This document shows positions 1-64,000 of a stretch of 64,000 bases of DNA, one piece after another. The notes beneath the pieces were generated by a model, which had not been told where the DNA came from, ran no database searches, and saw only the letters and a list, made by a program, of their open reading frames with translations. The DNA is taken from NCBI GenBank assembly GCA_017961685.1, contig JAGCWW010000082.1, positions 62,001 to 126,000 on the forward strand, written 5' to 3'. How positions within the stretch are numbered: the first letter of the stretch is position 1; each line of letters begins with the position of its first letter. The position numbers and the translations under genes are program-made. This stretch comes from Acholeplasmatales bacterium. GTDB lineage: Bacteria; Bacillota_I; Bacilli_A; Acholeplasmatales; JAEDCM01.

Positions 1-166
1 CTTCTTCTAATAACTTAATACCTTTAGTAATTTCACCTTTTGTAATGTATAAAAGACCTAATTGATATTTTGAATTAACATTATCAATTGATTCTTCAAA
101 AGCTTTCATTGCTTCTTCAACTTTGTTTTCTTTTAATAACTTTAAACCTTCTTTATACTTGTCCAT
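1..166 (-). CDS. Partial TPR/Sel1-like repeat protein (N-terminus only)
   Basis: The gene starts at the ATG whose complement is at 164-166, behind a good AAGGAGAG ribosome site, and runs off the left edge of the window. The 55 visible residues are charged and helical, with a pattern of paired amphipathic helices (GLKLLKENKVEEAMKAFEE, then YQLGLLYITKGEITKGIKLL) typical of TPR or Sel1-like repeats. Such repeats usually mediate protein-protein contacts. The C-terminus and any other domain lie outside the window, so no function is assigned. Confidence 0.6.
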   Translation of the reverse strand, partial: MDKYKEGLKLLKENKVEEAMKAFEESIDNVNSKYQLGLLYITKGEITKGIKLLEE

Positions 167-283
167 ACTTACTCTCCTTTTTTTACTCTATCTAATTATT
201 ATTTTAACATTTTTACTTTCTATTTTCAATTACATTAATTATATTTTTATAATTAATAAATAATGGCATATTTAAGCCATTTA

Positions 284-316
284 TAAAAAATAAACGCACT
301 AATAATTTGTGCGTTT
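284..316 (-). terminator. Intrinsic terminator of the proBA-pepE operon
   Basis: AAACGCAC (292-299) pairs with GTGCGTTT (309-316). Read on the minus strand, the stem is followed by a run of six T. It overlaps the stop codon of the peptidase-E-like gene. Confidence 0.8.
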
Positions 317-980
317 AAAAGAGATTTTTTAGAATATTTATTTTATTATCATCATTTAAAACATTTAATACTTTATCCTCATAATAATAAATAGCCGCAT
401 TTTTTCTATCTAAAACAAAATCAATACTATCATCACTTATAAATAAAGCCGTATTATTTTCTAAAGCTATTCCAAAATTATTACCTAGTTCTTCCGAAAA
501 CATTTCTTTACCTGGTTCATTATAATGAGGACAAATGTATGGTTTAAAATAACCTATACCATCAAGTAATTTAAAGTTATATGCATTGAAGTTATCTGAA
601 TATGAATAAGTATCTGAATAAAACTTAGAAAACCAAAATATTGCCCCTGCAGAAACACCACAGATAATTTTCTTATCTAAATTTTCAATTAGCTTTTTTG
701 TAATACCTTCTTTATCAAAACGTTTAATCATGTTTTCGGTATTACCTCCACCAATATAAATTATATCAGCACTATCAATATCAGTTAGTTTTTCATATAT
801 CTTTAAATCAACATCAAACTCATTAAAAGTATCGATAATATCACTTAAATTCTTATCACTAACATGAATGTATAAAAGGCTAGGTTTAGCCTTTTTTGAA
901 AGATCTATTATTTTTTTATGTATTAGTTTATTTTCATGGTTATGAAAGTTACAACCACCTATTAAAACTAACGATTTCAT
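315..980 (-). CDS. Peptidase E-like (S51 family) class I glutamine-amidotransferase fold protein
   Basis: This 221-residue protein has the S51 signature: a glycine-rich IGGGN turn at residues 76-80 and the nucleophile elbow GVSAGAIFW with Ser110. S51 enzymes include aspartyl dipeptidase PepE and cyanophycinase. The length fits PepE (about 230) better than cyanophycinase. No signal peptide is seen, so it is probably cytoplasmic. Its start codon overlaps the proA stop by 4 bp (ATGA), so it is the last gene of a proB-proA-pepE operon. A role in recycling dipeptides is inferred from the family only. Confidence 0.8.
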   Translation of the reverse strand: MKSLVLIGGCNFHNHENKLIHKKIIDLSKKAKPSLLYIHVSDKNLSDIIDTFNEFDVDLKIYEKLTDIDSADIIYIGGGNTENMIKRFDKEGITKKLIENLDKKIICGVSAGAIFWFSKFYSDTYSYSDNFNAYNFKLLDGIGYFKPYICPHYNEPGKEMFSEELGNNFGIALENNTALFISDDSIDFVLDRKNAAIYYYEDKVLNVLNDDNKINILKNLF

Positions 981-2197
981 CTTATTTCTCCATGACCATA
1001 AATCTTATATTTATAAGTAGTCATTTCTTTTAGAGCCATTGGCCCTCTAGCATGTAGCTTTTGTGTAGAAATACCTAGTTCAGCACCCATACCGAAGCAT
1101 CCACCATCACTAAATCTAGTTGAAGCATTAACATATACACAAGCACTATCAATTGTATTTAAGAACTTTTCAATATTTGCTTCATTCTTACTAATAATAG
1201 CATCAGAATGATGTGTGCCATATTTTTCAATATGAGAGATTGCTTCATCTAAATTATCAACTACTTTTAAGTCTAAGAATAAGCCATCATATTCATTACC
1301 ATAATCTTTAATTAAATTACAATCAATTACTTCTTTAACTGTTTCATCACCGTTTAATACTACTTTATCTTTAAACATATCCTTAATACCAGTTAAAACT
1401 GTATCTTTAACTTTACTATTAACTAAAATACATTCAACGGCATTACATACAGCAGGATTACTTAATTTAGCATTTTCGATGATTTTTAAAGCCATATTAA
1501 TATCAGCTGATTCATCTACATAAATATGACACACTCCAGCACCAGTTTCAATATAAGGTACTTTAGTATTTTCTGTAACATAATTAATTAAACCTTTACT
1601 ACCTCTAGGCACTACTAAATCAATATAACCTCTTAAAGTGATTAATTTTTGTACTACTTCTCTAGAATTATCACCAATAAGTTGTACTGATTTTGGATCA
1701 ATATAATCTTTAATTGCATTTTGAATAATATCAACTAACTTTTTGTTAGTTACAAATGCTTCTTTACCACCTTTTAAAAGACAAGCATTTCCACTTTTAA
1801 TACATAAAGTAGCAATATCAACACTTACATTTGGTCTAGATTCATAAACTACTCCTATTACTCCTAGTGGAACACTTATTTTTTGAATTCTTATACCACT
1901 AGCTGCAGTATAGTCAGCTAAGATGTTACCAATTGGATCATCTAGCTTTACTACATTAACAATATCTTTAGCAATACTAATTATTTTTTCTTTAGTTAAT
2001 TCTAGGCGTTTAACCATTACTTCTGGTATGTCTTTAGCATTTGCTAAATCTATTTTATTTGCTTCTAAGATTCCATCAATATTATCAAGTAATGCTTCAC
2101 TCATAGCAAGTAACGCATTATTTCTTGTTTCTGTATCTTTTAATTTTAAAGAATTAGCAGCAGTTCTTGCATCTAATACTTGTTCCATAAAATCCAT
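977..2197 (-). CDS. proA: Gamma-glutamyl phosphate reductase
   Basis: ProA reduces gamma-glutamyl phosphate to glutamate-5-semialdehyde with NADPH, the second step of proline synthesis. The 406 residues match the family length (about 415) and carry its landmarks: YESRPNVSVD and KGGKEA in the cofactor region, the catalytic-cysteine segment SNPAVCNAVECIL, and the C-terminal RFSDGGCFGMGAELGIST. The start is supported by GAGGAGGAATAATT directly upstream. The gene lies 2 bp after proB and overlaps the next gene by 4 bp. It ends in TGA, which shows that TGA is a stop in this organism. Confidence 0.97.
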   Translation of the reverse strand: MDFMEQVLDARTAANSLKLKDTETRNNALLAMSEALLDNIDGILEANKIDLANAKDIPEVMVKRLELTKEKIISIAKDIVNVVKLDDPIGNILADYTAASGIRIQKISVPLGVIGVVYESRPNVSVDIATLCIKSGNACLLKGGKEAFVTNKKLVDIIQNAIKDYIDPKSVQLIGDNSREVVQKLITLRGYIDLVVPRGSKGLINYVTENTKVPYIETGAGVCHIYVDESADINMALKIIENAKLSNPAVCNAVECILVNSKVKDTVLTGIKDMFKDKVVLNGDETVKEVIDCNLIKDYGNEYDGLFLDLKVVDNLDEAISHIEKYGTHHSDAIISKNEANIEKFLNTIDSACVYVNASTRFSDGGCFGMGAELGISTQKLHARGPMALKEMTTYKYKIYGHGEIR

Positions 2198-2199
2198 AA

Positions 2200-3291
2200 T
2201 TATTCCTCCTCAAGTAGAACGATATTATTAGCATGAATAATAATGTTCTTTTCATTTTCACCTAATATTTTTTTAACATCAGCTAAAGTTTTACCTTTAA
2301 TCTTATCTGTTTCTTCACTATTATAATTAATGATTCCTTTAGCAATCATTTCTTTACCATTACATATACCTACTACATCATTTGAGTCAAAGATTCCTTT
2401 AACTCCAGTTATACCTACTGATAATAATGACTTTCTATCACATAATGCCTTCTTTGCGCCATTATCTATATATACATAACCTTTCGGGTTAGTCTTATAT
2501 AATACCCAGTGGCTCTTGGCATTCATCTTATGTTCACTAGCCTTAAATAGTGTTCCATCAAATTCATTAAAGACATTATAAAGTCTACTTATTTTAGTGT
2601 TATTCATAATTAACATATCAACACCTGAAGTTGTTGCAATCTTTGCGGCTTTGATTTTTGTAATCATACCACCAGTACCAAAATCAGTACTTGAATCAGT
2701 TGCCATATTGATTATTGATTTATCAATTACTTTAACTTCTTTAATTAATTTTGCATCATTATAAATTTTTGGATTCTTATCAAATAAACCATCAATATCA
2801 GATATTAAAACTAATAGCTTTGCTTCTACCATTCCTGAAATAAGTGCAGATAATGTATCATTATCTCCAACCTTTATTTCATCAACAGCTAAAGCATCAT
2901 TTTCATTAATGATTGGTATAACATCAAAATCAATTAAAGTATTGATTGTTGTTTCTAAATTTAATACTCTTTTTCTTACATCAAAGTCATCATGATTTAA
3001 TAATATTTGGGCACATTTTAAATTAAATTTAGAAAATATTTCTTCATAAACATGCATTAAATCAGCTTGACCAATTGCGGCTAGAGCTTGTTTTTCAGCG
3101 ATAGTTTGCGGCTTAATTTTTAAAATACTTCTTCCAACCGCAATAGCACCACTCGATACTAGGATCGGCATAATATTATCTTTCTTAAGTTTACTAATTT
3201 GTTCAACCAAACCAGTAACTTTATTTATATCTAATTCGCCAGATTCATTTACTAATGATGATGAACCTATTTTAATTACAATACGTTTCAT
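2200..3291 (-). CDS. proB: Glutamate 5-kinase
   Basis: ProB phosphorylates glutamate to start proline synthesis. The N-terminal two thirds is an amino-acid-kinase fold (IKIGSSSL at the start, VSSGAIAVG, then NENDALAVDEIKVGDNDTLSA around residues 130-155). The last ~80 residues resemble a PUA domain. I start the gene at the ATG at 3291 because AAAGGCGTG lies at the right distance; an in-frame TTG 18 bp upstream would place that ribosome site inside the gene. It is the first gene of the proB-proA-pepE operon. Confidence 0.96.
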   Translation of the reverse strand: MKRIVIKIGSSSLVNESGELDINKVTGLVEQISKLKKDNIMPILVSSGAIAVGRSILKIKPQTIAEKQALAAIGQADLMHVYEEIFSKFNLKCAQILLNHDDFDVRKRVLNLETTINTLIDFDVIPIINENDALAVDEIKVGDNDTLSALISGMVEAKLLVLISDIDGLFDKNPKIYNDAKLIKEVKVIDKSIINMATDSSTDFGTGGMITKIKAAKIATTSGVDMLIMNNTKISRLYNVFNEFDGTLFKASEHKMNAKSHWVLYKTNPKGYVYIDNGAKKALCDRKSLLSVGITGVKGIFDSNDVVGICNGKEMIAKGIINYNSEETDKIKGKTLADVKKILGENEKNIIIHANNIVLLEEE

Positions 3292-3314
3292 ATAAATCAC
3301 GCCTTTCAAAGAAT

Positions 3315-3323
3315 ATTATACCA
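3315..3323 (-). promoter_or_regulatory. Extended -10 element of the proB promoter
   Basis: On the minus strand TGGTATAAT gives a perfect -10 with the extended TGn element, about 25 bp before the proB start codon. The -35 region (TTATGA, 18 bp upstream) is weak. Confidence 0.6.
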
Positions 3324-3381
3324 TAGTTATATTTATAATCATAATGCGAAATAAAAAAAATGCAATATATTTCCTTCTTAC

Positions 3382-3410
3382 TTGATATAAATATATCAAT
3401 TTGATATAAT
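3382..3410 (+). promoter_or_regulatory. Promoter of the aldose epimerase gene with an overlapping palindrome
   Basis: TTGATA (3382-3387), a 17 bp spacer and TATAAT (3405-3410) form a strong sigma-A promoter. A perfect 18 bp inverted repeat, TTGATATA-AA-TATATCAA (3382-3399), covers the -35 box and half the spacer. This is where a repressor would bind. Confidence 0.8.
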
Positions 3411-3443
3411 AAAAGTGTATTTTTGTTAATAGAGGGTGAATAT

Positions 3444-4484
3444 ATGGGAACAAAGATAAATCAATTTAGAGTTAATTCAAAAGATTACACAGAAATCGTT
3501 GTTGAAGATGATGGTTTTATTGTAACATTATGTGATTTAGGAGCTTCTATTAGAGATATTGTTTTTAATGGAAAACATATGGTTGCTTCACCTAAATCAT
3601 TTGAAGAATTTATCACTAATGGTTCTTATTATGGTAGAACTATTGGTAGAACAGCAGGAAGAATCGCAAATGGTCGTTTTACATTAAATAAGCAAACATA
3701 TCAATTAAAGCTAAACGCTGATAATATGCATAATATGCATGGTGGACTTGACGGTCTAGCATTTAAGAGATGGGATTATAGCGTTGATGAAGAGGTTGAT
3801 AGAATAAAGGTAAGATTTACTTACTATATGCCACCAATGGATGATGGATTCCCTGGAGGCTTAAGTGTTAAAGTAACTTATACTATCTATAACAACAAGA
3901 TTAGAATTGATTATACTGGTACTACTACTGAAGATACTTTATTAAATCTATCAAATCATACATACTTTAACATTTCAGGAAATCTAGAACATGGAGTATG
4001 CGATCAAGTATTAACAATTAATGCGAATAAATATGGTAAGCCAGATTTCACAAAGATTATTGAAAATATTATTCCTATTACTCCAGGTAATCCATTTGAT
4101 TTTACTAAGCCTAGAAAAATAGGTGCTAAAATCAATGATCCAAAGGTTTATCAAATAACTAATGGTTATGATCACTGTTATGTTTTAAATGAACGTGGTT
4201 TAAGTAATAGAGCAGCATTATTAGTTGATAAAGAAGCTAACACAAAGATGAGTGTATTTACAACTTATCCAGCATTAGTAATTTATACATGTAACTATAC
4301 TGATGAATTAGTAAGTGTAGGAACAGATAAAAAAATAATGCCAAGAGATGCAATCTGCTTTGAAGCACAATATGTACCTAATGGCATAAATATGAGTAAG
4401 ATTGATAAAAATGAAATGGGAATCTTAAGAAAGAAAGATTCTTACTTAGAAACAATCATTTATCAATTTGAAAGAATTAATTAA
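3444..4484 (+). CDS. galM: Aldose 1-epimerase (galactose mutarotase)
   Basis: The enzyme interconverts alpha and beta anomers of hexoses such as galactose. The 346-residue product has family motifs: GRTIGRTAGRIANG, MHGGLDGLAFKRW with the HMHGG histidine, the NLSNHTYFN histidine and YDHCYVL near the C-terminus, plus the late glutamate in CFEAQYVPNG. I chose the ATG at 3444 because GAGGGTGAATAT precedes it; an in-frame TTG at 3423 has no ribosome site. It is a single-gene unit with its own promoter and terminator, so the sugar it serves cannot be read from context. Confidence 0.93.
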   Translation: MGTKINQFRVNSKDYTEIVVEDDGFIVTLCDLGASIRDIVFNGKHMVASPKSFEEFITNGSYYGRTIGRTAGRIANGRFTLNKQTYQLKLNADNMHNMHGGLDGLAFKRWDYSVDEEVDRIKVRFTYYMPPMDDGFPGGLSVKVTYTIYNNKIRIDYTGTTTEDTLLNLSNHTYFNISGNLEHGVCDQVLTINANKYGKPDFTKIIENIIPITPGNPFDFTKPRKIGAKINDPKVYQITNGYDHCYVLNERGLSNRAALLVDKEANTKMSVFTTYPALVIYTCNYTDELVSVGTDKKIMPRDAICFEAQYVPNGINMSKIDKNEMGILRKKDSYLETIIYQFERIN

Positions 4485-4493
4485 AACAAAAAA

Positions 4494-4520
4494 TCCAGCA
4501 TAATCTGCTGGACTTTTTTT
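4494..4520 (+). terminator. Terminator of galM
   Basis: TCCAGCA and TGCTGGA form a 7 bp stem around the loop TAATC, followed by CTTTTTTT. Confidence 0.9.
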
Positions 4521-4527
4521 ATACCCA

Positions 4528-4616
4528 AAAAAAAGATTCTTGTAAACCAAGAATCAGCGTTGAGATTCATACTTGATGTTCTATACATATAATGTAGACT
4601 CGATGAACAACAACAC
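4528..4616 (-). ncRNA. Candidate small RNA of about 89 nt with its own promoter and terminator
   Basis: A strong minus-strand promoter (4622-4649) fires into a stretch with no convincing open reading frame. It ends at a hairpin, GATTCTTG/CAAGAATC (4535-4555), followed by eight T on the minus strand. The body contains a possible internal stem TCTACA/TGTA-AGA. The RNA lies between galM and the cation-efflux gene and converges on the galM terminator. I do not recognise its family. The ends are inferred from promoter and terminator positions. Confidence 0.6.
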
Positions 4617-4621
4617 TTATT

Positions 4622-4649
4622 ATTATATCCATATGCCCTATTTAGTCAA
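4622..4649 (-). promoter_or_regulatory. Promoter of the candidate small RNA
   Basis: On the minus strand TTGACT (4644-4649), a 16 bp spacer and TATAAT (4622-4627). Transcription should start near 4615. Confidence 0.75.
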
Positions 4650-4668
4650 TATGTTTTTTTTATAAAAG

Positions 4669-4701
4669 CGTATTCATAAAAAAATAAAAACGTATTCATA
4701 A
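4669..4701. repeat. Direct repeat of CGTATTCATAA, 22 bp apart
   Basis: Two copies (4669-4679 and 4691-4701) lie exactly 22 bp apart, two helical turns, between the divergent promoters of the small RNA and the cation-efflux gene. This is compatible with a regulator site, but chance is possible in such AT-rich DNA. Confidence 0.4.
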
Positions 4702-4737
4702 TTAAAGATATTATAAATATCTTTTTTTACATATTAA

Positions 4738-4766
4738 TTGACTTTATTTATATAACATTTTATAAT
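4738..4766 (+). promoter_or_regulatory. Promoter of the cation diffusion facilitator gene
   Basis: TTGACT (4738-4743), a 17 bp spacer and TATAAT (4761-4766), close to consensus. An AT-rich hairpin with a T run (AAAGATA/TATCTTT, 4704-4728) lies just upstream. Confidence 0.8.
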
Positions 4767-4793
4767 TAGTTTTATAAATGTAAGGTGATAAAT

Positions 4794-5960
4794 ATGATTA
4801 TAGAAAAAATATTCATAAAAGATCATAATAACCTAACGGATGAAAAGGTAAGGACAAAACACGGTATTTTAGCCGGTATTTTTGGTGTTATAACAAATAT
4901 TTTGCTTTTTACTATAAAAGTAATATTTGGTATTCTATCTGCATCTATTTCAATTATAGCTGATGCGATAAATAACTTATCAGATTCTGCATCTTGTATT
5001 TTAACTATTTTTAGTTTTAAAATATCATCTAAACCACCAGATGAAAAACACCCTTATGGGCATGAACGTATAGAATATATTATTAGCTTATTAATTGCGG
5101 TGATTATTTTACTTATTGGTGGATCATTCTTTATTGAATCTATTAAATTATCCATAGATAAGGTTGATGTTAAATTTGAAATAATCACAATAATTATTTT
5201 AGTTATTTCAATCGTAATAAAGCTTTATCAAGCCCTTTTTTACTATAACATTGGTAAAAAAATTAAGTCACCTGTACTAATCGCTTCCTTTAGAGACTCA
5301 ATAAGTGATGTATTAGTTACTACTACTGTTTTAGTTTCAACAATCATTTATTTATGTGCACATGTAAATATAGATACTTATATAGGTATATTAGTATCAA
5401 TCTTCATTATTTATAATGGAATTAAAACAATTGTTGAATCATCTAACCTTTTAATTGGCGAGCTTCCAAATAAAGAATTTGTTAATGATTTTATTAATGC
5501 TTGTACTAAAGATGAACATATTAAAGGATATCATGATTTAGTATTCCATATGTATGGGCAAAATAAATTATACGCCACAATTCATCTTGAATTTGATTAT
5601 AGAGATAATATCTTACATATTCATGATATAGTAGATAATATTGAAAAAGAAATATATAGGGATTTTAAAACAGAATTAGTTGTTCATATGGATCCAGTTA
5701 TCCTAGATGATGAGGAATTAAATAACTACAAGAGAATTGTAACTAATCTAATTCAAGGATTATATAGTGAAGTTACATTACATGATTTTAGATTAGTTAG
5801 GGTTAATAATGAAAAGAAATTATTCTTTGACTGTGCTATGCCAGTAACTTTAAAGAGTAAATATTATGATATTAAAAAAGATATGGAAAATAGAGTATGT
5901 GATACTATTAAAGGAATAGAATGTCACATAACAGTTGACACAATCTTTAATTATGAATAA
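4794..5960 (+). CDS. Cation diffusion facilitator (CDF) family metal efflux transporter
   Basis: CDF proteins export divalent metals (Zn, Fe, Mn, Co) in exchange for protons. The 388-residue protein has the expected six membrane helices in about the first 215 residues. The metal-site motif ADAINNLSDS lies in helix 2 and HPYGHERIEYI follows it. A cytoplasmic C-terminal domain (HDLVFHMYG, HLEFD, VHMDP) is followed by an extra segment of about 80 residues that repeats the same fold type, making it longer than the usual ~300. The ATG at 4794 is preferred over an upstream GTG because TAAGGTGAT serves as its ribosome site. The transported metal cannot be told from sequence. It sits next to the copper operon but is transcribed separately. 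Confidence 0.9.
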   Translation: MIIEKIFIKDHNNLTDEKVRTKHGILAGIFGVITNILLFTIKVIFGILSASISIIADAINNLSDSASCILTIFSFKISSKPPDEKHPYGHERIEYIISLLIAVIILLIGGSFFIESIKLSIDKVDVKFEIITIIILVISIVIKLYQALFYYNIGKKIKSPVLIASFRDSISDVLVTTTVLVSTIIYLCAHVNIDTYIGILVSIFIIYNGIKTIVESSNLLIGELPNKEFVNDFINACTKDEHIKGYHDLVFHMYGQNKLYATIHLEFDYRDNILHIHDIVDNIEKEIYRDFKTELVVHMDPVILDDEELNNYKRIVTNLIQGLYSEVTLHDFRLVRVNNEKKLFFDCAMPVTLKSKYYDIKKDMENRVCDTIKGIECHITVDTIFNYE

Positions 5961-5990
5961 AAGGGCTAGATTTAGCCCTTTATTTATTCT
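5961..5990. terminator. Bidirectional terminator between the CDF gene and a convergent gene
   Basis: AAGGGCTA and TAGCCCTT pair around a short loop, with T-rich flanks on both strands. It overlaps both stop codons. Confidence 0.8.
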
Positions 5991-6519
5991 CTAAAATATA
6001 TTCTAATACATCACAAAAACCATTTGCGCTATTGTTATATGTATTAAATATACTATCATTTATATTACATTCTTTATTCAAAAATTGGAAACGGAATTTC
6101 TTATTCTTACAGAATACATCTAATGTAATATTACTTACCTTTTTACCATTAAATTCTCTAACAACATTTTTCATACTACTTCTAACTACATATTCACCAT
6201 TATAAGTTAATACATAATCTTCTAATGATGGAAAAGAAAAGATATTACATTCTTTTGGGTTATCAATAATTATAACCCATTTATTTTTTTCTTTATCCGC
6301 ATATATATGATAACCTAAGTTAAAGTCATTAGATTTAATATCTTGATTTAATTTTAATTTCTTTAAGCTATTATGTGTTCCAACAGTTTTATCGTTTTTA
6401 ATTTTCTTATATCTAATAATACCAATTATTAAATTAATTCCAACAAATAAAGCACAGAATACGATTAAACATATTTGAACATATAATAATACGCCATCAT
6501 CTGATTCTTCATAGAACAT
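5980..6519 (-). CDS. Uncharacterised single-pass membrane protein
   Basis: I do not recognise this 179-residue protein. It has one membrane segment near the N-terminus (VQICLIVFCALFVGINLIIG), a basic stretch RYKKIKNDK after it (suggesting N-out, C-in topology) and a C-terminal domain of alternating beta-like segments (KWVIIIDNPKECNIFSF, YVLTYNGEYVVRS, ITLDVFCKNKKFRFQFL). The ATG at 6519 is preferred to an upstream GTG; the ribosome site is weak. It is a single gene between two metal-transport loci. Confidence 0.6.
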   Translation of the reverse strand: MFYEESDDGVLLYVQICLIVFCALFVGINLIIGIIRYKKIKNDKTVGTHNSLKKLKLNQDIKSNDFNLGYHIYADKEKNKWVIIIDNPKECNIFSFPSLEDYVLTYNGEYVVRSSMKNVVREFNGKKVSNITLDVFCKNKKFRFQFLNKECNINDSIFNTYNNSANGFCDVLEYILENK

Positions 6520-6621
6520 TTTAATCACTACTTTCTATTAAATATATATCCATATATATTTTATCGTTTAATTTTACAAATTACAATTAAATTGTTATAA
6601 TTTTTCATAGAGGATAGTACT

Positions 6622-8793
6622 ATGAATAAAATAATATTAAAAATTGGAGGCATGACTTGTACTTCTTGTTCTAATTCATTAGAGAAACATTTAAATAAAC
6701 AAGAAGGTATAATAAATGCTAATGTAAATTTAATATTAGAGGAAGCTTATATAGAATATGAAGATAACATAACTTTAGATGATTTAAATAGATATGTTAA
6801 TAAATCTGGTTTTAAATCTTTAGGTATAAGTAAAAATACAAAAGAAAAAACAGGATTTATTCCATTAATTATATTTAGTTGTCTAGCAGTTATATTACTT
6901 ACATTTTCTATTCTTTTTATGATTGCTTTTAAAAAGGAAGATTATCCTGAATTCTTCTTAATAACAAGCCTAGTATTAATAATTCCTTTTTTAATATATG
7001 GAATAGATATATTCAAATCAGGAATTAAAGGATTTATACATCTACATCCAAATATGAATAGTTTGGTTACTCTTGGTGTATTTACATCTTTTATTTATAG
7101 TTTTATCGAAATGATTTTAATATTTAATGGTGATACTTCATATTTAAAATCCATTTATTTTGAATCATGTGCTATAGTAATATATTTTATTAAATTAGGT
7201 AGATTTATAGATCATAAAGGCAAAGTAAAAACAAAAAAAGCAATTACTTCTTTAATGGAAATAACGCCTCCTAAAGCCATTTTACTAAAGGATGGTAAAG
7301 AAATTGAAATAGATATTGATGAAGTTAATAAGGATGATTTATTAGTATTAAAGCCTGGTATGAAGGCATCAAGTGATGGAATAGTTATAAGTGGAGCGGC
7401 TCACTTTGATGAAGCATTCTTAACTGGGGAGGCTGTAAGTAAGAAAAAAGAGAAAGATTCTAACATTATAGCTGGATCTATTAACTTAGATGGTTATATT
7501 ACTTATAAAGCAATTAAAACTGGTAGAGATTCTACTATTAGTGAAATAGTTAATTTAGTTAAAGAAGCTGCAAATTCAAAAGCTAAAATATCAAAACTTG
7601 CAGATAGAATAAGTTTAATATTTGTGCCAATGATTATTTTAATAGCTCTTCTATCATTTATAATATTCTTTATAGTAACAAAGAATTTTAATACAGCTAT
7701 TATTAAATTTACTACAATACTTGTTATTGCTTGTCCTTGTGCACTAGGTTTAGCTACCCCACTTGCTTTAGTTGTAGCGCACGGCTTATGTGCAAGTAAT
7801 GGAATATTAGTTAAAAATAGTAGTGTTTTAGAAGATGTTAATAGTATTGATACTCTAGTTTTTGATAAAACTGGAACTTTAACAATTGGCCATTTTTCAA
7901 TAACAAAACTATTTAATCACTCAAATTATAGTGATAGTGAATTATTAAATATCATATCTAATATAGAAGCTAAATCAACGCATCCAATTAGTAAAGCATT
8001 TAATATAAAAAAAGAATTAGAAATTAGTGATTTTAAAACAATTGAAGGTGTTGGAATTAGCGCTAAAATTAATGATAAAACTTATATATTAGGATCTAAA
8101 AAAGTATTAACAAATTATAATTTAGAATATAGTTATAATGATGAAATTAATGAATTAATAAATAGTTCTTCTACTATTATTTATATAGTTGAAAAAAGCG
8201 TAGTTATCGGATTAATCGGTGTTAATGATACTATTAAGGATAATGCAGTTGATGTAATTAATCACTTAAAAGAAATGAATAAAGAATTAATATTACTTAC
8301 TGGTGATAATTCTTCTAGTGCTAAAAAAGTTGGTAATTTATTAAGTATTGATAATGTAATTAGTGAAGTTTATCCAAAAGATAAAAAAATAGTTATATCT
8401 AATCTTATGAATGATAATAAGAAAGTCATGATGATAGGGGACGGTATAAATGATGCGCCTAGCTTAGTTAGCGCAAATGTAGGTGTATCAATTAATAAAG
8501 ATTGTAATATTGCTAGTGATTCATCTGATATTATTTTAATAAATGATAATTTAGAATCAGTTATAAATATCTTTACTATTTCTAAATATACATTTAAGAT
8601 TATAAAAGAGAATTTATTCTGGGCGTTCTTCTACAATTTATTAATGATACCTATTGCACTAGGTGCATTAGAATTTGCAGGAGTTTATATGAATCCTATG
8701 TGGGCTAGTTTAGCTATGATGATATCAAGTATAACAGTAACAATTAATTCACTAAGAATAAGGAGGGTTAATTTATGGAAAAGAAAATCTTAA
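6622..8793 (+). CDS. copA: Copper-exporting P1B-type ATPase
   Basis: This ATP-driven pump moves Cu(I) out of the cytosol. One heavy-metal-binding domain at residues 1-66 has GMTCTSC (Cys13, Cys16). Eight predicted membrane helices include the transport motif CPC near residue 370. The actuator motif is FLTGEA, the phosphorylation site is DKTGTLT (Asp415), the nucleotide-binding motif is THPIS and the hinge is GDGINDAP near residue 607. At 723 residues it has the usual length for a one-HMA CopA. AGAGGAT precedes the start. The 3' end overlaps the copper chaperone gene by 19 bp, so expression is coupled. No CsoR or CopY repressor gene is in view. Confidence 0.96.
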   Translation: MNKIILKIGGMTCTSCSNSLEKHLNKQEGIINANVNLILEEAYIEYEDNITLDDLNRYVNKSGFKSLGISKNTKEKTGFIPLIIFSCLAVILLTFSILFMIAFKKEDYPEFFLITSLVLIIPFLIYGIDIFKSGIKGFIHLHPNMNSLVTLGVFTSFIYSFIEMILIFNGDTSYLKSIYFESCAIVIYFIKLGRFIDHKGKVKTKKAITSLMEITPPKAILLKDGKEIEIDIDEVNKDDLLVLKPGMKASSDGIVISGAAHFDEAFLTGEAVSKKKEKDSNIIAGSINLDGYITYKAIKTGRDSTISEIVNLVKEAANSKAKISKLADRISLIFVPMIILIALLSFIIFFIVTKNFNTAIIKFTTILVIACPCALGLATPLALVVAHGLCASNGILVKNSSVLEDVNSIDTLVFDKTGTLTIGHFSITKLFNHSNYSDSELLNIISNIEAKSTHPISKAFNIKKELEISDFKTIEGVGISAKINDKTYILGSKKVLTNYNLEYSYNDEINELINSSSTIIYIVEKSVVIGLIGVNDTIKDNAVDVINHLKEMNKELILLTGDNSSSAKKVGNLLSIDNVISEVYPKDKKIVISNLMNDNKKVMMIGDGINDAPSLVSANVGVSINKDCNIASDSSDIILINDNLESVINIFTISKYTFKIIKENLFWAFFYNLLMIPIALGALEFAGVYMNPMWASLAMMISSITVTINSLRIRRVNLWKRKS

Positions 8794-8984
8794 TTGAAGG
8801 AATGAAATGTAGTGGTTGTGCTAATAGAGTTAACAATGCTTTAAAGAGTATTAAAGGTATTAAAAAAATAGATGTAAATCTAGAAAATAAATGTGCAAAT
8901 ATTACATATAAAAAAGATATTACTAATGAAGAATTAACTAAAGCAATTGAAGATTTAGGTTTTAAGGTAGTAGGTATAGAATAA
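8775..8984 (+). CDS. copZ: Copper chaperone (single HMA domain)
   Basis: CopZ carries Cu(I) to CopA. The 69-residue protein is one HMA domain: beta strand KKILIEGM, metal loop GMKCSGCANRV (two Cys), then helix-beta-beta-helix-beta ending in ELTKAIEDLGFKVVGI. AAGGAGGG lies inside the end of copA, so the two genes are translationally coupled. Confidence 0.93.
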   Translation: MEKKILIEGMKCSGCANRVNNALKSIKGIKKIDVNLENKCANITYKKDITNEELTKAIEDLGFKVVGIE

Positions 8985-9205
8985 TGGATGTTAAAATTAA
9001 TGGAATATATAGACATTTTAAAGGTAATACTTATCAAGTAGTTCTAATTTGTAAGGACTGTGATACTTTAGAAGATTTAGTAATATATAAGGATCTGAAT
9101 AGTGATAAAATTTGGGCAAGAAAAAAGGATGAATTCTTATCTAAAGTAGATACTAATAAGTATCCTGATGTTAAACAAATATATCGTTTTGAACTTATTA
9201 AATAA
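8984..9205 (+). CDS. DUF1653 domain protein
   Basis: This 73-residue protein matches the DUF1653 pattern: GIYRHFKGNTYQVV near the start, a glutamate-containing middle (DTLEDLVIYKDL), IWARKKDEFLSKV and a final YRFELI. The family's function is unknown to me. The ATG overlaps the copZ stop codon by 1 bp, so it is the third gene of the copA-copZ transcript. Whether it has a role in copper handling or simply rides along cannot be decided from sequence. Confidence 0.8.
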   Translation: MDVKINGIYRHFKGNTYQVVLICKDCDTLEDLVIYKDLNSDKIWARKKDEFLSKVDTNKYPDVKQIYRFELIK

Positions 9206-9227
9206 AGGCTTAATTTAGCCTTTTTTT
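9204..9227 (+). terminator. Terminator of the copper operon
   Basis: AAAGGCT (9204-9210) pairs with AGCCTTT (9217-9223), followed by more T. It overlaps the stop codon of the DUF1653 gene. Confidence 0.85.
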
Positions 9228-9261
9228 AATTATAGACATGATATTACTATAAGTAAATATA

Positions 9262-9290
9262 TTGTAAATATATTTCTATAGTGTTATAAT
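9262..9290 (+). promoter_or_regulatory. Promoter of the large lipoprotein gene
   Basis: TTGTAA (9262-9267), a 17 bp spacer and TATAAT (9285-9290) with an extended TGn just before it. Confidence 0.75.
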
Positions 9291-9322
9291 TATAATGTAT
9301 TTTTCAATATGGAGGGATAAAA

Positions 9323-12169
9323 ATGAAAAGAAAACATATAATTACAGGATTATTAGTTACTTCTATTTCTTTATTAGCATTTGTCGGATGTTCAAAAAAG
9401 AAAACAAAAACTAATAAAACAACTAATACAAATACTAGTACTGTTACTCAAACTAATAAAACAACAACAAGCACTAAAACAAATACAACAAGTAAAACTG
9501 AGGATGTTTTAGTTAACAAGTGCTATGCATCAAGTAACATTTTATTTGTTAACACATATATAACAAATGAACAATTAACTGATTTTGTTGTTTGCATTGG
9601 AGGAAATTATGGATTAATATGTAAGCCAACAATAAATGACGAAAAGTTTGATAGTATTACTATTTATTCACAATCATCTAGCAAAATGGGAAATTTACCA
9701 GTTAAAACAATTAAAAAAGCTGATAAGTTTACTCCAGTAGTAACAATAATGAAAGAGTTAATGGATTACAATTATAATGAAGCTGCATCTGTTAGAGTAT
9801 CTGATAATAAAATAGATTTTAAACTTGAAGATATGACTTTTCAAATTAATATTGATGGAAGCATTGATGGTTCTTTAACTGAACTATCTTCAACACCAAA
9901 AAATATTAAAGGCGCTTTAGTAACATATAGCAACGGAATTATGAATGTTACTTTTGATGATGATTATAACTATGTAATAACATTGAAGAAAGATTTATAT
10001 GAATTTTTAGTAAGCGATCAATATAGAACTGGAATAAAATTATCAGATGATGGTGATGTGTCAATTTATTCAGATCAATACGATCTAGAAAAAAAAGAAT
10101 TTTTAAAAATTAATGAAACAAATGTCACAGTTAATAAAAACAATGAAATTGAAAAGATTACTAGTACATATGGTAGTAACATATCAACTACACTAGTAGA
10201 ATATGATTCAAATAATAATAAAATAATTTTAGAACAACAAATGTCTTCTGGTGGTTCTATCCACCCTCTTGGTGCTGTTTTAGCGCATGGTTCTACAAGA
10301 ACAACAATTACTTTAGATAAATATGGTAGAACAATTGAATATTTAGAAGAAATGCAAACAGGATCAAATACTTATACGGCAATAAATAATTACACTTATG
10401 AATATGATGATTTTGGTAACATAGTTACTGAAATTAATCATAAATCAAATCCTAAATACAAATATATTTTTACTTATAACGATAAAAATTTATTAGAAAC
10501 TTCAACTTTTTATCAATTATCTGATGAATTATTTGTTGAAAAAACACTTAATACATTTACTTATAATGATGATAATATAGTCATCAATCGTATAACTACA
10601 AGTGGAGGTATAAAGACATTTGAAGGAAATGACCAATATGATGAATTTGGTAATACTATTATGCTTGAAAGACTATACTACAGTAGTGAAAATAAATTAT
10701 CTAACTCTAGTTCTAAAAAAGAATATATTTATGATGATAAAGGAAAAACTCTATTAGAAGGAATTGAATATAAAGCAAAATCAGATGGAACTAGTCTATA
10801 TAAATATGCACATTATGATTATGAGTACACTGAATCAACATTAGATGACAAAAAATATACTCTTAACACAACATACGCAAAATATTATAATGAAGATAAT
10901 ATTGAAAGTAGTAAGGAAAGAATAGAATATGTGACTTATGTTGATGAAAATAGATTAGGTGAAGTTTATTATTCTACAACTAAATATGATTACAATAAAG
11001 CTGCAAATGATTATTTAAATACATTTGATTATAAGGAAGATTATTATGAAAATGTTATATATGAAGCAAATTATACTTATGATGGATATGGAAACAACTT
11101 CTCTAGAAACGAAAAATCATATATTGTTACTGATAAGGGCTCACAATTATATTTAGAATACATTTATAGTGATAATTATGAAATAACTAATTACTTTTAT
11201 GATATTTATGCTGAAGAAATAGTTCCATGTGAAGGTATTTTAAGAAGTGAAGCAACATATTATGATAAACTTGGCGAAACAATAGAAAGTATAGTTACTG
11301 AATATGGATTTATTGAAGGTATGTCAGTAAGAACTTATGAATTTAGATATGAAAGAATAATTGAAGATGATGTAACAACATATAAAACCACTCAAATTAA
11401 TTTTAATAATGAATACTTCCCAGAACAAAAAACTACAGAAGAAATTAATATATATGATGAAAATGAAAAATGGATTTCAACTGAAAGATATGAATACTCA
11501 TATAATCCAAATACAGAAGAATATACAAGATTAAAGTATCTATCAGATGTTAATACAAACCAATACCTTGATTGCGAAGAAATATACCACATTGGTGAAT
11601 TCTATACAAAAGTTTTATATGAATACAATCCAGGACATGGTGAATATCATTATTTAACTAAAAAGATTGAATATACATACAATAATTTAATGAATGTAAC
11701 TAATGAATTCAATACATATTATAATCAAGATGGTACTGAAAAGAGCCATTATGAAGAAATAGGATATATTTATGATTTAGATAATAATTTAACATCAAGA
11801 ACAAAATATGAATCATATACAAGCAAAACAGATTTAAAGCATGTTCAAACTGCACTATTCGTTGAAGGTATAGAATTATATACATATATGGCAGCTTTAA
11901 ACTCTAATGATCAATATACAACAGTCCAAATTGGTGACATAAACAAACGTGAACTTAGCTATACTTATGTAATTGTTATTATAATTAATAGTGATGGTTG
12001 TGTTTTAAATGCTAATTTATATGTTAATAATTTTGAATTAGATAAATCTGACAAATATACTATTAATGAAAATTATGTGGGCTTAGATTATGACACTAAT
12101 TCAAATATTTATGCTAGTACAACAAATTATACTCAAGGCCCAACAGATGCTGATATTAGAGTAATTTAA
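9323..12169 (+). CDS. Large surface lipoprotein with degenerate YD-type repeats
   Basis: The N-terminus is a lipoprotein signal: a basic start, a hydrophobic stretch and the lipobox FVGC near residue 23. A Thr/Asn/Lys-rich linker of about 45 residues follows. The rest of the 948-residue protein is tyrosine- and aspartate-rich. It carries loosely repeated units of the type YxYDxxGNxxxE (for example YEYDDFGNIV, YTYDGYGNNF, YIYDDKGK, QYDEFGNT, YEYNPGHGEY), reminiscent of RHS/YD repeats, which form beta-strand shells or fibres. It is probably anchored on the outer face of the membrane. No enzymatic domain or RHS core/toxin module is visible. The GGAGGGAT ribosome site is good. Confidence 0.75.
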   Translation: MKRKHIITGLLVTSISLLAFVGCSKKKTKTNKTTNTNTSTVTQTNKTTTSTKTNTTSKTEDVLVNKCYASSNILFVNTYITNEQLTDFVVCIGGNYGLICKPTINDEKFDSITIYSQSSSKMGNLPVKTIKKADKFTPVVTIMKELMDYNYNEAASVRVSDNKIDFKLEDMTFQINIDGSIDGSLTELSSTPKNIKGALVTYSNGIMNVTFDDDYNYVITLKKDLYEFLVSDQYRTGIKLSDDGDVSIYSDQYDLEKKEFLKINETNVTVNKNNEIEKITSTYGSNISTTLVEYDSNNNKIILEQQMSSGGSIHPLGAVLAHGSTRTTITLDKYGRTIEYLEEMQTGSNTYTAINNYTYEYDDFGNIVTEINHKSNPKYKYIFTYNDKNLLETSTFYQLSDELFVEKTLNTFTYNDDNIVINRITTSGGIKTFEGNDQYDEFGNTIMLERLYYSSENKLSNSSSKKEYIYDDKGKTLLEGIEYKAKSDGTSLYKYAHYDYEYTESTLDDKKYTLNTTYAKYYNEDNIESSKERIEYVTYVDENRLGEVYYSTTKYDYNKAANDYLNTFDYKEDYYENVIYEANYTYDGYGNNFSRNEKSYIVTDKGSQLYLEYIYSDNYEITNYFYDIYAEEIVPCEGILRSEATYYDKLGETIESIVTEYGFIEGMSVRTYEFRYERIIEDDVTTYKTTQINFNNEYFPEQKTTEEINIYDENEKWISTERYEYSYNPNTEEYTRLKYLSDVNTNQYLDCEEIYHIGEFYTKVLYEYNPGHGEYHYLTKKIEYTYNNLMNVTNEFNTYYNQDGTEKSHYEEIGYIYDLDNNLTSRTKYESYTSKTDLKHVQTALFVEGIELYTYMAALNSNDQYTTVQIGDINKRELSYTYVIVIIINSDGCVLNANLYVNNFELDKSDKYTINENYVGLDYDTNSNIYASTTNYTQGPTDADIRVI

Positions 12170-12175
12170 TAATTA

Positions 12176-12201
12176 AAAGGGTTCACTTGAACCCTTTTTT
12201 C
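12176..12201 (+). terminator. Terminator of the large lipoprotein gene
   Basis: AAAGGGTTCA pairs with TGAACCCTTT around CT, followed by TTT. Confidence 0.9.
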
Positions 12202-12204
12202 TTT

Positions 12205-12236
12205 TGCAAAATAAAAAGGCTTAGTTAAGCCTTTTA
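12205..12236 (-). terminator. Terminator of the signalling operon
   Basis: AAAAGGCTTA pairs with TAAGCCTTTT. On the minus strand it is followed by TATTTTG and overlaps the stop of the RsbW-like gene. Confidence 0.8.
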
Positions 12237-12650
12237 TTTTCTGTTTTTAGTTAATGTTAAGACATTTTTACCATCGATATATGCATAATCAACAGTATCC
12301 ATAATTTTCTTAACCATGAATATTCCTAGTCCACCAATTTCTCTTTCATCACTTGAAGCATTGATATCTGGATCTTGTCTTTCAAGTGGATTAAATGGTT
12401 TACCAGAATCTCTAAAAACAAATGTTACTTTTGTTTTATCATTAGATAGAATTACTTCTACTTCTCCACCATCATCATAAGCATATTTAGCTACATTAAC
12501 AAATACTTCTTCTAATGCGGTATTAATTAACATAATATCTCTATTAGTAAAACCAAGTATTTCTAATAATTCTGATGAGTATTCAAATAAACTATCTAAT
12601 TCACTGACATTAGCTTTGAATGTCTTTCTCATTACTAAATTATCACCCAT
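12234..12650 (-). CDS. RsbW/SpoIIAB-like serine kinase (GHKL ATPase, anti-sigma type)
   Basis: This 138-residue protein is a stand-alone GHKL ATP-binding domain. The N box is NTALEEVFVNVAKYAY, the G1 box FRDSGKPFNP and the G2 region GGLGIFMVKKIMD. This is the layout of RsbW/SpoIIAB proteins, which bind a sigma factor or other target and phosphorylate a STAS antagonist. The plausible STAS partner is encoded two genes upstream, on the other side of a RelA/SpoT-like gene. No sigma factor gene is nearby, so its target is unknown. Confidence 0.85.
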   Translation of the reverse strand: MGDNLVMRKTFKANVSELDSLFEYSSELLEILGFTNRDIMLINTALEEVFVNVAKYAYDDGGEVEVILSNDKTKVTFVFRDSGKPFNPLERQDPDINASSDEREIGGLGIFMVKKIMDTVDYAYIDGKNVLTLTKNRK

Positions 12651-12673
12651 ATTTGTTAAGTCCTTTCTAAATA

Positions 12674-13762
12674 TTACTTACTATCTTTCTTATCCAAGCC
12701 CATACTTCTACCTATATTAGTTAGACGCTTAGCTAAGTTTTCATTACTCTTTCTCATACCATAAATAGTATCTAAGAATCTCTTTACAACACTTTCACCC
12801 ATATCTTTAGATATCATATAAACAACACATAAAGCTAAAGGTCCTGCGGCAGTAGATATAATATCAATATCTTTACCGTCAAATTGTCTAATAGAGAATT
12901 CATAAGCTAAATCAGAATAATCTTTTACAAAGTCATCTAAATCCTTTAATGTTTTAAACATAAAGGCTTTAAATACTTTTAAGTATTCATCAAGATTAAC
13001 CTCTTGAATTTCCATATTATTGATAGTAGCAATTCTTCTATTTAAAATCATAAAGCCATCATTTTCAATATATGCCTTATATGAATCACCATTTAACTCT
13101 ACTTCATCAAGTTTACCATTACTTACAACTTGTCTTACTCTTCTTCTATAATCTTCTAGTGAATTTCTAATTTCACAGAAAGATTCATCCGCAAGTTCAA
13201 GTAGACTTGCAAGTCTATTTAAAGCTCTAAAGTATTCTTTTGGAATTTCTACGTCGCTCTTATAACCTGTATCATGTTCAATTGATGCCCATGTATGTTG
13301 TAATACACTACGTATTTGTATTTCTATTTTTATTTCGTTTAATTGTGGAAATTTTTCATCATAATATATTTCTTTAGGCATAGTACATACATAGTGTAGT
13401 GACATATAACCAAATTGATCTACATTATAAATTTTTCTTTTATCAACTGTATTTTCCCAGTCGACATCAAAGGATTGTTCGATTTTAGCAGCGAATTTAT
13501 CAACCTCATCAGCATAGAATGTTACAACTCTAGCTCCAACTATATCAGTTACATCATAAATAGATTGATATTTTTCACCCTTTAATTCTAATTTTTTTGT
13601 TAGAGAATCTAATGTTTTAACTCTACCTTCAACACTGTTAACTAAAACACCAAAATCCTTAACAAATTGTTCTAGTTTTTTCTTTAAGACTTTTAGTAAC
13701 TCCCTATAAATAGGTAAGTTTTCTTTATATTGTTCTAAAAGTTCTTCTGTATGAAAATTCAT
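12674..13762 (-). CDS. RelA/SpoT-domain (p)ppGpp synthetase-like protein with C-terminal extension
   Basis: Residues ~30-215 form a RelA/SpoT synthetase domain: DIVGARVVTFYADEVDKFA (GTP and pyrophosphate region), FGYMSLHYVCTMP and EIQIRSVLQHTWASIEHDTGYK (catalytic Glu and helix). No HD hydrolase domain precedes it and no TGS/ACT follows, so it is like a small alarmone synthetase, but longer (362 versus about 210-260). The extra ~140 residues are mixed helical with one short hydrophobic stretch (ISTAAGPLALCVVYMIS). It starts 2 bp after the STAS gene, so the two are co-translated. Catalytic activity is inferred from motifs only. Confidence 0.85.
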   Translation of the reverse strand: MNFHTEELLEQYKENLPIYRELLKVLKKKLEQFVKDFGVLVNSVEGRVKTLDSLTKKLELKGEKYQSIYDVTDIVGARVVTFYADEVDKFAAKIEQSFDVDWENTVDKRKIYNVDQFGYMSLHYVCTMPKEIYYDEKFPQLNEIKIEIQIRSVLQHTWASIEHDTGYKSDVEIPKEYFRALNRLASLLELADESFCEIRNSLEDYRRRVRQVVSNGKLDEVELNGDSYKAYIENDGFMILNRRIATINNMEIQEVNLDEYLKVFKAFMFKTLKDLDDFVKDYSDLAYEFSIRQFDGKDIDIISTAAGPLALCVVYMISKDMGESVVKRFLDTIYGMRKSNENLAKRLTNIGRSMGLDKKDSK

Positions 13763-13764
13763 TA

Positions 13765-14067
13765 TTAGTCCTCAATATTTAAGAAAGATGAGAAACCAGT
13801 CATATCAAAAACTTCCATAACTTCATCTTTTGGATGTTGTACGACAAGATTTCCTTTTTTTTGAGTCATTGCTTTATGTAAAACTAAAACAATTCTTAAT
13901 CCGGCACTAGAAATATAATCTAAATCCTTTAAGTCTAGATAGATTTTATCTACACCATCTTCATCCTCTTTAACAGCTTGTTCAAGTTTTGGAGATGTGT
14001 TAGTATCAAGTCTACCTACTAAAGCCACCTTTAAAACGTTGTTTTCTTTCTTTTTAATAATTTCCAT
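13765..14067 (-). CDS. STAS-domain anti-sigma factor antagonist (RsbV/SpoIIAA type)
   Basis: This 100-residue protein is a complete STAS domain: LKVALVGRLDTNTSP at the start, the phospho-acceptor segment YISSAGLRIVL (Ser53/Ser54, with Ser54 aligning to the phosphorylated Ser) and a late helix VFDMTGF. It would be phosphorylated by the RsbW-like kinase of the same operon. I start at the ATG at 14067 with TAGGTGATAATT upstream. A TGTTATAAT extended -10 (14098-14106) suggests its own promoter, separate from the cyclase gene upstream. Confidence 0.88.
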   Translation of the reverse strand: MEIIKKKENNVLKVALVGRLDTNTSPKLEQAVKEDEDGVDKIYLDLKDLDYISSAGLRIVLVLHKAMTQKKGNLVVQHPKDEVMEVFDMTGFSSFLNIED

Positions 14068-14097
14068 AATTATCACCTATCCTGTAATCTCATAGTT

Positions 14098-14106
14098 ATT
14101 ATAACA
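14098..14106 (-). promoter_or_regulatory. Possible promoter of the STAS-RelA-RsbW genes
   Basis: On the minus strand TGTTATAAT is a perfect extended -10, about 30 bp before the STAS start codon. No good -35 is seen. Confidence 0.5.
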
Positions 14107-14154
14107 TAAATCATTTATTTTTTTATAAATAAATAAAAAGAGTATAAATAATTT

Positions 14155-15228
14155 TTATTCTTCAGGCACTACATAAGATGTTTCTTCTAAGCAATTTCTT
14201 CCCTTTTCCTTTGCCTTATAAAGGTTAGAATCGGCTTGTTTAGCCATTTCTGAAATGATTAGTTTATTATTGTTAGTTCCACTAACTAAACCAACACTTA
14301 TTGAAATAGTTACTGTTTTACCTTCAAAATTAAAACGACATTTTCTAACATCCTCGATTAATTTTTTACATAAGTTAATAGAATTACTTGAATCGTAGAA
14401 TAGAATAGTAAATTCATCTCCACCCCATCTACAAACCATTCCTTCATCACCTACAACTTTTTCCATTGTATAAACTAATGTTTGTAACACTTCATCGCCT
14501 TTTTCATGGCCATATGTATCGTTTATATTTTTAAAGTAATCTAAATCTAGTATTGCTAAAGCTCTATTTGTATCTTTTTGTTTAAATAATTCTTCTTGCA
14601 CTTTATAAAAACCATATCTATTATAAATATCAGTTAAAGCGTCATGTAAGTATAGATATTCATATCTACTTCTAGATTCTTCAATTTCTTTTCTTGTTCT
14701 TGTAATGATTGATTCTAAGAAGAAAGCAATTGCAAAGAATGAAATATAAAGCATTGGGAATCTAATACGGAATGAATTTGTATATTCATATTGTAATAAA
14801 TTTACTCCAGCAGGAATCCAAAGTAAGAATATTAAAACAGCAATTAATAAACCATTTGTAATAGTTCCATATTTTCTACCAAATACTAATAAGCTAAATG
14901 GTGGTAGCATTGATGTCCAAAGTATAGAGAATCCATCAGGCTTACCAACAACAATAAAGTAAGTAAATAGGGTTAATATTTCAATTACAAATAGCATCTC
15001 GGCTACTCTTCTTGGAATTCCATTTAGGCAATGAAGTAAAATGTTTAAACCCATTGATCCCATGAATATGGCTGTAGCTTTAACCATAGAATATTCTTTT
15101 GTGGCGAAATTAACGATAAACATAACTAATAATATGAATATCAAAATAATATAAACTATTAATGATTGATAAAACATTCTAGAATCATCATCAATAACAT
15201 CAAAAGATATCTTCTTATTATCATCCAT
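14155..15228 (-). CDS. Membrane diguanylate cyclase (GGDEF)
   Basis: The protein makes cyclic di-GMP from two GTP. About six membrane helices fill residues 20-180, followed by a short linker and a GGDEF domain of about 165 residues. That domain has DALTDIYNRYGF, DLDYFKNINDTYGH and the intact active-site signature RWGGDEF (GGDEF at 269-273). The inhibitory RxxD site five residues upstream is absent (DEGM there), so product inhibition at that site is unlikely. The membrane part matches no sensor family I recognise. It sits upstream of the STAS-RelA-RsbW genes on the same strand with its own strong promoter. Confidence 0.92.
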   Translation of the reverse strand: MDDNKKISFDVIDDDSRMFYQSLIVYIILIFILLVMFIVNFATKEYSMVKATAIFMGSMGLNILLHCLNGIPRRVAEMLFVIEILTLFTYFIVVGKPDGFSILWTSMLPPFSLLVFGRKYGTITNGLLIAVLIFLLWIPAGVNLLQYEYTNSFRIRFPMLYISFFAIAFFLESIITRTRKEIEESRSRYEYLYLHDALTDIYNRYGFYKVQEELFKQKDTNRALAILDLDYFKNINDTYGHEKGDEVLQTLVYTMEKVVGDEGMVCRWGGDEFTILFYDSSNSINLCKKLIEDVRKCRFNFEGKTVTISISVGLVSGTNNNKLIISEMAKQADSNLYKAKEKGRNCLEETSYVVPEE

Positions 15229-15248
15229 AATATCGCCTCCATAGTTTT

Positions 15249-15277
15249 ATTATAACACTATAAAAAAAATATGTTAA
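15249..15277 (-). promoter_or_regulatory. Promoter of the diguanylate cyclase gene
   Basis: On the minus strand TTAACA (15272-15277), a 17 bp spacer and TATAAT (15249-15254) with an extended TGn. Confidence 0.75.
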
Positions 15278-15285
15278 GAAATAAT

Positions 15286-15318
15286 AAAAAAAGGCTTATA
15301 CCTTGCGGTATTAAGCCA
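15286..15318 (-). terminator. Terminator of the second lipoprotein gene
   Basis: On the minus strand GGCTTA-A-TACC pairs with GGTA-TAAGCC around a GCAA tetraloop, followed by seven T. It overlaps the stop codon. Confidence 0.9.
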
Positions 15319-17506
15319 TATCTGTTGCTGTAACATCAGTAAATGATATTTTAACACTTCCATTATCTATTTCAATAAACATACTTATTTTACAGTTTTG
15401 TTTGATTAAAATGTTATGAGCATCATCTACATAATCTATTATTTTACTGTATAAAGCGGCATTTTTAACATCATCATAGTCAAACCAATATTCACCGTTT
15501 CCAACGATTTTAAATTTAACTTCTGCATCAAGTTCTAATTCATTGATAAAGAATGTATTACCATCTTGAGGTAGAAAATAAATAGCATTTTCTGTTGTAC
15601 TCCAATTATTAAAACTACCTACTAAGGCAAATTGTGTATAAACAATTGGTTCATCACCTGGATCTACAGGATCATCTCCTGGGTCAACTGGTGTTACCGT
15701 TTCATACCATGCTTCTATTCTAATTTCACCTGGATTAGTTATATCATATCTTAAATGAATTTTTTGTGTATCTGATGTAGCTTTAACATATTCATAAACA
15801 TTACCTACTTGGCTAGTTCGTTCAAAACCAGCTTTAGTAATTGTAGTAAAATAATCATTAGCTTCAGCATCAGTTGCTTTTATAACTTTAACTAATTTTC
15901 CGTTATTTGTTGTATTATTTTCTAAAATATATCTAGTAAAATCGTTTCCATCAAATACAGGAATACCATAAGATTTTGCTTCCTCTGGGAATTTATCGTC
16001 TCCTGTTTCAGGTGCTGATCCACCTTCAAAGTTATAGAATGTTTCACCACTTACTCCTAAATCATCATCTTTTAGAATTAATTTAAATGAAGGAAAAAAG
16101 CTAGTAATATTATATTCTTGATATGCTTTAGCATAGCACTGTGAAATAGTATTTCCAGAAGTTACTAATACTGGTTCACATAATTCGCCTGAATCATTAT
16201 AAATAGCGACATAATAATTTAGTCTATTAATATCAGCTAATGCACTTAATCCACCATTTTGATCAACATAATATACTTGAGGTTTATATGCATTTCCATC
16301 TGTATCAACAAAGTTTGTGATTAAATATCCTATTGGCTGATCATTTACCCAAATATTTCCTAGTCCACCAGTTGCATCATCGTTCATAATTCTAATACCT
16401 GTGATGTTATCTTCTCCACCATGGTTATCATGTTCTCCATCTACTAATAAAGAATAGATTATATCTTTTTTAAACAAATCAGAGAATTCTGTATAAATTG
16501 TCTTTATTACGCTATTTTTTGTACCTTGCTTATTGATAAAATTAGTACCATCTAAATCAGTTGAATTTAGTCCAATTCTATAGTAAATATCTGCAACTTG
16601 TTTATTCTTAATAGCGTTCTTTTTAGTTATTTTATGAAGTTCATTATTATAATACCATTTACATGTTCCACTATCATATTCAATACCATCAATATTTGCA
16701 TAATCATCAAATGATGTATGCATACTATCTTTAACTAGTTTTTCACTTGATTCAAAACAGAATTTTCTCCATTCCTTAATTTTACTATCAACTACTTCTA
16801 CATAATCATATTCATAAGTATAACCATTTCTATATACTACTTCTTTTTCATCATTATTAGTAAGCATTGTTAAAGTATAATTAGGACTACTTTCTTCCAT
16901 ATCATAGTCTAGAATTAATGATACATACCATAATGTATGATAGTTCTTATTGTTTTGTGTAGCTGTAATATCAAAACTTACATCTGCATTAATTAAATTA
17001 TTATCATTAATTATAATATCAATTGATAGAATAAATTCATAAGTTAAAGCATAACTCTCCTTATTACTTTCTTTAGACTTATCAGTACCTGTTTCTAAAT
17101 CGATATAAGCAGTTCCATCAATTTGATCATAATATTTTGTACCAAAGGAATAATCTTCACCAATTTTTTCTAATACTTTCTTTAAGCATTGGAATTGAAT
17201 CATAGGTGGAGCATAGTATTCTAATTCATCGATTACATCTCCTTGATTATCTCCAGTTGTATAAATATTTTTAATTGAATTTAAATCATTTTGTGTAGGA
17301 TTAAATGATAATAATTTTAATAAATCATCATTACTATTATCTAATGTCTTAGGTTTCTTAAAGCTCTTCTCTACGCCATTAAATGCATATTTAACTTTTT
17401 CATAATCTGTTGTTGGAAGTTTAGTCTTCTTCTTACATCCAGCAATCATGAAAACAAAGCCTAATGTTAGAATAATAGAAAAAATTATTGTCCTTATTCT
17501 TTTCAT
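15311..17506 (-). CDS. Surface lipoprotein with a C-terminal E-set/CBM-like domain
   Basis: The start at 17506 has a strong AAGGAGGGTGATTTT site. Residues 1-24 are a lipoprotein signal ending in the lipobox MIAGC. The central ~550 residues are unrecognised, with aromatic and aspartate-rich beta-like segments. A proline/aspartate linker (PVDPGDDPVDPGDEP) leads to a final ~90-residue domain beginning FALVGSFNNWS and containing VKFKIVGNGEYWFDYDD. That pattern is seen in starch- and glycogen-binding E-set domains. It is probably an extracellular glycan-contacting lipoprotein. A TATAAT (minus strand, 17586-17591) lies about 85 bp upstream. Confidence 0.7.
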   Translation of the reverse strand: MKRIRTIIFSIILTLGFVFMIAGCKKKTKLPTTDYEKVKYAFNGVEKSFKKPKTLDNSNDDLLKLLSFNPTQNDLNSIKNIYTTGDNQGDVIDELEYYAPPMIQFQCLKKVLEKIGEDYSFGTKYYDQIDGTAYIDLETGTDKSKESNKESYALTYEFILSIDIIINDNNLINADVSFDITATQNNKNYHTLWYVSLILDYDMEESSPNYTLTMLTNNDEKEVVYRNGYTYEYDYVEVVDSKIKEWRKFCFESSEKLVKDSMHTSFDDYANIDGIEYDSGTCKWYYNNELHKITKKNAIKNKQVADIYYRIGLNSTDLDGTNFINKQGTKNSVIKTIYTEFSDLFKKDIIYSLLVDGEHDNHGGEDNITGIRIMNDDATGGLGNIWVNDQPIGYLITNFVDTDGNAYKPQVYYVDQNGGLSALADINRLNYYVAIYNDSGELCEPVLVTSGNTISQCYAKAYQEYNITSFFPSFKLILKDDDLGVSGETFYNFEGGSAPETGDDKFPEEAKSYGIPVFDGNDFTRYILENNTTNNGKLVKVIKATDAEANDYFTTITKAGFERTSQVGNVYEYVKATSDTQKIHLRYDITNPGEIRIEAWYETVTPVDPGDDPVDPGDEPIVYTQFALVGSFNNWSTTENAIYFLPQDGNTFFINELELDAEVKFKIVGNGEYWFDYDDVKNAALYSKIIDYVDDAHNILIKQNCKISMFIEIDNGSVKISFTDVTATDMA

Positions 17507-17665
17507 AAAATCACCCTCCTTATAAAAAGTAAACAATATTAATTAAATTATTAAAAACATAGCGAACACATATCTTATTAACTTCATTATATCACACTAA
17601 AAATATAAAAATAGACATTACGTTATACATTTTGTATAATTTTAACTTCAAATTAACAAACAATG

Positions 17666-17692
17666 AAAAAAGGATTGAAATTAATCAATCCT
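17666..17692 (-). terminator. Terminator after the integrase remnant
   Basis: AGGATTGA and TCAATCCT form an 8 bp stem; on the minus strand it is followed by TTTTTTC. Confidence 0.8.
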
Positions 17693-17699
17693 AATATTT

Positions 17700-18581
17700 T
17701 TATGGTGCCTCGTGTGGGACTCGAACCCACATGGATTTCTCCGTACGATTTTGAGATGTTTCTAGATTAGATACATAATTATAAATTCTTTTTATCTCAT
17801 CTAACTTAAATACATTTAGTTTTTTATTATAATGAACATTTTTAATAAATGTAGTGTAATCACTACTTGCGTAGTTTTCTTCTATAAATAGTTTTCTTTT
17901 GGCATCTTGTAGACAAGTTCTAAGTAGCATGATATACCTTTTTTTCATATCATATGAATAATCTTCAATTATTGGTTCTTTGAATAAATAATCAAGTGGC
18001 TTATTGATATAGTCTGTAAAATCAATTGCCCATTTATAAGATACTTTAAGACCTAATTTAGCTTTTCTCATATTTTTAAAATGTCCTTGGGATATTTTAT
18101 TAAATTCTCTAGCTTTATATTTAATATCTTTTATTAGTTCATTAAAGTTATTTTTTGGAAGAATATAGGTTGGTTTCTTTTTTATACTTGCGATATAATT
18201 AAAGAATTGTTGAACATGGATTGGTCTAATATCTTTAAGTCTCAAGTTTCCTAATTTTTCTTTAATTACTTTAGACTGTGTTTTATAATTAGTATATTGA
18301 CTATTTGATTTAGTTATTTTTATTTCTTCTAAAAATAAATCAATATATTTTGATAATCTTATATGATCTTCATCTATTCTTTGACTATCAAATTCTTCCT
18401 TGCAGTCTTCCATAAATTGGTTATGTAATAACATTACTTGTCTATTTCTTCCTTTTTCACTTAATCCTTTATCCAAGAATACTCTTTTCTTTTTTCTATA
18501 TACCATTCCATCATCTTGAATTTTTATTTCAAAATCTGAATAGTATCCTTTAGCGTTTTGTTTAATTTCTGAATAAGACAT
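17700..18581 (-). pseudogene. Tyrosine-recombinase integrase truncated at a tRNA-Leu half
   Basis: The first ~275 residues look like a Gram-positive integrase: an N-terminal arm-type DNA-binding segment (KGYYSDFEIKIQDDG, YRKKKRVFLDKG) and a SAM-like core-binding domain (KYIDLFLEEIK through IRPIHVQQFFNYI). The start of the catalytic domain follows (KLDEIKRIYNYVSNLE). The sequence then runs straight into the 3' half of a tRNA-Leu gene, whose reverse reading supplies the last ~18 residues. The catalytic Arg, His-x-x-Arg and Tyr are therefore all missing and it cannot recombine DNA. It follows a 64-codon excisionase-like gene by 4 bp. Confidence 0.8.
17703..17755 (-). tRNA. Partial tRNA-Leu (3' half, from the anticodon loop to CCA)
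   Basis: On the minus strand the sequence begins at the anticodon loop CTCAAAA (CAA anticodon). It continues through the 3' anticodon arm, a short variable stem GGA/TCC, a perfect T arm (GTGGG-TTCGAGT-CCCAC), the acceptor strand ACGAGGC and ACCA. The 5' half is replaced by integrase coding sequence. The acceptor and T arm differ from the intact tRNA-Leu(CAA) at 18921, so it derives from a different tRNA-Leu gene. This is the typical appearance of an attachment site. Confidence 0.85.
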
Positions 18582-18585
18582 AATT

Positions 18586-18780
18586 TTACCCCCTTCTTAT
18601 TATCATTAATTTTTCTAAGCAATCATCTAAGTCTACATGTATAACATTGCCTAGTCTTACGTAAAATACTTTTCTTGATAATACTAGAGATTCGATTATA
18701 TGTCTATTAATAGATGTGCCACTATCCTCCTTTTTGATGAATTTAACAACTTCATTCATAGTTCTCATTCTTCTAATCAT
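18586..18780 (-). CDS. Small helix-turn-helix protein, excisionase-like
   Basis: The 64-residue protein resembles small DNA-binding proteins that precede integrases in Gram-positive elements. It has an N-terminal helix (MNEVVKFIKKE), a HTH-like segment (TSINRHIIESLVLS) and the characteristic end FYVRLGNVIHVDLDDCLEKL. The exact start among three nearby ATGs (18780, 18768, 18759) is uncertain because no clear ribosome site exists. It lies 4 bp before the integrase remnant in the same operon, and an inverted repeat covers its promoter. Confidence 0.65.
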   Translation of the reverse strand: MIRRMRTMNEVVKFIKKEDSGTSINRHIIESLVLSRKVFYVRLGNVIHVDLDDCLEKLMIIRRG

Positions 18781-18796
18781 AATTCTTAGCTTAATG

Positions 18797-18816
18797 AGTG
18801 ATATTATTATATCACT
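18797..18816. promoter_or_regulatory. Inverted-repeat operator over the -10 of the xis-int operon
   Basis: AGTGATAT and ATATCACT (8 bp arms, 4 bp gap) enclose the minus-strand -10 TATAAT (18806-18811), about 20 bp before the excisionase-like gene. Such a position fits autorepression. Confidence 0.6.
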
Positions 18817-18900
18817 TATCTTTTCTCCTTTCCATAAGATTTAAAATTTTTCAAAAAATGTTTTTCTAGTTTTATTTTTATATCAAAAAATAATAAAATA

Positions 18901-18909
18901 TGTTATAAT
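18901..18909 (+). promoter_or_regulatory. Extended -10 of the tRNA-Leu promoter
   Basis: TGTTATAAT lies 11 bp before the mature tRNA 5' end. The -35 is not clear. Confidence 0.55.
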
Positions 18910-18920
18910 TACTACGGACT

Positions 18921-19005
18921 GCCCGATTGATGAAATTGGTAAACATACATGACTCAAAATCATGCGCCGAAAGGCTTGTCGGTTCGACTCCGACATCGGG
19001 CACCA
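18921..19005 (+). tRNA. tRNA-Leu(CAA)
   Basis: An 85 nt class II tRNA with encoded CCA. The acceptor stem is GCCCGAT/ATCGGGC, the anticodon stem CATGA/TCATG around the loop CTCAAAA (anticodon CAA at 18955-18957, reading UUG). A long variable arm and the T arm with GGTTCGACTCC follow. Confidence 0.96.
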
Positions 19006-19020
19006 TAATATGAATTTTGA

Positions 19021-19046
19021 GATAGTTTTATACTATCTTTTTTTTA
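19021..19046 (+). terminator. Terminator of tRNA-Leu
   Basis: GATAGT and ACTATC form the stem, followed by eight T. Confidence 0.85.
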
Positions 19047-19154
19047 TTTAATTTAACCGTAATCATACCTAATTAATTCTTTTTTATTTATCATAAACAT
19101 TCCCCTTTCAATACTAATTTTAGATGGGGCTATTTGCTCCAGGTGACCCAAAAA

Positions 19155-19410
19155 TGGCGAATTTCTAAAAACTTGTACATTTTTGTTTTTTTTACTTTTT
19201 CAACTATATAATAAGGCCTTCCAATTTCCGTAGAAGGAACGAAAATGCTATATTTCATACTTTTTAATAACTTTTTCAAATTAATTTTAAAATATGCCAT
19301 TTTCTGGTAGAGTAGTTAAAACACCATATTTCATAGAAATACAAATCTTTTTCATCTTTATTTTTAAAGGTGCCATATGCAGTAGGCGGAACCAAATGTC
19401 CAAATTCTAA
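19155..19410. repeat. Degenerate tandem repeat, period about 76 bp
   Basis: ATATTTCATA occurs at 19250 and 19326, and a weaker relative follows at about 19402. Each is preceded by a block of the type CC-N-TTTTC-GTAGA-GG-AC. On the minus strand the units encode similar short peptide pieces (MKYGVLTTLPENGIF, MKYSIFVPSTEIGRP) interrupted by stops, so this may be a decayed coding repeat. No intact gene exists between the tRNA and 19766. Confidence 0.5.
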
Positions 19411-19423
19411 GCATAAATAAAAA

Positions 19424-19449
19424 AATAGCACTTTTTTAGTGCTTTTTAG
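19424..19449 (+). terminator. Isolated terminator-like hairpin
   Basis: AGCACT and AGTGCT pair around TTTTT and are followed by TTTTTAG on the plus strand. No plus-strand gene precedes it, so it may be a relic. Confidence 0.5.
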
Positions 19450-19460
19450 TGATTTTATGG

Positions 19461-19484
19461 TTATATAATATTAATATTATATAA
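19461..19484. repeat. Perfect 24 bp AT palindrome
   Basis: Arms TTATATAATATT and AATATTATATAA meet without a spacer. It could be an operator or a cruciform site. No gene is adjacent on either side. Confidence 0.6.
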
Positions 19485-19502
19485 AGGTAAAATTTAGTCT
19501 CT

Positions 19503-19590
19503 GACCGAGGGGCTATTAGGGGCTATTAGAATAGGCCCCTCTCGCTTTTACGAAATACACGACAAGTAGGCTATTAGATAATAGCCATTA
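19503..19590. repeat. Cluster of GC-rich inverted repeats with CTATTAG motifs
   Basis: GAGGGGC-TATT pairs with AATAGGCCCCTC (19507-19543), enclosing a second copy of GGGGCTATTAG. GGCTATTA-GA-TAATAGCC (about 19569-19587) is a perfect palindrome. The motif CTATTAGA recurs again near 19630. Together they look like structured non-coding or mobile-element-end DNA, more GC-rich than the surroundings. Confidence 0.5.
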
Positions 19591-19670
19591 TTTGGTGTAT
19601 AAAATACCTTCTACTCCCTCGTTACTCGTCTATTAGAATATGCGGGTCACATGCCCTAAATCAAATGATA

Positions 19671-19733
19671 AAAAAAGAGCATTGCTATATAACCAATCGC
19701 CTCCTGGCTTACTTGGTATATATAACGCAATGC
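19671..19733 (-). terminator. Terminator of the pyrimidine-degradation operon
   Basis: On the minus strand GCATTGC-GTTATATA pairs with TATATA-GCAATGC in a long hairpin, followed by TCTTTTTTT. It lies about 35 bp after the last gene of the operon. Confidence 0.75.
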
Positions 19734-19765
19734 GTCTTTGTTTTTAATTATCATTTTGTGGTTTA

Positions 19766-21034
19766 TTAAGTGGATTCTTTGTCTGCTTTCAATACTGCAT
19801 TAAGCATTACTGTTGCTCCGTCAGTACAATGTTCTGGCTTTGAATATTCTGGCTCACAATGACTCAAACCATCTTTTGATTGTACGAAAATCATTGTAGT
19901 TGGTATTACATAAGCACAGAATTGTGCATCATGTCCAGCTCCTGAGTGAATATATTGGTGTGACACACCAGCTTCTTCGGCTGCTTCCTTTACATAAGAT
20001 ACAAGTTTTTTGTCCCAATACACAGTATCTCTATTCCATGCTTTTTCAACTTTGCATGTACAACCACACCAATTTTTATCTTCAAGACTCTTTACAATTT
20101 TTAAAACCTTATCTAATACCTCTGGTTTTTCATGACGTGAGTCAAATGAGAATTCAAAGAAATCAGGAACACATGTATGTACATCTGGATGGCATACTAC
20201 TTCTCCAGTTGTATATACTAATTCAGGATATCCTAATTTATCAATTTCTTCATGTAAATAGCATAATGCTTTTGATGCTGCAAAGAATGCATCTTTACGT
20301 TTTGGCATTGGGAATGTTCCTGCATGTGTAGTTTGTCCATAGAATTTAATTCTATAATTGAACATGCCAAGAACACAGTCAACTACGCCAATTTCTTTAT
20401 TATTATCCTCAAGAATTGGCCCTTGTTCAATATGTGTTTCAAACATATATAAATATTTATCTCTAGATAATCTATACTTCTTATCACCCTTATATCCAGA
20501 TGCATCTAATGCCATACCAAATGTTTTAGATGAATCTAAAATTGATTTTGAAGCAAGCATATCTTCATATTTAAATTTTCCTCTAATATCTTCAGGTAAA
20601 TAATCATAACAAACTATTCCAGAACACATCATTGCTGGTGGATATAATGATCCTTCTTCATTTGTCCAAATCATTGCTGTTAAAGGATGTTTATGAGGAA
20701 TCTTTTCAGCATATACTGTTTCAAGAACTTCCATAGCTGACATAACTCCTAAAATACCATCATAATTACCACCATTTTTAACTGAGTCACAATGTGAACC
20801 CATTACAATTCTTTTAGCAGTTGGATCACTACCTGGTAAAGTTGCATACATATTTGCAACATCATCGACTTCAATTATTGCACCAATTGCCTTCATCCTT
20901 TTTTCAAACTCTTTTCGAGCCATAATTGCTTCAGGAGATAGCGAATAACGAGTTATTCCTCCATGCCCTGCATCACCATATTTCGAAAAAGTTTTGATTT
21001 TATCTGTCATTCTCTCTAAACTACATTTATACAT
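19766..21034 (-). CDS. M20-family amidohydrolase, probable beta-ureidopropionase / N-carbamoyl amino acid hydrolase
   Basis: Family members hydrolyse N-carbamoyl-beta-alanine or related ureido acids to the amine, CO2 and ammonia. The 422-residue protein has the di-metal ligands GSHCDSV, NYDGILGVM (Asp), NEEGS (Glu-Glu), ETHIEQGP (His) and a late SGAGHDAQ with the final His. The segment NRDTVYWDKKL is typical of HyuC/allantoate amidohydrolases. I use the ATG at 21034; a GTG 12 bp upstream is too close to the AAGGGG site. It is the last gene of the operon. The hydantoinase and uracil-reductase neighbours favour the ureidopropionase role over allantoate hydrolysis. Confidence 0.85.
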   Translation of the reverse strand: MYKCSLERMTDKIKTFSKYGDAGHGGITRYSLSPEAIMARKEFEKRMKAIGAIIEVDDVANMYATLPGSDPTAKRIVMGSHCDSVKNGGNYDGILGVMSAMEVLETVYAEKIPHKHPLTAMIWTNEEGSLYPPAMMCSGIVCYDYLPEDIRGKFKYEDMLASKSILDSSKTFGMALDASGYKGDKKYRLSRDKYLYMFETHIEQGPILEDNNKEIGVVDCVLGMFNYRIKFYGQTTHAGTFPMPKRKDAFFAASKALCYLHEEIDKLGYPELVYTTGEVVCHPDVHTCVPDFFEFSFDSRHEKPEVLDKVLKIVKSLEDKNWCGCTCKVEKAWNRDTVYWDKKLVSYVKEAAEEAGVSHQYIHSGAGHDAQFCAYVIPTTMIFVQSKDGLSHCEPEYSKPEHCTDGATVMLNAVLKADKEST

Positions 21035-21049
21035 AGAAAATTTCACCCC

Positions 21050-21451
21050 TTATTTATTACTTATTCTTTGCTCTGGAATTCTAAGGCAATGCTCAAGAAG
21101 AAATTTTACATCATCCCTTGAACAATAGAATTGAACTTCCTTTGCGTTTTCTTCTAGTGATATAACAAACTGTTTATCCCAATCCGATAAATCTACTCTA
21201 ACTCCTTTTAATGTAAAGCCATATTCATCAAAGATTTCTTTCATTGATGGAGTTATTACTGCATATGCAAACAAATGCCCATGAAATGGTGTTTTAAAAC
21301 TAAGTGATTTCCTAAAAGCATCTTTAATATCAATATATATAAGATACTCACTTGATGAACCTGCACATGATGGATCATCAATTGTTCTTAACCTGTTATA
21401 TGAAATTAATTTTGTTATCTCTATTGTTCCCTTTAGGTTTCTACTTTCCAT
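21050..21451 (-). CDS. Unknown protein of the pyrimidine-degradation operon
   Basis: I do not recognise this 133-residue protein. It has no signal peptide or membrane segment. Features include a Cys/Ser-rich spot (DDPSCAGSSSEYLIYID), a GHLFAYAVITPSMKEIFDEYGF region of alpha/beta character and several cysteines near the C-terminus (FYCSRDDVKFLLEHCLRIP). It lies 6 bp after the alcohol dehydrogenase gene and 3 bp before the amidohydrolase ORF region, with GAGGGTGATATTTT as ribosome site, so it is co-translated with the catabolic enzymes. A link to the pathway is inferred from position alone. Confidence 0.75.
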   Translation of the reverse strand: MESRNLKGTIEITKLISYNRLRTIDDPSCAGSSSEYLIYIDIKDAFRKSLSFKTPFHGHLFAYAVITPSMKEIFDEYGFTLKGVRVDLSDWDKQFVISLEENAKEVQFYCSRDDVKFLLEHCLRIPEQRISNK

Positions 21452-21457
21452 AAAATA

Positions 21458-22561
21458 TCACCCTCTCATAGATTTTTCTAAAATATTTTTTAAATCATCT
21501 TTTGTTAAATTGATAATAGTATTTTTAAGTTTTGGCACAGCAAATCCTTTTGTAGCATAATTATCAATTTCTTCTTCTGTTAATTTTTCTTTTTCCCCTA
21601 ATAAGCTATCTATTTTATCCTCTAGTTCTTTTAATGAATTCATTGATAATGCCTCTAAAATTTCATTAATTAATTCCTGCTTTTCTGCTGAAACTCTTTC
21701 TAAGAACTTTCCTAATAATAAGCCATTAGCTCTACCATGATCAATTTTTTTATAATATGTTAACGAATAACCAAGAATATGAACAGCAACCGTTCCACAA
21801 TGTGCTATTACTATGCCAGCTAATGTTGAAGCATACAATAGCTTATCTCTATCATCTGTTGTTAGATTGAAAGCTTTTAGATTGTCAAATTCACTAGCTA
21901 TAATCTTCAAAGCTTCAACCGATAATGCTTTAGTTAAGCTTGTTGCTTTTATAGATAAATACCCTTCAATTGCATGACATAGTGCATCTAAGCATGTGTT
22001 TATTGTTGTTGCTTTTCCAAGGGAATTCATATATTTCCCATCAAGAAGTGCTAAATTGGGAAATAAATATGGTGAAGCAATTGTTGACTTTGTTTCTAAT
22101 TTATCATTAGTCAATATAGAATATTCAGTTACTTCTGATCCTGTTCCTGCAGTTGTTGGAATAAAAATCATTGGTAGTACATTATTAGTAATTGTAGTTG
22201 TAAACAAATCCTCTTCTTTAATATCATTTTTGGCCAATAAGGCAATAGCTTTAGCTGCATCCATTGGAGAACCACCTCCAATGGCAATTATGAAATCAAC
22301 TTTTTCTAAAACTGCAATTTTTGCTCCCTCATATACTAAATCAATTGTTGGATTTGCCATAACCTTATTAAATAATACATACTCAATATTCTTGGCTTTT
22401 AATGTTTTTTCAACATCATCTAGTGAGCCATTTAATGATGCAGAATGTTTTCCAGTAACGATCATTGCTTTTTTGCCATAACTAGCTATTAAACTAGAAT
22501 TATCCAAAACGCAATTTCTTTTCATTATAACTTTTGTTGGAATATAAAAATTAATTTCCAT
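21458..22561 (-). CDS. Iron-containing alcohol dehydrogenase (group III), probable semialdehyde reductase
   Basis: The 367-residue protein has the Fe-ADH signature GGGSPMDAAKA (NAD(P) binding, ~residue 96), TAGTGSEVTEYSI and metal ligands in TCLDALCHAIEGYLS and the later HGRANGLLLG. These enzymes reduce aldehydes with NAD(P)H. Directly behind a class III aminotransferase, the likely substrate is malonate semialdehyde from beta-alanine, giving 3-hydroxypropionate, or the methyl analogue from thymine. Substrate assignment is inferred from context. Confidence 0.88.
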   Translation of the reverse strand: MEINFYIPTKVIMKRNCVLDNSSLIASYGKKAMIVTGKHSASLNGSLDDVEKTLKAKNIEYVLFNKVMANPTIDLVYEGAKIAVLEKVDFIIAIGGGSPMDAAKAIALLAKNDIKEEDLFTTTITNNVLPMIFIPTTAGTGSEVTEYSILTNDKLETKSTIASPYLFPNLALLDGKYMNSLGKATTINTCLDALCHAIEGYLSIKATSLTKALSVEALKIIASEFDNLKAFNLTTDDRDKLLYASTLAGIVIAHCGTVAVHILGYSLTYYKKIDHGRANGLLLGKFLERVSAEKQELINEILEALSMNSLKELEDKIDSLLGEKEKLTEEEIDNYATKGFAVPKLKNTIINLTKDDLKNILEKSMRG

Positions 22562-22578
22562 AGGATGTTTCCCCCTTA

Positions 22579-23904
22579 CTAGATAGTCTTATCTACCTCA
22601 GTTAAAACTTCATCAAGTTTCTTTATTTCTTCTTTAATTTGTTCTTCAGTAATTATTAGTGCTGGGTTTACAAATATCATATTTTCATGTGAATATGTGC
22701 AGAATCCTTTTTCTTTTAGTGCGCCAATAATTTTCCCCATACGTCCTTCTGGATCTTTTCCATAAGGTACTAAAGCTTCTTTAGTTTCTTTATTTTTAAC
22801 TAATTCAACTGAAGAGAATAATCCAATATATCTAACTTCTCCCACGCATTTATGTTTTTTCTTTAAATCTTCAAGAAGATTTCCGAGTACTGCTCCAACT
22901 TTATTGACATTTTCTAAAATTTTTGCTTCATCATAGTATTCAACACAAGCTACACCTGCTGCACATGCAAGAGGATGTCCGCTATATGTTAAGCCACATA
23001 ATAAAGTAGAATCATCGAAGAATGCTGCAATTTCTTTTGATACAGCACATCCACCAAGTTGAACATAACCACAAGTTACACCTTTTGCAAAGGATACAAT
23101 ATCTGGCTTAATACCGAAGTTTTCAAAAGCAAATAGTTTTCCTGTTCTACCCCATCCAGCCATTACTTCATCGCAAATTAATATGATTCCAAATTCATCA
23201 CAAATTTTTCTAACTCCAGGTAAATATCCTTTTGGAGGTATAATAACTCCATTTGATCCAGTAATAGTTTCAAGTACAATTGCAGCAACTTGGTCAGCTC
23301 CTTCATAAATAATCTGTTCACGAAGCTTAGCTAAATAATACTCTGTTGCTTGTTCTTCTGATTCAAATTTAATTACTGGCTCTCTATAAACATATGGATC
23401 AAAGAATTTTACAAAGCCAGGAACACCTGGTTCAATTGAAGCTCTACGAGGCTCACCAGTTATAGAACCAGCTCCAAATGTTGATCCATGATATGATCTA
23501 TATCTTGAAAAAACTTTTGGTCTACCTGTGAACATTCTTGCCATTTTAATAGCATTTTCATTAGCATCTGCTCCACCATTAGTAAAGAATACTTTGCCCA
23601 TATTATCAGGTAATCTATCAATAATCATCTTTGCTAGTTTTGCTCTAGCCTCAACAGCATATGATGGTCCAAGATATGCATATTGATCAAGCTGTTTAAT
23701 TATAGCTTCATTAATTTTCTTATTACCAAACCCTACATTCAAGTTTACAAGCTGTGCAGACATATCAGTATATCTTTTACCATCATAATCATACATATAT
23801 ATTCCTTCTGCTTTTTCAATTGGAATTGGATTAATATTTTTTTGTTTGCTCCAAGATTGAAGCACATATTTTTTTTGTAATTGTTTAATTTCTTCTCCTG
23901 TCAT
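22579..23904 (-). CDS. Class III PLP aminotransferase, probable beta-alanine transaminase
   Basis: This 441-residue enzyme has the omega-aminotransferase landmarks. These are FTNGGADANENAIKMAR, the SYHGSTFGAGSITG loop, the PLP-aspartate motif ILICDEVMAGWGRTG and the Schiff-base lysine in SFAKGVTCGY. The C-terminal substrate region follows. It would move the amino group from beta-alanine (or beta-aminoisobutyrate) to a 2-oxo acid. It lies between the PucR regulator and the Fe-ADH, spaced 5 and 17 bp, consistent with one transcript. Confidence 0.88.
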   Translation of the reverse strand: MTGEEIKQLQKKYVLQSWSKQKNINPIPIEKAEGIYMYDYDGKRYTDMSAQLVNLNVGFGNKKINEAIIKQLDQYAYLGPSYAVEARAKLAKMIIDRLPDNMGKVFFTNGGADANENAIKMARMFTGRPKVFSRYRSYHGSTFGAGSITGEPRRASIEPGVPGFVKFFDPYVYREPVIKFESEEQATEYYLAKLREQIIYEGADQVAAIVLETITGSNGVIIPPKGYLPGVRKICDEFGIILICDEVMAGWGRTGKLFAFENFGIKPDIVSFAKGVTCGYVQLGGCAVSKEIAAFFDDSTLLCGLTYSGHPLACAAGVACVEYYDEAKILENVNKVGAVLGNLLEDLKKKHKCVGEVRYIGLFSSVELVKNKETKEALVPYGKDPEGRMGKIIGALKEKGFCTYSHENMIFVNPALIITEEQIKEEIKKLDEVLTEVDKTI

Positions 23905-23909
23905 ATTAT

Positions 23910-25040
23910 TTATCTTCCTTTCACTTTATCAATTATTATTGCTAAATATATTCTTGATAAGCTTTCAATACTCATATTTATATTGAAATAATCTTTAATG
24001 AATTTTAATCTATAATTTATTGTATTACGATGCACATTTAATTCTTGAGCAACATCATTTACTGAACCATCTTTCAAAATATATAGTTCAATTATTTCTA
24101 AATAATTTGTTCCGTTTTTTGCATCATAATCTTTAATATCTTTTAATAGTAAATTTGAATAGTTAGACAAAATATTTTCGTCCTCAATATTACAAATAAC
24201 TTGATATAATCCTGTATCTTTATATTCAGTAATATGCATATCATAATCATGTGAATATTCACATGCAATTTTCGCTTGTTTATAAAGCCTATCTAAGTAA
24301 TCTATCCCCTTTTGTTCATTAGATAGTCCAATTCTAAATTTTATTCCTAAGTCATCATAATATGATGATATTTGGCTAATAATATCATCAATATCATATG
24401 TGTTAAAAGATGAAACTACTACGATTGCTTTATCACCATCTGCAAGTATAAAATGCTTTAAGCAGCTATTAATTTTTAGTTTGTAATCTGTCTGCAAACC
24501 TTTATCAAGAAGTGGATCGATATATAACACCTTATAAATGGCATTGCTCATGAATCCTTCTCTTTCAAGATCCTCAATACTTCTACTTAAATCTCCATTA
24601 CGATAAATCACATTTGAAAAGTTTTTTGATAGTGATGATACTTTTTCATCATTTTCCATTATTATATGTGTTAAATCATAAGTAATATCTACAAGTTTTT
24701 CTTTCCAAGGAAGTGTAAATAATGGAAATTTGTTTTTATTGCAAAAGTCTATCAACTCATCAGGTATTTTTTTAATATAAGGTCCAATATTAATTACCCA
24801 ACCTGCGGCTTTCTTATCAATTAAAGCACTCGCAGTATGGACAAAATCAAAATAGCCATTATTTTTTAGGACTATTCCTGTTGTAAAAACTAACTCTCCC
24901 CCACGTAAAAATTCTAAAATATCCTTATCTTCTACTGTGTGAATCCATCTAACATTTTTATTTAATCCATCACTACCTGCTAAATTTTCCATTCCGTATT
25001 TTTGGCATATAATACTTAATTTTTTTAATGATAAAGCCAT
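23910..25040 (-). CDS. PucR-family transcriptional regulator
   Basis: The N-terminal ~125 residues form a PucR domain (LSLKKLSIICQKYGMENLAG, WIHTVEDKDILEFLRGGELVFTTG in pieces). A middle GGDEF-like CdaR region follows, then a C-terminal helix-turn-helix (DGSVNDVAQELNVHRNTINYR). Such proteins often activate nitrogen-compound catabolism (purines, hydantoins, pyrimidines). The ATG at 25040, 6 bp after the preA-type stop, has AGAGGTGAAAAGT upstream. Its place inside the operon suggests it controls this same operon; the ligand is unknown. Confidence 0.9.
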   Translation of the reverse strand: MALSLKKLSIICQKYGMENLAGSDGLNKNVRWIHTVEDKDILEFLRGGELVFTTGIVLKNNGYFDFVHTASALIDKKAAGWVINIGPYIKKIPDELIDFCNKNKFPLFTLPWKEKLVDITYDLTHIIMENDEKVSSLSKNFSNVIYRNGDLSRSIEDLEREGFMSNAIYKVLYIDPLLDKGLQTDYKLKINSCLKHFILADGDKAIVVVSSFNTYDIDDIISQISSYYDDLGIKFRIGLSNEQKGIDYLDRLYKQAKIACEYSHDYDMHITEYKDTGLYQVICNIEDENILSNYSNLLLKDIKDYDAKNGTNYLEIIELYILKDGSVNDVAQELNVHRNTINYRLKFIKDYFNINMSIESLSRIYLAIIIDKVKGR

Positions 25041-25045
25041 ACTTT

Positions 25046-26521
25046 TCACCTCTTTATCTTAGAAATTCGCTTCGTTTCACTAATTGCACCAACTGGGCAT
25101 ACAAGTTTACATAAATGGCAGCCAACACATTTTGAGCCTGTTAAACTTGGCATATTATTATCATCTAATACTATAGCTTGGTGTCCACCATCAAAACATG
25201 AAATATAGCATCTGCCACAACCAATACATTTTTCCTTATTAAAATATGGAAATACCATAGTTTGTCTATCAAGTGCATCGGTAGAAATAATATTTTCAAG
25301 GCCCATTCCAACGATATCTTTTAATGAATGATATTCCATAACTTTCAGATATCTTTTAGCTCCATATATTAAATCATCTATAATTCTATAACCATATTGC
25401 ATAATTGCTGTTGTTATTTGAATATTTGTACATCCTAATGCAATAAATTCTAAGGCATCTTGCCATGTTTCAATACCTCCCATTCCAGAAAGTGGAACAT
25501 TTTTTAAGTATTCACACTTTGCCATATCATGAATAAATCTTAAAGCGATAGGCTTTACTGCTTTCCCGCTATATCCCGATACAGCACATTTTCCCGAAAT
25601 ATTTGGATGAGATGCCATACTAGTAAGATCAACATTAGTAATACTCTTTATTGTATTAATAGCTGCAAGACCACTCGCACCAGCTTTCATAGCTTCTATT
25701 GCTGGAATCTCCATATTTGTTATATTTGGAGTCATTTTTGCTAATATAGGAAGTTTCGTTCCTCTTTTTGTTGCAGCTGTATATTTGTAAACTAAATTTG
25801 GATTTGTTCCAACATCGCTTCCCATTCCTCTTACAGCCATTTGTGGACACGAAAAGTTACATTCTATTGCATCAACATTAGCTTCTTCACATAATCTTGC
25901 AAGTTCTGTCCACTCATCCTCATTTTGTCCCATAATGGAAGCTATAATTATTTTTGTTGGATAATTCTTTTTTAATTCTTTTAGAACTTTTAAATTTGCC
26001 TCTAAAGGATGATCAGATATTTGTTCCATATTTTTAAAACCTACAAATGGAGTGGCATCTTTTTTTATCGCAGAGAATCTTGGAGAAACTTCATCTGGTG
26101 TATAAAAGCCAATTGTTTTAAAAACAATTCCACCCCATCCCATATCTAATGCTTTAGCACACATTTCATAACTAGACCCAACTACTGATGATGATAAGAA
26201 AAACGGATTTTCACATTTTAAACCTAAAAATTCCATTTCTAAAGATACATCATCTACATCTAAAGTTAAATCGTTGGCATATTCGATTGCTTTTTTAATT
26301 CTAATTGGTCTATCAAAATGTACACATGCATTTTCACATGGTGCATCACATTCAATGCATACATCATTGTTAACATCTTTCTTTGTTGCGTTACCAAATC
26401 TAACTGATCTTAAGAAATATGATGGCTTATATCCATTAGGACATGCCTTATCGCATTTTGCGTTATGGCATAGCAAGCATTCTGATGCAATTAAGTTTAA
26501 TATTTCTGCTTCATAAGCCAT
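25046..26521 (-). CDS. preA: Dihydropyrimidine dehydrogenase PreA-type subunit with extra N-terminal Fe-S domain
   Basis: Three parts are visible in 491 residues. First, an N-terminal ~85-residue iron-sulfur domain with Cys at 15, 18, 23, 27 and 55, 58, 62, 66, like the first domain of eukaryotic DPD. Second, a dihydroorotate-dehydrogenase-like FMN barrel (GLKCENPFFLSSSVVG, ECNFSCPQMAVRGMGSDVG, ILAKMTPNI, SGMGGIETWQDALEFI). Third, a C-terminal two-cluster ferredoxin (CIGCGRCYISC and CVGCHLCKLVC). It would reduce uracil/thymine to the dihydro forms. The FAD/NAD(P)H module (PreT) is not encoded nearby, so the electron donor may differ. It ends in TGA. Confidence 0.88.
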   Translation of the reverse strand: MAYEAEILNLIASECLLCHNAKCDKACPNGYKPSYFLRSVRFGNATKKDVNNDVCIECDAPCENACVHFDRPIRIKKAIEYANDLTLDVDDVSLEMEFLGLKCENPFFLSSSVVGSSYEMCAKALDMGWGGIVFKTIGFYTPDEVSPRFSAIKKDATPFVGFKNMEQISDHPLEANLKVLKELKKNYPTKIIIASIMGQNEDEWTELARLCEEANVDAIECNFSCPQMAVRGMGSDVGTNPNLVYKYTAATKRGTKLPILAKMTPNITNMEIPAIEAMKAGASGLAAINTIKSITNVDLTSMASHPNISGKCAVSGYSGKAVKPIALRFIHDMAKCEYLKNVPLSGMGGIETWQDALEFIALGCTNIQITTAIMQYGYRIIDDLIYGAKRYLKVMEYHSLKDIVGMGLENIISTDALDRQTMVFPYFNKEKCIGCGRCYISCFDGGHQAIVLDDNNMPSLTGSKCVGCHLCKLVCPVGAISETKRISKIKR

Positions 26522-26534
26522 TACTTTCACCTAC

Positions 26535-27899
26535 CTATTTTTCAAATCTTGAAGCACGTTTTACAAACTTACCCCAACCAGCTTCTCCTAAGAATTCTCC
26601 ATTATCATAAACTAACTTACCTCTTGAGAATGTCTTTTCAGGATAGCCAATAAGCTTCTTTCCTTCCCAAATTGTGTGATCACAATCTGAATGCATTTTT
26701 TCATTTGTAATAGTAAATTCCTTAGTTGGATCATAAATTACAATATCTGCATCATATCCTGGAAGCAAGAATCCTTTTTTAGTACAACCAAAGATTTTTG
26801 CCGGATTTTCACTACATAATTCAACAACTTTTTCATATGTTGTTCGACCTTTTCCAGCCTCAGACAACATATATGGATACATGTTCTCAACACCTGCACA
26901 TCCATTAGGAACTTTTGTAAAATCATCTTTTCCCCAATCTTTTTCAAATGATTTAAATGGACAGTGATCTGTTGCGATTGTGTCTACAACTCCTCTATTA
27001 ATAGCATCCCATAATGCATCTTGCGATTTTTTTCCTTTCATTGGTGGAGAACAAATGAAATCAATTCCTCTTTCTCCTTTATAAACATCAGATGTGAATT
27101 CAAGATATTGTGGACATGTTTCAGCATACACTTCAACGCCTTGTCTTTTAGCTTCTTCGATTGCTTTGATTCCACCTTTTGATCCTACATGGACAATATA
27201 TAAAGGCGCATCAACTGATTTTGCAAATGCAATCGCTCTTTTATCAGCCTCTTCTTCTACAAATTCAGGTCTTGATAAATAATGATAATATGCACTTGTC
27301 TTTCCTTCACTTAAAAATTTTTTAGTTAAAACATTAATTACATCTCTATTTTCTGCATGCACTGAAATTTGGGCACCAACCTTCTTTGAATACTCTAATA
27401 AAGTATATAAGTCTCCATCATTAACACCAAAATCATATACCATGAAACATTTGAATGAAGGAACACCAAATTTAACTGCATCATCTATTGTTGACATAAG
27501 ATTTCCTGAAATATCCTTAATTCCAACATGAAAAGCATAATCACATGCTGCTTGTGGTGCCGCAATTTTATCTCTTCTTAGTACTGTATCAAGAATTGAT
27601 TCTTTAAAATCTTGTAATGCAAAATCAAATACCATTGTAGTTCCACCACATACAGCAGCACGTGTTCCTGCAAAATAATCATCAGATGAAATAGTTCCGC
27701 CAAAAGGCATTGCAAGATGTGTATGTGCATCAATTGCTCCTGGAAGAACAAATTTATTTGTTGCATCAATAACCTTCGCATCATTTGTCGGCTCTATTGA
27801 GCTTGCGATTTGTTCAATTATTCCATTTGTAACTGCAATATCAGCTTTATACTTTCCTTTTGAATTAACTAATGTACCATTTTTAATTAATAACTCCAT
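26535..27899 (-). CDS. hydA: Dihydropyrimidinase / D-hydantoinase
   Basis: This zinc amidohydrolase opens the ring of dihydrouracil to N-carbamoyl-beta-alanine. The 454-residue length is typical. Metal-site motifs are DAHTHLAMPFGG, the carbamylated-lysine segment SFKCFMVYDFG, SVHAEN, YIVHVGSKGG and IATDHCPF. The ribosome site AAAAGGGG is adjacent. It starts the catabolic half of the operon, after the transporter genes and an intergenic hairpin. Confidence 0.93.
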   Translation of the reverse strand: MELLIKNGTLVNSKGKYKADIAVTNGIIEQIASSIEPTNDAKVIDATNKFVLPGAIDAHTHLAMPFGGTISSDDYFAGTRAAVCGGTTMVFDFALQDFKESILDTVLRRDKIAAPQAACDYAFHVGIKDISGNLMSTIDDAVKFGVPSFKCFMVYDFGVNDGDLYTLLEYSKKVGAQISVHAENRDVINVLTKKFLSEGKTSAYYHYLSRPEFVEEEADKRAIAFAKSVDAPLYIVHVGSKGGIKAIEEAKRQGVEVYAETCPQYLEFTSDVYKGERGIDFICSPPMKGKKSQDALWDAINRGVVDTIATDHCPFKSFEKDWGKDDFTKVPNGCAGVENMYPYMLSEAGKGRTTYEKVVELCSENPAKIFGCTKKGFLLPGYDADIVIYDPTKEFTITNEKMHSDCDHTIWEGKKLIGYPEKTFSRGKLVYDNGEFLGEAGWGKFVKRASRFEK

Positions 27900-27927
27900 A
27901 ATTATTCCCCTTTTCTTGATTATAAAT

Positions 27928-27967
27928 AATATTCGAGAAAGCTCATAATTAGGCTTCCTCGAATATT
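27928..27967 (-). other. Intra-operon hairpin between transporter and catabolic genes
   Basis: AATATTCGAG pairs with CTCGAATATT over 10 bp, extended by AAGC/GCTT inside. It has no T run on the minus strand, so it is more likely a processing or stabilising structure than a terminator. Confidence 0.6.
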
Positions 27968-27974
27968 CATTTTT

Positions 27975-29075
27975 CTACTTATACTTGTAAACTAATACTA
28001 ATCCAGATCTTTGAGCAACTTGAGCTACTTGTAATAAATTTGATCCAGCTGCATTAGCTGCAATTGTTGATGAAACCCATGATTGTCCAAAATCAACTGT
28101 ACCATTTTGAACTGCTGTAGTTTCAGTAATATCTCCACCACCAGAGATAATATCAACATTTGTAAATCCTACTTCAGTATAATATCCTTTAGCTTTAGCC
28201 ACATAATATCCCATAAATTGAGCTTGTGGTAACCACTTTAATTGAATCTTTACACTTGTTTTTTCAAGAGTTCCAAAATTACCATCTGTAGATGCTTTTG
28301 CTGCTTCAACATATTGAGTATCACTAAAATCACTTAATGTCATAGATGCTAATCTAGCTGCTGCTACAGAGTCGCTTAGTGAAATATATTGTTTTGCAAT
28401 TGATAAAGTTTGGCTTAATGAATCTTCATACATTGTACCATCTACTGTTACTGTATTGCCTGCCATATTAGTTGTAACTAATTTAGCCATTTCTTTCGCC
28501 ATATACTTTTGATGATCTAATGAAACAGATGAACCTGCTTGATATACAATTTCAGCAGCTTCATCTGGGTGTGCCGCTGCATATGCCCATCCCTTCATTG
28601 AAGCATAAATAAATGCTTTTACTGTATTAGGATTAGCTTGTGCGAATTCTTTAGTACAGAAGATATTATCTTCTAGCATTGCTACTCCTTCTGTATTGAA
28701 GTCGATAATTCCAACTTTGTCTCCATATTTATAACCACCATCATAACTATTTTTTACAAGGCCTAATTCGTTATAAGTCATTGCTGACGCTAATGAAATT
28801 GTTCCATCATCAAATGAATCCATTGTGAAATCTTGAACTACATATTTTTTCTCTAAACCATATTTTTGTAGTACTGCATAAACTTCATACTCATTTCCTA
28901 GACCCCAGTTTCCAATAGCATTTTTCTCTGCAGCCTGTTTAATAATTGTCTCATTTGGAGTTCCTTTTTCCCATTTAATTCCTTTTGACTTTTTACTTGA
29001 GCAGCCTGATAATGATATAGTTGCAAATAATCCAACTATTGCTGCTCCTATTGTTCTTTTTGCGTTAATTATCAT
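27975..29075 (-). CDS. ABC transporter substrate-binding lipoprotein, NMT1/THI5-like, apparently circularly permuted
   Basis: The first ~22 residues are a lipoprotein signal (lipobox SLSGC). The family's usual C-terminal part then comes first: GNWGLGNEYEV, a TYNELGLV segment, VGIIDFNTEGVAMLEDNIF and NPNTVKAFIYASMKGW. The family's usual N-terminal part comes last, in residues ~265-366: VKIQLKWLPQAQFMGYYVAK, GYYTEVGF, VQNGTVDFGQSWVSS and ending QRSGLVLVYKYK. The order is inverted relative to normal NMT1-type proteins, which begin with KLQLxWxPQAQFxGYY. It presumably captures a pyrimidine or related base for the adjacent permeases. The ATG at 29075 best fits GGGAGGATGAAGATT. Confidence 0.8.
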   Translation of the reverse strand: MIINAKRTIGAAIVGLFATISLSGCSSKKSKGIKWEKGTPNETIIKQAAEKNAIGNWGLGNEYEVYAVLQKYGLEKKYVVQDFTMDSFDDGTISLASAMTYNELGLVKNSYDGGYKYGDKVGIIDFNTEGVAMLEDNIFCTKEFAQANPNTVKAFIYASMKGWAYAAAHPDEAAEIVYQAGSSVSLDHQKYMAKEMAKLVTTNMAGNTVTVDGTMYEDSLSQTLSIAKQYISLSDSVAAARLASMTLSDFSDTQYVEAAKASTDGNFGTLEKTSVKIQLKWLPQAQFMGYYVAKAKGYYTEVGFTNVDIISGGGDITETTAVQNGTVDFGQSWVSSTIAANAAGSNLLQVAQVAQRSGLVLVYKYK

Positions 29076-29114
29076 AATCTTCATCCTCCCTATTGATAAT
29101 TATTTATATTATAT

Positions 29115-29921
29115 TTAAGACTTTCTATGTCTTAAAATAATACCACTAACAATTGATAGAATTGCATATAAGACTATACCTACTATGCACGCTATCATGA
29201 TATATGCCCATCCTACGGCATATTGACTATTTTGAATATTACTTTTAATCTTATAACCAATTCCAGTTGCAGATTCTGTAAAATATTCTGATACAATTGC
29301 TGTAATAACAGCTGTTGGAATTCCAATTTTCAATGCTGTAAAGACATATGGAATACTATTAGGCATTCTAAGTTTCCATAAAGTTTTTGCTTTTCCACAT
29401 GCATAAGAATCCAATAAATCTTTTGAAAATGGCTTCAACTCACTCAATCCTCTGTATGCTGTTATAGACATAGCAGACATTGAAACTACTGTTGTTACCA
29501 AAATTTTTGCTATCATACTTCTCTCATCTGACGAAGCAGATACATTAAGCTTTGTTAAGTTCATAAATACAGGTGTCATTGCAATAATTGGTATTGCATT
29601 GAATGCAGTTACAAGACTTATTCCACCTTTTCCGACATTTGGGAATAATGCTCCAACTATTGCCAAAAGATAACCTAATACAGATCCCAACAATAAACCA
29701 ATTAGTATTACTTGTATTGTTGCTCTTATATCAGGAGCCATATTACCAATATTTGAACTAACCACATCAACAATATGTGTTGGTGTAGGTAATATTTGAC
29801 CACTTACTCCAAATAGCTTATTTAGTGCAGTCGTTTGCCATAGTATCAAAATTATTACACCAAAAGCTAACGGATATATTACACCGGAGCACTTACTCCA
29901 CACTTTTTTAAATTTATTCAT
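29115..29921 (-). CDS. ABC transporter permease (SsuC/ThiX type), second copy
   Basis: The 268-residue integral membrane protein has about six helices and the binding-protein-dependent permease signature near residues 155-205 (AYRGLSELKPFSKDLLDSYACGKAKTLWKLRMP in pieces, then SIPYVFTALKIGIP). It pairs with the permease just upstream to form the channel of the importer. GGAGGCTCTTTAC precedes the start. Confidence 0.88.
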   Translation of the reverse strand: MNKFKKVWSKCSGVIYPLAFGVIILILWQTTALNKLFGVSGQILPTPTHIVDVVSSNIGNMAPDIRATIQVILIGLLLGSVLGYLLAIVGALFPNVGKGGISLVTAFNAIPIIAMTPVFMNLTKLNVSASSDERSMIAKILVTTVVSMSAMSITAYRGLSELKPFSKDLLDSYACGKAKTLWKLRMPNSIPYVFTALKIGIPTAVITAIVSEYFTESATGIGYKIKSNIQNSQYAVGWAYIMIACIVGIVLYAILSIVSGIILRHRKS

Positions 29922-29938
29922 GTAAAGAGCCTCCTAAC

Positions 29939-30778
29939 TTATTTCCTTTTTTTCTTACTAAATCTATATGGGCAACATATTTTTTCGATCAATCCCATAA
30001 TTAAACCTGAGCCAACTCCAATAATTGCACTAACAAATACTATTTGCCAGAATATATAACGACTCATTCCACCTTTTAAAGATTGAGATAGCAAGCATCC
30101 TAATGAATTTCCACCTTGAAGTGTATCTACTAAGATTGCTGCAGTAATAGCTAGAGGTGCTGAAATCTTCAATCCTGTGAAGAAATAAGGTAATGCTGCT
30201 GGAATTTTTGTTTTCCAATATACTTGAAACTTATTCGCTACACATAATTGCATTAAATCTTTCTTTTCTCTTTCTACTGCCTTAAATCCTGCTAGAGTAT
30301 TTGTTGATATTGGATAGAATGTTAATATTGCAGCTATGATTATTCTTGATTGATCAACATTTTCTGTTATCGCATAAATTATTGGTGCCATTCCTAAAAT
30401 TGGTATCATTTGTATAAGCATTAAATATGGAAATGCTATTTTCTCTACTATACCTGACAAATCCATCAAAAGTGCTAAAAGAAATCCAGCAATTATTCCT
30501 ATAGAAAACCCTATAAACGCTCTAGATAATGTGACGCCAGCAGCTCTAAATACCATTACTACTCCTAATTCATCACTAACCTTCACTGTGAATACACTTT
30601 TTATAACTAAATACAAATGTGGCAAATAGTTTTGAGGACTTCTAAACTGTCCAGATACTTCTATAAATGTTGCTAATGCTTCCCATACAACTACCAATCC
30701 TAATAGCCATATAACCAAACTTAGATGCGCTGGAAATTGACGCTTTTTTTTCTTCCTTAGTTGTAATTCTTTTTCCAT
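29939..30778 (-). CDS. ABC transporter permease (SsuC/ThiX type), first copy
   Basis: The 279-residue protein begins with a basic stretch RKKKKRQF and a first helix. It has the family loop FKAVEREKKDLMQLCVANK followed by KIPAALPYFFTGLKISAP, which contacts the ATPase. It starts 3 bp after the ATPase stop and is followed by a second, distinct permease, so the channel is probably a heterodimer. Confidence 0.88.
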   Translation of the reverse strand: MEKELQLRKKKKRQFPAHLSLVIWLLGLVVVWEALATFIEVSGQFRSPQNYLPHLYLVIKSVFTVKVSDELGVVMVFRAAGVTLSRAFIGFSIGIIAGFLLALLMDLSGIVEKIAFPYLMLIQMIPILGMAPIIYAITENVDQSRIIIAAILTFYPISTNTLAGFKAVEREKKDLMQLCVANKFQVYWKTKIPAALPYFFTGLKISAPLAITAAILVDTLQGGNSLGCLLSQSLKGGMSRYIFWQIVFVSAIIGVGSGLIMGLIEKICCPYRFSKKKRK

Positions 30779-30781
30779 AGT

Positions 30782-31561
30782 TTATACCCCCTCAAAACTA
30801 TTTCTAACCTTGGTTACCAGTTCAGTAAATTCTTGAGTTCCTTTCATTGTTTGAGTTCTAGGCCTAGGTAAATTTATATCTACAACTGCACTAAGTCTTC
30901 CTGGATGAGGAGATAAGACACAAATTCTATCTGATAAGAATACAGCCTCTTGTATGTTATGAGTTACAAATATAATTGTTTTATTTGTCTTTCTCCAAAT
31001 TCTAAGTAAATCTTCATGTAATTTTTCTTTTGTGAATTCATCTAATGCTGAAAATGGTTCATCCATTAGAAGTATTTCAGGTTTTAATGCAAATGCTCTT
31101 GCAATACCAACTCTTTGTTGCATTCCTCCAGATAATTGATTTGGATAATGATCCATAAAATCATGTAAATTTACCAAGTCAAGCATCTCTTCAGCTGCCT
31201 TTTTTCTATCATCTTTTGATATATGCATTATTTCAAGTGGCAACTCCACATTTTTTCTAATTGTTCTCCATTCATATAATACTGGTGATTGGAAAACCAT
31301 TCCGTATTTTCTATTTAATCTAGCCTCTTTAGGAGTCAACCCTTCAACAAGAACAGTTCCTTGTGTATTATCTATTAAATTAGCTATTATTCTAAGAAGT
31401 GTCGATTTACCACATCCTGATGGCCCAAGAAGCGATATAAATTCTCCTTTTTTTATATCAAGAGTAACATCAGTTAATGCAACAACTTCTTTATCTCCAG
31501 CTTGATAAGTCATCCCAACATGATCTAATTTAATTTCAATAAGTTCTTCTGTTTTTTCCAT
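30782..31561 (-). CDS. ABC transporter ATP-binding protein (nitrate/taurine/pyrimidine type)
   Basis: The 259-residue ATPase has Walker A LGPSGCGKSTLL, Q-loop VFQSPVLYEW, signature LSGGMQQRVGIARA, Walker B ILLMDEPFSALD and the switch His in FVTHNIQEA. This subgroup (SsuB/ThiZ-like) pairs with NMT1-type binding proteins. It is the first gene of the pyrimidine-degradation operon, behind AAAGGAG. Confidence 0.93.
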   Translation of the reverse strand: MEKTEELIEIKLDHVGMTYQAGDKEVVALTDVTLDIKKGEFISLLGPSGCGKSTLLRIIANLIDNTQGTVLVEGLTPKEARLNRKYGMVFQSPVLYEWRTIRKNVELPLEIMHISKDDRKKAAEEMLDLVNLHDFMDHYPNQLSGGMQQRVGIARAFALKPEILLMDEPFSALDEFTKEKLHEDLLRIWRKTNKTIIFVTHNIQEAVFLSDRICVLSPHPGRLSAVVDINLPRPRTQTMKGTQEFTELVTKVRNSFEGV

Positions 31562-31578
31562 AATAAGACTCCTTTCTA

Positions 31579-31615
31579 AAACAAAAAGGCAATGACCTAA
31601 ATAAGCGCCATTGCC
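31579..31615 (-). promoter_or_regulatory. Leader terminator/attenuator of the pyrimidine operon
   Basis: On the minus strand GGCAATG pairs with CATTGCC, followed by TTTTTGTTTT, about 20 nt after the predicted transcription start and 18 bp before the first gene. A terminator in this position suggests control by attenuation. Confidence 0.65.
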
Positions 31616-31640
31616 ATTCGTTTGTTTTCTTATACCTCCT

Positions 31641-31668
31641 ATTATATTGAATTTTTTTTCGCTGTCAA
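31641..31668 (-). promoter_or_regulatory. Promoter of the pyrimidine-degradation operon
   Basis: On the minus strand a consensus TTGACA (31663-31668), a 16 bp spacer and TATAAT (31641-31646). Confidence 0.85.
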
Positions 31669-31849
31669 CGCATTTTCAAAGTGAAAGTGTTTTCTATAAA
31701 AATCGCTATATTAAGCCGTTTTTATGCTTTGGCACAATAAATAAGCAAAAGTATTGTGCTGAAGCATATAGTTTTGCACAAACTAATAATTTTAAATTAT
31801 TATTCAGAATTATACTATGCTAAAAAAAATTTTAGATTCTTTTTAAAAG

Positions 31850-31886
31850 TAAAAAAACACCTTGGAAATATGTTCCAAAAGGTGGT
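31850..31886 (-). terminator. Terminator downstream of the DUF4143 ATPase gene
   Basis: On the minus strand CACCTT-TTGGAA pairs with TTCC-AAGGTG around CATA with one bulge, followed by TTTTTTTAC. It lies about 200 bp beyond the ATPase stop, past repeat copy A. The 31562-32085 gap holds no gene. Confidence 0.7.
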
Positions 31887-31907
31887 CATTCATAAAACTA
31901 CAGTTTG

Positions 31908-32062
31908 TTGTATTGTGTTGTAACAAAAACGCAAAAAAAGTGCACATTTTGTCCGCACAAATTGTTTTTCTCACATATAATCAAAACACTAGTTTTGGCT
32001 TAGTTACGTTGCTTTTAAGTTGTCTTGTTTCAGGTATTTTTGCTAGTACGGATTTCTTTAGA
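31908..32062. repeat. Degenerate ~150 bp repeat, copy A
   Basis: It shares with copy B (33908-34058) the blocks AACAAAAAC, CGCACAAAT, CTAGTTTTGGCTT, TTACG and TTTTGCTAGTA-GGATT in the same order and spacing. Minus-strand translation of copy A contains a short open piece ending KPKLVF, and copy B a related KPKLEF, so the repeat may be a decayed coding end. Confidence 0.7.
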
Positions 32063-32085
32063 TGTACATAATATAATACCTAACA

Positions 32086-33432
32086 TCATTTAAAAACAAA
32101 AGAAACAATGTAATATGGGAAAGTATAAATTTTATTTTTGTATCCGATATTATTAGAACTAAATTTTATTAATTGATCAATATGATATTTATCATAATTA
32201 TCTAATATGTATGATGAGGATTTTGTTTTTCCAGATTTGGCTTTAACTTCAACCAGACAAACTTTAGATTGATATTTTTGAATAAAATCTATTTCAAGCC
32301 CAGAATCTTTATGATAATAATATAATTTATAATTCATTTTTGAAAATGCATCCGCTATAACATTTTCATAAATTGCACCTTTACCATTCCCCATTTTTCC
32401 GCTAATTATCTCGATTGGAATATCATCATCCAACATTGCAATATATAATCCGGTATCATTAACATATATTTTAAAAATATCATCATTTGAAAATGAATCA
32501 AAAGGAATTTCAGGGGATGATAAATTATGACATAAAGATATTAAGCCATAATCCTCAAGCCATTCAATTGAGGTCTTATATTCTCTTCCCTTTGCATTCT
32601 TGGCTATTGTCGAATATTGGAATTTTTGGTTTACTTTAGCCAATTGTCTTGGAATAGAATGAAAAGTCTCTAATATTTTAGCTTTTGCAAAATCATCAAC
32701 TATTATTTCATTATTATCATTTAGATGTGTTCCAAAATCCGACTCAAAATCCAATAATATTCTTTTTTGAATTTTTCTAACTTCATTAAAATCATTAGAT
32801 GTAATATACTTATCTACAACTTCTGGCATTCCGCCTATACATAAATACTTATTATATAGATCTAACATTTCATTATGAATAAAAGGCTGGATAGGCTTTA
32901 AATTAGCTAAACTAATCTTTAAACTATTAATTATTTCTTCATTAATACTATTTGCCCAAAGAAACTCTTCAAAATCCATTGGCTTCATTTCCAAGAAATC
33001 TTCAAAACCAACAGGAATACCTCTTGAAGGTTTCTTTGTAATTCTAAAATTTTTAATTCCTAATAAAGAGCCTGTTGCTATAACATCATATCTACCATCT
33101 TCAGCAAAATATTTTAATGATGCCCTTGCATTAGGGCAATCTTGAATTTCATCAAATATAAACAATGTCTTATTAGGTATCAGTTTTGCATCCTTTTTTC
33201 TTAATGTTATTGCAAATGTGATTTGATTTATATCAAAATCACCATCAAATATTGCATGTAAACTAATGTCTTTTCTAAAATCTAAAAAAATAACAGAATC
33301 ATAATTATTTTTCCCAAACTCTTTAACAATTGTAGTTTTTCCAATTTGCCTTAATCCTTTTATTATTAATGGCTTATGCTTGGGAGTGTTTTTCCATTTT
33401 AATATTTCATCATATATTTTCCTTTTAAACAT
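32086..33432 (-). CDS. AAA ATPase with C-terminal DUF4143 domain
   Basis: The 448-residue protein has Walker A GLRQIGKTT (26-34), Walker B LFIFDEIQD, sensor-1-like DVIATGSLLG and a C-terminal DUF4143 half with a nuclease-like pattern GLEIDFI then CLVEVKAK. The family is common and scattered in gut bacteria and archaea, often in mobile regions; its function is poorly known. AGGAAGTGATGAT precedes the start. It is isolated, with both sides flanked by copies of the same repeat. Confidence 0.88.
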   Translation of the reverse strand: MFKRKIYDEILKWKNTPKHKPLIIKGLRQIGKTTIVKEFGKNNYDSVIFLDFRKDISLHAIFDGDFDINQITFAITLRKKDAKLIPNKTLFIFDEIQDCPNARASLKYFAEDGRYDVIATGSLLGIKNFRITKKPSRGIPVGFEDFLEMKPMDFEEFLWANSINEEIINSLKISLANLKPIQPFIHNEMLDLYNKYLCIGGMPEVVDKYITSNDFNEVRKIQKRILLDFESDFGTHLNDNNEIIVDDFAKAKILETFHSIPRQLAKVNQKFQYSTIAKNAKGREYKTSIEWLEDYGLISLCHNLSSPEIPFDSFSNDDIFKIYVNDTGLYIAMLDDDIPIEIISGKMGNGKGAIYENVIADAFSKMNYKLYYYHKDSGLEIDFIQKYQSKVCLVEVKAKSGKTKSSSYILDNYDKYHIDQLIKFSSNNIGYKNKIYTFPYYIVSFVFK

Positions 33433-33451
33433 ATCATCACTTCCTAACTAC

Positions 33452-33480
33452 AATTTACACCTTTTTCGACCGAAAGTCAA
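33452..33480 (-). promoter_or_regulatory. Promoter of the DUF4143 ATPase gene
   Basis: On the minus strand TTGACT (33475-33480), a 17 bp spacer and TAAATT (33452-33457). Confidence 0.65.
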
Positions 33481-33763
33481 ACCAAATTTACACTTTTTTA
33501 TAACGAAAAAAGGATTTTGCTAACACTTTTTATGAATGACATCTAGGTGCTATGCAATTCACTATCGTATTAAGTATATATATGTTCTCAACTTTTATTA
33601 AAAAATAGGTATATTAACACTATAGCACATAGAAAATGCAAAATTTGTAACCTATTTCCTGGAACAACCGTTCTTTGAGGAAATCATTTTGATGGGACAA
33701 AATTATCAATCGTATTAAATAAATAATTATATAATGAATGCCCTAGTGGCATTTTTTGTTTGA

Positions 33764-33888
33764 ACAAAAAAACCTCCCTATTATTTAAAATAGAGAGGTA
33801 ACACTCTTCCTGTAGCCTGATGTGCGCTAGCATATTTTACATGCTCCTAGGCACTACGCTAAGCATGGGCCAAAAGACCATTTTGTCA
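33764..33888 (-). ncRNA. Candidate structured small RNA of about 120 nt
   Basis: It is bounded by a promoter (33895-33923) and a strong terminator, CCTCTCTATT/AATAGGGAGG then seven T on the minus strand (33766-33797). Between them, GTAG-CCT pairs with AGG-CTAC, enclosing a hairpin AGCAT/ATGCT, and GGTC-TTTT-GGCC forms a 5' hairpin. It contains no credible reading frame. I could not match it to 6S, SRP, tmRNA or a riboswitch class. The ends are inferred. Confidence 0.5.
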
Positions 33889-33894
33889 TGACAA

Positions 33895-33923
33895 TTTATA
33901 CTATGAATGTTTGTGTGGAACAA
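33895..33923 (-). promoter_or_regulatory. Promoter of the candidate RNA at 33.8 kb
   Basis: On the minus strand TTGTTC (33918-33923), a 17 bp spacer and TATAAA (33895-33900). A perfect 12 bp palindrome TTGTCATGACAA (33883-33894) covers the expected start site. Confidence 0.5.
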
Positions 33924-34058
33924 AAACTTCAAAAAGTACACTTTTTAGTCGCACAAATCTTTTTTGACACTTTTAATCGAAACTCTAGTTTTGGCTTTAT
34001 TACGCTATTATTAAGGTGTTTTATTTAAGGTAATTTTGCTAGTAAGGATTCCTTTTGA
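33908..34058. repeat. Degenerate ~150 bp repeat, copy B
   Basis: This is a direct copy of the repeat at 31908-32062, about 2.0 kb away, with the ATPase gene between. The rest of the 33433-34144 gap holds the candidate small RNA and no gene. Confidence 0.7.
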
Positions 34059-34146
34059 GTCGTATTCGTCTACCAGTTCCGACAACAAGGCATTTTATTT
34101 ACCTTTTTAATTTTTACATAGAATTAATTTAAAATCAATTTAAGAT

Positions 34147-34176
34147 GAAAGAAAAAGAGTGTTTTTACAAACACTC
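34147..34176 (-). terminator. Terminator of the TMEM175-like gene
   Basis: GAGTGTTT and AAACACTC form the stem; on the minus strand TTTTTCTTTC follows. It overlaps the end of the coding region. Confidence 0.85.
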
Positions 34177-34812
34177 CTCATCCATACTTATTTGTTCATC
34201 TGCATGCATATCTGAATCTATTTTTTTTGCTATTCTCTTTTGTACTATACGTGTTGCTAATGAGTTAAACTCAAAGGCAACAAATACAGCTATAATAACT
34301 AGTGGTGGCCAGAATAAAGCTGCTAATAAAGTTCCTAGTAATTTAATAAAGATATCTAAGCTCATAATGGCTCTACTAGGCATTATTTTGCTTGCTTTAC
34401 CACTACCTAAAGTTTCTTCATTACACTTCTCACAAGTTATCTGTATTGCAAGTAATGATAGAGAAATTACAATAGCCAATACACCATATAAAATCGCAAA
34501 GTATCTATTATCAAATCCACCGCCCATAATCAGTAATGTTGCATATGGAATAAATGATGATGTGAATAAGAATAACATACAAGCCCATATAACTGCATTA
34601 TCTATTTTAGTTATTTGATGCCATAAGAAATGAATTTGTATCCACATACTAATCATCATAAAGAATGTGATTATATAAGTTACTATAGAATCTCTTACAG
34701 CCCATAGTGCTGACCAGGTAGGTTCATCTGGTGTTTTAATATTAATAATACAAATTGTAATAGTTATAGCATAAACTGCATCAATAAAAGCTCCTAACTT
34801 ATCCTTGCCCAT
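34165..34812 (-). CDS. TMEM175-like (DUF1211) integral membrane channel protein
   Basis: The 215-residue protein begins with the family pattern KLGAFIDAVYAITITICIINIKTP, a variant of the RxxxFSDGVFAI helix that lines the pore of TMEM175 potassium channels. About five to six membrane helices follow. The FSD core is changed to FID here, so ion selectivity may differ. The ATG at 34812 follows AGGAGGTGG; the upstream in-frame start lacks a site. It is a single gene between the repeat region and dnaJ. The extra C-terminal tail is acidic. Confidence 0.8.
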   Translation of the reverse strand: MGKDKLGAFIDAVYAITITICIINIKTPDEPTWSALWAVRDSIVTYIITFFMMISMWIQIHFLWHQITKIDNAVIWACMLFLFTSSFIPYATLLIMGGGFDNRYFAILYGVLAIVISLSLLAIQITCEKCNEETLGSGKASKIMPSRAIMSLDIFIKLLGTLLAALFWPPLVIIAVFVAFEFNSLATRIVQKRIAKKIDSDMHADEQISMDEECL

Positions 34813-34878
34813 TAAGCCACCTCCTATTAACATACCATTCTATACTTTTATTTTAGCATTATTTTAAATATAATAAAA

Positions 34879-34908
34879 CAAAAAAGTAGAGTTTTGTCTC
34901 TACTTTTT
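34879..34908 (-). terminator. Terminator of the hrcA-grpE-dnaK-dnaJ operon
   Basis: AAAAAGTAGAG pairs with CTCTACTTTTT around a 6 nt loop; the minus strand continues in T. Confidence 0.9.
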
Positions 34909-36009
34909 AAATAATGATTTAAATTTCTCCCAAGGACTCTTCTTTTCCTTAGTATCGATATTTTGAAGACTTTCAAAAATCTTCTTTTCTTCAGGTGAAA
35001 TATTAGTTGGTGTAACTAAGTTAACGATAACTATTTGATCACCTTTACGTTTACTACGTACATTTTGTACGCCTTTATCTCTTAAGCGGAATTTAGTTCC
35101 ACTTTGTGTTCCTTGAGGTATCTTTAAGGAAACATCACCATAAATTGTTGGTATAGCTAAATTTGTTCCTAAAACGGCATCTGAGAAAGAAATTGGTACT
35201 TCAAGAATTATAGTATCACCATCACGTTTAAATACTTTGTGAGGTTTAACTCTAAATCTGATGTATAAATCTCCTGGTTCTCCACCAAGTTCACCTGGTC
35301 CACCCTTACCTTCAATACGAAGTTGTAAACCTGTATCTACACCTGCTGGAATAGATACTTCGATATTCTTATTCTTAGTAACTGAACCTTTTCCATTACA
35401 CTTTTCACATTTTTTCTTAATTTCTTGTCCTCTACCACCACATTTTGGACAAACGCTTCTACTTCTAGTCATACCAAAGATTGTTCTTTGTTCAACAGTA
35501 ACATAACCGCTACCTTGACATCTAGAACATGTTTGGATATCACTCTTTGAATAAGCACCTGTTCCTCCACATGCAGTACATTGTTCAGAAACATCAACAT
35601 TTATTGTCTTTTTACATCCAAGCACCGCTTCTTCAAATTGTAGGTCCATTAAACGTTCAATATCTTCACCACGTCTTACGCCGCCTCTTGAACGTTGCTG
35701 ACCTCCTCCACCGAAGAAGTTCGCAAATATATCGCCTAAATCTTCAAATCCACCAAATCCTTGACCAGCTCCACCAAAGTTAGCTTGTGGACCATCAAAT
35801 CCATATTGGTCATACATTTGACGCTTTTGTGGATCTGATAGGTTTTCATAAGCTTCATTAACTTCTTTGAATTTTTCTTCGGCATCTGGTTCCTTACAAA
35901 TATCTGGGTGATATTTTTTTGCTAAAGATCTATAGGCCTTTTTTATTTCCTCATCAGTTGCATTCTTACTTACTCCAAGGACCTCATAATAATCTCTTTT
36001 ATTAGCCAT
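34900..36009 (-). CDS. dnaJ: Chaperone DnaJ
   Basis: DnaJ delivers unfolded clients to DnaK and stimulates its ATPase. The 369-residue protein has a J domain with HPD (KKYHPDICK), a Gly/Phe-rich region (~75-110), four zinc motifs ([32 protein letters not shown]) and a C-terminal substrate domain. It is the last gene of the heat-shock operon, 37 bp after dnaK. Confidence 0.97.
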
Positions 36010-36046
36010 TAACTACACCACCTTATGGAACTATTAATTACTTCTA

Positions 36047-37873
<1,827 letters not shown>

Positions 37874-37881
37874 TCACTCCT

Positions 37882-38451
37882 TTATTTATTTACTTTAACC
37901 ATTGCTGGTTTTATTACCCTTTCCTTATATTTGTATCCTTTTTGTACAACTTCTGTGATAGTATTAGATTCAACACCTTCAATTTCTGTTGTTTCAATTG
38001 CATGATGCAAATTAGGATCAAAGGCATCTCCTTTATTAGCCTTAATTTCTTCTAATCCATCTTGAACTAATCTATCAAATAATTGATTATTAATCATCTT
38101 AAAACCAATTAAGAAGTTCTTTAACATAGGATCTTCAGTTTCCATATTTACACATTTATCTAAATTAGTAAGTATCGAAACTAAATCTGTAACTAAGTCA
38201 CAGCTTGCATACTTTCTTTCTTTAATACGTTCTTCATTAGTTCTACGCTTAAAGTTTTCAAGTTCAGCTGCATTTCTTAGCAATTTATCTTTTAACTCCG
38301 CATTTTGAATTTCTAAAGCATCTATTTTTTCTTTTAGTTTATTTTTCTTTTCTTTCTTTTCAACTTTAGATTCTTCTTTTGCTTCATCATTTACGATTTC
38401 TTCTTTAACTTCTTCATTTACTTCTTCAGTAATATTATCCTTTTCTTCCAC
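37882..38451 (-). CDS. grpE: Nucleotide exchange factor GrpE
   Basis: The 189-residue protein has a long acidic, Lys/Glu-rich coiled coil (residues 1-80), then NFKRRTNEERIKERKYA and a beta-rich head with FDPNLHHAIETTE and VVQKGYKYKERVIKPAMVKV. It releases ADP from DnaK. It lies 8 bp after hrcA. Confidence 0.96.
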   Translation of the reverse strand: MEEKDNITEEVNEEVKEEIVNDEAKEESKVEKKEKKNKLKEKIDALEIQNAELKDKLLRNAAELENFKRRTNEERIKERKYASCDLVTDLVSILTNLDKCVNMETEDPMLKNFLIGFKMINNQLFDRLVQDGLEEIKANKGDAFDPNLHHAIETTEIEGVESNTITEVVQKGYKYKERVIKPAMVKVNK

Positions 38452-38459
38452 TTTCTCAC

Positions 38460-39473
38460 CTACTTCTTGTATAACTTCGTCATATTACCTGCTATATATT
38501 CAACAAGTGGAATAACCTTTTTATATTCCATACGAGTTGGACCTATAACCGCAATAGTTCCTACTTTTTCATCATCGATACGATATGGAACGGAAATGAT
38601 TGTACAGTCATCCATAGCTAAAATCTTATTTTCGCTACCGATTCTAACTGTTAGACCATTAGTATTACCAATTAATCTCATTACCTCGCCCTCTTCGAAG
38701 GCTTCCATAAACTTCTTTAATTTATTGACATCATTAAATTCAGGTTGACCAAATACATTTGACATTCCTGATAAATAATAATTATCTTTATAGAACTTAG
38801 AGAAAGCATTAACGAAAGTATTAAGAAGTTGATCATGATATTCCATTAAATCTTTTACCTGAAGTCTTGCGAATTCATCACTTAAGATTTGTTCAACATC
38901 AGTTATAGGCTTATTTCTTAAAACTTCATCTAATACTTTAACAACATTTTTTAAATCATCAGCTTTTAATCCGTTAGGGATTTTAATCATTTGATTTGAA
39001 ACATGTCCTTGATTAGTTACAATTAAAATTACAGCCTCTTTTTCATTTACCGGAATAAAATCCATTTTCTTAACTAATTCGCCTCTATAATCAGCACCAA
39101 GTGCCATAGAAGTATAGTTAGTTAATTTACTTAATAAATTCATAGCTTCTTTTATAGCTTCTTCCTTCATCATTGTATGTTGTTGGAAGATTTGGTCAAT
39201 TAGTGGGAAGTCAGATACAACTTCACTATCACGAGTTACTAGATTTTCAACATAATATTTATATCCATTTGATGTTGGAACTCTACCACTTGATGTGTGA
39301 GGTTTTTCGATTAATCCTAATTGCTCAAGAGTTGCCATTTCGGCACGCAGTGTAGCACTTGAGAAATTAAGATAAGGTTTAGCCATCAAATCAAATGATG
39401 CAACAGGTTCTGCTGTATTGACATACTCTTCAACTATTGCCTTAAGTATTAACTTTTGTCTATTTGAAAGCAT
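38460..39473 (-). CDS. hrcA: Heat-inducible repressor HrcA
   Basis: HrcA binds CIRCE and represses chaperone genes. The 337-residue protein has an N-terminal winged helix (VEEYVNTAEPVAS, FSSATLRAEMATLEQLGLIEKPHTSSGRVP in pieces) and a C-terminal dimerisation domain. It is the first gene of its own regulated operon. The start has GAGGTGATTAT upstream. Confidence 0.96.
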   Translation of the reverse strand: MLSNRQKLILKAIVEEYVNTAEPVASFDLMAKPYLNFSSATLRAEMATLEQLGLIEKPHTSSGRVPTSNGYKYYVENLVTRDSEVVSDFPLIDQIFQQHTMMKEEAIKEAMNLLSKLTNYTSMALGADYRGELVKKMDFIPVNEKEAVILIVTNQGHVSNQMIKIPNGLKADDLKNVVKVLDEVLRNKPITDVEQILSDEFARLQVKDLMEYHDQLLNTFVNAFSKFYKDNYYLSGMSNVFGQPEFNDVNKLKKFMEAFEEGEVMRLIGNTNGLTVRIGSENKILAMDDCTIISVPYRIDDEKVGTIAVIGPTRMEYKKVIPLVEYIAGNMTKLYKK

Positions 39474-39518
39474 ATAATCACCTCGTTAGCACTCGCTATT
39501 TCCTTTTGCCAAAATCAT

Positions 39519-39547
39519 TATATAATAGAATTTTAGCACTGTCAAGT
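39519..39547 (-). promoter_or_regulatory. Heat-shock operon promoter
   Basis: On the minus strand a perfect TTGACA (39542-39547), a 17 bp spacer and TATAAT (39519-39524). The CIRCE-like site covers the -35. Confidence 0.9.
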
Positions 39548-39561
39548 AGTTATTGCTAATT
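39535..39561. promoter_or_regulatory. Degenerate CIRCE operator
   Basis: TTAGCACTG-N9-TATTGCTAA matches the CIRCE layout TTAGCACTC-N9-GAGTGCTAA in length and outer bases, with three changes in the inner part of the arms. It overlaps the -35 of the hrcA promoter. A separate consensus half (GAGTGCTAA on the minus strand) sits just before the hrcA ribosome site. Confidence 0.8.
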
Positions 39562-39652
39562 TTTTTTGAAAAAAACATTTAATAATGATTAAATACTAAT
39601 ATATTATATAAATATAATAAAATTTATGTTATGATAAAATTAGGTGATAGAT

Positions 39653-40213
39653 ATGAATTATCCAAATAAGAAACAAACATCAAACACTTTGCAAAAAATA
39701 AATACTAATAGTAAAAGAGGAATGTCTCTTGAAGAGGATATAAACCTAACAAATGAGTATTATCTAGCTCATGATATTGCGGTAATACATAAAAAACCTA
39801 CTCCTATTCAGGTTGTTGATGTATCATATCCTTCACGTGATAAATGTATGATCACAAAAGCTTTTTATAAAATACCTTCTACTACTGACTATAATGGTAT
39901 TTATAAGGGTAAGTATATTGACTTTGAAGCAAAAGAAACAATTTCTAAAACTTCTTTTCCTTTAAGAAACATACATGATCATCAAATAGAACATTTAAAA
40001 AATATCGTTAAACATGGTGGTATAGGATTCTTAATCATTTCTTTTAAAGAATATGGAGAGTGTTTCTTAGTTATGTTAGACTTTGTATTAAAATATATAG
40101 AAGGGCCAACAAAGTCTATTCCATATAAAGATTTAAAGGAAAATTGTCCTATCATAAAATACAATTATATCCCTAGATTAGACTATTTATCGGTCCTAGA
40201 TGGTTTACTATAG
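39653..40213 (+). CDS. recU: Holliday junction resolvase RecU
   Basis: RecU cleaves Holliday junctions in Gram-positive bacteria. The 186-residue protein has family motifs RGMSLEEDINLTNEYYL, AVIHKKPTPIQVV, the catalytic PSTTDYNGIYKGKYIDFEAKET (in pieces) and NIHDHQIEHL. The ATG at 39653 follows TAGGTGATAGAT. No pbp gene follows, unlike the common recU-pbpA arrangement. Confidence 0.95.
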   Translation: MNYPNKKQTSNTLQKINTNSKRGMSLEEDINLTNEYYLAHDIAVIHKKPTPIQVVDVSYPSRDKCMITKAFYKIPSTTDYNGIYKGKYIDFEAKETISKTSFPLRNIHDHQIEHLKNIVKHGGIGFLIISFKEYGECFLVMLDFVLKYIEGPTKSIPYKDLKENCPIIKYNYIPRLDYLSVLDGLL

Positions 40214-40233
40214 GTAAATTTTTTAAAAAACAC

Positions 40234-40262
40234 TTGACAAATTTAAAATAAAGGTGTAATAT
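40234..40262 (+). promoter_or_regulatory. Promoter of the azoreductase leader
   Basis: A perfect TTGACA (40234-40239), a 17 bp spacer and TAATAT (40257-40262). Confidence 0.85.
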
Positions 40263-40268
40263 AAGTGT

Positions 40269-40356
40269 ACAAAGGAAGATCGCCAGTCTTCCTCGGTATA
40301 GAAGTCTTCAGTAATGGCTCTAAAAGCGACCTGCTCGAGCATTGAAGGCTTTTTTA
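40269..40356 (+). ncRNA. Structured leader RNA with terminator upstream of the azoreductase gene
   Basis: The ~88 nt leader has a first hairpin GGAAGA/TCTTCC (40274-40292). A long terminator hairpin follows, AGTCTTCA-AATG-CTC with GAG-CATT-GAAGGCT (40303-40350), then six T. The first arm GAAGA could instead pair with TCTTC in the terminator's 5' arm, giving an antiterminator. This is the layout of a transcriptional riboswitch or attenuator. I cannot name the class. Confidence 0.65.
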
Positions 40357-40376
40357 CTTTGTATGGAGGGTAATTT

Positions 40377-40952
40377 ATGGAAAAAATATTGTTTATCAAT
40401 TCTTGTTACAATGAAGAAAAATCAAGAACAATCTATTTAGCTAATAAGCTTTTTGAAAAATTTGATATTGATAGTAAATTTGATTTTGAAGAAATTAAAT
40501 TAAAGGATTTACATCTTCTTCCACTATCAGAAGAAAAATTAAAGGTTAGATTTGATCTAGCTAATAAAAAGTTATTTGATATGGAAATGTTAACATACTC
40601 TAAAAAAATATTAAGTGCTGATGTAGTAGTTATTGCTGCACCATTTTATGATTTCTCATATCCTAGTATTTTAAAGTTATTTATTGAAAATGTAAGTATG
40701 CCAAATCTAATGTATACTTATACAAAAGATGGTTTTGAAGGATTTGCTAGAGGTAGAAAATTCATTTATATTACTACACGTGGTTCTGAACTACCAGATA
40801 GTGAAGATTTTGGATATTTAAACTTAGATAGAATGTTTAAGCTATTTGGATTTAAGGAATCTCAACTTATTAGTTTTGGTGGAACTGATTTTTATGAAGA
40901 TCCAAAAAATAAGATTGATGAATTAGTTAAAACAATTAAGAATCCATTTTAA
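40377..40952 (+). CDS. FMN-dependent NADH-azoreductase / flavodoxin-fold NAD(P)H oxidoreductase
   Basis: The 191-residue protein has the flavodoxin-like fold of the AzoR/NQO family: ILFINSCYN at the start, DVVVIAAPFYDFSYPSILKLFIE (in pieces; the APFYDF flavin loop), FIYITTRGSE and a late GFKES-FGG motif. It would reduce quinones or azo compounds with NAD(P)H. TGGAGGGTAATTT precedes the start. The structured leader upstream suggests ligand-dependent control. Confidence 0.85.
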   Translation: MEKILFINSCYNEEKSRTIYLANKLFEKFDIDSKFDFEEIKLKDLHLLPLSEEKLKVRFDLANKKLFDMEMLTYSKKILSADVVVIAAPFYDFSYPSILKLFIENVSMPNLMYTYTKDGFEGFARGRKFIYITTRGSELPDSEDFGYLNLDRMFKLFGFKESQLISFGGTDFYEDPKNKIDELVKTIKNPF

Positions 40953-40963
40953 TTAATAAATAT

Positions 40964-40992
40964 TTGCATAAACTCAAATTATATGTTATAAT
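40964..40992 (+). promoter_or_regulatory. Promoter of the convergent antisense RNA
   Basis: TTGCAT (40964-40969), a 17 bp spacer, TATAAT (40987-40992) with extended TGn. Confidence 0.8.
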
Positions 40993-40998
40993 CACTAT

Positions 40999-41102
40999 GT
41001 CGATGAATTGACTTAGGAAAAAAAATGAAAGGGATAGGTTGCCGCCTATCCCTTTCGCATTTGGTCACGATGAACTTTCTTAGGAAATACCTAGGATTTT
41101 TC
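40999..41102 (+). ncRNA. Candidate RNA antitoxin (antisense to the 3' end of the toxin-like mRNA)
   Basis: A ~104 nt transcript is predicted from the 40964-40992 promoter to a terminator CTTAGG/CCTAGG followed by ATTTTT (41079-41101). Its last ~80 nt are complementary to the 3' part of the minus-strand toxin-like mRNA. It contains a very stable hairpin AAAGGGATAGG/CCTATCCCTTT around TTGCCG. Both the RNA and its role are inferred from promoter, terminator and overlap. Confidence 0.6.
41018..41056 (-). terminator. Terminator of the toxin-like mRNA
   Basis: On the minus strand GAAAGGGATAGG pairs with CCTATCCCTTTC around CGGCAA, followed by ATTTTTTTT. It is the same DNA as the main hairpin of the antisense RNA. 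Confidence 0.85.
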
Positions 41103-41127
41103 ACATATTACTATTTAAAACGGAATG

Positions 41128-41196
41128 CTAGCGATTATCGTTGTTTCCCTTATCTATAATCACAAGAATTATAGCTAAGATAATTAAATATTCCAT
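41128..41196 (-). CDS. 22-residue membrane peptide, candidate type I toxin
   Basis: The ATG at 41194-41196 has AAGAAAGGAG six bases upstream. The 22-residue product starts MEYLIILAIILVII and ends in a charged tail DKGNNDNR: a single hydrophobic helix with a polar C-terminus, as in many type I toxins. It is transcribed from a near-perfect promoter, and its mRNA has a long 3' part that overlaps a convergent RNA. I do not recognise the family; toxicity is inferred from architecture. Confidence 0.6.
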   Translation of the reverse strand: MEYLIILAIILVIIDKGNNDNR

Positions 41197-41214
41197 ATGC
41201 TCCTTTCTTAAGTC

Positions 41215-41247
41215 TTATTCATCGTTTCCTTTGAATAATTTTTTCAT
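41215..41247 (-). CDS. 10-residue leader ORF before the membrane peptide
   Basis: AGGAGG lies six bases before ATG; the product MKKLFKGNDE is short, basic then acidic. The stop is 18 bp before the ATG of the 22-residue peptide. It may be a translated leader that couples or limits translation of the peptide, or simply a second product. Confidence 0.45.
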   Translation of the reverse strand: MKKLFKGNDE

Positions 41248-41281
41248 CGTTTTCCTCCTGCACCACTATTGTGGCATTTTT

Positions 41282-41310
41282 ATTATATCATTTTTATTAC
41301 TTTTTGTCAA
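41282..41310 (-). promoter_or_regulatory. Promoter of the toxin-like mRNA
   Basis: On the minus strand a perfect TTGACA (41305-41310), a 17 bp spacer and TATAAT (41282-41287) with extended TGn. The RNA would begin near 41275 with a 5' hairpin CCAC-AATA-GTGG. Confidence 0.9.
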
Positions 41311-41311
41311 A

Positions 41312-41340
41312 CAAAAAACGGCTTAACAAAGCCGTTTTTA
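41312..41340 (-). terminator. Terminator of the arginine operon
   Basis: AAAAACGGCTT and AAGCCGTTTTT form the stem, followed by a T on the minus strand. It lies just before the toxin-like promoter. Confidence 0.85.
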
Positions 41341-41417
41341 ATTTGTCTATTATTTTATAAAATTTGTTTTAAAATGCCGTTTTATTTAGGTATTTTTTTA
41401 TTATTTTATCAAATATA

Positions 41418-42326
41418 CTACTTATTTCCTAATAACTTTACTAATACTGCTTTTTGAGCATGTAATCTGTTTTCTGCTTCTTCAAAGATCTCATCAGCAT
41501 GAGCTTCAAATACTTCAGTTGTGATTTCTTCTTCTCTATGTGCAGGTAGACAATGTAATACTAAACAGTTAGGATTAGTTACTTCCATTAGTTTAGAATT
41601 AACTTGGTATTCTTTGAAAGCTTTCTTTCTTTCTTCAACTTCTGCTTCCATACCCATACTACTCCATACATCTGTATAAATTGCATCAGCGCCTTTAGCA
41701 GCTTCGTAAATATCAGTTGTAAGCATGAAATCAGGATTATCTTTAGCAAATTCTAAAACTTCTTTATCAGGCTCATATCCTTTAGGAGATGCGATAGCTA
41801 CTTTCATACCCATCTTTAATCCACCAACGATTAAAGAGTTAGCCATATTATTACCATCACCAATAAAAGCAAGTTTTAAGCCTTTAAGTTTTCCTTTATA
41901 TTCCTTAATTGTCATTAAGTCAGCTAATACTTGGCATGGATGTGCAAAATCAGTTAAACCGTTAATAATTGGAATTGAACCATATTTGGCTAAGTCTTCA
42001 ACTTCTTTTTGTTCAAAAGTTCTAATCATAATACCATCAAGGTATCTTGATAATACTCTAGCTGTATCTTGAACTGGTTCACCACGTCCAATTTGTAAGT
42101 CTCTAGGTGATAAGAATAGAGCTTGTCCACCTAATTGATACATTCCAGCTTCAAAGGATACTCTTGTTCTTGTTGAAGCCTTTTGGAAAATCATACCTAA
42201 AGTCTTACCTTCAAGGTATTTATGTTTAATACCATTTTTTTGTTCATATTTTAATTGATCAGCAAGGTGAAGAATATCTATGATATCTTCAGTTGTTAAA
42301 TCTAATAATTTTAATAAATGATCCAT
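41418..42326 (-). CDS. argF: Ornithine carbamoyltransferase
   Basis: The enzyme joins ornithine and carbamoyl phosphate to citrulline. The 302-residue protein has the carbamoyl-phosphate motif STRTRVSFE, the HPCQVLAD motif, GDGNNMANS and the ornithine loop HCLPAHREEEI. It is the last gene of the operon, 2 bp after argD. Confidence 0.97.
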   Translation of the reverse strand: MDHLLKLLDLTTEDIIDILHLADQLKYEQKNGIKHKYLEGKTLGMIFQKASTRTRVSFEAGMYQLGGQALFLSPRDLQIGRGEPVQDTARVLSRYLDGIMIRTFEQKEVEDLAKYGSIPIINGLTDFAHPCQVLADLMTIKEYKGKLKGLKLAFIGDGNNMANSLIVGGLKMGMKVAIASPKGYEPDKEVLEFAKDNPDFMLTTDIYEAAKGADAIYTDVWSSMGMEAEVEERKKAFKEYQVNSKLMEVTNPNCLVLHCLPAHREEEITTEVFEAHADEIFEEAENRLHAQKAVLVKLLGNK

Positions 42327-42328
42327 AT

Positions 42329-43495
42329 TTATTCCTCCACTACTTTCTTAAATATTTTTAATCCTTCTTCCATTTCCTCTAGAGTAATGTTTAGAGGTGG
42401 AAGGAATCTAATTTTATCTTTTGCTGTTAATACTACTAAACCATTTTCTAAGCATTTAGCAACAACATCTCTTGCTGGTTTATTAGTTTTAACACCTATC
42501 ATCATACCCATACCGCTAACAGATTCTACATTTTTGATTTCCTTACAGAATTCCATAATGTATTTACCTTTAAGTTGAACTGATTCTAAGAATTCAGGAG
42601 TCATTCTCTCAATTATAGAGATAGCTCCAGCAGTAACTATAGGGTTACCACCAAATGTAGTTGCATGATCTCCAAATCCTAAAACTTTTTCAGTTTTTTC
42701 ATTAAATAATATCGCACCAAGTGGAAGCCCTCCACCAATACCTTTAGCTGTTGTTACGATATCAGGATTAATACCAAATCCTTGATAAGCATATAAGTAA
42801 CCAGTTCTACCATTACCTGTTTGAACTTCATCAATAATTAGTATTAAATCTTTTTCTTTAGCGATTTTTTCTACTTCTTTAACAAATTCCTTATCTAGTG
42901 GTAATACTCCACCTTCACCTTGTACTAATTCCATCATAATAGCACATGTCTTATCAGTAATCTTTGATTTAACATCTTCGATATCATTAGCTTTAGCATA
43001 ATCAAAACCTTCAGTAAAAGGATAGAAATTCTTATGGAATACATCTTGTCCTGTTGCCTTAAGTGTTGTGATTGTTCTACCATGGAATGAATTAACAAGT
43101 GTTATAATTTCACTTCTAAATTCATTATATTTATCATGAGAATATTTTCTAGCTGTTTTAATTGCACCTTCATTAGCTTCAGCTCCAGAATTAGCGAAGA
43201 ATACTTTCTTCATTCCTGTTTTACTGCATAATAGATGAGCTAATTGTGCTTGTGGTAGTGTATAATATAGATTTGACATATGGCTTAATCTAGCGATTTG
43301 TTCAGTTAGTGCTTTATTCCATTCAGGATCACATACACCAAAAGCATTAACGCCTATACCACTTGAAAAATCAATATATTTTTTATCATTGAAATCATAT
43401 AATGTAGAGCCTTTACCGCATTTAAAAGCTACATTAAATCTATTATATGTATTAGCTACATATGTATTATCTAAACTTTTAATTTCATCAAACAT
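42329..43495 (-). CDS. argD: Acetylornithine aminotransferase
   Basis: This class III PLP enzyme converts N-acetylglutamate semialdehyde to N-acetylornithine. The 388 residues include FFANSGAEANEGAIKTAR, SFHGRT, LILIIDEVQTGNGRTG and the Schiff-base Lys in TTAKGIGGGLPLGA. It lies between argB and argF with gaps of 4 and 2 bp. Confidence 0.96.
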   Translation of the reverse strand: MFDEIKSLDNTYVANTYNRFNVAFKCGKGSTLYDFNDKKYIDFSSGIGVNAFGVCDPEWNKALTEQIARLSHMSNLYYTLPQAQLAHLLCSKTGMKKVFFANSGAEANEGAIKTARKYSHDKYNEFRSEIITLVNSFHGRTITTLKATGQDVFHKNFYPFTEGFDYAKANDIEDVKSKITDKTCAIMMELVQGEGGVLPLDKEFVKEVEKIAKEKDLILIIDEVQTGNGRTGYLYAYQGFGINPDIVTTAKGIGGGLPLGAILFNEKTEKVLGFGDHATTFGGNPIVTAGAISIIERMTPEFLESVQLKGKYIMEFCKEIKNVESVSGMGMMIGVKTNKPARDVVAKCLENGLVVLTAKDKIRFLPPLNITLEEMEEGLKIFKKVVEE

Positions 43496-43499
43496 AATC

Positions 43500-44357
43500 T
43501 TATCTTCCTTTAAACATTGTTCCTATACCTTCATCAGTTAGGACTTCTATTAGAATTGAATGTGGAACTCTACCATCAATAATAAATGATTTATTTACAC
43601 CACGTCTAATTGCATCTACGCAACAATCAACCTTAGGAATCATACCACCACTAATAATCCCATCATTAATTAATTCTTTAACTTCACTTACATTTACTTC
43701 TTTAATTAGAGTTGTTGGATCATTAACATCTCTAAGTAGACCAATTATATCAGTCATAGAGATTAAGCTTTCAGCTCTTAAAGCTCCTGCGATACGGCTA
43801 GCAGCTGTATCAGCATTAACATTATAAGTATTTCCTTCTCTATCACAACCTACAGTTGAAATAACTGGAATATAACCATTATTTAGAGCATCATTAATAA
43901 TCTTTGTGTTAATTTCTGTGATTTCACCAACGAAGCCATGAACATCATCTAACTTTTTAGTAATAATCATTTCAGCATCAGCTCCACATAAACCAAGAGC
44001 GCTTCCACCCTTTTCGTTTATCATTTGAACTAATGATTTATTAACCTTACCAGCAAGTACCATTTGAACGATATCCATTGTTTCTTTATCAGTTACACGT
44101 AAGCCATTAACAAATTCACTTTTCTTATTTATTTTTTTTAGCATATCATTTATTTCTGGTCCACCACCATGAACTAATACTACTTTAATACCAATTAAAG
44201 ATAGTAATACTACATCGCCCATAACGGCTTCTTTTAAATCATCATTAATCATAGCATTTCCACCATATTTAACAACGATAATCTTCCCATAATATTTTTG
44301 AATATATGGTAAAGCTTGTATTAATATACTTGCTTTTAAATCACTAGTAACGTTCAT
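43500..44357 (-). CDS. argB: Acetylglutamate kinase
   Basis: ArgB phosphorylates N-acetylglutamate, usually the step inhibited by arginine. The 285-residue protein has VVKYGGNAM, LVHGGGPEI, GLCGADAEMI and NVNADTAASRIAGAL. A basic/helical N-terminal extension (residues 1-20) is seen, a feature linked to arginine-sensitive hexameric forms. The ATG at 44357 follows AAGGAGTGATTAAG. Confidence 0.96.
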   Translation of the reverse strand: MNVTSDLKASILIQALPYIQKYYGKIIVVKYGGNAMINDDLKEAVMGDVVLLSLIGIKVVLVHGGGPEINDMLKKINKKSEFVNGLRVTDKETMDIVQMVLAGKVNKSLVQMINEKGGSALGLCGADAEMIITKKLDDVHGFVGEITEINTKIINDALNNGYIPVISTVGCDREGNTYNVNADTAASRIAGALRAESLISMTDIIGLLRDVNDPTTLIKEVNVSEVKELINDGIISGGMIPKVDCCVDAIRRGVNKSFIIDGRVPHSILIEVLTDEGIGTMFKGR

Positions 44358-44369
44358 CTTAATCACTCC

Positions 44370-45578
44370 TTATGATCTATAATCTCCATTGATTTTAACA
44401 TATTCATAAGTTAAATCACAACCAAATGCTTCAGCATCATAATTTCCACTATTTAAATTTACATCAATAAATATATCTTTTTCTAGTAAAACTTCTTTTG
44501 CCTTTTCTTCGCTAAATGGTACACCTAAGCCATTTTTACAAACTGGTATAACACCTTTAGCACTTCTAAATGCTACATCTATTTTTAATACATCAATATC
44601 TTCTAATGTATAACCGATAGCACATAAAACTCTACCCCAGTTAGCATCAGATCCAAATATTGCACACTTTAAAAGGTTAGATGAGATTACTGATTTAGCA
44701 ATCTTTCTTGCTTGATCTTTTGTCTTAGCACCAGAAAGACAGCAAGTTAAGCTACGTGTTGCACCTTCACCATCAGCAGCAATCTTCTTACATAAAGTTT
44801 TTGTAGCCATGTTTAGTGCTTCTTTAAAGATTGGTAAAGTAGCTTCATCAATTTCTTTATTTCCTGCTAAACCGTTAGCAAGTACTGTAACCATATCGTT
44901 AGTTGATGTATCACCATCTACACTAACCATATTAAATGTATCTAGAATATCTTCGCTTAAAACTTTTTGAAGTAATTTTGGACTAATCTTACAATCTGTA
45001 GTAACAAATACTAACATAGTTGCCATATTAGGATTAATCATACCACTACCTTTAGCAATACCACCAATATGACATTCAACACCATTAACATCAAACTTAA
45101 CAGCAACAGTCTTTTCAACTGTATCAGTAGTCATAATAGCTAAGTTAGCATCTTGTGATGTACCATTATTAAGTTCACTAATTAACATTGGAATACCACG
45201 TTTGAATGGTTCAATATCCATTTCTTGACCAATTACACCAGTTGAAGCAATAACGATGTCATCTTCTTTGATGTTTAGTTGATCAGCTAATAACTTACAA
45301 GTTTCATTAGCAATATCCATACCATTAACATTACATGTATTAGCATTTCCACTATTACAAATGATTGCTTGAGCATAGCCATCAGCAATATGATTTTTAG
45401 TTACTACAAGTGGTGCACCCTTAACTAAGTTCTTAGTATAAGTTGCTGCTGCACTACATTTAGTCTCTGAATAAATTAAAGCAATATCTTTTTTATCTTT
45501 GTTTTTTCTAATTCCACAATGTACTCCACTAGCTTTAAAACCTTTAGCAGCAAGTACACCACCATTTATAAATTCCAT
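44370..45578 (-). CDS. argJ: Glutamate N-acetyltransferase / amino-acid acetyltransferase (bifunctional ArgJ)
   Basis: ArgJ transfers acetyl from acetylornithine to glutamate, making the pathway cyclic. The 402-residue precursor has the autocleavage site GMINPNMATMLVFVTTD (nucleophile Thr after Ala) and the flanking IGGIAKGSGM. There is no argA or argE in the operon, consistent with the cyclic route. Whether it also uses acetyl-CoA cannot be told from sequence. Confidence 0.95.
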   Translation of the reverse strand: MEFINGGVLAAKGFKASGVHCGIRKNKDKKDIALIYSETKCSAAATYTKNLVKGAPLVVTKNHIADGYAQAIICNSGNANTCNVNGMDIANETCKLLADQLNIKEDDIVIASTGVIGQEMDIEPFKRGIPMLISELNNGTSQDANLAIMTTDTVEKTVAVKFDVNGVECHIGGIAKGSGMINPNMATMLVFVTTDCKISPKLLQKVLSEDILDTFNMVSVDGDTSTNDMVTVLANGLAGNKEIDEATLPIFKEALNMATKTLCKKIAADGEGATRSLTCCLSGAKTKDQARKIAKSVISSNLLKCAIFGSDANWGRVLCAIGYTLEDIDVLKIDVAFRSAKGVIPVCKNGLGVPFSEEKAKEVLLEKDIFIDVNLNSGNYDAEAFGCDLTYEYVKINGDYRS

Positions 45579-45587
45579 AACTACCTC

Positions 45588-46529
45588 CTAGATGTTTAGA
45601 GAACACTCTTTTTCTTTTCCAATTTTCATATTCATAACTTCAATAGCTGCTCCACTAGCTCCCTTACCTAAGTTATCTAGGCAAGCAACTACATTAATTC
45701 TTTCTTCATTACCAGAAATATAGATTTCTAAGTAATCTTTACCACTTAAGTGTTTTGCACTTAAAAAGCCTGATTCTGTGCCATTTTCATTAAAAGGCAT
45801 AACTCTAACAAACTTATCATTTTTATAATAACTTAAGAATAATTCATGTAACTCTTTAGGTGTTACTTTCATCTTTAATGTATCAGTCCAAAGAGGAATA
45901 TCTACAAGCATTCCTGAATAGAAATTACATACATAAGGATTGAATAATGGTTTATGATCTAAACCAGAGATACACATCATTTCCTTTAAATGCTTATGAT
46001 TTTGACTCATGGCATATAAGCGGGGAGCTTCTAGTTCTTCATCGCCTGAAGTAGTGTATTGTTCAATACCTTTTTTACCAGCACCGCTATAACCACTAAT
46101 TGCATTAGCTGAAATTTGATAATGTTTATCAATTACACCAAGCTTTACTAAAGGATAAACAATTGATAAGAATCCTGAAGCATAGCAGCCTGGAACAGCT
46201 ATTCTTTTAGAGTTATTAATTTTTTCTTCTAATTCTAAGTCAAGCTCAGGAAAACCATATGCCCAGTTGGGATCAGTTCTATGAGCTGTTGATGTATCAA
46301 TAATAACTGTATTAGGGTTTGTTACTAATTTAGCTGACTCAATAGCTGCATCATCTGGTAAGCATAAGAATACTATATCAGCTTCATTCATTATTTTTTG
46401 TTTTTCAACAGGATCTTTTCTAAATTCTTCTTTGATTTCTAGTAAAGTAACATCATTTCTTTTACTAAATCTTTCAAAAATCTTTAATCCTGTAGTTCCA
46501 CTTTTTCCATCTATAAATACTTTTACCAT
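45588..46529 (-). CDS. argC: N-acetyl-gamma-glutamyl-phosphate reductase (short, type 2)
   Basis: The 313-residue protein is the short type 2 ArgC. It has FIDGKSGTTGLKIFERF at the nucleotide site, the catalytic Cys in AVPGCYASGF and SGYSGAGKKGIEQY. It reduces acetylglutamyl phosphate with NADPH. It starts 2 bp before the argH stop region, behind TAGGTAAGTAAT. Confidence 0.95.
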   Translation of the reverse strand: MVKVFIDGKSGTTGLKIFERFSKRNDVTLLEIKEEFRKDPVEKQKIMNEADIVFLCLPDDAAIESAKLVTNPNTVIIDTSTAHRTDPNWAYGFPELDLELEEKINNSKRIAVPGCYASGFLSIVYPLVKLGVIDKHYQISANAISGYSGAGKKGIEQYTTSGDEELEAPRLYAMSQNHKHLKEMMCISGLDHKPLFNPYVCNFYSGMLVDIPLWTDTLKMKVTPKELHELFLSYYKNDKFVRVMPFNENGTESGFLSAKHLSGKDYLEIYISGNEERINVVACLDNLGKGASGAAIEVMNMKIGKEKECSLNI

Positions 46530-46530
46530 A

Positions 46531-47904
46531 TTACTTACCTAATTCATTAGTTAATAATTCGATTTGTTTAAGTACCATTTCTTTACTTGTTCCACCGAAT
46601 GATAATCTCTTATCTACGCAGTTTCTTAAGTCTATTTCATGGTAGATATCACTATCTATTAACTCTGAATACTCCTTATATTTTTCTAATTTTATTTCAT
46701 CTAATGTTAGATTATCTTTTATTGCATCTTTAACAATTGTACCAGTTAATTTATATGCATCTCTAAAAGGCATTCCCTTCTTAGCTAAATAATCAGCTAA
46801 ATCAGTTGCGTTAATGAAGCCTTTCTTAGCTGCATTATACATATTATCTTTTAAGAATGTTGCTGTCTTTAACATTGGAATAAAGATTGATAAACATTCT
46901 TTAACTGTATCAATACTATCAAATAATAATTCTTTATCTTCTTGCATATCTTTATTATATGCTAGAGGAATACCTTTAAGCATTGTTAGTAAGGCAATTA
47001 AATTACCATAAGTTCTACCTGTTTTACCTCTAATAAGTTCTGTAATATCAGGATTCTTCTTTTGAGGCATAATACTTGAACCTGTTGCATAACTATCATC
47101 TAGTTCCATAAACTTAAATTCCCAAGAACACCAAAGAATTATTTCTTCAGAGAATCTTGATAAATGCATCATGATTAAGCTAATAGCATTTGCAAGTTCA
47201 ACTGCAAAGTCTCTATCACTAACACTATCAATTGAATTAAGTGTTACATTTTTAAATCCTAATTTTTCTTTAACAATAAATCTATCAATGTTATGTGTTG
47301 TACCTGCTAAGGCTGCTGAGCCTAGTGGCATATAATCACATCTTTTATATGTATCATCAAGTCTTCCTAAATCTCTAATAAGCATATTAGCATATGCTAG
47401 TAATTGATGAGATAAAAGTATAGGTTGTGCACGTTGTAGGTGTGTATAACCTGGCATAATTAAATCTATATTTTGTTTAGAAATATAAATTATAGTTTCA
47501 ATTAAACTCTTAACTAAGCCTTTTATCTCTAATATTTCTTTTTTAGTATACATTCTAAAATCAAGTGCTACTTGATCGTTTCTACTTCTAGCTGTATGTA
47601 GCTTTTTACCAACAGCTCCAATTCTATTTGTCAATACTTCTTCAACAAACATATGTATATCTTCAGCTTCAGGATCAATTTCTAAATTACCATTTTCTAA
47701 ATCAGTTAGAATAGAATCTAGTGTATTAATAATTAATTCTGAATCTTCATTAGAGATAATACCGCACTTACCTAGCATAAAAGCATGAGCCATTGAGCCA
47801 GTTATATCTTCTTTATACATACGTGAGTCAACTCGAATAGATGAGTTAAAATCATTTACTTCTTTATTTTCTTCTTTACTAAATCTTCCAGCCCACATTT
47901 TCAT
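46531..47904 (-). CDS. argH: Argininosuccinate lyase
   Basis: ArgH splits argininosuccinate to arginine and fumarate. The 457-residue protein has the conserved WAGRFS start, TARSRNDQVA, GYTHLQRAQPI and the superfamily signature GSSIMPQKKNPD. The ATG at 47904 follows AGGAGG. A hairpin separates it from argG. Confidence 0.96.
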   Translation of the reverse strand: MKMWAGRFSKEENKEVNDFNSSIRVDSRMYKEDITGSMAHAFMLGKCGIISNEDSELIINTLDSILTDLENGNLEIDPEAEDIHMFVEEVLTNRIGAVGKKLHTARSRNDQVALDFRMYTKKEILEIKGLVKSLIETIIYISKQNIDLIMPGYTHLQRAQPILLSHQLLAYANMLIRDLGRLDDTYKRCDYMPLGSAALAGTTHNIDRFIVKEKLGFKNVTLNSIDSVSDRDFAVELANAISLIMMHLSRFSEEIILWCSWEFKFMELDDSYATGSSIMPQKKNPDITELIRGKTGRTYGNLIALLTMLKGIPLAYNKDMQEDKELLFDSIDTVKECLSIFIPMLKTATFLKDNMYNAAKKGFINATDLADYLAKKGMPFRDAYKLTGTIVKDAIKDNLTLDEIKLEKYKEYSELIDSDIYHEIDLRNCVDKRLSFGGTSKEMVLKQIELLTNELGK

Positions 47905-47933
47905 AAGCAAAACCTCCTACTTTTATGCTAAAT

Positions 47934-47958
47934 AAGCCCAGTACTTCACTGGGCATAT
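47934..47958 (-). other. Hairpin between argG and argH
   Basis: GCCCAGT and ACTGGGC form a 7 bp stem, followed on the minus strand by TTATTT. It is a weak terminator or RNA-stability element that could lower argH-argF relative to argG. Confidence 0.55.
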
Positions 47959-47962
47959 TTAA

Positions 47963-49180
47963 TTACTTAATTTTCTTTTGATCTAATAATGCCTTAACCT
48001 TAATTGGTAGACCATATAGGTTAATGAATCCAGCTGAATCAGCTTGATCATAAACATCATCTTCACCGAATGTTGCTACTTCTTCTGAATATAATGAATA
48101 TGGAGAAGTTATACTCGCAGGAATAATGTTTCCTTTATAAAGTTTAACTTTTACACTACCAGTAACTGTTTGTTGAGTCTTATCAACAAATGCTGATAGA
48201 GCTTCTCTTAGTGGTGTAAACCATTTTCCGTTATATACTAATTCAGCAAATTCAATAGCAATTCTTTGCTTGAAGTGTTGAGTATCTCTTTCAAGTGTAA
48301 TTGATTCTAGTAATTCATGTGCTTCATAGATGATAGCTCCACCTGGAGTTTCATAAACACCACGGCTCTTCATACCAACTAATCTGTTTTCAACCATATC
48401 TACTAGACCGATACCGTTATCTCCGCCTACCTTATTTAATTCTTTAACTAAATCAGTAGCGCTCATCTTCTTACCATTTAATCCAACTGGTTTACCTTTT
48501 TCAAAATCAATTGTGATGTATGTTGGAGTATCAGGTGCTTTCCAAGGTGATACGCCCATTTCTAGGATCTTATCATATTGTGGTTCATTAGCAGGATTTT
48601 CTAAGTCTAGGCCTTCATGTGATAAGTGCCAAATATTCTTATCTTTAGAATAGTTTGTTTCTCTATTTATCTTAAGAGGGATATTGTGTGCAATAGCATA
48701 ATCGATTTCTTCATCTCTACTCTTAAATTCCCAAAATCTCCAAGGTGCAATGATTTGCATTTCAGGAGCAAATGCTTTAATTGCTAATTCGAAACGTACT
48801 TGGTCATTTCCTTTACCAGTACATCCATGACAAATAGCATCGCAGCCTTCCTTCTTAGCGATTTCTACAACTCTTTTTGCGATGATAGGACGAGCAAATG
48901 AAGTACCTAACATATATTTTCCTTCATATTTAGCTCCAGCCTTAACTGTTTCAAATACATAATCAGTTAAGAATTCTTCTGTTAAATCTTCAATATAGAT
49001 TTTAGAAGCTCCAGTTTTGATTGCTTTTTCTTCTAGTCCTTCAAGTTCTCCACTTTGACCGCAGTTACCACAAATAGCGATAACTTCACATCCATAATGA
49101 TCTTTTAACCAAGGAATGATAATAGATGTATCAAGTCCACCAGAATAAGCTAAAGCAACTTTTTTAAATTTCTTTTCCAT
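47963..49180 (-). CDS. argG: Argininosuccinate synthase
   Basis: ArgG joins citrulline and aspartate with ATP. The 405-residue protein has the PP-loop [32 protein letters not shown] and a C-terminal dimer region. It is the first gene of the operon. GGAGGATAAAATTT precedes the start and the leader upstream carries two terminator-linked RNA elements. Confidence 0.97.
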
Positions 49181-49216
49181 AAATTTTATCCTCCAATTTT
49201 TTTAAATTTAATAACT

Positions 49217-49243
49217 AAAAAGAAAAGAGCCAACAAGGCTCTT
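49217..49243 (-). terminator. Second leader terminator of the arg operon
   Basis: AAGAGCC pairs with GGCTCTT around TTGTT on the minus strand, followed by TTCTTTTT. Its 5' side GCCTTG can pair with CAAGGC at 49300-49305. Confidence 0.8.
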
Positions 49244-49245
49244 GA

Positions 49246-49306
49246 TAACAATTATGCTCATACACCAATAATTAGTGTAATCTTTGCTAAATCAAGATTG
49301 CCTTGA
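49246..49306 (-). ncRNA. Tandem leader RNA element 2 (candidate riboswitch aptamer)
   Basis: On the minus strand there is a hairpin TCAAG/CTTGA. A stem TAGCAA/TTGTTA follows, enclosing an internal loop AGAT opposite TGAGCATAA, and an apical stem TACAC/GTGTA. The internal loop is nearly identical to that of element 1, while the stems differ but still pair. Confidence 0.65.
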
Positions 49307-49311
49307 GTAAG

Positions 49312-49336
49312 AAAAAACCACACCAAGTGGTCTTTT
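49312..49336 (-). terminator. First leader terminator of the arg operon
   Basis: ACCAC pairs with GTGGT around TTGGT on the minus strand, followed by six T. The 5' side CACTTGG can pair with CCAAGTG at 49383-49389. Confidence 0.8.
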
Positions 49337-49402
49337 TTGTAATATACTCATGCAACGTCTTGATGCAATCTTTACAAATTATCACTTGGACTTTCTTCAA
49401 GT
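49336..49402 (-). ncRNA. Tandem leader RNA element 1 (candidate riboswitch aptamer)
   Basis: On the minus strand there is a hairpin ACTTG/CAAGT. A stem TTTGTAA/TTACAAA follows, enclosing an internal loop AGAT opposite TGAGTATA, and an apical stem TGCA/TGCA. It begins 1-2 nt after the predicted transcription start. Confidence 0.65.
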
Positions 49403-49411
49403 TATACACCT

Positions 49412-49440
49412 ATTTTAATGTATAAATGCCTTTATGTCAA
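49412..49440 (-). promoter_or_regulatory. Promoter of the arginine operon
   Basis: On the minus strand a perfect TTGACA (49435-49440), a 17 bp spacer and TAAAAT (49412-49417). The start should be near 49405, giving a ~225 nt leader before argG. Confidence 0.85.
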
Positions 49441-49490
49441 CATTTTTTTACTATTTATTGATAGATAGCGTTTTCAAGTTAATAAAATAA

Positions 49491-49499
49491 TGTTATAAT
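49491..49499 (+). promoter_or_regulatory. Extended -10 of the ispH promoter
   Basis: TGTTATAAT, 18 bp before the ispH start codon. The -35 is weak. Confidence 0.5.
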
Positions 49500-49516
49500 A
49501 ACTTTGGTGATGAAAA

Positions 49517-50323
49517 ATGGAGATAAAAATAATACAACCAATAGGGCTTTGTGTTAGTGCTTCATCTATATTAGATGAAATATACAAGCATCAAGAAAAA
49601 TATCATAAAATTTATATACTTGGTGATATCTTACATAATGAATATGTCATAAACTATTTATCTGAAAGAGGAATTAAGTTCATTAAAGAGCTTGAAGGAA
49701 TAGTAAATGATAAGTACACTTTAGTAGTTCTACCATCACACGGTACATCACCTTTAGTTTATGAAAAATTAAAAAAATATAACTACATAGATTTAACTTG
49801 TCCAAAGATTAAAAAAATGCATGAATTTATTATAAATAACAGTGATAAAGATATTATATTTTTAGGTCAACCTAATCACAGTGAAACAGTTGCGTCAAGA
49901 GACTATGATAATGTTAAAGTAATTAGTAGTAAGAAAGATATAGATAAATTAGGAGAATTAAATAATCCTATTTTAATGTGTCAAACAACATTTAATAAAG
50001 ATATATTTGTTGAAATATCAGAGATATTAAAAGAAAAATATCCTAATATTGTTATTAATAATACTTTATGTAATATACCTTTAGATAGAATAATTAATAT
50101 TAACTCAACAGATTGTGATTTATTACTTGTTATAGGTTCTAAAACATCGAGTAATGCAAACGAAATAAGTAAATCTAAGCCTAATTCTATGATTATTGGT
50201 AAGGTTGAAGAAATAGATTTAGATGAGCTTAGAAAGTATAAAAAGATAGCTATCGCATCAGCATCATCAACACCTATTCAACAAGTTGATGAAATAGTTG
50301 AATACATAAGAAAAAACGCATAA
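49517..50323 (+). CDS. ispH: 4-hydroxy-3-methylbut-2-enyl diphosphate reductase, divergent
   Basis: IspH makes IPP and DMAPP at the end of the MEP pathway using a [4Fe-4S] cluster. The three cluster cysteines are present at 12, 95 (DLTCP) and 185 (NTLC). Also seen are LHNEYVINYLSERGI, LPSHGTSP, GQPNHSET and SASSTP. The family's usual GFCxGV and HPEVxG are changed (GLCVSA, HSETVA), and at 268 residues it is somewhat short, so it is a divergent member. It is monocistronic and divergent from the arg operon. Confidence 0.85.
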   Translation: MEIKIIQPIGLCVSASSILDEIYKHQEKYHKIYILGDILHNEYVINYLSERGIKFIKELEGIVNDKYTLVVLPSHGTSPLVYEKLKKYNYIDLTCPKIKKMHEFIINNSDKDIIFLGQPNHSETVASRDYDNVKVISSKKDIDKLGELNNPILMCQTTFNKDIFVEISEILKEKYPNIVINNTLCNIPLDRIININSTDCDLLLVIGSKTSSNANEISKSKPNSMIIGKVEEIDLDELRKYKKIAIASASSTPIQQVDEIVEYIRKNA

Positions 50324-50336
50324 TTATGCGTTTTTA
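50312..50336. terminator. Bidirectional terminator between ispH and the GH26 gene
   Basis: AAACGCAT-AATT-ATGCGTTT is a perfect stem with T-rich DNA on the plus side and A-rich DNA before it. Confidence 0.85.
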
Positions 50337-51617
50337 TTTTATTTTTATAACTTCATTTTCACTATAGAATTCTTTTAATTTATCATTTGAATTATACTTT
50401 TCAGTTAAACAGAATTCTTTACTCCAAGTCATATAATAAATAAATGGAAAGTTATTACTTAGCATTTCATTAAAATCAGGTATGACATCACATTCAGCTA
50501 GTGCTACTAACTTCTTATTGCTAACCTTAGTTATAAGTTCATTATACTTATCCATATAGCAAGTATTAGCATCTTTTTCAGCACCATAACAATCAACTGA
50601 AATAATATCAACATAATCATCTCCAGGATATGCGCCTATACTATTCCATACCCAAATTAGATTGTTTAACCCTTTTTCTTTTACTAAATAATTATATGTT
50701 AGAATATATAATTTTGATGCATATTCAACGCCATATTTACCCCACCAAAACCATGTGCCATCAGCTTCATGGAATGGTCTAAATAAAATAGGCTTTTTAG
50801 CATCAGAAAAATGCTTTAAAACTTTAGACATATGATCTAATTCATTCATAAATGCATCATATTCTTTTGAATCTTCATCAAATATTTTTCTTATATCAAA
50901 TTCTGTATTTTCCGCATAGAAGCTTTTACCACAACCATAAAGTGGTGAAAACATATGCCAAGTAAAAGTAACTATGGTATCTTTTGTATCATATAAAGCT
51001 ACTTGCATAGTGCCTTTATTGTCTTCAACTTCTTCTAAGCATACTTTATCACTATTAGGATTTATATTAAGTGATAAGGCAAGTAATTCATAACCTACTA
51101 ACTTTGGATAATAACCAGTTATTCTTTTTATATGATTTAATTCTTCTTGTGGAATTGTTTGAGTGTGTTGGCCTGAAATAATTTTACGATGGTTTATGCT
51201 TTGAAAATAATTAAGTAATTTTCTTACCTCTATTGTTGCATAAGTATTACAAGGTAAGTAATAATCATCATATAATCTTTCAATTAGTAATCTAAATAAA
51301 TAATATTTAGCATATAGATCATCATAGTTTTTTAATAGTTCGTCATTATTTAAATTTAAATCTATTAATAATGAATTATTATCAGCATTTTTAATATAAT
51401 CATCAATTAAGTTTCTTGAGTCTAAATAAATTTGATAAAATTCTGATTTTGATTTAACTGCTTTATTTAATTTAAAAGCTTTTTTATCGAAACAAGTTTT
51501 ATATGATTCATAGGTTAGTTTTTCATCATCTACTGCCTTTTGTATTTTAATTAATTCTTTATCTTTAAATTCATTTTCTAGAAAAAAGGAAAATATTTCT
51601 TCAATTAAATCTCTCAT
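50334..51617 (-). CDS. GH26 family glycoside hydrolase (beta-mannanase-like), no signal peptide
   Basis: Residues ~140-425 form a GH26 catalytic domain: KIISGQHTQ, a VGYELLAL strand, FTWHMFSPLYG, the acid/base Glu284 in FRPFHEADGTWFWWG and the nucleophile Glu375 in LVALAECD. The first ~135 residues are helical and unrecognised. No signal peptide or anchor exists, so it should act in the cytosol, perhaps on imported oligosaccharides. The ATG at 51617 follows AAGGAGTGAT. It is a single gene between ispH and the his operon. Confidence 0.85.
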   Translation of the reverse strand: MRDLIEEIFSFFLENEFKDKELIKIQKAVDDEKLTYESYKTCFDKKAFKLNKAVKSKSEFYQIYLDSRNLIDDYIKNADNNSLLIDLNLNNDELLKNYDDLYAKYYLFRLLIERLYDDYYLPCNTYATIEVRKLLNYFQSINHRKIISGQHTQTIPQEELNHIKRITGYYPKLVGYELLALSLNINPNSDKVCLEEVEDNKGTMQVALYDTKDTIVTFTWHMFSPLYGCGKSFYAENTEFDIRKIFDEDSKEYDAFMNELDHMSKVLKHFSDAKKPILFRPFHEADGTWFWWGKYGVEYASKLYILTYNYLVKEKGLNNLIWVWNSIGAYPGDDYVDIISVDCYGAEKDANTCYMDKYNELITKVSNKKLVALAECDVIPDFNEMLSNNFPFIYYMTWSKEFCLTEKYNSNDKLKEFYSENEVIKIK

Positions 51618-51643
51618 ATAGATCACTCCTTAATTTATTATAG

Positions 51644-51676
51644 CATAAAAAAAGATAATCAAAAAATGATTATCTT
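51644..51676 (-). terminator. Terminator of the histidine operon
   Basis: AAGATAATCA pairs with TGATTATCTT, followed on the minus strand by TTTTTTATGC. It overlaps the stop of the acetyltransferase gene. Confidence 0.85.
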
Positions 51677-52127
51677 AAATATATTTTTCCATTCTAGTGC
51701 ATTCAAATGTCTTTGTTTTTGATTGACATTTACATTTGCATGAACTTTCTACTAATTTATAGTCACACTTTTTATAAAAATCAATAGCTTCTAATCTACT
51801 ATCAATTATTATTTTTTTATATCCTAATTCTTTTATCCATTTTTCAGTTTCTTGCATTGTTAGTTTTCCTAACCCCTTATTTCTATATTCATCTAAAACT
51901 ACTACTCTACCAATTAAAGCAGTAGTTCTATCAACTTCATAGAATCTAGCTGTTGAAATTGGATAAGTACCATCTAAAAGGATAACATATTTTGAACTAT
52001 CATTATCGTGGCAATCAAATTCATCACGTAGAGGTATATGATATTTTCTATTCATCGCATTAATTCTAACAAAATAGCTTGCGGCTCTTTGCCATTCTTC
52101 TGTTGCTCTAAGTACAGTATAATCCAT
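51675..52127 (-). CDS. GNAT-family acetyltransferase at the end of the his operon
   Basis: The 150-residue protein has the GNAT acetyl-CoA motif VVVLDEYRNKGLGKLTMQE and the C-terminal beta/helix EAIDFYKKCDYKLVE. A cysteine-rich tail CKCKCQSKTKTFEC is unusual for the family. It begins 2 bp after hisK, so it is co-translated with the his genes; its substrate is unknown. Confidence 0.8.
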   Translation of the reverse strand: MDYTVLRATEEWQRAASYFVRINAMNRKYHIPLRDEFDCHDNDSSKYVILLDGTYPISTARFYEVDRTTALIGRVVVLDEYRNKGLGKLTMQETEKWIKELGYKKIIIDSRLEAIDFYKKCDYKLVESSCKCKCQSKTKTFECTRMEKYI

Positions 52128-52129
52128 AA

Positions 52130-52957
52130 TTATTTTTTGAATTCAACATAGTCAACGATATTTAAGTCATATCGTTTTGCAAATTCTTCCGCCTTATCGA
52201 TAGTATAATAACCAAGTGCCTCAGGTGTATGGGCATCAGCACCAATTACTACCTTAGCCTTAGTTCCACTTACAAGCTCCCAGAATTCACTTCTAGGATA
52301 TAAGTATTCATCTTTTCCATCAGCAGTTTTCTTCATACCCTTTTTAATACCATTTGCGTTAATTTCTAGATATACATCATATTTAATTGCTGCTTCAATT
52401 ATTCTTTGAGAGCACGCAATACATACTTCATCAAACACTCTATGTCCTTTAGGTGAAAAATAGTTCATCATAAATAAATCAGGGTGAGCAAATATAGTAT
52501 ATAGTCCTGTTGACATTGCTTCAACTGCTATATCAGTATAAGCCTTAACTAGGTTTGGACTAAATGGATCATATGGTGAATAATTAACACCTTTATAATT
52601 AAAGAAATGTATTCCAAGAATTAAATATTCAACCTTTGTTCTTAAATCATAAAAGTATTCTTTAAATTCAGGAAAATATTCTGTTTCTAAGCCTAGAAAA
52701 ACCTTTATTTTAGGGTTTTTCTTTGCTTCCATGACTTGTGGAACATATGAATATTTAAAATCTTTATCAGTCATTATTTCTGATAAATAATTATGATCAT
52801 ATTCTTCTTTTGTCATGAAGTATTCAGGTGTATGTGCATGATCTGACATACCTAGTTCAGTGAAACCTAAACGTATAGCTTCATTAACATAGTCCTTTAC
52901 ATCACCAATAGCATGACCACATAAAACTGTGTGTGTATGGTAATTTGCTTTTAGCAT
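52130..52957 (-). CDS. hisK: Histidinol-phosphatase, PHP family
   Basis: The 275-residue PHP-type enzyme hydrolyses histidinol phosphate. Metal-binding motifs are NYHTHTVLCGHA, ELGMSDHAH, GLETEY, FAHPD and IGADAHTPE. It fills the step otherwise done by the HAD-type HisB N-domain, which is absent here. It lies 4 bp after hisIE. Confidence 0.9.
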   Translation of the reverse strand: MLKANYHTHTVLCGHAIGDVKDYVNEAIRLGFTELGMSDHAHTPEYFMTKEEYDHNYLSEIMTDKDFKYSYVPQVMEAKKNPKIKVFLGLETEYFPEFKEYFYDLRTKVEYLILGIHFFNYKGVNYSPYDPFSPNLVKAYTDIAVEAMSTGLYTIFAHPDLFMMNYFSPKGHRVFDEVCIACSQRIIEAAIKYDVYLEINANGIKKGMKKTADGKDEYLYPRSEFWELVSGTKAKVVIGADAHTPEALGYYTIDKAEEFAKRYDLNIVDYVEFKK

Positions 52958-52961
52958 ATTA

Positions 52962-53603
52962 TTACCTCTTTTCTAATTCTGTTTTTATTTCATCCCAAGA
53001 TATTCCAAGTTCTACCATTAAAACAGTTAAGTGATACATTAAATCACTAACTTCATAAATGACATCATCTCTATTTGTTTTAGCCGCAATTACTGTTTCA
53101 AATGCTTCTTCACCAAATTTCTTTAATATCTTGTTGATTCCTTCCTTGAATAAATAGTTTGTATAAGATCCTTCTTTTGGATTTTCTTTTCTATCTTTAA
53201 TGATATTTTCTAGGTTTACTAAGAATGATGCATCTTTAACAATTTCTTTTTCAATATTAGTGTTTTCTTTGATTTCGATATTTCTATAGAAGCATGTGAC
53301 ATTACCTGTATGACAGCTTATACCACCTTTTTGTTCAATTTGGATTAATAAAGTATCTCCATCACAGTCAACACTCATACCCTTTAGATATTGGAAGTGT
53401 CCACTTTCTTCTCCTTTTAACCAAAGCTTATTTCTACTTCTAGAAAAATAATAAACATTACCAGTTTCTAAAGTTTTTTCTAAAGCTTCCTTATCCATAT
53501 ACGCAAGCATTCTAATGTGTTTAGAATGATAATCTTGAGCAATTACAGGTATAAGTCCATTACTATCAAATTTTACAATTTTCATTAATTCATCTTTTGT
53601 CAT
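52962..53603 (-). CDS. hisI: Bifunctional phosphoribosyl-AMP cyclohydrolase / phosphoribosyl-ATP pyrophosphatase
   Basis: The first ~110 residues are HisI (YFSRSRNKLWLKGEESGH, SVDCDGDTLL, GGISCHTGNVTCFY). The last ~95 are HisE (KEGSYTNYLFKEGINKILKKFGEEAFE, YEVSDLMYHLTVLM in pieces). The fusion carries out steps 2 and 3 of histidine synthesis. It lies 1 bp after hisF. Confidence 0.95.
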   Translation of the reverse strand: MTKDELMKIVKFDSNGLIPVIAQDYHSKHIRMLAYMDKEALEKTLETGNVYYFSRSRNKLWLKGEESGHFQYLKGMSVDCDGDTLLIQIEQKGGISCHTGNVTCFYRNIEIKENTNIEKEIVKDASFLVNLENIIKDRKENPKEGSYTNYLFKEGINKILKKFGEEAFETVIAAKTNRDDVIYEVSDLMYHLTVLMVELGISWDEIKTELEKR

Positions 53604-53604
53604 A

Positions 53605-54357
53605 TTATACTCTCCTTACTGGAATATTATTATTCTCTAAATAATCTTTTAAATCATTAATTTCTATTTCTTTAAAGTGGAATAGGCTTGCGGCTAGTGC
53701 TGCATCAGCATATTCTAATATCTCACTAAAGTCTTCCATTTTACCAGCTCCACCTGAAGCAATAACTGGAATATTTACAGCTTCACATACGCGCTTAGTT
53801 AATTCTACATCATAACCGCTCTTAGTTCCATCTTTATCCATAGATGTTAGTAAAATCTCTCCAGCGCCCCTTTTTTCAGCTTCCTTAGCCCACTCGATTG
53901 CATCAATTTCAGTTCTAACTCTACCACCATTGATATATACCTTAAAAGAATCTCCTTCTCTTTTAGCATCAATAGCAACAACGATGCATTGGTTACCAAA
54001 CATCTTAGCTCCTTCATTAATTAAATCAGGGTTTTTAATAGCACTAGAGTTTATAGAAATCTTATCGGCACCAGCTGTTAAGATTTCTCTCATATCGCTT
54101 GTACTTCTTATTCCTCCACCAACTGTAAAAGGAATGAATACTTTTTTAGCTGTATTTCTTACTACATCTACTATTGTTTTTCTATTATCACTTGATGCAG
54201 TGATATCTAGGAAAACTAATTCATCAGCATTTAAATCTGAATATATTTTAGCACATTCTACAGGATCTCCTGCGTCTACTAAATTAATAAAATTAATACC
54301 TTTAACTACTCTACCATCTTTTACATCTAAGCATGGTATTATTCTTTTAGTTAGCAT
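53605..54357 (-). CDS. hisF: Imidazole glycerol phosphate synthase cyclase subunit
   Basis: This (beta/alpha)8 barrel of 250 residues has [43 protein letters not shown] and the catalytic Asp pair (CLDVKD, TSMDKDG). It works with HisH. It overlaps hisA by 11 bp. Confidence 0.97.
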
Positions 54358-55057
54358 TTTTAATTGCTTCCTTTATATCAATTTTACCAGTGTAATATGC
54401 TTTACCAACTATGGCTGCACTACATCCAGCATTTTTACATTTTATTACTTCTTCTATAGAAGATACTCCACCAGAAGCAATAACGTTTAATTTTGAAGGT
54501 ATTAATTTCTTTATATTATCAATGCTTACACCGCTCATCATGCCATCTTTAGATATATCTGTATAAATAACATTTAAGCCACCAAAGTTTTTAAATATAT
54601 TTAACATTTCCATATCAGTTAATTTAGAATCTTCAAGCCAACCCTTAATAGATACAAAACCATTTTTACAGTCTAAGCCTAAAACGATCTTTTCACTACC
54701 ATATTTTTTAAGTGCTTCTTTTAAGAATTCTTGATTATTTACAGCAATACTTCCTAAAATTACTCTTTTTACACCAATAGAAAGTAATAAATCAATATCA
54801 CTAAAGCTTCTAATTCCTCCCCCTACTTCAATAGGGATATTATTAGAAGTTAATTTTTTTATTACTTCGATGTTTGTAATTTTACCAGCTTTAGCTCCAT
54901 CTAAATCAACAATATGAACTAACTTGGCACCGCTATTAATGAAATCCTTTGCGACTATTAAAGCATCATCATTATATATAGTTTTCTTATTATAATCTCC
55001 TTGAATAAGCCTTACGCACTTACCATCAATTAGATCAATTGCAGGTATAATATCCAT
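54347..55057 (-). CDS. hisA: ProFAR isomerase
   Basis: This barrel of 236 residues has [47 protein letters not shown] and IASGGVSS. It isomerises ProFAR to PRFAR. It overlaps hisH by 1 bp and hisF by 11 bp. Confidence 0.96.
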
Positions 55058-55656
55058 TATAAATCACCAAAATTCTTTAATATTTTTAAGCCAACATCTC
55101 CTGATTTTTCAGGGTGGAATTGTGTTGCGTAAATATTCTTATATTCTACAGCACAACTAAATTCATATCCATAAGTTGTTTTAGTTAATAAGTAATCCTT
55201 ATTATCAGTTACTAAGTGATATGAATGTACAAAATATACATATGGGTTAGTAAGTCCTTTAAATATTTTAGAATTACTTGGAATAGTTAAATTATTCCAT
55301 CCCATATGAGGTATTTTTAGTCCATTTTCCTTAAAGTGAATGATTTTGCCTTCAAGTAGGTTTAATCCTTCTGTTAGGCCATATTCTTCACTTGAAGAAA
55401 ATAATAATTGCATACCTAAACATATACCTAAAATAGGTTTACCTTTTTTAACTTCTTCTTTAATACAATCAATTAGATTTAAACTTTTTAAGTTTTGCAT
55501 AGCTTCCTTAAAAGCACCTACACCAGGTAAAATAAGCTTATCGCATGCTTTAATTACATTAACATCATCAGTAATAACTGATTCTATGTTTAGTGAATCT
55601 AAAGCATTTTTAACGCTACCTAAATTACCCATTTTATAATTAATAATTGCTATCAT
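55057..55656 (-). CDS. hisH: Imidazole glycerol phosphate synthase glutaminase subunit
   Basis: This class I glutamine amidotransferase of 199 residues has the Cys nucleophile in GICLGMQLLF, IPHMGWN, YFVHSYH and the His-Glu in ATQFHPEKSG. It feeds ammonia to HisF. It overlaps hisB by 1 bp. Confidence 0.96.
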   Translation of the reverse strand: MIAIINYKMGNLGSVKNALDSLNIESVITDDVNVIKACDKLILPGVGAFKEAMQNLKSLNLIDCIKEEVKKGKPILGICLGMQLLFSSSEEYGLTEGLNLLEGKIIHFKENGLKIPHMGWNNLTIPSNSKIFKGLTNPYVYFVHSYHLVTDNKDYLLTKTTYGYEFSCAVEYKNIYATQFHPEKSGDVGLKILKNFGDL

Positions 55657-56237
55657 TATAATACACCCTTACTTGTAGGTAAGCCAAATCTTTCATTAAT
55701 TGTAACTGCTTCAAGTAATGCTCTTGCAAATGCTTTAAATGTTCCTTCTACCATGTGGTGATTATTAGTTCCACGTAGCATTATAGTTTGAATATTAAAG
55801 CCTGCATTATTAGCTAAGGCAATAAAGAATTCTTTTACCATTTCAGTTTGGAATTCTCCAAGCATTTTTGTTGTAAAAGGATCATCTATATTAGCATATG
55901 GTCTATTAGAAATATCAATAGCACATAAAACTAATGATTCGTCCATAGGAATAATAGCTTTACCATATCTAGTTATACCTAATTTATCTCCTAGTGCTTC
56001 TTTTAAAGCTAAACCTAAGGTAATACCAACATCTTCAATTAAGTGGTGACAATCTACACCAATATCACCTTTAGCTTTTATTGTTAAATCAATAAAGCCA
56101 TGAGTTGATATTTGTGTTAACATGTGATCAAAAAACTCTATGCCTGTATTGATATCATTTTTACCAGTTCCATCAAGATTAAGACTTAAAGTAATTTGTG
56201 TTTCTTTTGTGTTACGTGTAATACTAGATGTTCTCAT
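55656..56237 (-). CDS. hisB: Imidazoleglycerol-phosphate dehydratase
   Basis: The 193-residue monofunctional dehydratase has FFDHMLTQISTHG, DCHHLIEDVGI and GTNNHHMVEGTFKAFARAL (metal His clusters). It overlaps hisC by 1 bp. Confidence 0.96.
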   Translation of the reverse strand: MRTSSITRNTKETQITLSLNLDGTGKNDINTGIEFFDHMLTQISTHGFIDLTIKAKGDIGVDCHHLIEDVGITLGLALKEALGDKLGITRYGKAIIPMDESLVLCAIDISNRPYANIDDPFTTKMLGEFQTEMVKEFFIALANNAGFNIQTIMLRGTNNHHMVEGTFKAFARALLEAVTINERFGLPTSKGVL

Positions 56238-57265
56238 TATAAAGCCTCCTTTATTTTTTCAATTAATATTTCATTTTCTTCTTTTGTTCCTGTATTAATT
56301 CTATAATAGAATTCATCATTATATTTTAATCTTCTAATATAAATCTTATTTTCTAATAAATGGAAGAAAATTCTATCATTTAATTTAACAAAGACAAAAT
56401 TAGAATAACTTTTATTAACATTTAAATTTAATGCTTTTAAACTATCATATAATTCATCTTTAAGTTTAACTATTTTTTCAATATTTTCTTTATATAAATC
56501 TTTATTTTCAATAGCAATACTCGCGATTAATTGTGATAAAGTAGATAGGTTATATGGTGGCTTACAGATATTAATCGTATCAATTAAATCACTGCTAGAA
56601 ATAGCGTAACCAAGCCTAATTCCCGCTAAAGCATAAGCCTTTGAGAATGTCTTTAAAACTATAACATTACTATATTTAATTGCTAAATCATAATTAGATT
56701 TATAGAACTCTGAATATGCTTCATCAAGTAATACTACTCCATTAGTAGTTTTAATAATAGTCTCTAAATCCTCGCGTTCCATGTAACTACCTGTAGGGTT
56801 ATTTGGAGAACATATAATAACTAATTTTGGATTCTTTTCTTTTATTGTTTTAATAATAGTTTTTGTATCATAAATAAATCCTGGTAGGAAGTCTATATCA
56901 ATAAACTTACCATTAGTATATGATGCATATTCTTTATACATACTAAATGTAGGATTACATGCGATGATGTATTCATCTTCTATTAAACTTCTAAAGATAC
57001 AATCAAGTAATTGATCAGATCCTACCCCACAAGTGATATTAGTTACATCAATATTATAATTTTTAGCTAAAGCTTCTCTAATTATAGTATTATCTGTATC
57101 AGGGTATCTTCTTAAATCAATTGTATCTAGCTTTTCTTTTAAAATATCTATTATTTCTTTTGGAGTTTCAAATGCTGATTCATTAGCATTTAGAATGATT
57201 CCATCAGTAATCATCTTACTGTAATATGGAACTTTACCATCCAATGATTTTTTTAAATATTTCAT
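56237..57265 (-). CDS. hisC: Histidinol-phosphate aminotransferase
   Basis: This class I/II PLP enzyme of 342 residues has ILNANESAFETP, CSPNNPTGSYM, LLDEAYSEF and the Schiff-base Lys in LKTFSKAYALAGIRLGY. It overlaps hisD by 1 bp. Confidence 0.95.
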   Translation of the reverse strand: MKYLKKSLDGKVPYYSKMITDGIILNANESAFETPKEIIDILKEKLDTIDLRRYPDTDNTIIREALAKNYNIDVTNITCGVGSDQLLDCIFRSLIEDEYIIACNPTFSMYKEYASYTNGKFIDIDFLPGFIYDTKTIIKTIKEKNPKLVIICSPNNPTGSYMEREDLETIIKTTNGVVLLDEAYSEFYKSNYDLAIKYSNVIVLKTFSKAYALAGIRLGYAISSSDLIDTINICKPPYNLSTLSQLIASIAIENKDLYKENIEKIVKLKDELYDSLKALNLNVNKSYSNFVFVKLNDRIFFHLLENKIYIRRLKYNDEFYYRINTGTKEENEILIEKIKEAL

Positions 57266-58545
57266 TATTTCTCCTCCAATCTAACATCTGCGGCTAAAGC
57301 ATGGGCTGTTAAGCCTTCACTTTTAGCAAAACTACTTACAGCTTCTCCTATTCTATTGAATGCTTCTTTATTAAATGAAATAATACTACTACGTTTAATA
57401 AAATCATAAACAGATAGTGGTGAGAAAAATCTTGCAGTATGAATTGTAGGTAATACATGGTTAGGTCCTGCCATATAATCTCCAAGAGATTCTGCGGCAT
57501 AATTTCCTAAGAAAATAGCACCAGCATTTACTATCTTATCAAGATAATTAAACGGCTTATCTACGACTAATTCCAAGTGTTCAGGAGCAATATAATTTGA
57601 TATTTCTATTGCTTCATCAATTGTCTTAGTCACTATTATTCCACCATAATTATCTAAAGACTTTTTGATTATTTCTTTTCTTTCTAATTTATTTGTGAAT
57701 TCTTCAATTTGTACTACTACTTTATCAGCTAATTCTTTTGAATTAGTTAAAAGTACACTTGATGCAATTTCATCATGTTCTGCTTGACTTAAAAGATCAG
57801 CAGCAACAAATTTAGGGTTAGCAAATTCATCAGCTATAACTAAGATTTCAGAAGGTCCTGCTACTGAATCAATAGAAATTGATCCAAATAATTCTTTTTT
57901 AGCTAATGCTACAAAGATATTACCAGGTCCAACAATCTTATCTACCTTAGGAATTGTGTTAGTTCCTAATCCCATTGATGCGATAGCTTGAGCTCCACCA
58001 CATTTATAAATATCTTTAATACCTAAAATGTATGCAGCGGCTAATACTTCATTTGTAACCTTACCTTCTTTATTACAAGGAGTACACATAATAATATTTT
58101 TAACTCCAGCAACAATTGCAGGAATAGCATCCATAAATACTGTTGAAGGATATGCGGCTTTACCACCTGGTACATATAAGCCTACATATTCAAGTGGAGT
58201 AATCTTTTGGCCTAAGATTTCACCATCTTCTTCATACATCCAAGTAGATTCTTTTTGATGTTCATGGAATTTAGTAATGCGCTCTTTTGCTTTTTTATAA
58301 GTTGCTTTTAATTCTTCACTAATTGAATTATAACCATTAAGAATTTCTTCTTCAGTTACTTTAATGTTATTTAAATTAATAAGAGGTGAATCAAACTTAT
58401 TAGTGTATTCAATTAAGGCTTCATCTCCCCTTAATCTGATATTTTTAATAATATCTTTAACTATTTCTAAATACTTAGAATTATCACTATTACCTCTTGA
58501 ATCTAGCTTATTTAATAACTCTTCTTTATTATTATAGATTTTCAT
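57265..58545 (-). CDS. hisD: Histidinol dehydrogenase
   Basis: The 426-residue zinc enzyme makes the last two oxidations to histidine. Motifs are YVPGGKAAYPSTVFM, GPGNIFVALAKKELFG, SIDSVAGPSEILVIAD, LLSQAEHDE, NYIAPEHLEL and GPNHVLPT. It overlaps hisG by 4 bp. Confidence 0.97.
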   Translation of the reverse strand: MKIYNNKEELLNKLDSRGNSDNSKYLEIVKDIIKNIRLRGDEALIEYTNKFDSPLINLNNIKVTEEEILNGYNSISEELKATYKKAKERITKFHEHQKESTWMYEEDGEILGQKITPLEYVGLYVPGGKAAYPSTVFMDAIPAIVAGVKNIIMCTPCNKEGKVTNEVLAAAYILGIKDIYKCGGAQAIASMGLGTNTIPKVDKIVGPGNIFVALAKKELFGSISIDSVAGPSEILVIADEFANPKFVAADLLSQAEHDEIASSVLLTNSKELADKVVVQIEEFTNKLERKEIIKKSLDNYGGIIVTKTIDEAIEISNYIAPEHLELVVDKPFNYLDKIVNAGAIFLGNYAAESLGDYMAGPNHVLPTIHTARFFSPLSVYDFIKRSSIISFNKEAFNRIGEAVSSFAKSEGLTAHALAADVRLEEK

Positions 58546-59171
58546 AGATTAGCCTCCATTTCTTTAAGTATTTTAGAAATTTCTTCATACTTAGTTTTAA
58601 TAGAAACTTTATTAACTATTACTCTAGCTGATAGATTACATATTTCTTCAATAACATCAAGACCATTTTCAATTAGAGTTTTACCACTTTCAACAATATC
58701 TACGATACAATCAGCTAAACCAATAACAGCACCTAGTTCTACTGATCCATTTAGCTTAATGATTTCAACCTTTTTATTTTTTGATTCAAAATACTTTTTA
58801 GCAATGTTAGGATATTTTGTTGCAACTCTAATTTGTTCACCACCAAGAATTAAATCTTTCTTTTCTGGGTATGATGCAACACACATTCTACATTTACCAA
58901 TATTTAAATCTAAACATTCATATAAATCTCTATCTTCTTCTAAGATAGTATCATAACCAACAATACCGATATCAGCTACACCATAATCAACATATGTAGG
59001 TACATCACTTGGTTTTGCTAGGAAGAATGAATAATTATCATCTGCGCTATTAAAAACTAGTTTTCTTGATTCATCAGTCATATCAACTGGTCTAATATCA
59101 ATCTTATCTAAAATCTCTAAAGTTTTTTTAGCTAAGCGACCTTTAGCAAGGGCGAATGTTACTCTTGACAT
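58542..59171 (-). CDS. hisG: ATP phosphoribosyltransferase, short form
   Basis: The first enzyme of the pathway. The 209-residue short form lacks the C-terminal regulatory ACT-like domain and needs HisZ. Motifs are ALAKGRLAKKTLEIL, DVPTYVDYGVADIGIVG and the PRPP loop LADCIVDIVESGKTLIENGL (in pieces). It overlaps hisZ by 13 bp. Confidence 0.96.
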   Translation of the reverse strand: MSRVTFALAKGRLAKKTLEILDKIDIRPVDMTDESRKLVFNSADDNYSFFLAKPSDVPTYVDYGVADIGIVGYDTILEEDRDLYECLDLNIGKCRMCVASYPEKKDLILGGEQIRVATKYPNIAKKYFESKNKKVEIIKLNGSVELGAVIGLADCIVDIVESGKTLIENGLDVIEEICNLSARVIVNKVSIKTKYEEISKILKEMEANL

Positions 59172-60316
59172 ACATATTCACCTTCTTTTAAAACATACTT
59201 TTTATTATTATCTAAATCAATAACTTTTTTAATGTTATTGTAAGCTGCATATTTAAATGCATCTTCTAATGTTTCATCTAATGATGCAAAATATCCATCT
59301 TTTAGATTATCATATAATTTTTCTTTATTGCTAGAATATACATAAGTTATATCTCTTTCATAAGTTAATTTAGTTTTATTAATTAAACCATTAACATTAA
59401 TCGCAAAACCACATGCATCTTTAGCATCACCAAAAGATGAAATTAAATTATCATATCTTCCACCTTCTAAAATTGGTTCACCAACACCTTTAGTATAACC
59501 TTGTAGAGTTATACCTGTGTAGTAATTACCAAATGATAAAACAGAGAAATCAAAATAAACATTTTTCTCTAGCTTGTTCTTTTCTAATAATTCATATAAT
59601 TTCTCTAAGTATTCTAAAGATTTAATTGATTTATCACTTTTAATATTATCTTTAATCTTAACTAATAAATCTTTTTTACCGATTGCTTCAATTATTAAGC
59701 TAATAGTTTCATATTCACTCTTATCTAATAATTTCTTAATCTTAACGACATTCTTATTTTGAATTTCTTTTAAGATTTCTTTTTTAATTTTAGAACTTAT
59801 ATTTAAATCATCTAAATAATTATTAATAAATTCTGTAGATGAAATATATAATTTATAATCACTTAAAACTCTATTTAATGCTTTAACAGCTAAGCTTATT
59901 ACTTCAAAATCTGCATATAATCCATTACAACCAATTAATTCAATACCAGCTTGAGTGAATTCGTGGTCTTTCCCTTGATATGCTTTAGGATATCTAAATG
60001 TATTTGTGATATAACAAAATCTTTGGGGATAGATAAAATCTTTAGTTAAAGTTGATGTTACTCTTGAAATTGATTTAGTCACATCACTTCTTAAAGCTAA
60101 TACTTCTCCGTCTTTATTAATTAGCTTATATAAGCTTTGATCTTGCATATCCTTTGTGAATACATCAATATATTCTAAAGTAGGTGTTTCAATTAAATTG
60201 TACCCACTATTTAAGAATAATTCTTTTAAAATAGTTTCAATATTATTTTTCTTTTCCATTGTTTTTAAAAGATAATCTTTTAAACCAACTGGTGTTTTTA
60301 AATTATAATTACTCAT
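59159..60316 (-). CDS. hisZ: ATP phosphoribosyltransferase regulatory subunit
   Basis: This HisRS-like protein of 385 residues lacks the anticodon-binding domain. It has KTPVGLKDYLLK, the class II motif LRSDVTKSISR, YITNTFRYPKAYQGKDHEFTQAGIELIG (in pieces) and GGRYDNLI. It pairs with short HisG as the histidine sensor. The ATG at 60316 follows GTGAGGGTGATTAAT. It is the first gene of the complete his operon. Confidence 0.94.
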   Translation of the reverse strand: MSNYNLKTPVGLKDYLLKTMEKKNNIETILKELFLNSGYNLIETPTLEYIDVFTKDMQDQSLYKLINKDGEVLALRSDVTKSISRVTSTLTKDFIYPQRFCYITNTFRYPKAYQGKDHEFTQAGIELIGCNGLYADFEVISLAVKALNRVLSDYKLYISSTEFINNYLDDLNISSKIKKEILKEIQNKNVVKIKKLLDKSEYETISLIIEAIGKKDLLVKIKDNIKSDKSIKSLEYLEKLYELLEKNKLEKNVYFDFSVLSFGNYYTGITLQGYTKGVGEPILEGGRYDNLISSFGDAKDACGFAINVNGLINKTKLTYERDITYVYSSNKEKLYDNLKDGYFASLDETLEDAFKYAAYNNIKKVIDLDNNKKYVLKEGEYVCQE

Positions 60317-60361
60317 ATTAATCACCCTCACTTTATTGCGTTAAAGTAATAAACTACCCTT

Positions 60362-60390
60362 ATTATATTATTAAAAATAATAAAAATCAA
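60362..60390 (-). promoter_or_regulatory. Promoter of the histidine operon
   Basis: On the minus strand TTGATT (60385-60390), a 17 bp spacer and TATAAT (60362-60367). A short hairpin AAAATCA-CT-TGATTTT that may end dinB transcription overlaps the -35. No T-box or leader peptide is visible in the ~40 bp leader. Confidence 0.75.
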
Positions 60391-60396
60391 GTGATT

Positions 60397-61551
60397 TTAC
60401 TTAATTCCCTTTTTGATAGCGTTTTTACCGTATTTTTCTTCAATAGAATTTAGTGCCTTATTTAGTTTTTCTTCATCTTCAATATTATCTAAATGGAATA
60501 GATCATAAACTTTCATTCCTATTTCTTCTAAATTAGATGTTTGAACCCCTATTAGCCTTATATCACTACCATTCCATAAAGAATCAAATAATTCCTTACA
60601 CCTATCAAAAAACTCTAATCTATCATTAGTTGAATCATTATAAGTTTTACTTTTTGAATAAGTTTTAAGATAAGTATATTTTATTTGTATAGTAAATGTA
60701 TAAGCTTTTAAATTGTATTTTTTAAGTCTATTATAGGTGATTTCACCTACATAATTTAAGAATTCATAGGCTTCTTCCTCACTAGTAATTGGTTGAATAC
60801 TAGTTCTAGAATTACCAATACTAGAAAATGAACTATAACGATCAGGATCAACTACATCACTACTCCTACCTTCTAGAGTAGATTTAATATATTCATACAT
60901 CTTATCACCAAAGAAATCCTTTAGTTCATCTAATCTTTCATATAAATCTCCAATCGTTTTTATTCCAAGTTCTTTTAATTTTGGACTTGTTTTTTTACCT
61001 ATACCAAACATATCAGATACATCAAGTGGAAATATTTTATCCTTAATATCTCTTTTTCTAACAATAGTTATTCCCATAGGTTTTTTCATATCACTAGCCA
61101 TTTTAGCTAAAAATAGTGTTGGGGCTATACCAATTGATGAAGGTAATTGGCATTCATCTTTTATTCTTTTTTGAAGTAATTTCGCAAATTCTACAGGATG
61201 CATATCAATATCCGTTACATCAATAAAAGCTTCATCGATTGATGCTTGTTCAACTCTATCAGTATATTCATAAATGATTTTTAAGAACTTTTTAGAACAT
61301 TCTATGTAAAATTGATAGTCACTATCTAAAATAATTAAATTAGGGCATTTTTTTAAGGCATCAGATACACTCATGGCTGAATATACGCCATATTTTCTTG
61401 CGATATAATTAGACGTAGATAAAACACCTTTTTTAGAGTATCTAGCTCCAACAGCAAAAGGTTTATCTTTAATATATGGTCTTTTAATCTCTTCGCATGA
61501 TGCAAAAAAGGCATTCATATCAATATGAAATATTACTCTAACATTATTCAT
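60397..61551 (-). CDS. dinB: DNA polymerase IV (Y family)
   Basis: This low-fidelity translesion polymerase of 384 residues has FHIDMNAFFASCE, YSKKGVLSTSNYIARKYGV, the active-site ASIDEAFIDVTD and the HhH region FGIGKKTSPKLKELGI. A little-finger domain follows. It lacks an obvious beta-clamp motif at the very C-terminus (ends KNAIKKGIK). It is monocistronic. Confidence 0.95.
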   Translation of the reverse strand: MNNVRVIFHIDMNAFFASCEEIKRPYIKDKPFAVGARYSKKGVLSTSNYIARKYGVYSAMSVSDALKKCPNLIILDSDYQFYIECSKKFLKIIYEYTDRVEQASIDEAFIDVTDIDMHPVEFAKLLQKRIKDECQLPSSIGIAPTLFLAKMASDMKKPMGITIVRKRDIKDKIFPLDVSDMFGIGKKTSPKLKELGIKTIGDLYERLDELKDFFGDKMYEYIKSTLEGRSSDVVDPDRYSSFSSIGNSRTSIQPITSEEEAYEFLNYVGEITYNRLKKYNLKAYTFTIQIKYTYLKTYSKSKTYNDSTNDRLEFFDRCKELFDSLWNGSDIRLIGVQTSNLEEIGMKVYDLFHLDNIEDEEKLNKALNSIEEKYGKNAIKKGIK

Positions 61552-61581
61552 TTTATTCTTCCTTTTTTAGTTAATTTATAG

Positions 61582-61587
61582 TATAAT
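61582..61587 (+). promoter_or_regulatory. -10 element before the small membrane protein gene
   Basis: TATAAT 26 bp before the start codon; the -35 is poor. Confidence 0.45.
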
Positions 61588-61613
61588 TTATATGTATGAA
61601 GGAGTGAACTACT

Positions 61614-61808
61614 ATGGCTGATAAAAAAGGTTATGTAAGTAATAAAGATAAGAAAAAACAAGAGTTTGAGGAACAAAAGAGAAAGCAAATGTATCGTAAT
61701 CCTTCCAAAACACTTGCTGGAAAGATTACAATCATCTTCTTAATCTGTTGTATGTTCGCTGCACCATTAATCTTTTTAGTTTATTATTTAATAACTCAAT
61801 TATCATAA
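61614..61808 (+). CDS. Small single-pass membrane protein, unknown
   Basis: The 64-residue protein has a very basic, coiled-coil-like N-terminal half (NKDKKKQEFEEQKRKQMYRN) and one C-terminal membrane helix (ITIIFLICCMFAAPLIFLVYY). The charge pattern predicts N-in topology. GAAGGAGTG is well placed. Converging on ftsZ, it shares a terminator with it. I do not recognise the family. Confidence 0.7.
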   Translation: MADKKGYVSNKDKKKQEFEEQKRKQMYRNPSKTLAGKITIIFLICCMFAAPLIFLVYYLITQLS

Positions 61809-61830
61809 TTAATTTTATATTTAAAAGGAT

Positions 61831-61860
61831 AAAAAAAGTCATTTTCATGACTTTTTATTT
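61831..61860. terminator. Bidirectional terminator between the small membrane gene and ftsZ
   Basis: AAAAAGTCAT pairs with ATGACTTTTT around TTTC, with T runs on the plus side and TTTTTTATCC on the minus side. Confidence 0.85.
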
Positions 61861-62988
61861 TTTTTGCTTTAACCAATCTGGAATATTTCTTTCACCAAAT
61901 TGTTGGTTATTAGATTCTTCACGTTTTGGTTCACTATATGATTCTTCTCTTGGAGCTTCATTTCTTACTTGTTCAGCTTTAGCTACTTGTGGACCGAATA
62001 AGTCAACCATTTCACTTGGGTTAGCCTTTAAATCATAACCTGTAGCAATAACTGTAACTACTACTTCATCTCCTAAGTCTTCATTTAATGTTGCACCATA
62101 AATGATATTAAGTTCTGATGTTGAAGCACTTCTAATTTCTTCAACAGCTGCAACTTGTTCAAAAAGTGCAATTGAAGTTGATGCCGAAATATTTACGATA
62201 GCATCAGTTGCACCATCAATTGAAACTTCTAGTAATTGAGAATGAATTGCTCGTCTAGCTGCTTCAATGACTCTATTATCTCCACTACCTACACCAACAC
62301 CCATTAATGCAGTACCTTTATTTGTCATAACTGTCTTAACATCAGCAAAGTCAATGTTAATTACACCAGCAACAGCGATAATTTCAGCGATTGCTTGTAC
62401 ACCTTGACGTAGAGTGTTATCTGCTTCTTTGAACGCTTCTAGCATTGTTGTATGTGGATCAATAACTGATAATAATTTTTCATTTGGAATTACAAGTAGA
62501 GTATCTACATGTGGTTTTAATTCAGCTAAACCATTGTTTGCTTCTCTCATTCTTGCTGGTCCTTCAAAATTGAAAGGTTTAGTAACGATACCAACAGTTA
62601 AGCAACCAAGTTCTCTAGCTATTTCAGCGATTACTGGAGCAGCACCTGTACCAGTTCCACCACCCATACCTGCTGTAATAAATACCATATCAGCGCCTTC
62701 AAGGGCAGCTCTTATTTCTTCTTGACTTTCTAGGGCAGCTGCTTTACCAATTTCAGGTTTAGCACCAGCTCCAAGTCCTCTAGTTAATTTTTTACCTAAT
62801 TGAATTCTATTTTCACATCTAGATAATTTTAATACTTGAGCATCTGTATTTGCGACAATAAATTCAACTCCTTGAACGTCATTGTCAATCATTCTATTAA
62901 CGGCATTACCGCCACCGCCACCAACACCGATTACTTTTATTACAGGTCTTTGGTTAAAGTTACCACTATTATCACCATTAAAAAGCAT
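61855..62988 (-). CDS. ftsZ: Cell division GTPase FtsZ
   Basis: FtsZ forms the division ring. The 377-residue protein has [18 protein letters not shown], the tubulin signature [13 protein letters not shown], the T7 loop [11 protein letters not shown] and, after a short variable linker, the C-terminal peptide [10 protein letters not shown] that binds FtsA/SepF. I start at 62988 because AAGGAG then lies 7-8 bases before ATG; two earlier in-frame starts are too close to it or lack a site. ftsA is not adjacent, unlike the usual dcw cluster. Confidence 0.96.
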
Positions 62989-63073
62989 ACTCATTCTCCT
63001 TCCATAAAGTTCATACATATCTATTATTTATTTTACTACATTTTATGAAATAAATAAAGGTAGTAATAAGACA

Positions 63074-63099
63074 TTTATTAATATTTTTTTATTAATAAA
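63074..63099. repeat. AT-rich perfect inverted repeat upstream of ftsZ
   Basis: TTTATTAATA and TATTAATAAA are separated by six T, between the stop of the upstream gene and ftsZ. It may be a weak bidirectional terminator or a regulator site. Confidence 0.5.
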
Positions 63100-63111
63100 A
63101 TGCTTGAAAAT

Positions 63112-63462
63112 CTATTTTGATACAATCATAATTATTTTTAGTTTTACATCGATATTTTCATCGATTTTACTAACACATTTTATAAATGCGCCGCTTTCTA
63201 ATCTATCAGTAATTTCATCAACAATTAAGTCGTTTTCTTCACTGGAAAGTTGTTCTTTTGACTTAATAATAGCAATACATTTATTATAATTTGCATAGTA
63301 ATCAATAAATGCTTTATCTATTTCAGATTCAATATCTTCTTTAATTTTAACAATAAACATTTTTGAATCTATTCCATTAGCAACCATACCAAATTCTTCT
63401 TCAGTTATATTATATTTGGAAAAATCTTCATCTCTAAAAAAATCTCTAAGCAAGAAAAACAT
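63112..63462 (-). CDS. Unknown small protein upstream of ftsZ
   Basis: I do not recognise this 116-residue protein. It is acidic, mostly helical, soluble and without a signal peptide. It begins MFFLLRDFFRDEDF and has a centre rich in Glu/Asp/Lys (IKEDIESEIDKAFIDYYANYN). The start is supported by GAGGTGATCAT and a possible extended -10 TGTTATAAT (minus strand 63480-63488). It may be read together with ftsZ, 120 bp downstream. Confidence 0.6.
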   Translation of the reverse strand: MFFLLRDFFRDEDFSKYNITEEEFGMVANGIDSKMFIVKIKEDIESEIDKAFIDYYANYNKCIAIIKSKEQLSSEENDLIVDEITDRLESGAFIKCVSKIDENIDVKLKIIMIVSK

Positions 63463-63488
63463 ATGATCACCTCAAATTTATTATAACA

Positions 63489-63521
63489 TAAAAATAAAAA
63501 GTGTAGTTTAAAACTACACCT
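63489..63521 (-). terminator. Terminator of the partial gene at the right edge
   Basis: GTGTAGTTT pairs with AAACTACAC, followed on the minus strand by TTTTTATTTTT. Confidence 0.85.
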
Positions 63522-64000
63522 TATATAAATGGAGTATTTTCACTCATTTTGTTCATTACAACATCAATAAGAATATCTCCATCTTCTGGATATGATATCT
63601 GTATATTAAAATCACGTTCTCTAAAAGGATCATTTATTTTATAGTTAACATGGTCTCCCCATTCTGATAAATTATCTATTTTACCTAAGTTTTTGTAATA
63701 ATCAACTAAATATGCTCTGTAATTATTATCAATTATAGTTTCATTCATAGTATAAACAGGAAAATATGCATCTTCTAAATCCGTTCTTTCAAATGGAACT
63801 AAGAATTTTGGAAATGGGATTCGTATAAAATCATTTGTTACACTAAACTCGTTTCTTTTTACTACTACACAATAATCATTAGTCAATTGATAGCTATAAT
63901 CACCATCATTTAGTTTTAATAATTGTTTAATAACAAAATATGATCCATCTTTAATAAATACGAGTTGATCAGATGCTTCATAGTATAACTTTCCATTTGT
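63521..64000 (-). CDS. Unknown protein, N-terminus outside the window
   Basis: The frame is open from the right edge to the stop at 63521, giving at least 159 residues, so a TTG at 63886 need not be the start. The visible part alternates beta-like segments and aromatic/Asp-rich turns (GKLYYEASDQLVFIKDG, DYCVVVKRNEFSV, FPVYTMNETIIDNNYRAYLV, FNIQISYPEDGDILIDVVM). It contains no motif I recognise and no membrane segment. Confidence 0.6.
   Translation of the reverse strand, partial: TNGKLYYEASDQLVFIKDGSYFVIKQLLKLNDGDYSYQLTNDYCVVVKRNEFSVTNDFIRIPFPKFLVPFERTDLEDAYFPVYTMNETIIDNNYRAYLVDYYKNLGKIDNLSEWGDHVNYKINDPFRERDFNIQISYPEDGDILIDVVMNKMSENTPFI

Follow-up and report, generated by a model that had tools for sequence, protein, structure and literature searches.

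The window, that is, the whole stretch of 64,000 nucleotides that was analysed, carries on its minus strand an arginine operon consisting of argG, argH, argC, argJ and argB. Positions 49217-49440 represent the leader of argG, and both coordinates and sequence match the preliminary description of this region. Two RNA elements are arranged in tandem within 49402-49217 (minus strand) ahead of argG-argH-argC-argJ-argB (Table 1). The intergenic region is common to the arg leader and a divergently oriented LytB/IspH gene (49517-50323, plus strand). The fold of the 251-nt leader was more stable than those of 200 out of 200 shuffled sequences (z = -4.5).

Table 1. Positions of promoter, genes and RNA features of the arginine operon in the window
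Feature	Position	Strand	Basis
Promoter TTGACA-17-TAAAAT, sigma-70-type	49412-49440	-	11/12 consensus matches; same place in sister leaders
argG, argininosuccinate synthase, first gene of the operon	47963-49180	-	Pfam PF00764/PF20979
argH, argC, argJ, argB, next in the operon	43500-47910	-	Pfam; argB as AA_kinase, PF00696
Element 1, hairpin P0 ACTTG..CAAGT; sequesters 5' strand of P1	49384-49402	-	Sequence; kept in five leaders
Element 1, P1 antiterminator pairing CCAAGTG (49389-49383) / CACTTGG (49329-49323); overlaps 5' arm of terminator	49323-49389	-	Sequence; two-state energies
Element 1, sensor stem: P2 TTTGTAA/TTACAAA, loop AAAGAT (49373-49368) // TGAGTATA (49350-49343), P3 TGCA/TGCA	49336-49378	-	Model matches; conserved loop, covarying P3
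Element 1, intrinsic terminator ACCAC-TTGGT-GTGGT-TTTTT	49311-49331	-	Sequence; folds
Element 2, hairpin P0 TCAAG..CTTGA	49292-49306	-	Sequence; kept in five leaders
Element 2, P1 antiterminator pairing CAAGGC (49305-49300) / GCCTTG (49239-49234)	49234-49305	-	Less than 1 kcal from terminator state
Element 2, sensor stem: P2 TAGCAA/TTGTTA, loop AAAGAT (49285-49280) // TGAGCATA (49260-49253), P3 TACAC/GTGTA	49246-49289	-	Model matches; loop/P3 conservation
Element 2, intrinsic terminator AGAGCC..GGCTCT with T-rich tail	49217-49242	-	Sequence

That two elements of the same plan stand in series, each with its own terminator, is borne out by the minus-strand sequence, and the alternative pairings proposed for them (CCAAGTG/CACTTGG and CAAGGC/GCCTTG) are present. 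The internal loop had been described as nearly invariant AGAT opposite TGAGYATA; the near-invariance stands, but the true extent of the loop is AAAGAT/TGAGYATA.

A second tandem pair, 82% identical, is found in the same genome upstream of an amino-acid ABC transporter gene that encodes a family-3 solute-binding protein. In two further genomes of the genus, the tandem pair stands ahead of argG, of a transporter gene of this type, or of both; in all, there are ten elements in five leaders of three genomes. In these ten elements, changes on both sides of stem pairs were counted in 13 cells compared to 5.3 in shuffles, in agreement with the earlier view that the stems of elements 1 and 2 differ in sequence yet pair.

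Distribution of the element

Relatives, a search for which had been called for in the preliminary description, were found outside this genome: in further genera, in another family, in one more lineage of the class and in a different phylum. A core model restricted to the window genus (R1) was discarded after it gave nothing convincing outside this genus in 160 genomes of the order, its P3 sequence being too specific. In these 160 genomes, argG was found in only three genera. The argG genes of the two genera belonging to another family are about 73-79% identical, and the element is present in all 23 of their argG leaders with a complete upstream region. These leaders were obtained by reading upstream of argG and the motif was not used as bait. 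They contain AAAGAT, a stem and TGAGTATA, with a stem (AGTTTAA/TTAAACT) that differs from those in the window.

A second core model, based on the window genus and this other-family group, matched in 31 of the 160 genomes, which represent five genera and two families (threshold E <= 0.02; model E-values are rough). The matches inspected from the order search are leaders, and none resembled a chance match in a coding sequence. In genera g9 and g26, whose genomes lack an argG match, the element is located upstream of a family-3 solute-binding protein gene. In genus g26, the elements form a tandem pair; its first member (P3 CGAA/TTCG, P1 TAGACAG/CTGTCTA) scores weakly (E 0.08-0.16) and was accepted on its anatomy. 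In one further genome without an argG match (L096), an element precedes a gene for a HAD-like hydrolase; it belongs to the H1 type, which is described below. The his operon of the window gave no match in the search of the order. Absence is weak evidence in these whole-genome searches, which score part of the first-look candidates and include many fragmented genomes, with the genome of the window itself being 82% complete.

In the 23 argG leaders of the other family (f2), a T-box motif follows downstream of the element and its terminator. Six T-boxes among the loci scanned exceed the Rfam cut-off. The specifier is CGC or CGT (Arg) in 16 of the 23 leaders, and in the other seven it differs from a plain CGN codon. 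At the specifier position, L069, L072, L078 and L081 have GAA-TGA rather than GAA-CGN, while L071, L076 and L086 are ambiguous. T-boxes (RF00230) of the Arg type likewise control argG by termination, and the argG gene of C. difficile has been listed with a T-box (PMC11477304). In contrast to the T-box, the element has neither an Rfam T-box match nor a specifier loop. The reported absence of T-box hallmarks was therefore correct for the window leader, which has no T-box match, but it does not extend to all relatives, in which the element may directly precede a T-box.

A search of 395 genomes of the class revealed a tandem pair in lineage G442, which belongs to another family; the gene downstream encodes a family-3 solute-binding protein. 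Element 1 of this pair consists of P1 TTAAGGC/GCCTTAA, P2 TTTTACA/TGTAAAA and P3 AGAAA/TTTCT, and element 2 of P2 TTTTTACA/TGTAAAAA and P3 AGAAGTA/TACTTCT; each has its own terminator. These matches (E = 0.0004 and 0.0012 per genome) were accepted on anatomy and gene context. Weaker matches of the class search (L131-L140) were mostly coding sequence and were discarded, and a search of the phylum gave no additions over the class search.

A pattern scan of 84,980 species, with one genome per species, revealed six leaders with the same core in Gastranaerophilales, which lie outside the phylum of the window. Since these six had been selected by the pattern itself, orthologues were retrieved via the downstream protein. 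Three orthologues from outside the pattern selection keep AAAGAT/TGAGCATA, with P3 TGCGG/CCGCA replacing TGCAG/CTGCA. The remaining 26 orthologues do not have the core, and many have an Arg-rich leader peptide there instead, which suggests that the downstream gene may be arginine-controlled. These peptides (L149-L174; for example MYYIIRRSRRFLKGLF*) are encoded about 300-400 nt before the start of the protein. In the leaders read, mutually competing pairings (GGCTTGTT/AACAAGGCC) come after the peptide, then a terminator and finally a protein of about 460 residues without known function. This layout looks like that of a classic arginine attenuator. A second conserved short ORF (..RRNSIIKANAPIVKLMNLIWGL*) that is arrest-peptide-like lies shortly before this gene, at a distance of about 110-190 nt, in L145-L174. 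Matches of the wide scan in Rodentibacter, Photobacterium, Lachnospiraceae and others were rejected as chance hits in apparent coding sequence, and the pattern scan gave no match in viral contigs.

Outside Gastranaerophilales, the downstream gene is argG or an amino-acid ABC transporter gene in nearly all cases. Some pattern matches (L032, L034, L037, L038) do look like chance hits in coding sequence, as would be expected if the element were a chance resemblance or a genus-specific repeat. However, the element recurs in argG and transporter leaders of several genera with differing stem sequences. The recurrence of the core is not due to chance, and this explanation, which retains next to no probability, is already refuted.

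Covariation and competing structures

In total, 51 elements from three lineages were found, comprising 42 distinct sequences. Among these 42, twelve loop positions are invariant and the thirteenth is C or T; the first A of AAAGAT is replaced by C in two sequences. All six pairs of P3 change on both sides, and the covariation score of P3 is 0.83 compared to at most 0.13 when the partners are slid by 1 to 3 columns. These values have to be read with the fact that an alignment fitted to the model favours the structure and that related sequences inflate the counts. The differences between the stems of the lineages are visible in the raw sequences. The element is thus a conserved structured 5' leader RNA with covarying stems, as is typical of riboswitches.

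This covariation also argues against leader-peptide attenuation or a DNA operator for ArgR, in which the hairpins would be incidental. Attenuation would be in line with the Arg-rich leader peptides that are encoded in distant leaders of the Gastranaerophilales gene, and TGAGYATAWT resembles half an ARG box. However, no conserved ORF with Arg codons was found in the five leaders of the window genus, and the C-terminal domain of ArgR was detected in none of the 160 genomes of the order, in which the positive controls were detected. Both variants are very improbable.

The proposed sensor is a hairpin with the asymmetric internal loop AAAGAT // TGAGYATA beneath the variable stem P3. Binding of a small-molecule ligand, most likely free L-arginine, would hold the strands of the loop so that the terminator forms and the gene is switched off, while without ligand the antiterminator would form and the operon would be transcribed. 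With two elements in the window, transcription would have to clear two terminators.

Two types of switching architecture can be distinguished. In 26 leaders (g2, g28, g9 and g26), nine bases (ATAATTATG) that start inside the 3' strand of the loop can pair with the downstream sequence CATAATTAT to form hairpin H1. In addition, H2, the antiterminator and the terminator compete for one strand, with sequences that vary among the 26 leaders; the script recovered the full set of H1, H2, antiterminator and terminator in 23 of them and missed it in three. If the loop were held in these leaders, H1 could not form, H2 would take the antiterminator strand and the terminator would form (OFF). In the unbound state, the 3' strand of the loop would pair in H1 and release the antiterminator. 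As far as can be deduced from these pairings, binding would turn the gene off in the 26 H1-type leaders.

A different arrangement is seen in the window genus, in element 1 of G442, in the first element of g26 and in Gastranaerophilales, where the sensor stem lies within the antiterminator P1; hairpin P0 is a competitor of P1 in the window. This P1-type layout is the usual look of a ligand-ON switch, which leaves the sign of window-type elements unsettled. The energies of the two states are within about 5 kcal/mol, which is compatible with a switch but does not fix the sign of P1-type elements. Mutually exclusive structures in the expression platform are thus predicted at the level of sequence and energy. 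An OFF sign is favoured for all elements, including those in the window, because both architectures coexist in a single g26 leader ahead of one gene, and because repression by an end product would be suitable for biosynthesis and uptake genes.

Terminator overlap is also known from the RNA antiterminator (RAT) sites of BglG/LicT proteins, which are short hairpins with conserved loops like the element. Accordingly, the loop could be the site of an arginine- or starvation-responsive regulatory protein that stabilises or blocks the antiterminator. The combination of a short hairpin, a conserved asymmetric loop and terminator overlap is a typical layout for such a site; only about 13 loop bases are conserved, and P1-type elements place the hairpin atop the antiterminator. 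On the other hand, the loop is unchanged across two phyla, so that one and the same protein would be required throughout, a regulator gene was not noticed in the vicinity of the elements read, and H1-type leaders employ the loop strand itself for switching. Moreover, the element occurs at arginine genes and RAT at sugar genes, and the loop sequence presumably differs from the LicT site. A protein-binding site is considered unlikely, but it is the main rival reading.

Ligand and classification

A search against Rfam 15 gave no family at the gathering threshold in the window, where scores were at chance level, and the relatives match only the separate T-box. Together with the relatives found elsewhere, this supports the earlier proposal that the two elements form a tandem sensor of an undescribed kind, acting through transcription termination and responding to arginine or an intermediate of the pathway, with the ligand remaining putative.

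Association with amino-acid biosynthesis and transport genes and with transcription termination is a trait that the element shares with the lysine riboswitch (L box) and with riboswitches for other amino acids. The element differs from the lysine riboswitch in having no Rfam match and in consisting of one hairpin with one internal loop rather than a multi-stem junction. Similarity also exists to the ppGpp riboswitch (ykkC subtype 2a), which controls amino-acid biosynthesis genes (PMC7266159), but the element has no Rfam match to ykkC and its context is limited to arginine and amino-acid uptake. Among published candidates, the trpB motif, an orphan with more than 900 members in Firmicutes and Fusobacteria, is nearest in layout, with amino-acid-type ABC transporters downstream in Firmicutes, a P1-shoulder antiterminator and an intrinsic terminator (PMC11109978). 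Its gene contexts, trpB and an uncharacterised transporter, are different (PMC11109978), and the element is provisionally set apart from it on this description.

For the element, a conserved loop, a covarying stem, possible competing structures, the gene context and the tandem arrangement have been observed. It probably represents an undescribed class of cis-acting, transcription-terminating RNA switches that control genes of arginine biosynthesis and amino-acid uptake and would turn them off on binding, most likely of arginine. Arginine is taken as the putative ligand because argG and family-3 amino-acid transporter genes lie downstream, an Arg T-box motif follows the element in one family, and ArgR is absent from the order. 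A larger loop would be expected of an amino-acid sensor, and the controlled gene in Gastranaerophilales has no known function.

A riboswitch for another ligand, such as ornithine, citrulline, argininosuccinate or a starvation signal, which may turn genes on, would agree with the P1-type anatomy and with the precedent of ppGpp riboswitches at amino-acid biosynthesis genes (PMC7266159). Conversely, the contexts are arginine or amino-acid uptake, the his operon of the window yielded no element in the order search, and the H1-type anatomy indicates OFF, which suits an end product. Such a ligand is quite unlikely.

The literature searched, which is thin in subscription journals, contains no accepted natural arginine riboswitch, and a claim for one in fungi has been judged insufficiently supported (PMC10043782). 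The chances are even that the element is the first natural arginine-sensing class, with a very small internal-loop aptamer that occurs in series or stacked before an Arg T-box in ArgR-less lineages of two phyla. If so, the minimal arginine-recognising loop would be a compact test case for the recognition of amino acids by RNA. In leaders with element and T-box, one leader would read both free arginine and the charging of tRNA-Arg, which could be compared side by side.

For three scanned family-3 solute-binding proteins, Lys/Arg/Orn binding proteins are among the nearest named models; none of these models reaches the cut-off, and the transported amino acid is therefore uncertain. In L107 and L117, short ORFs with tandem Arg codons (MKVRRNVLCSIRKVQETK and MEGRRFFNI) are located between the terminator and the transporter gene.
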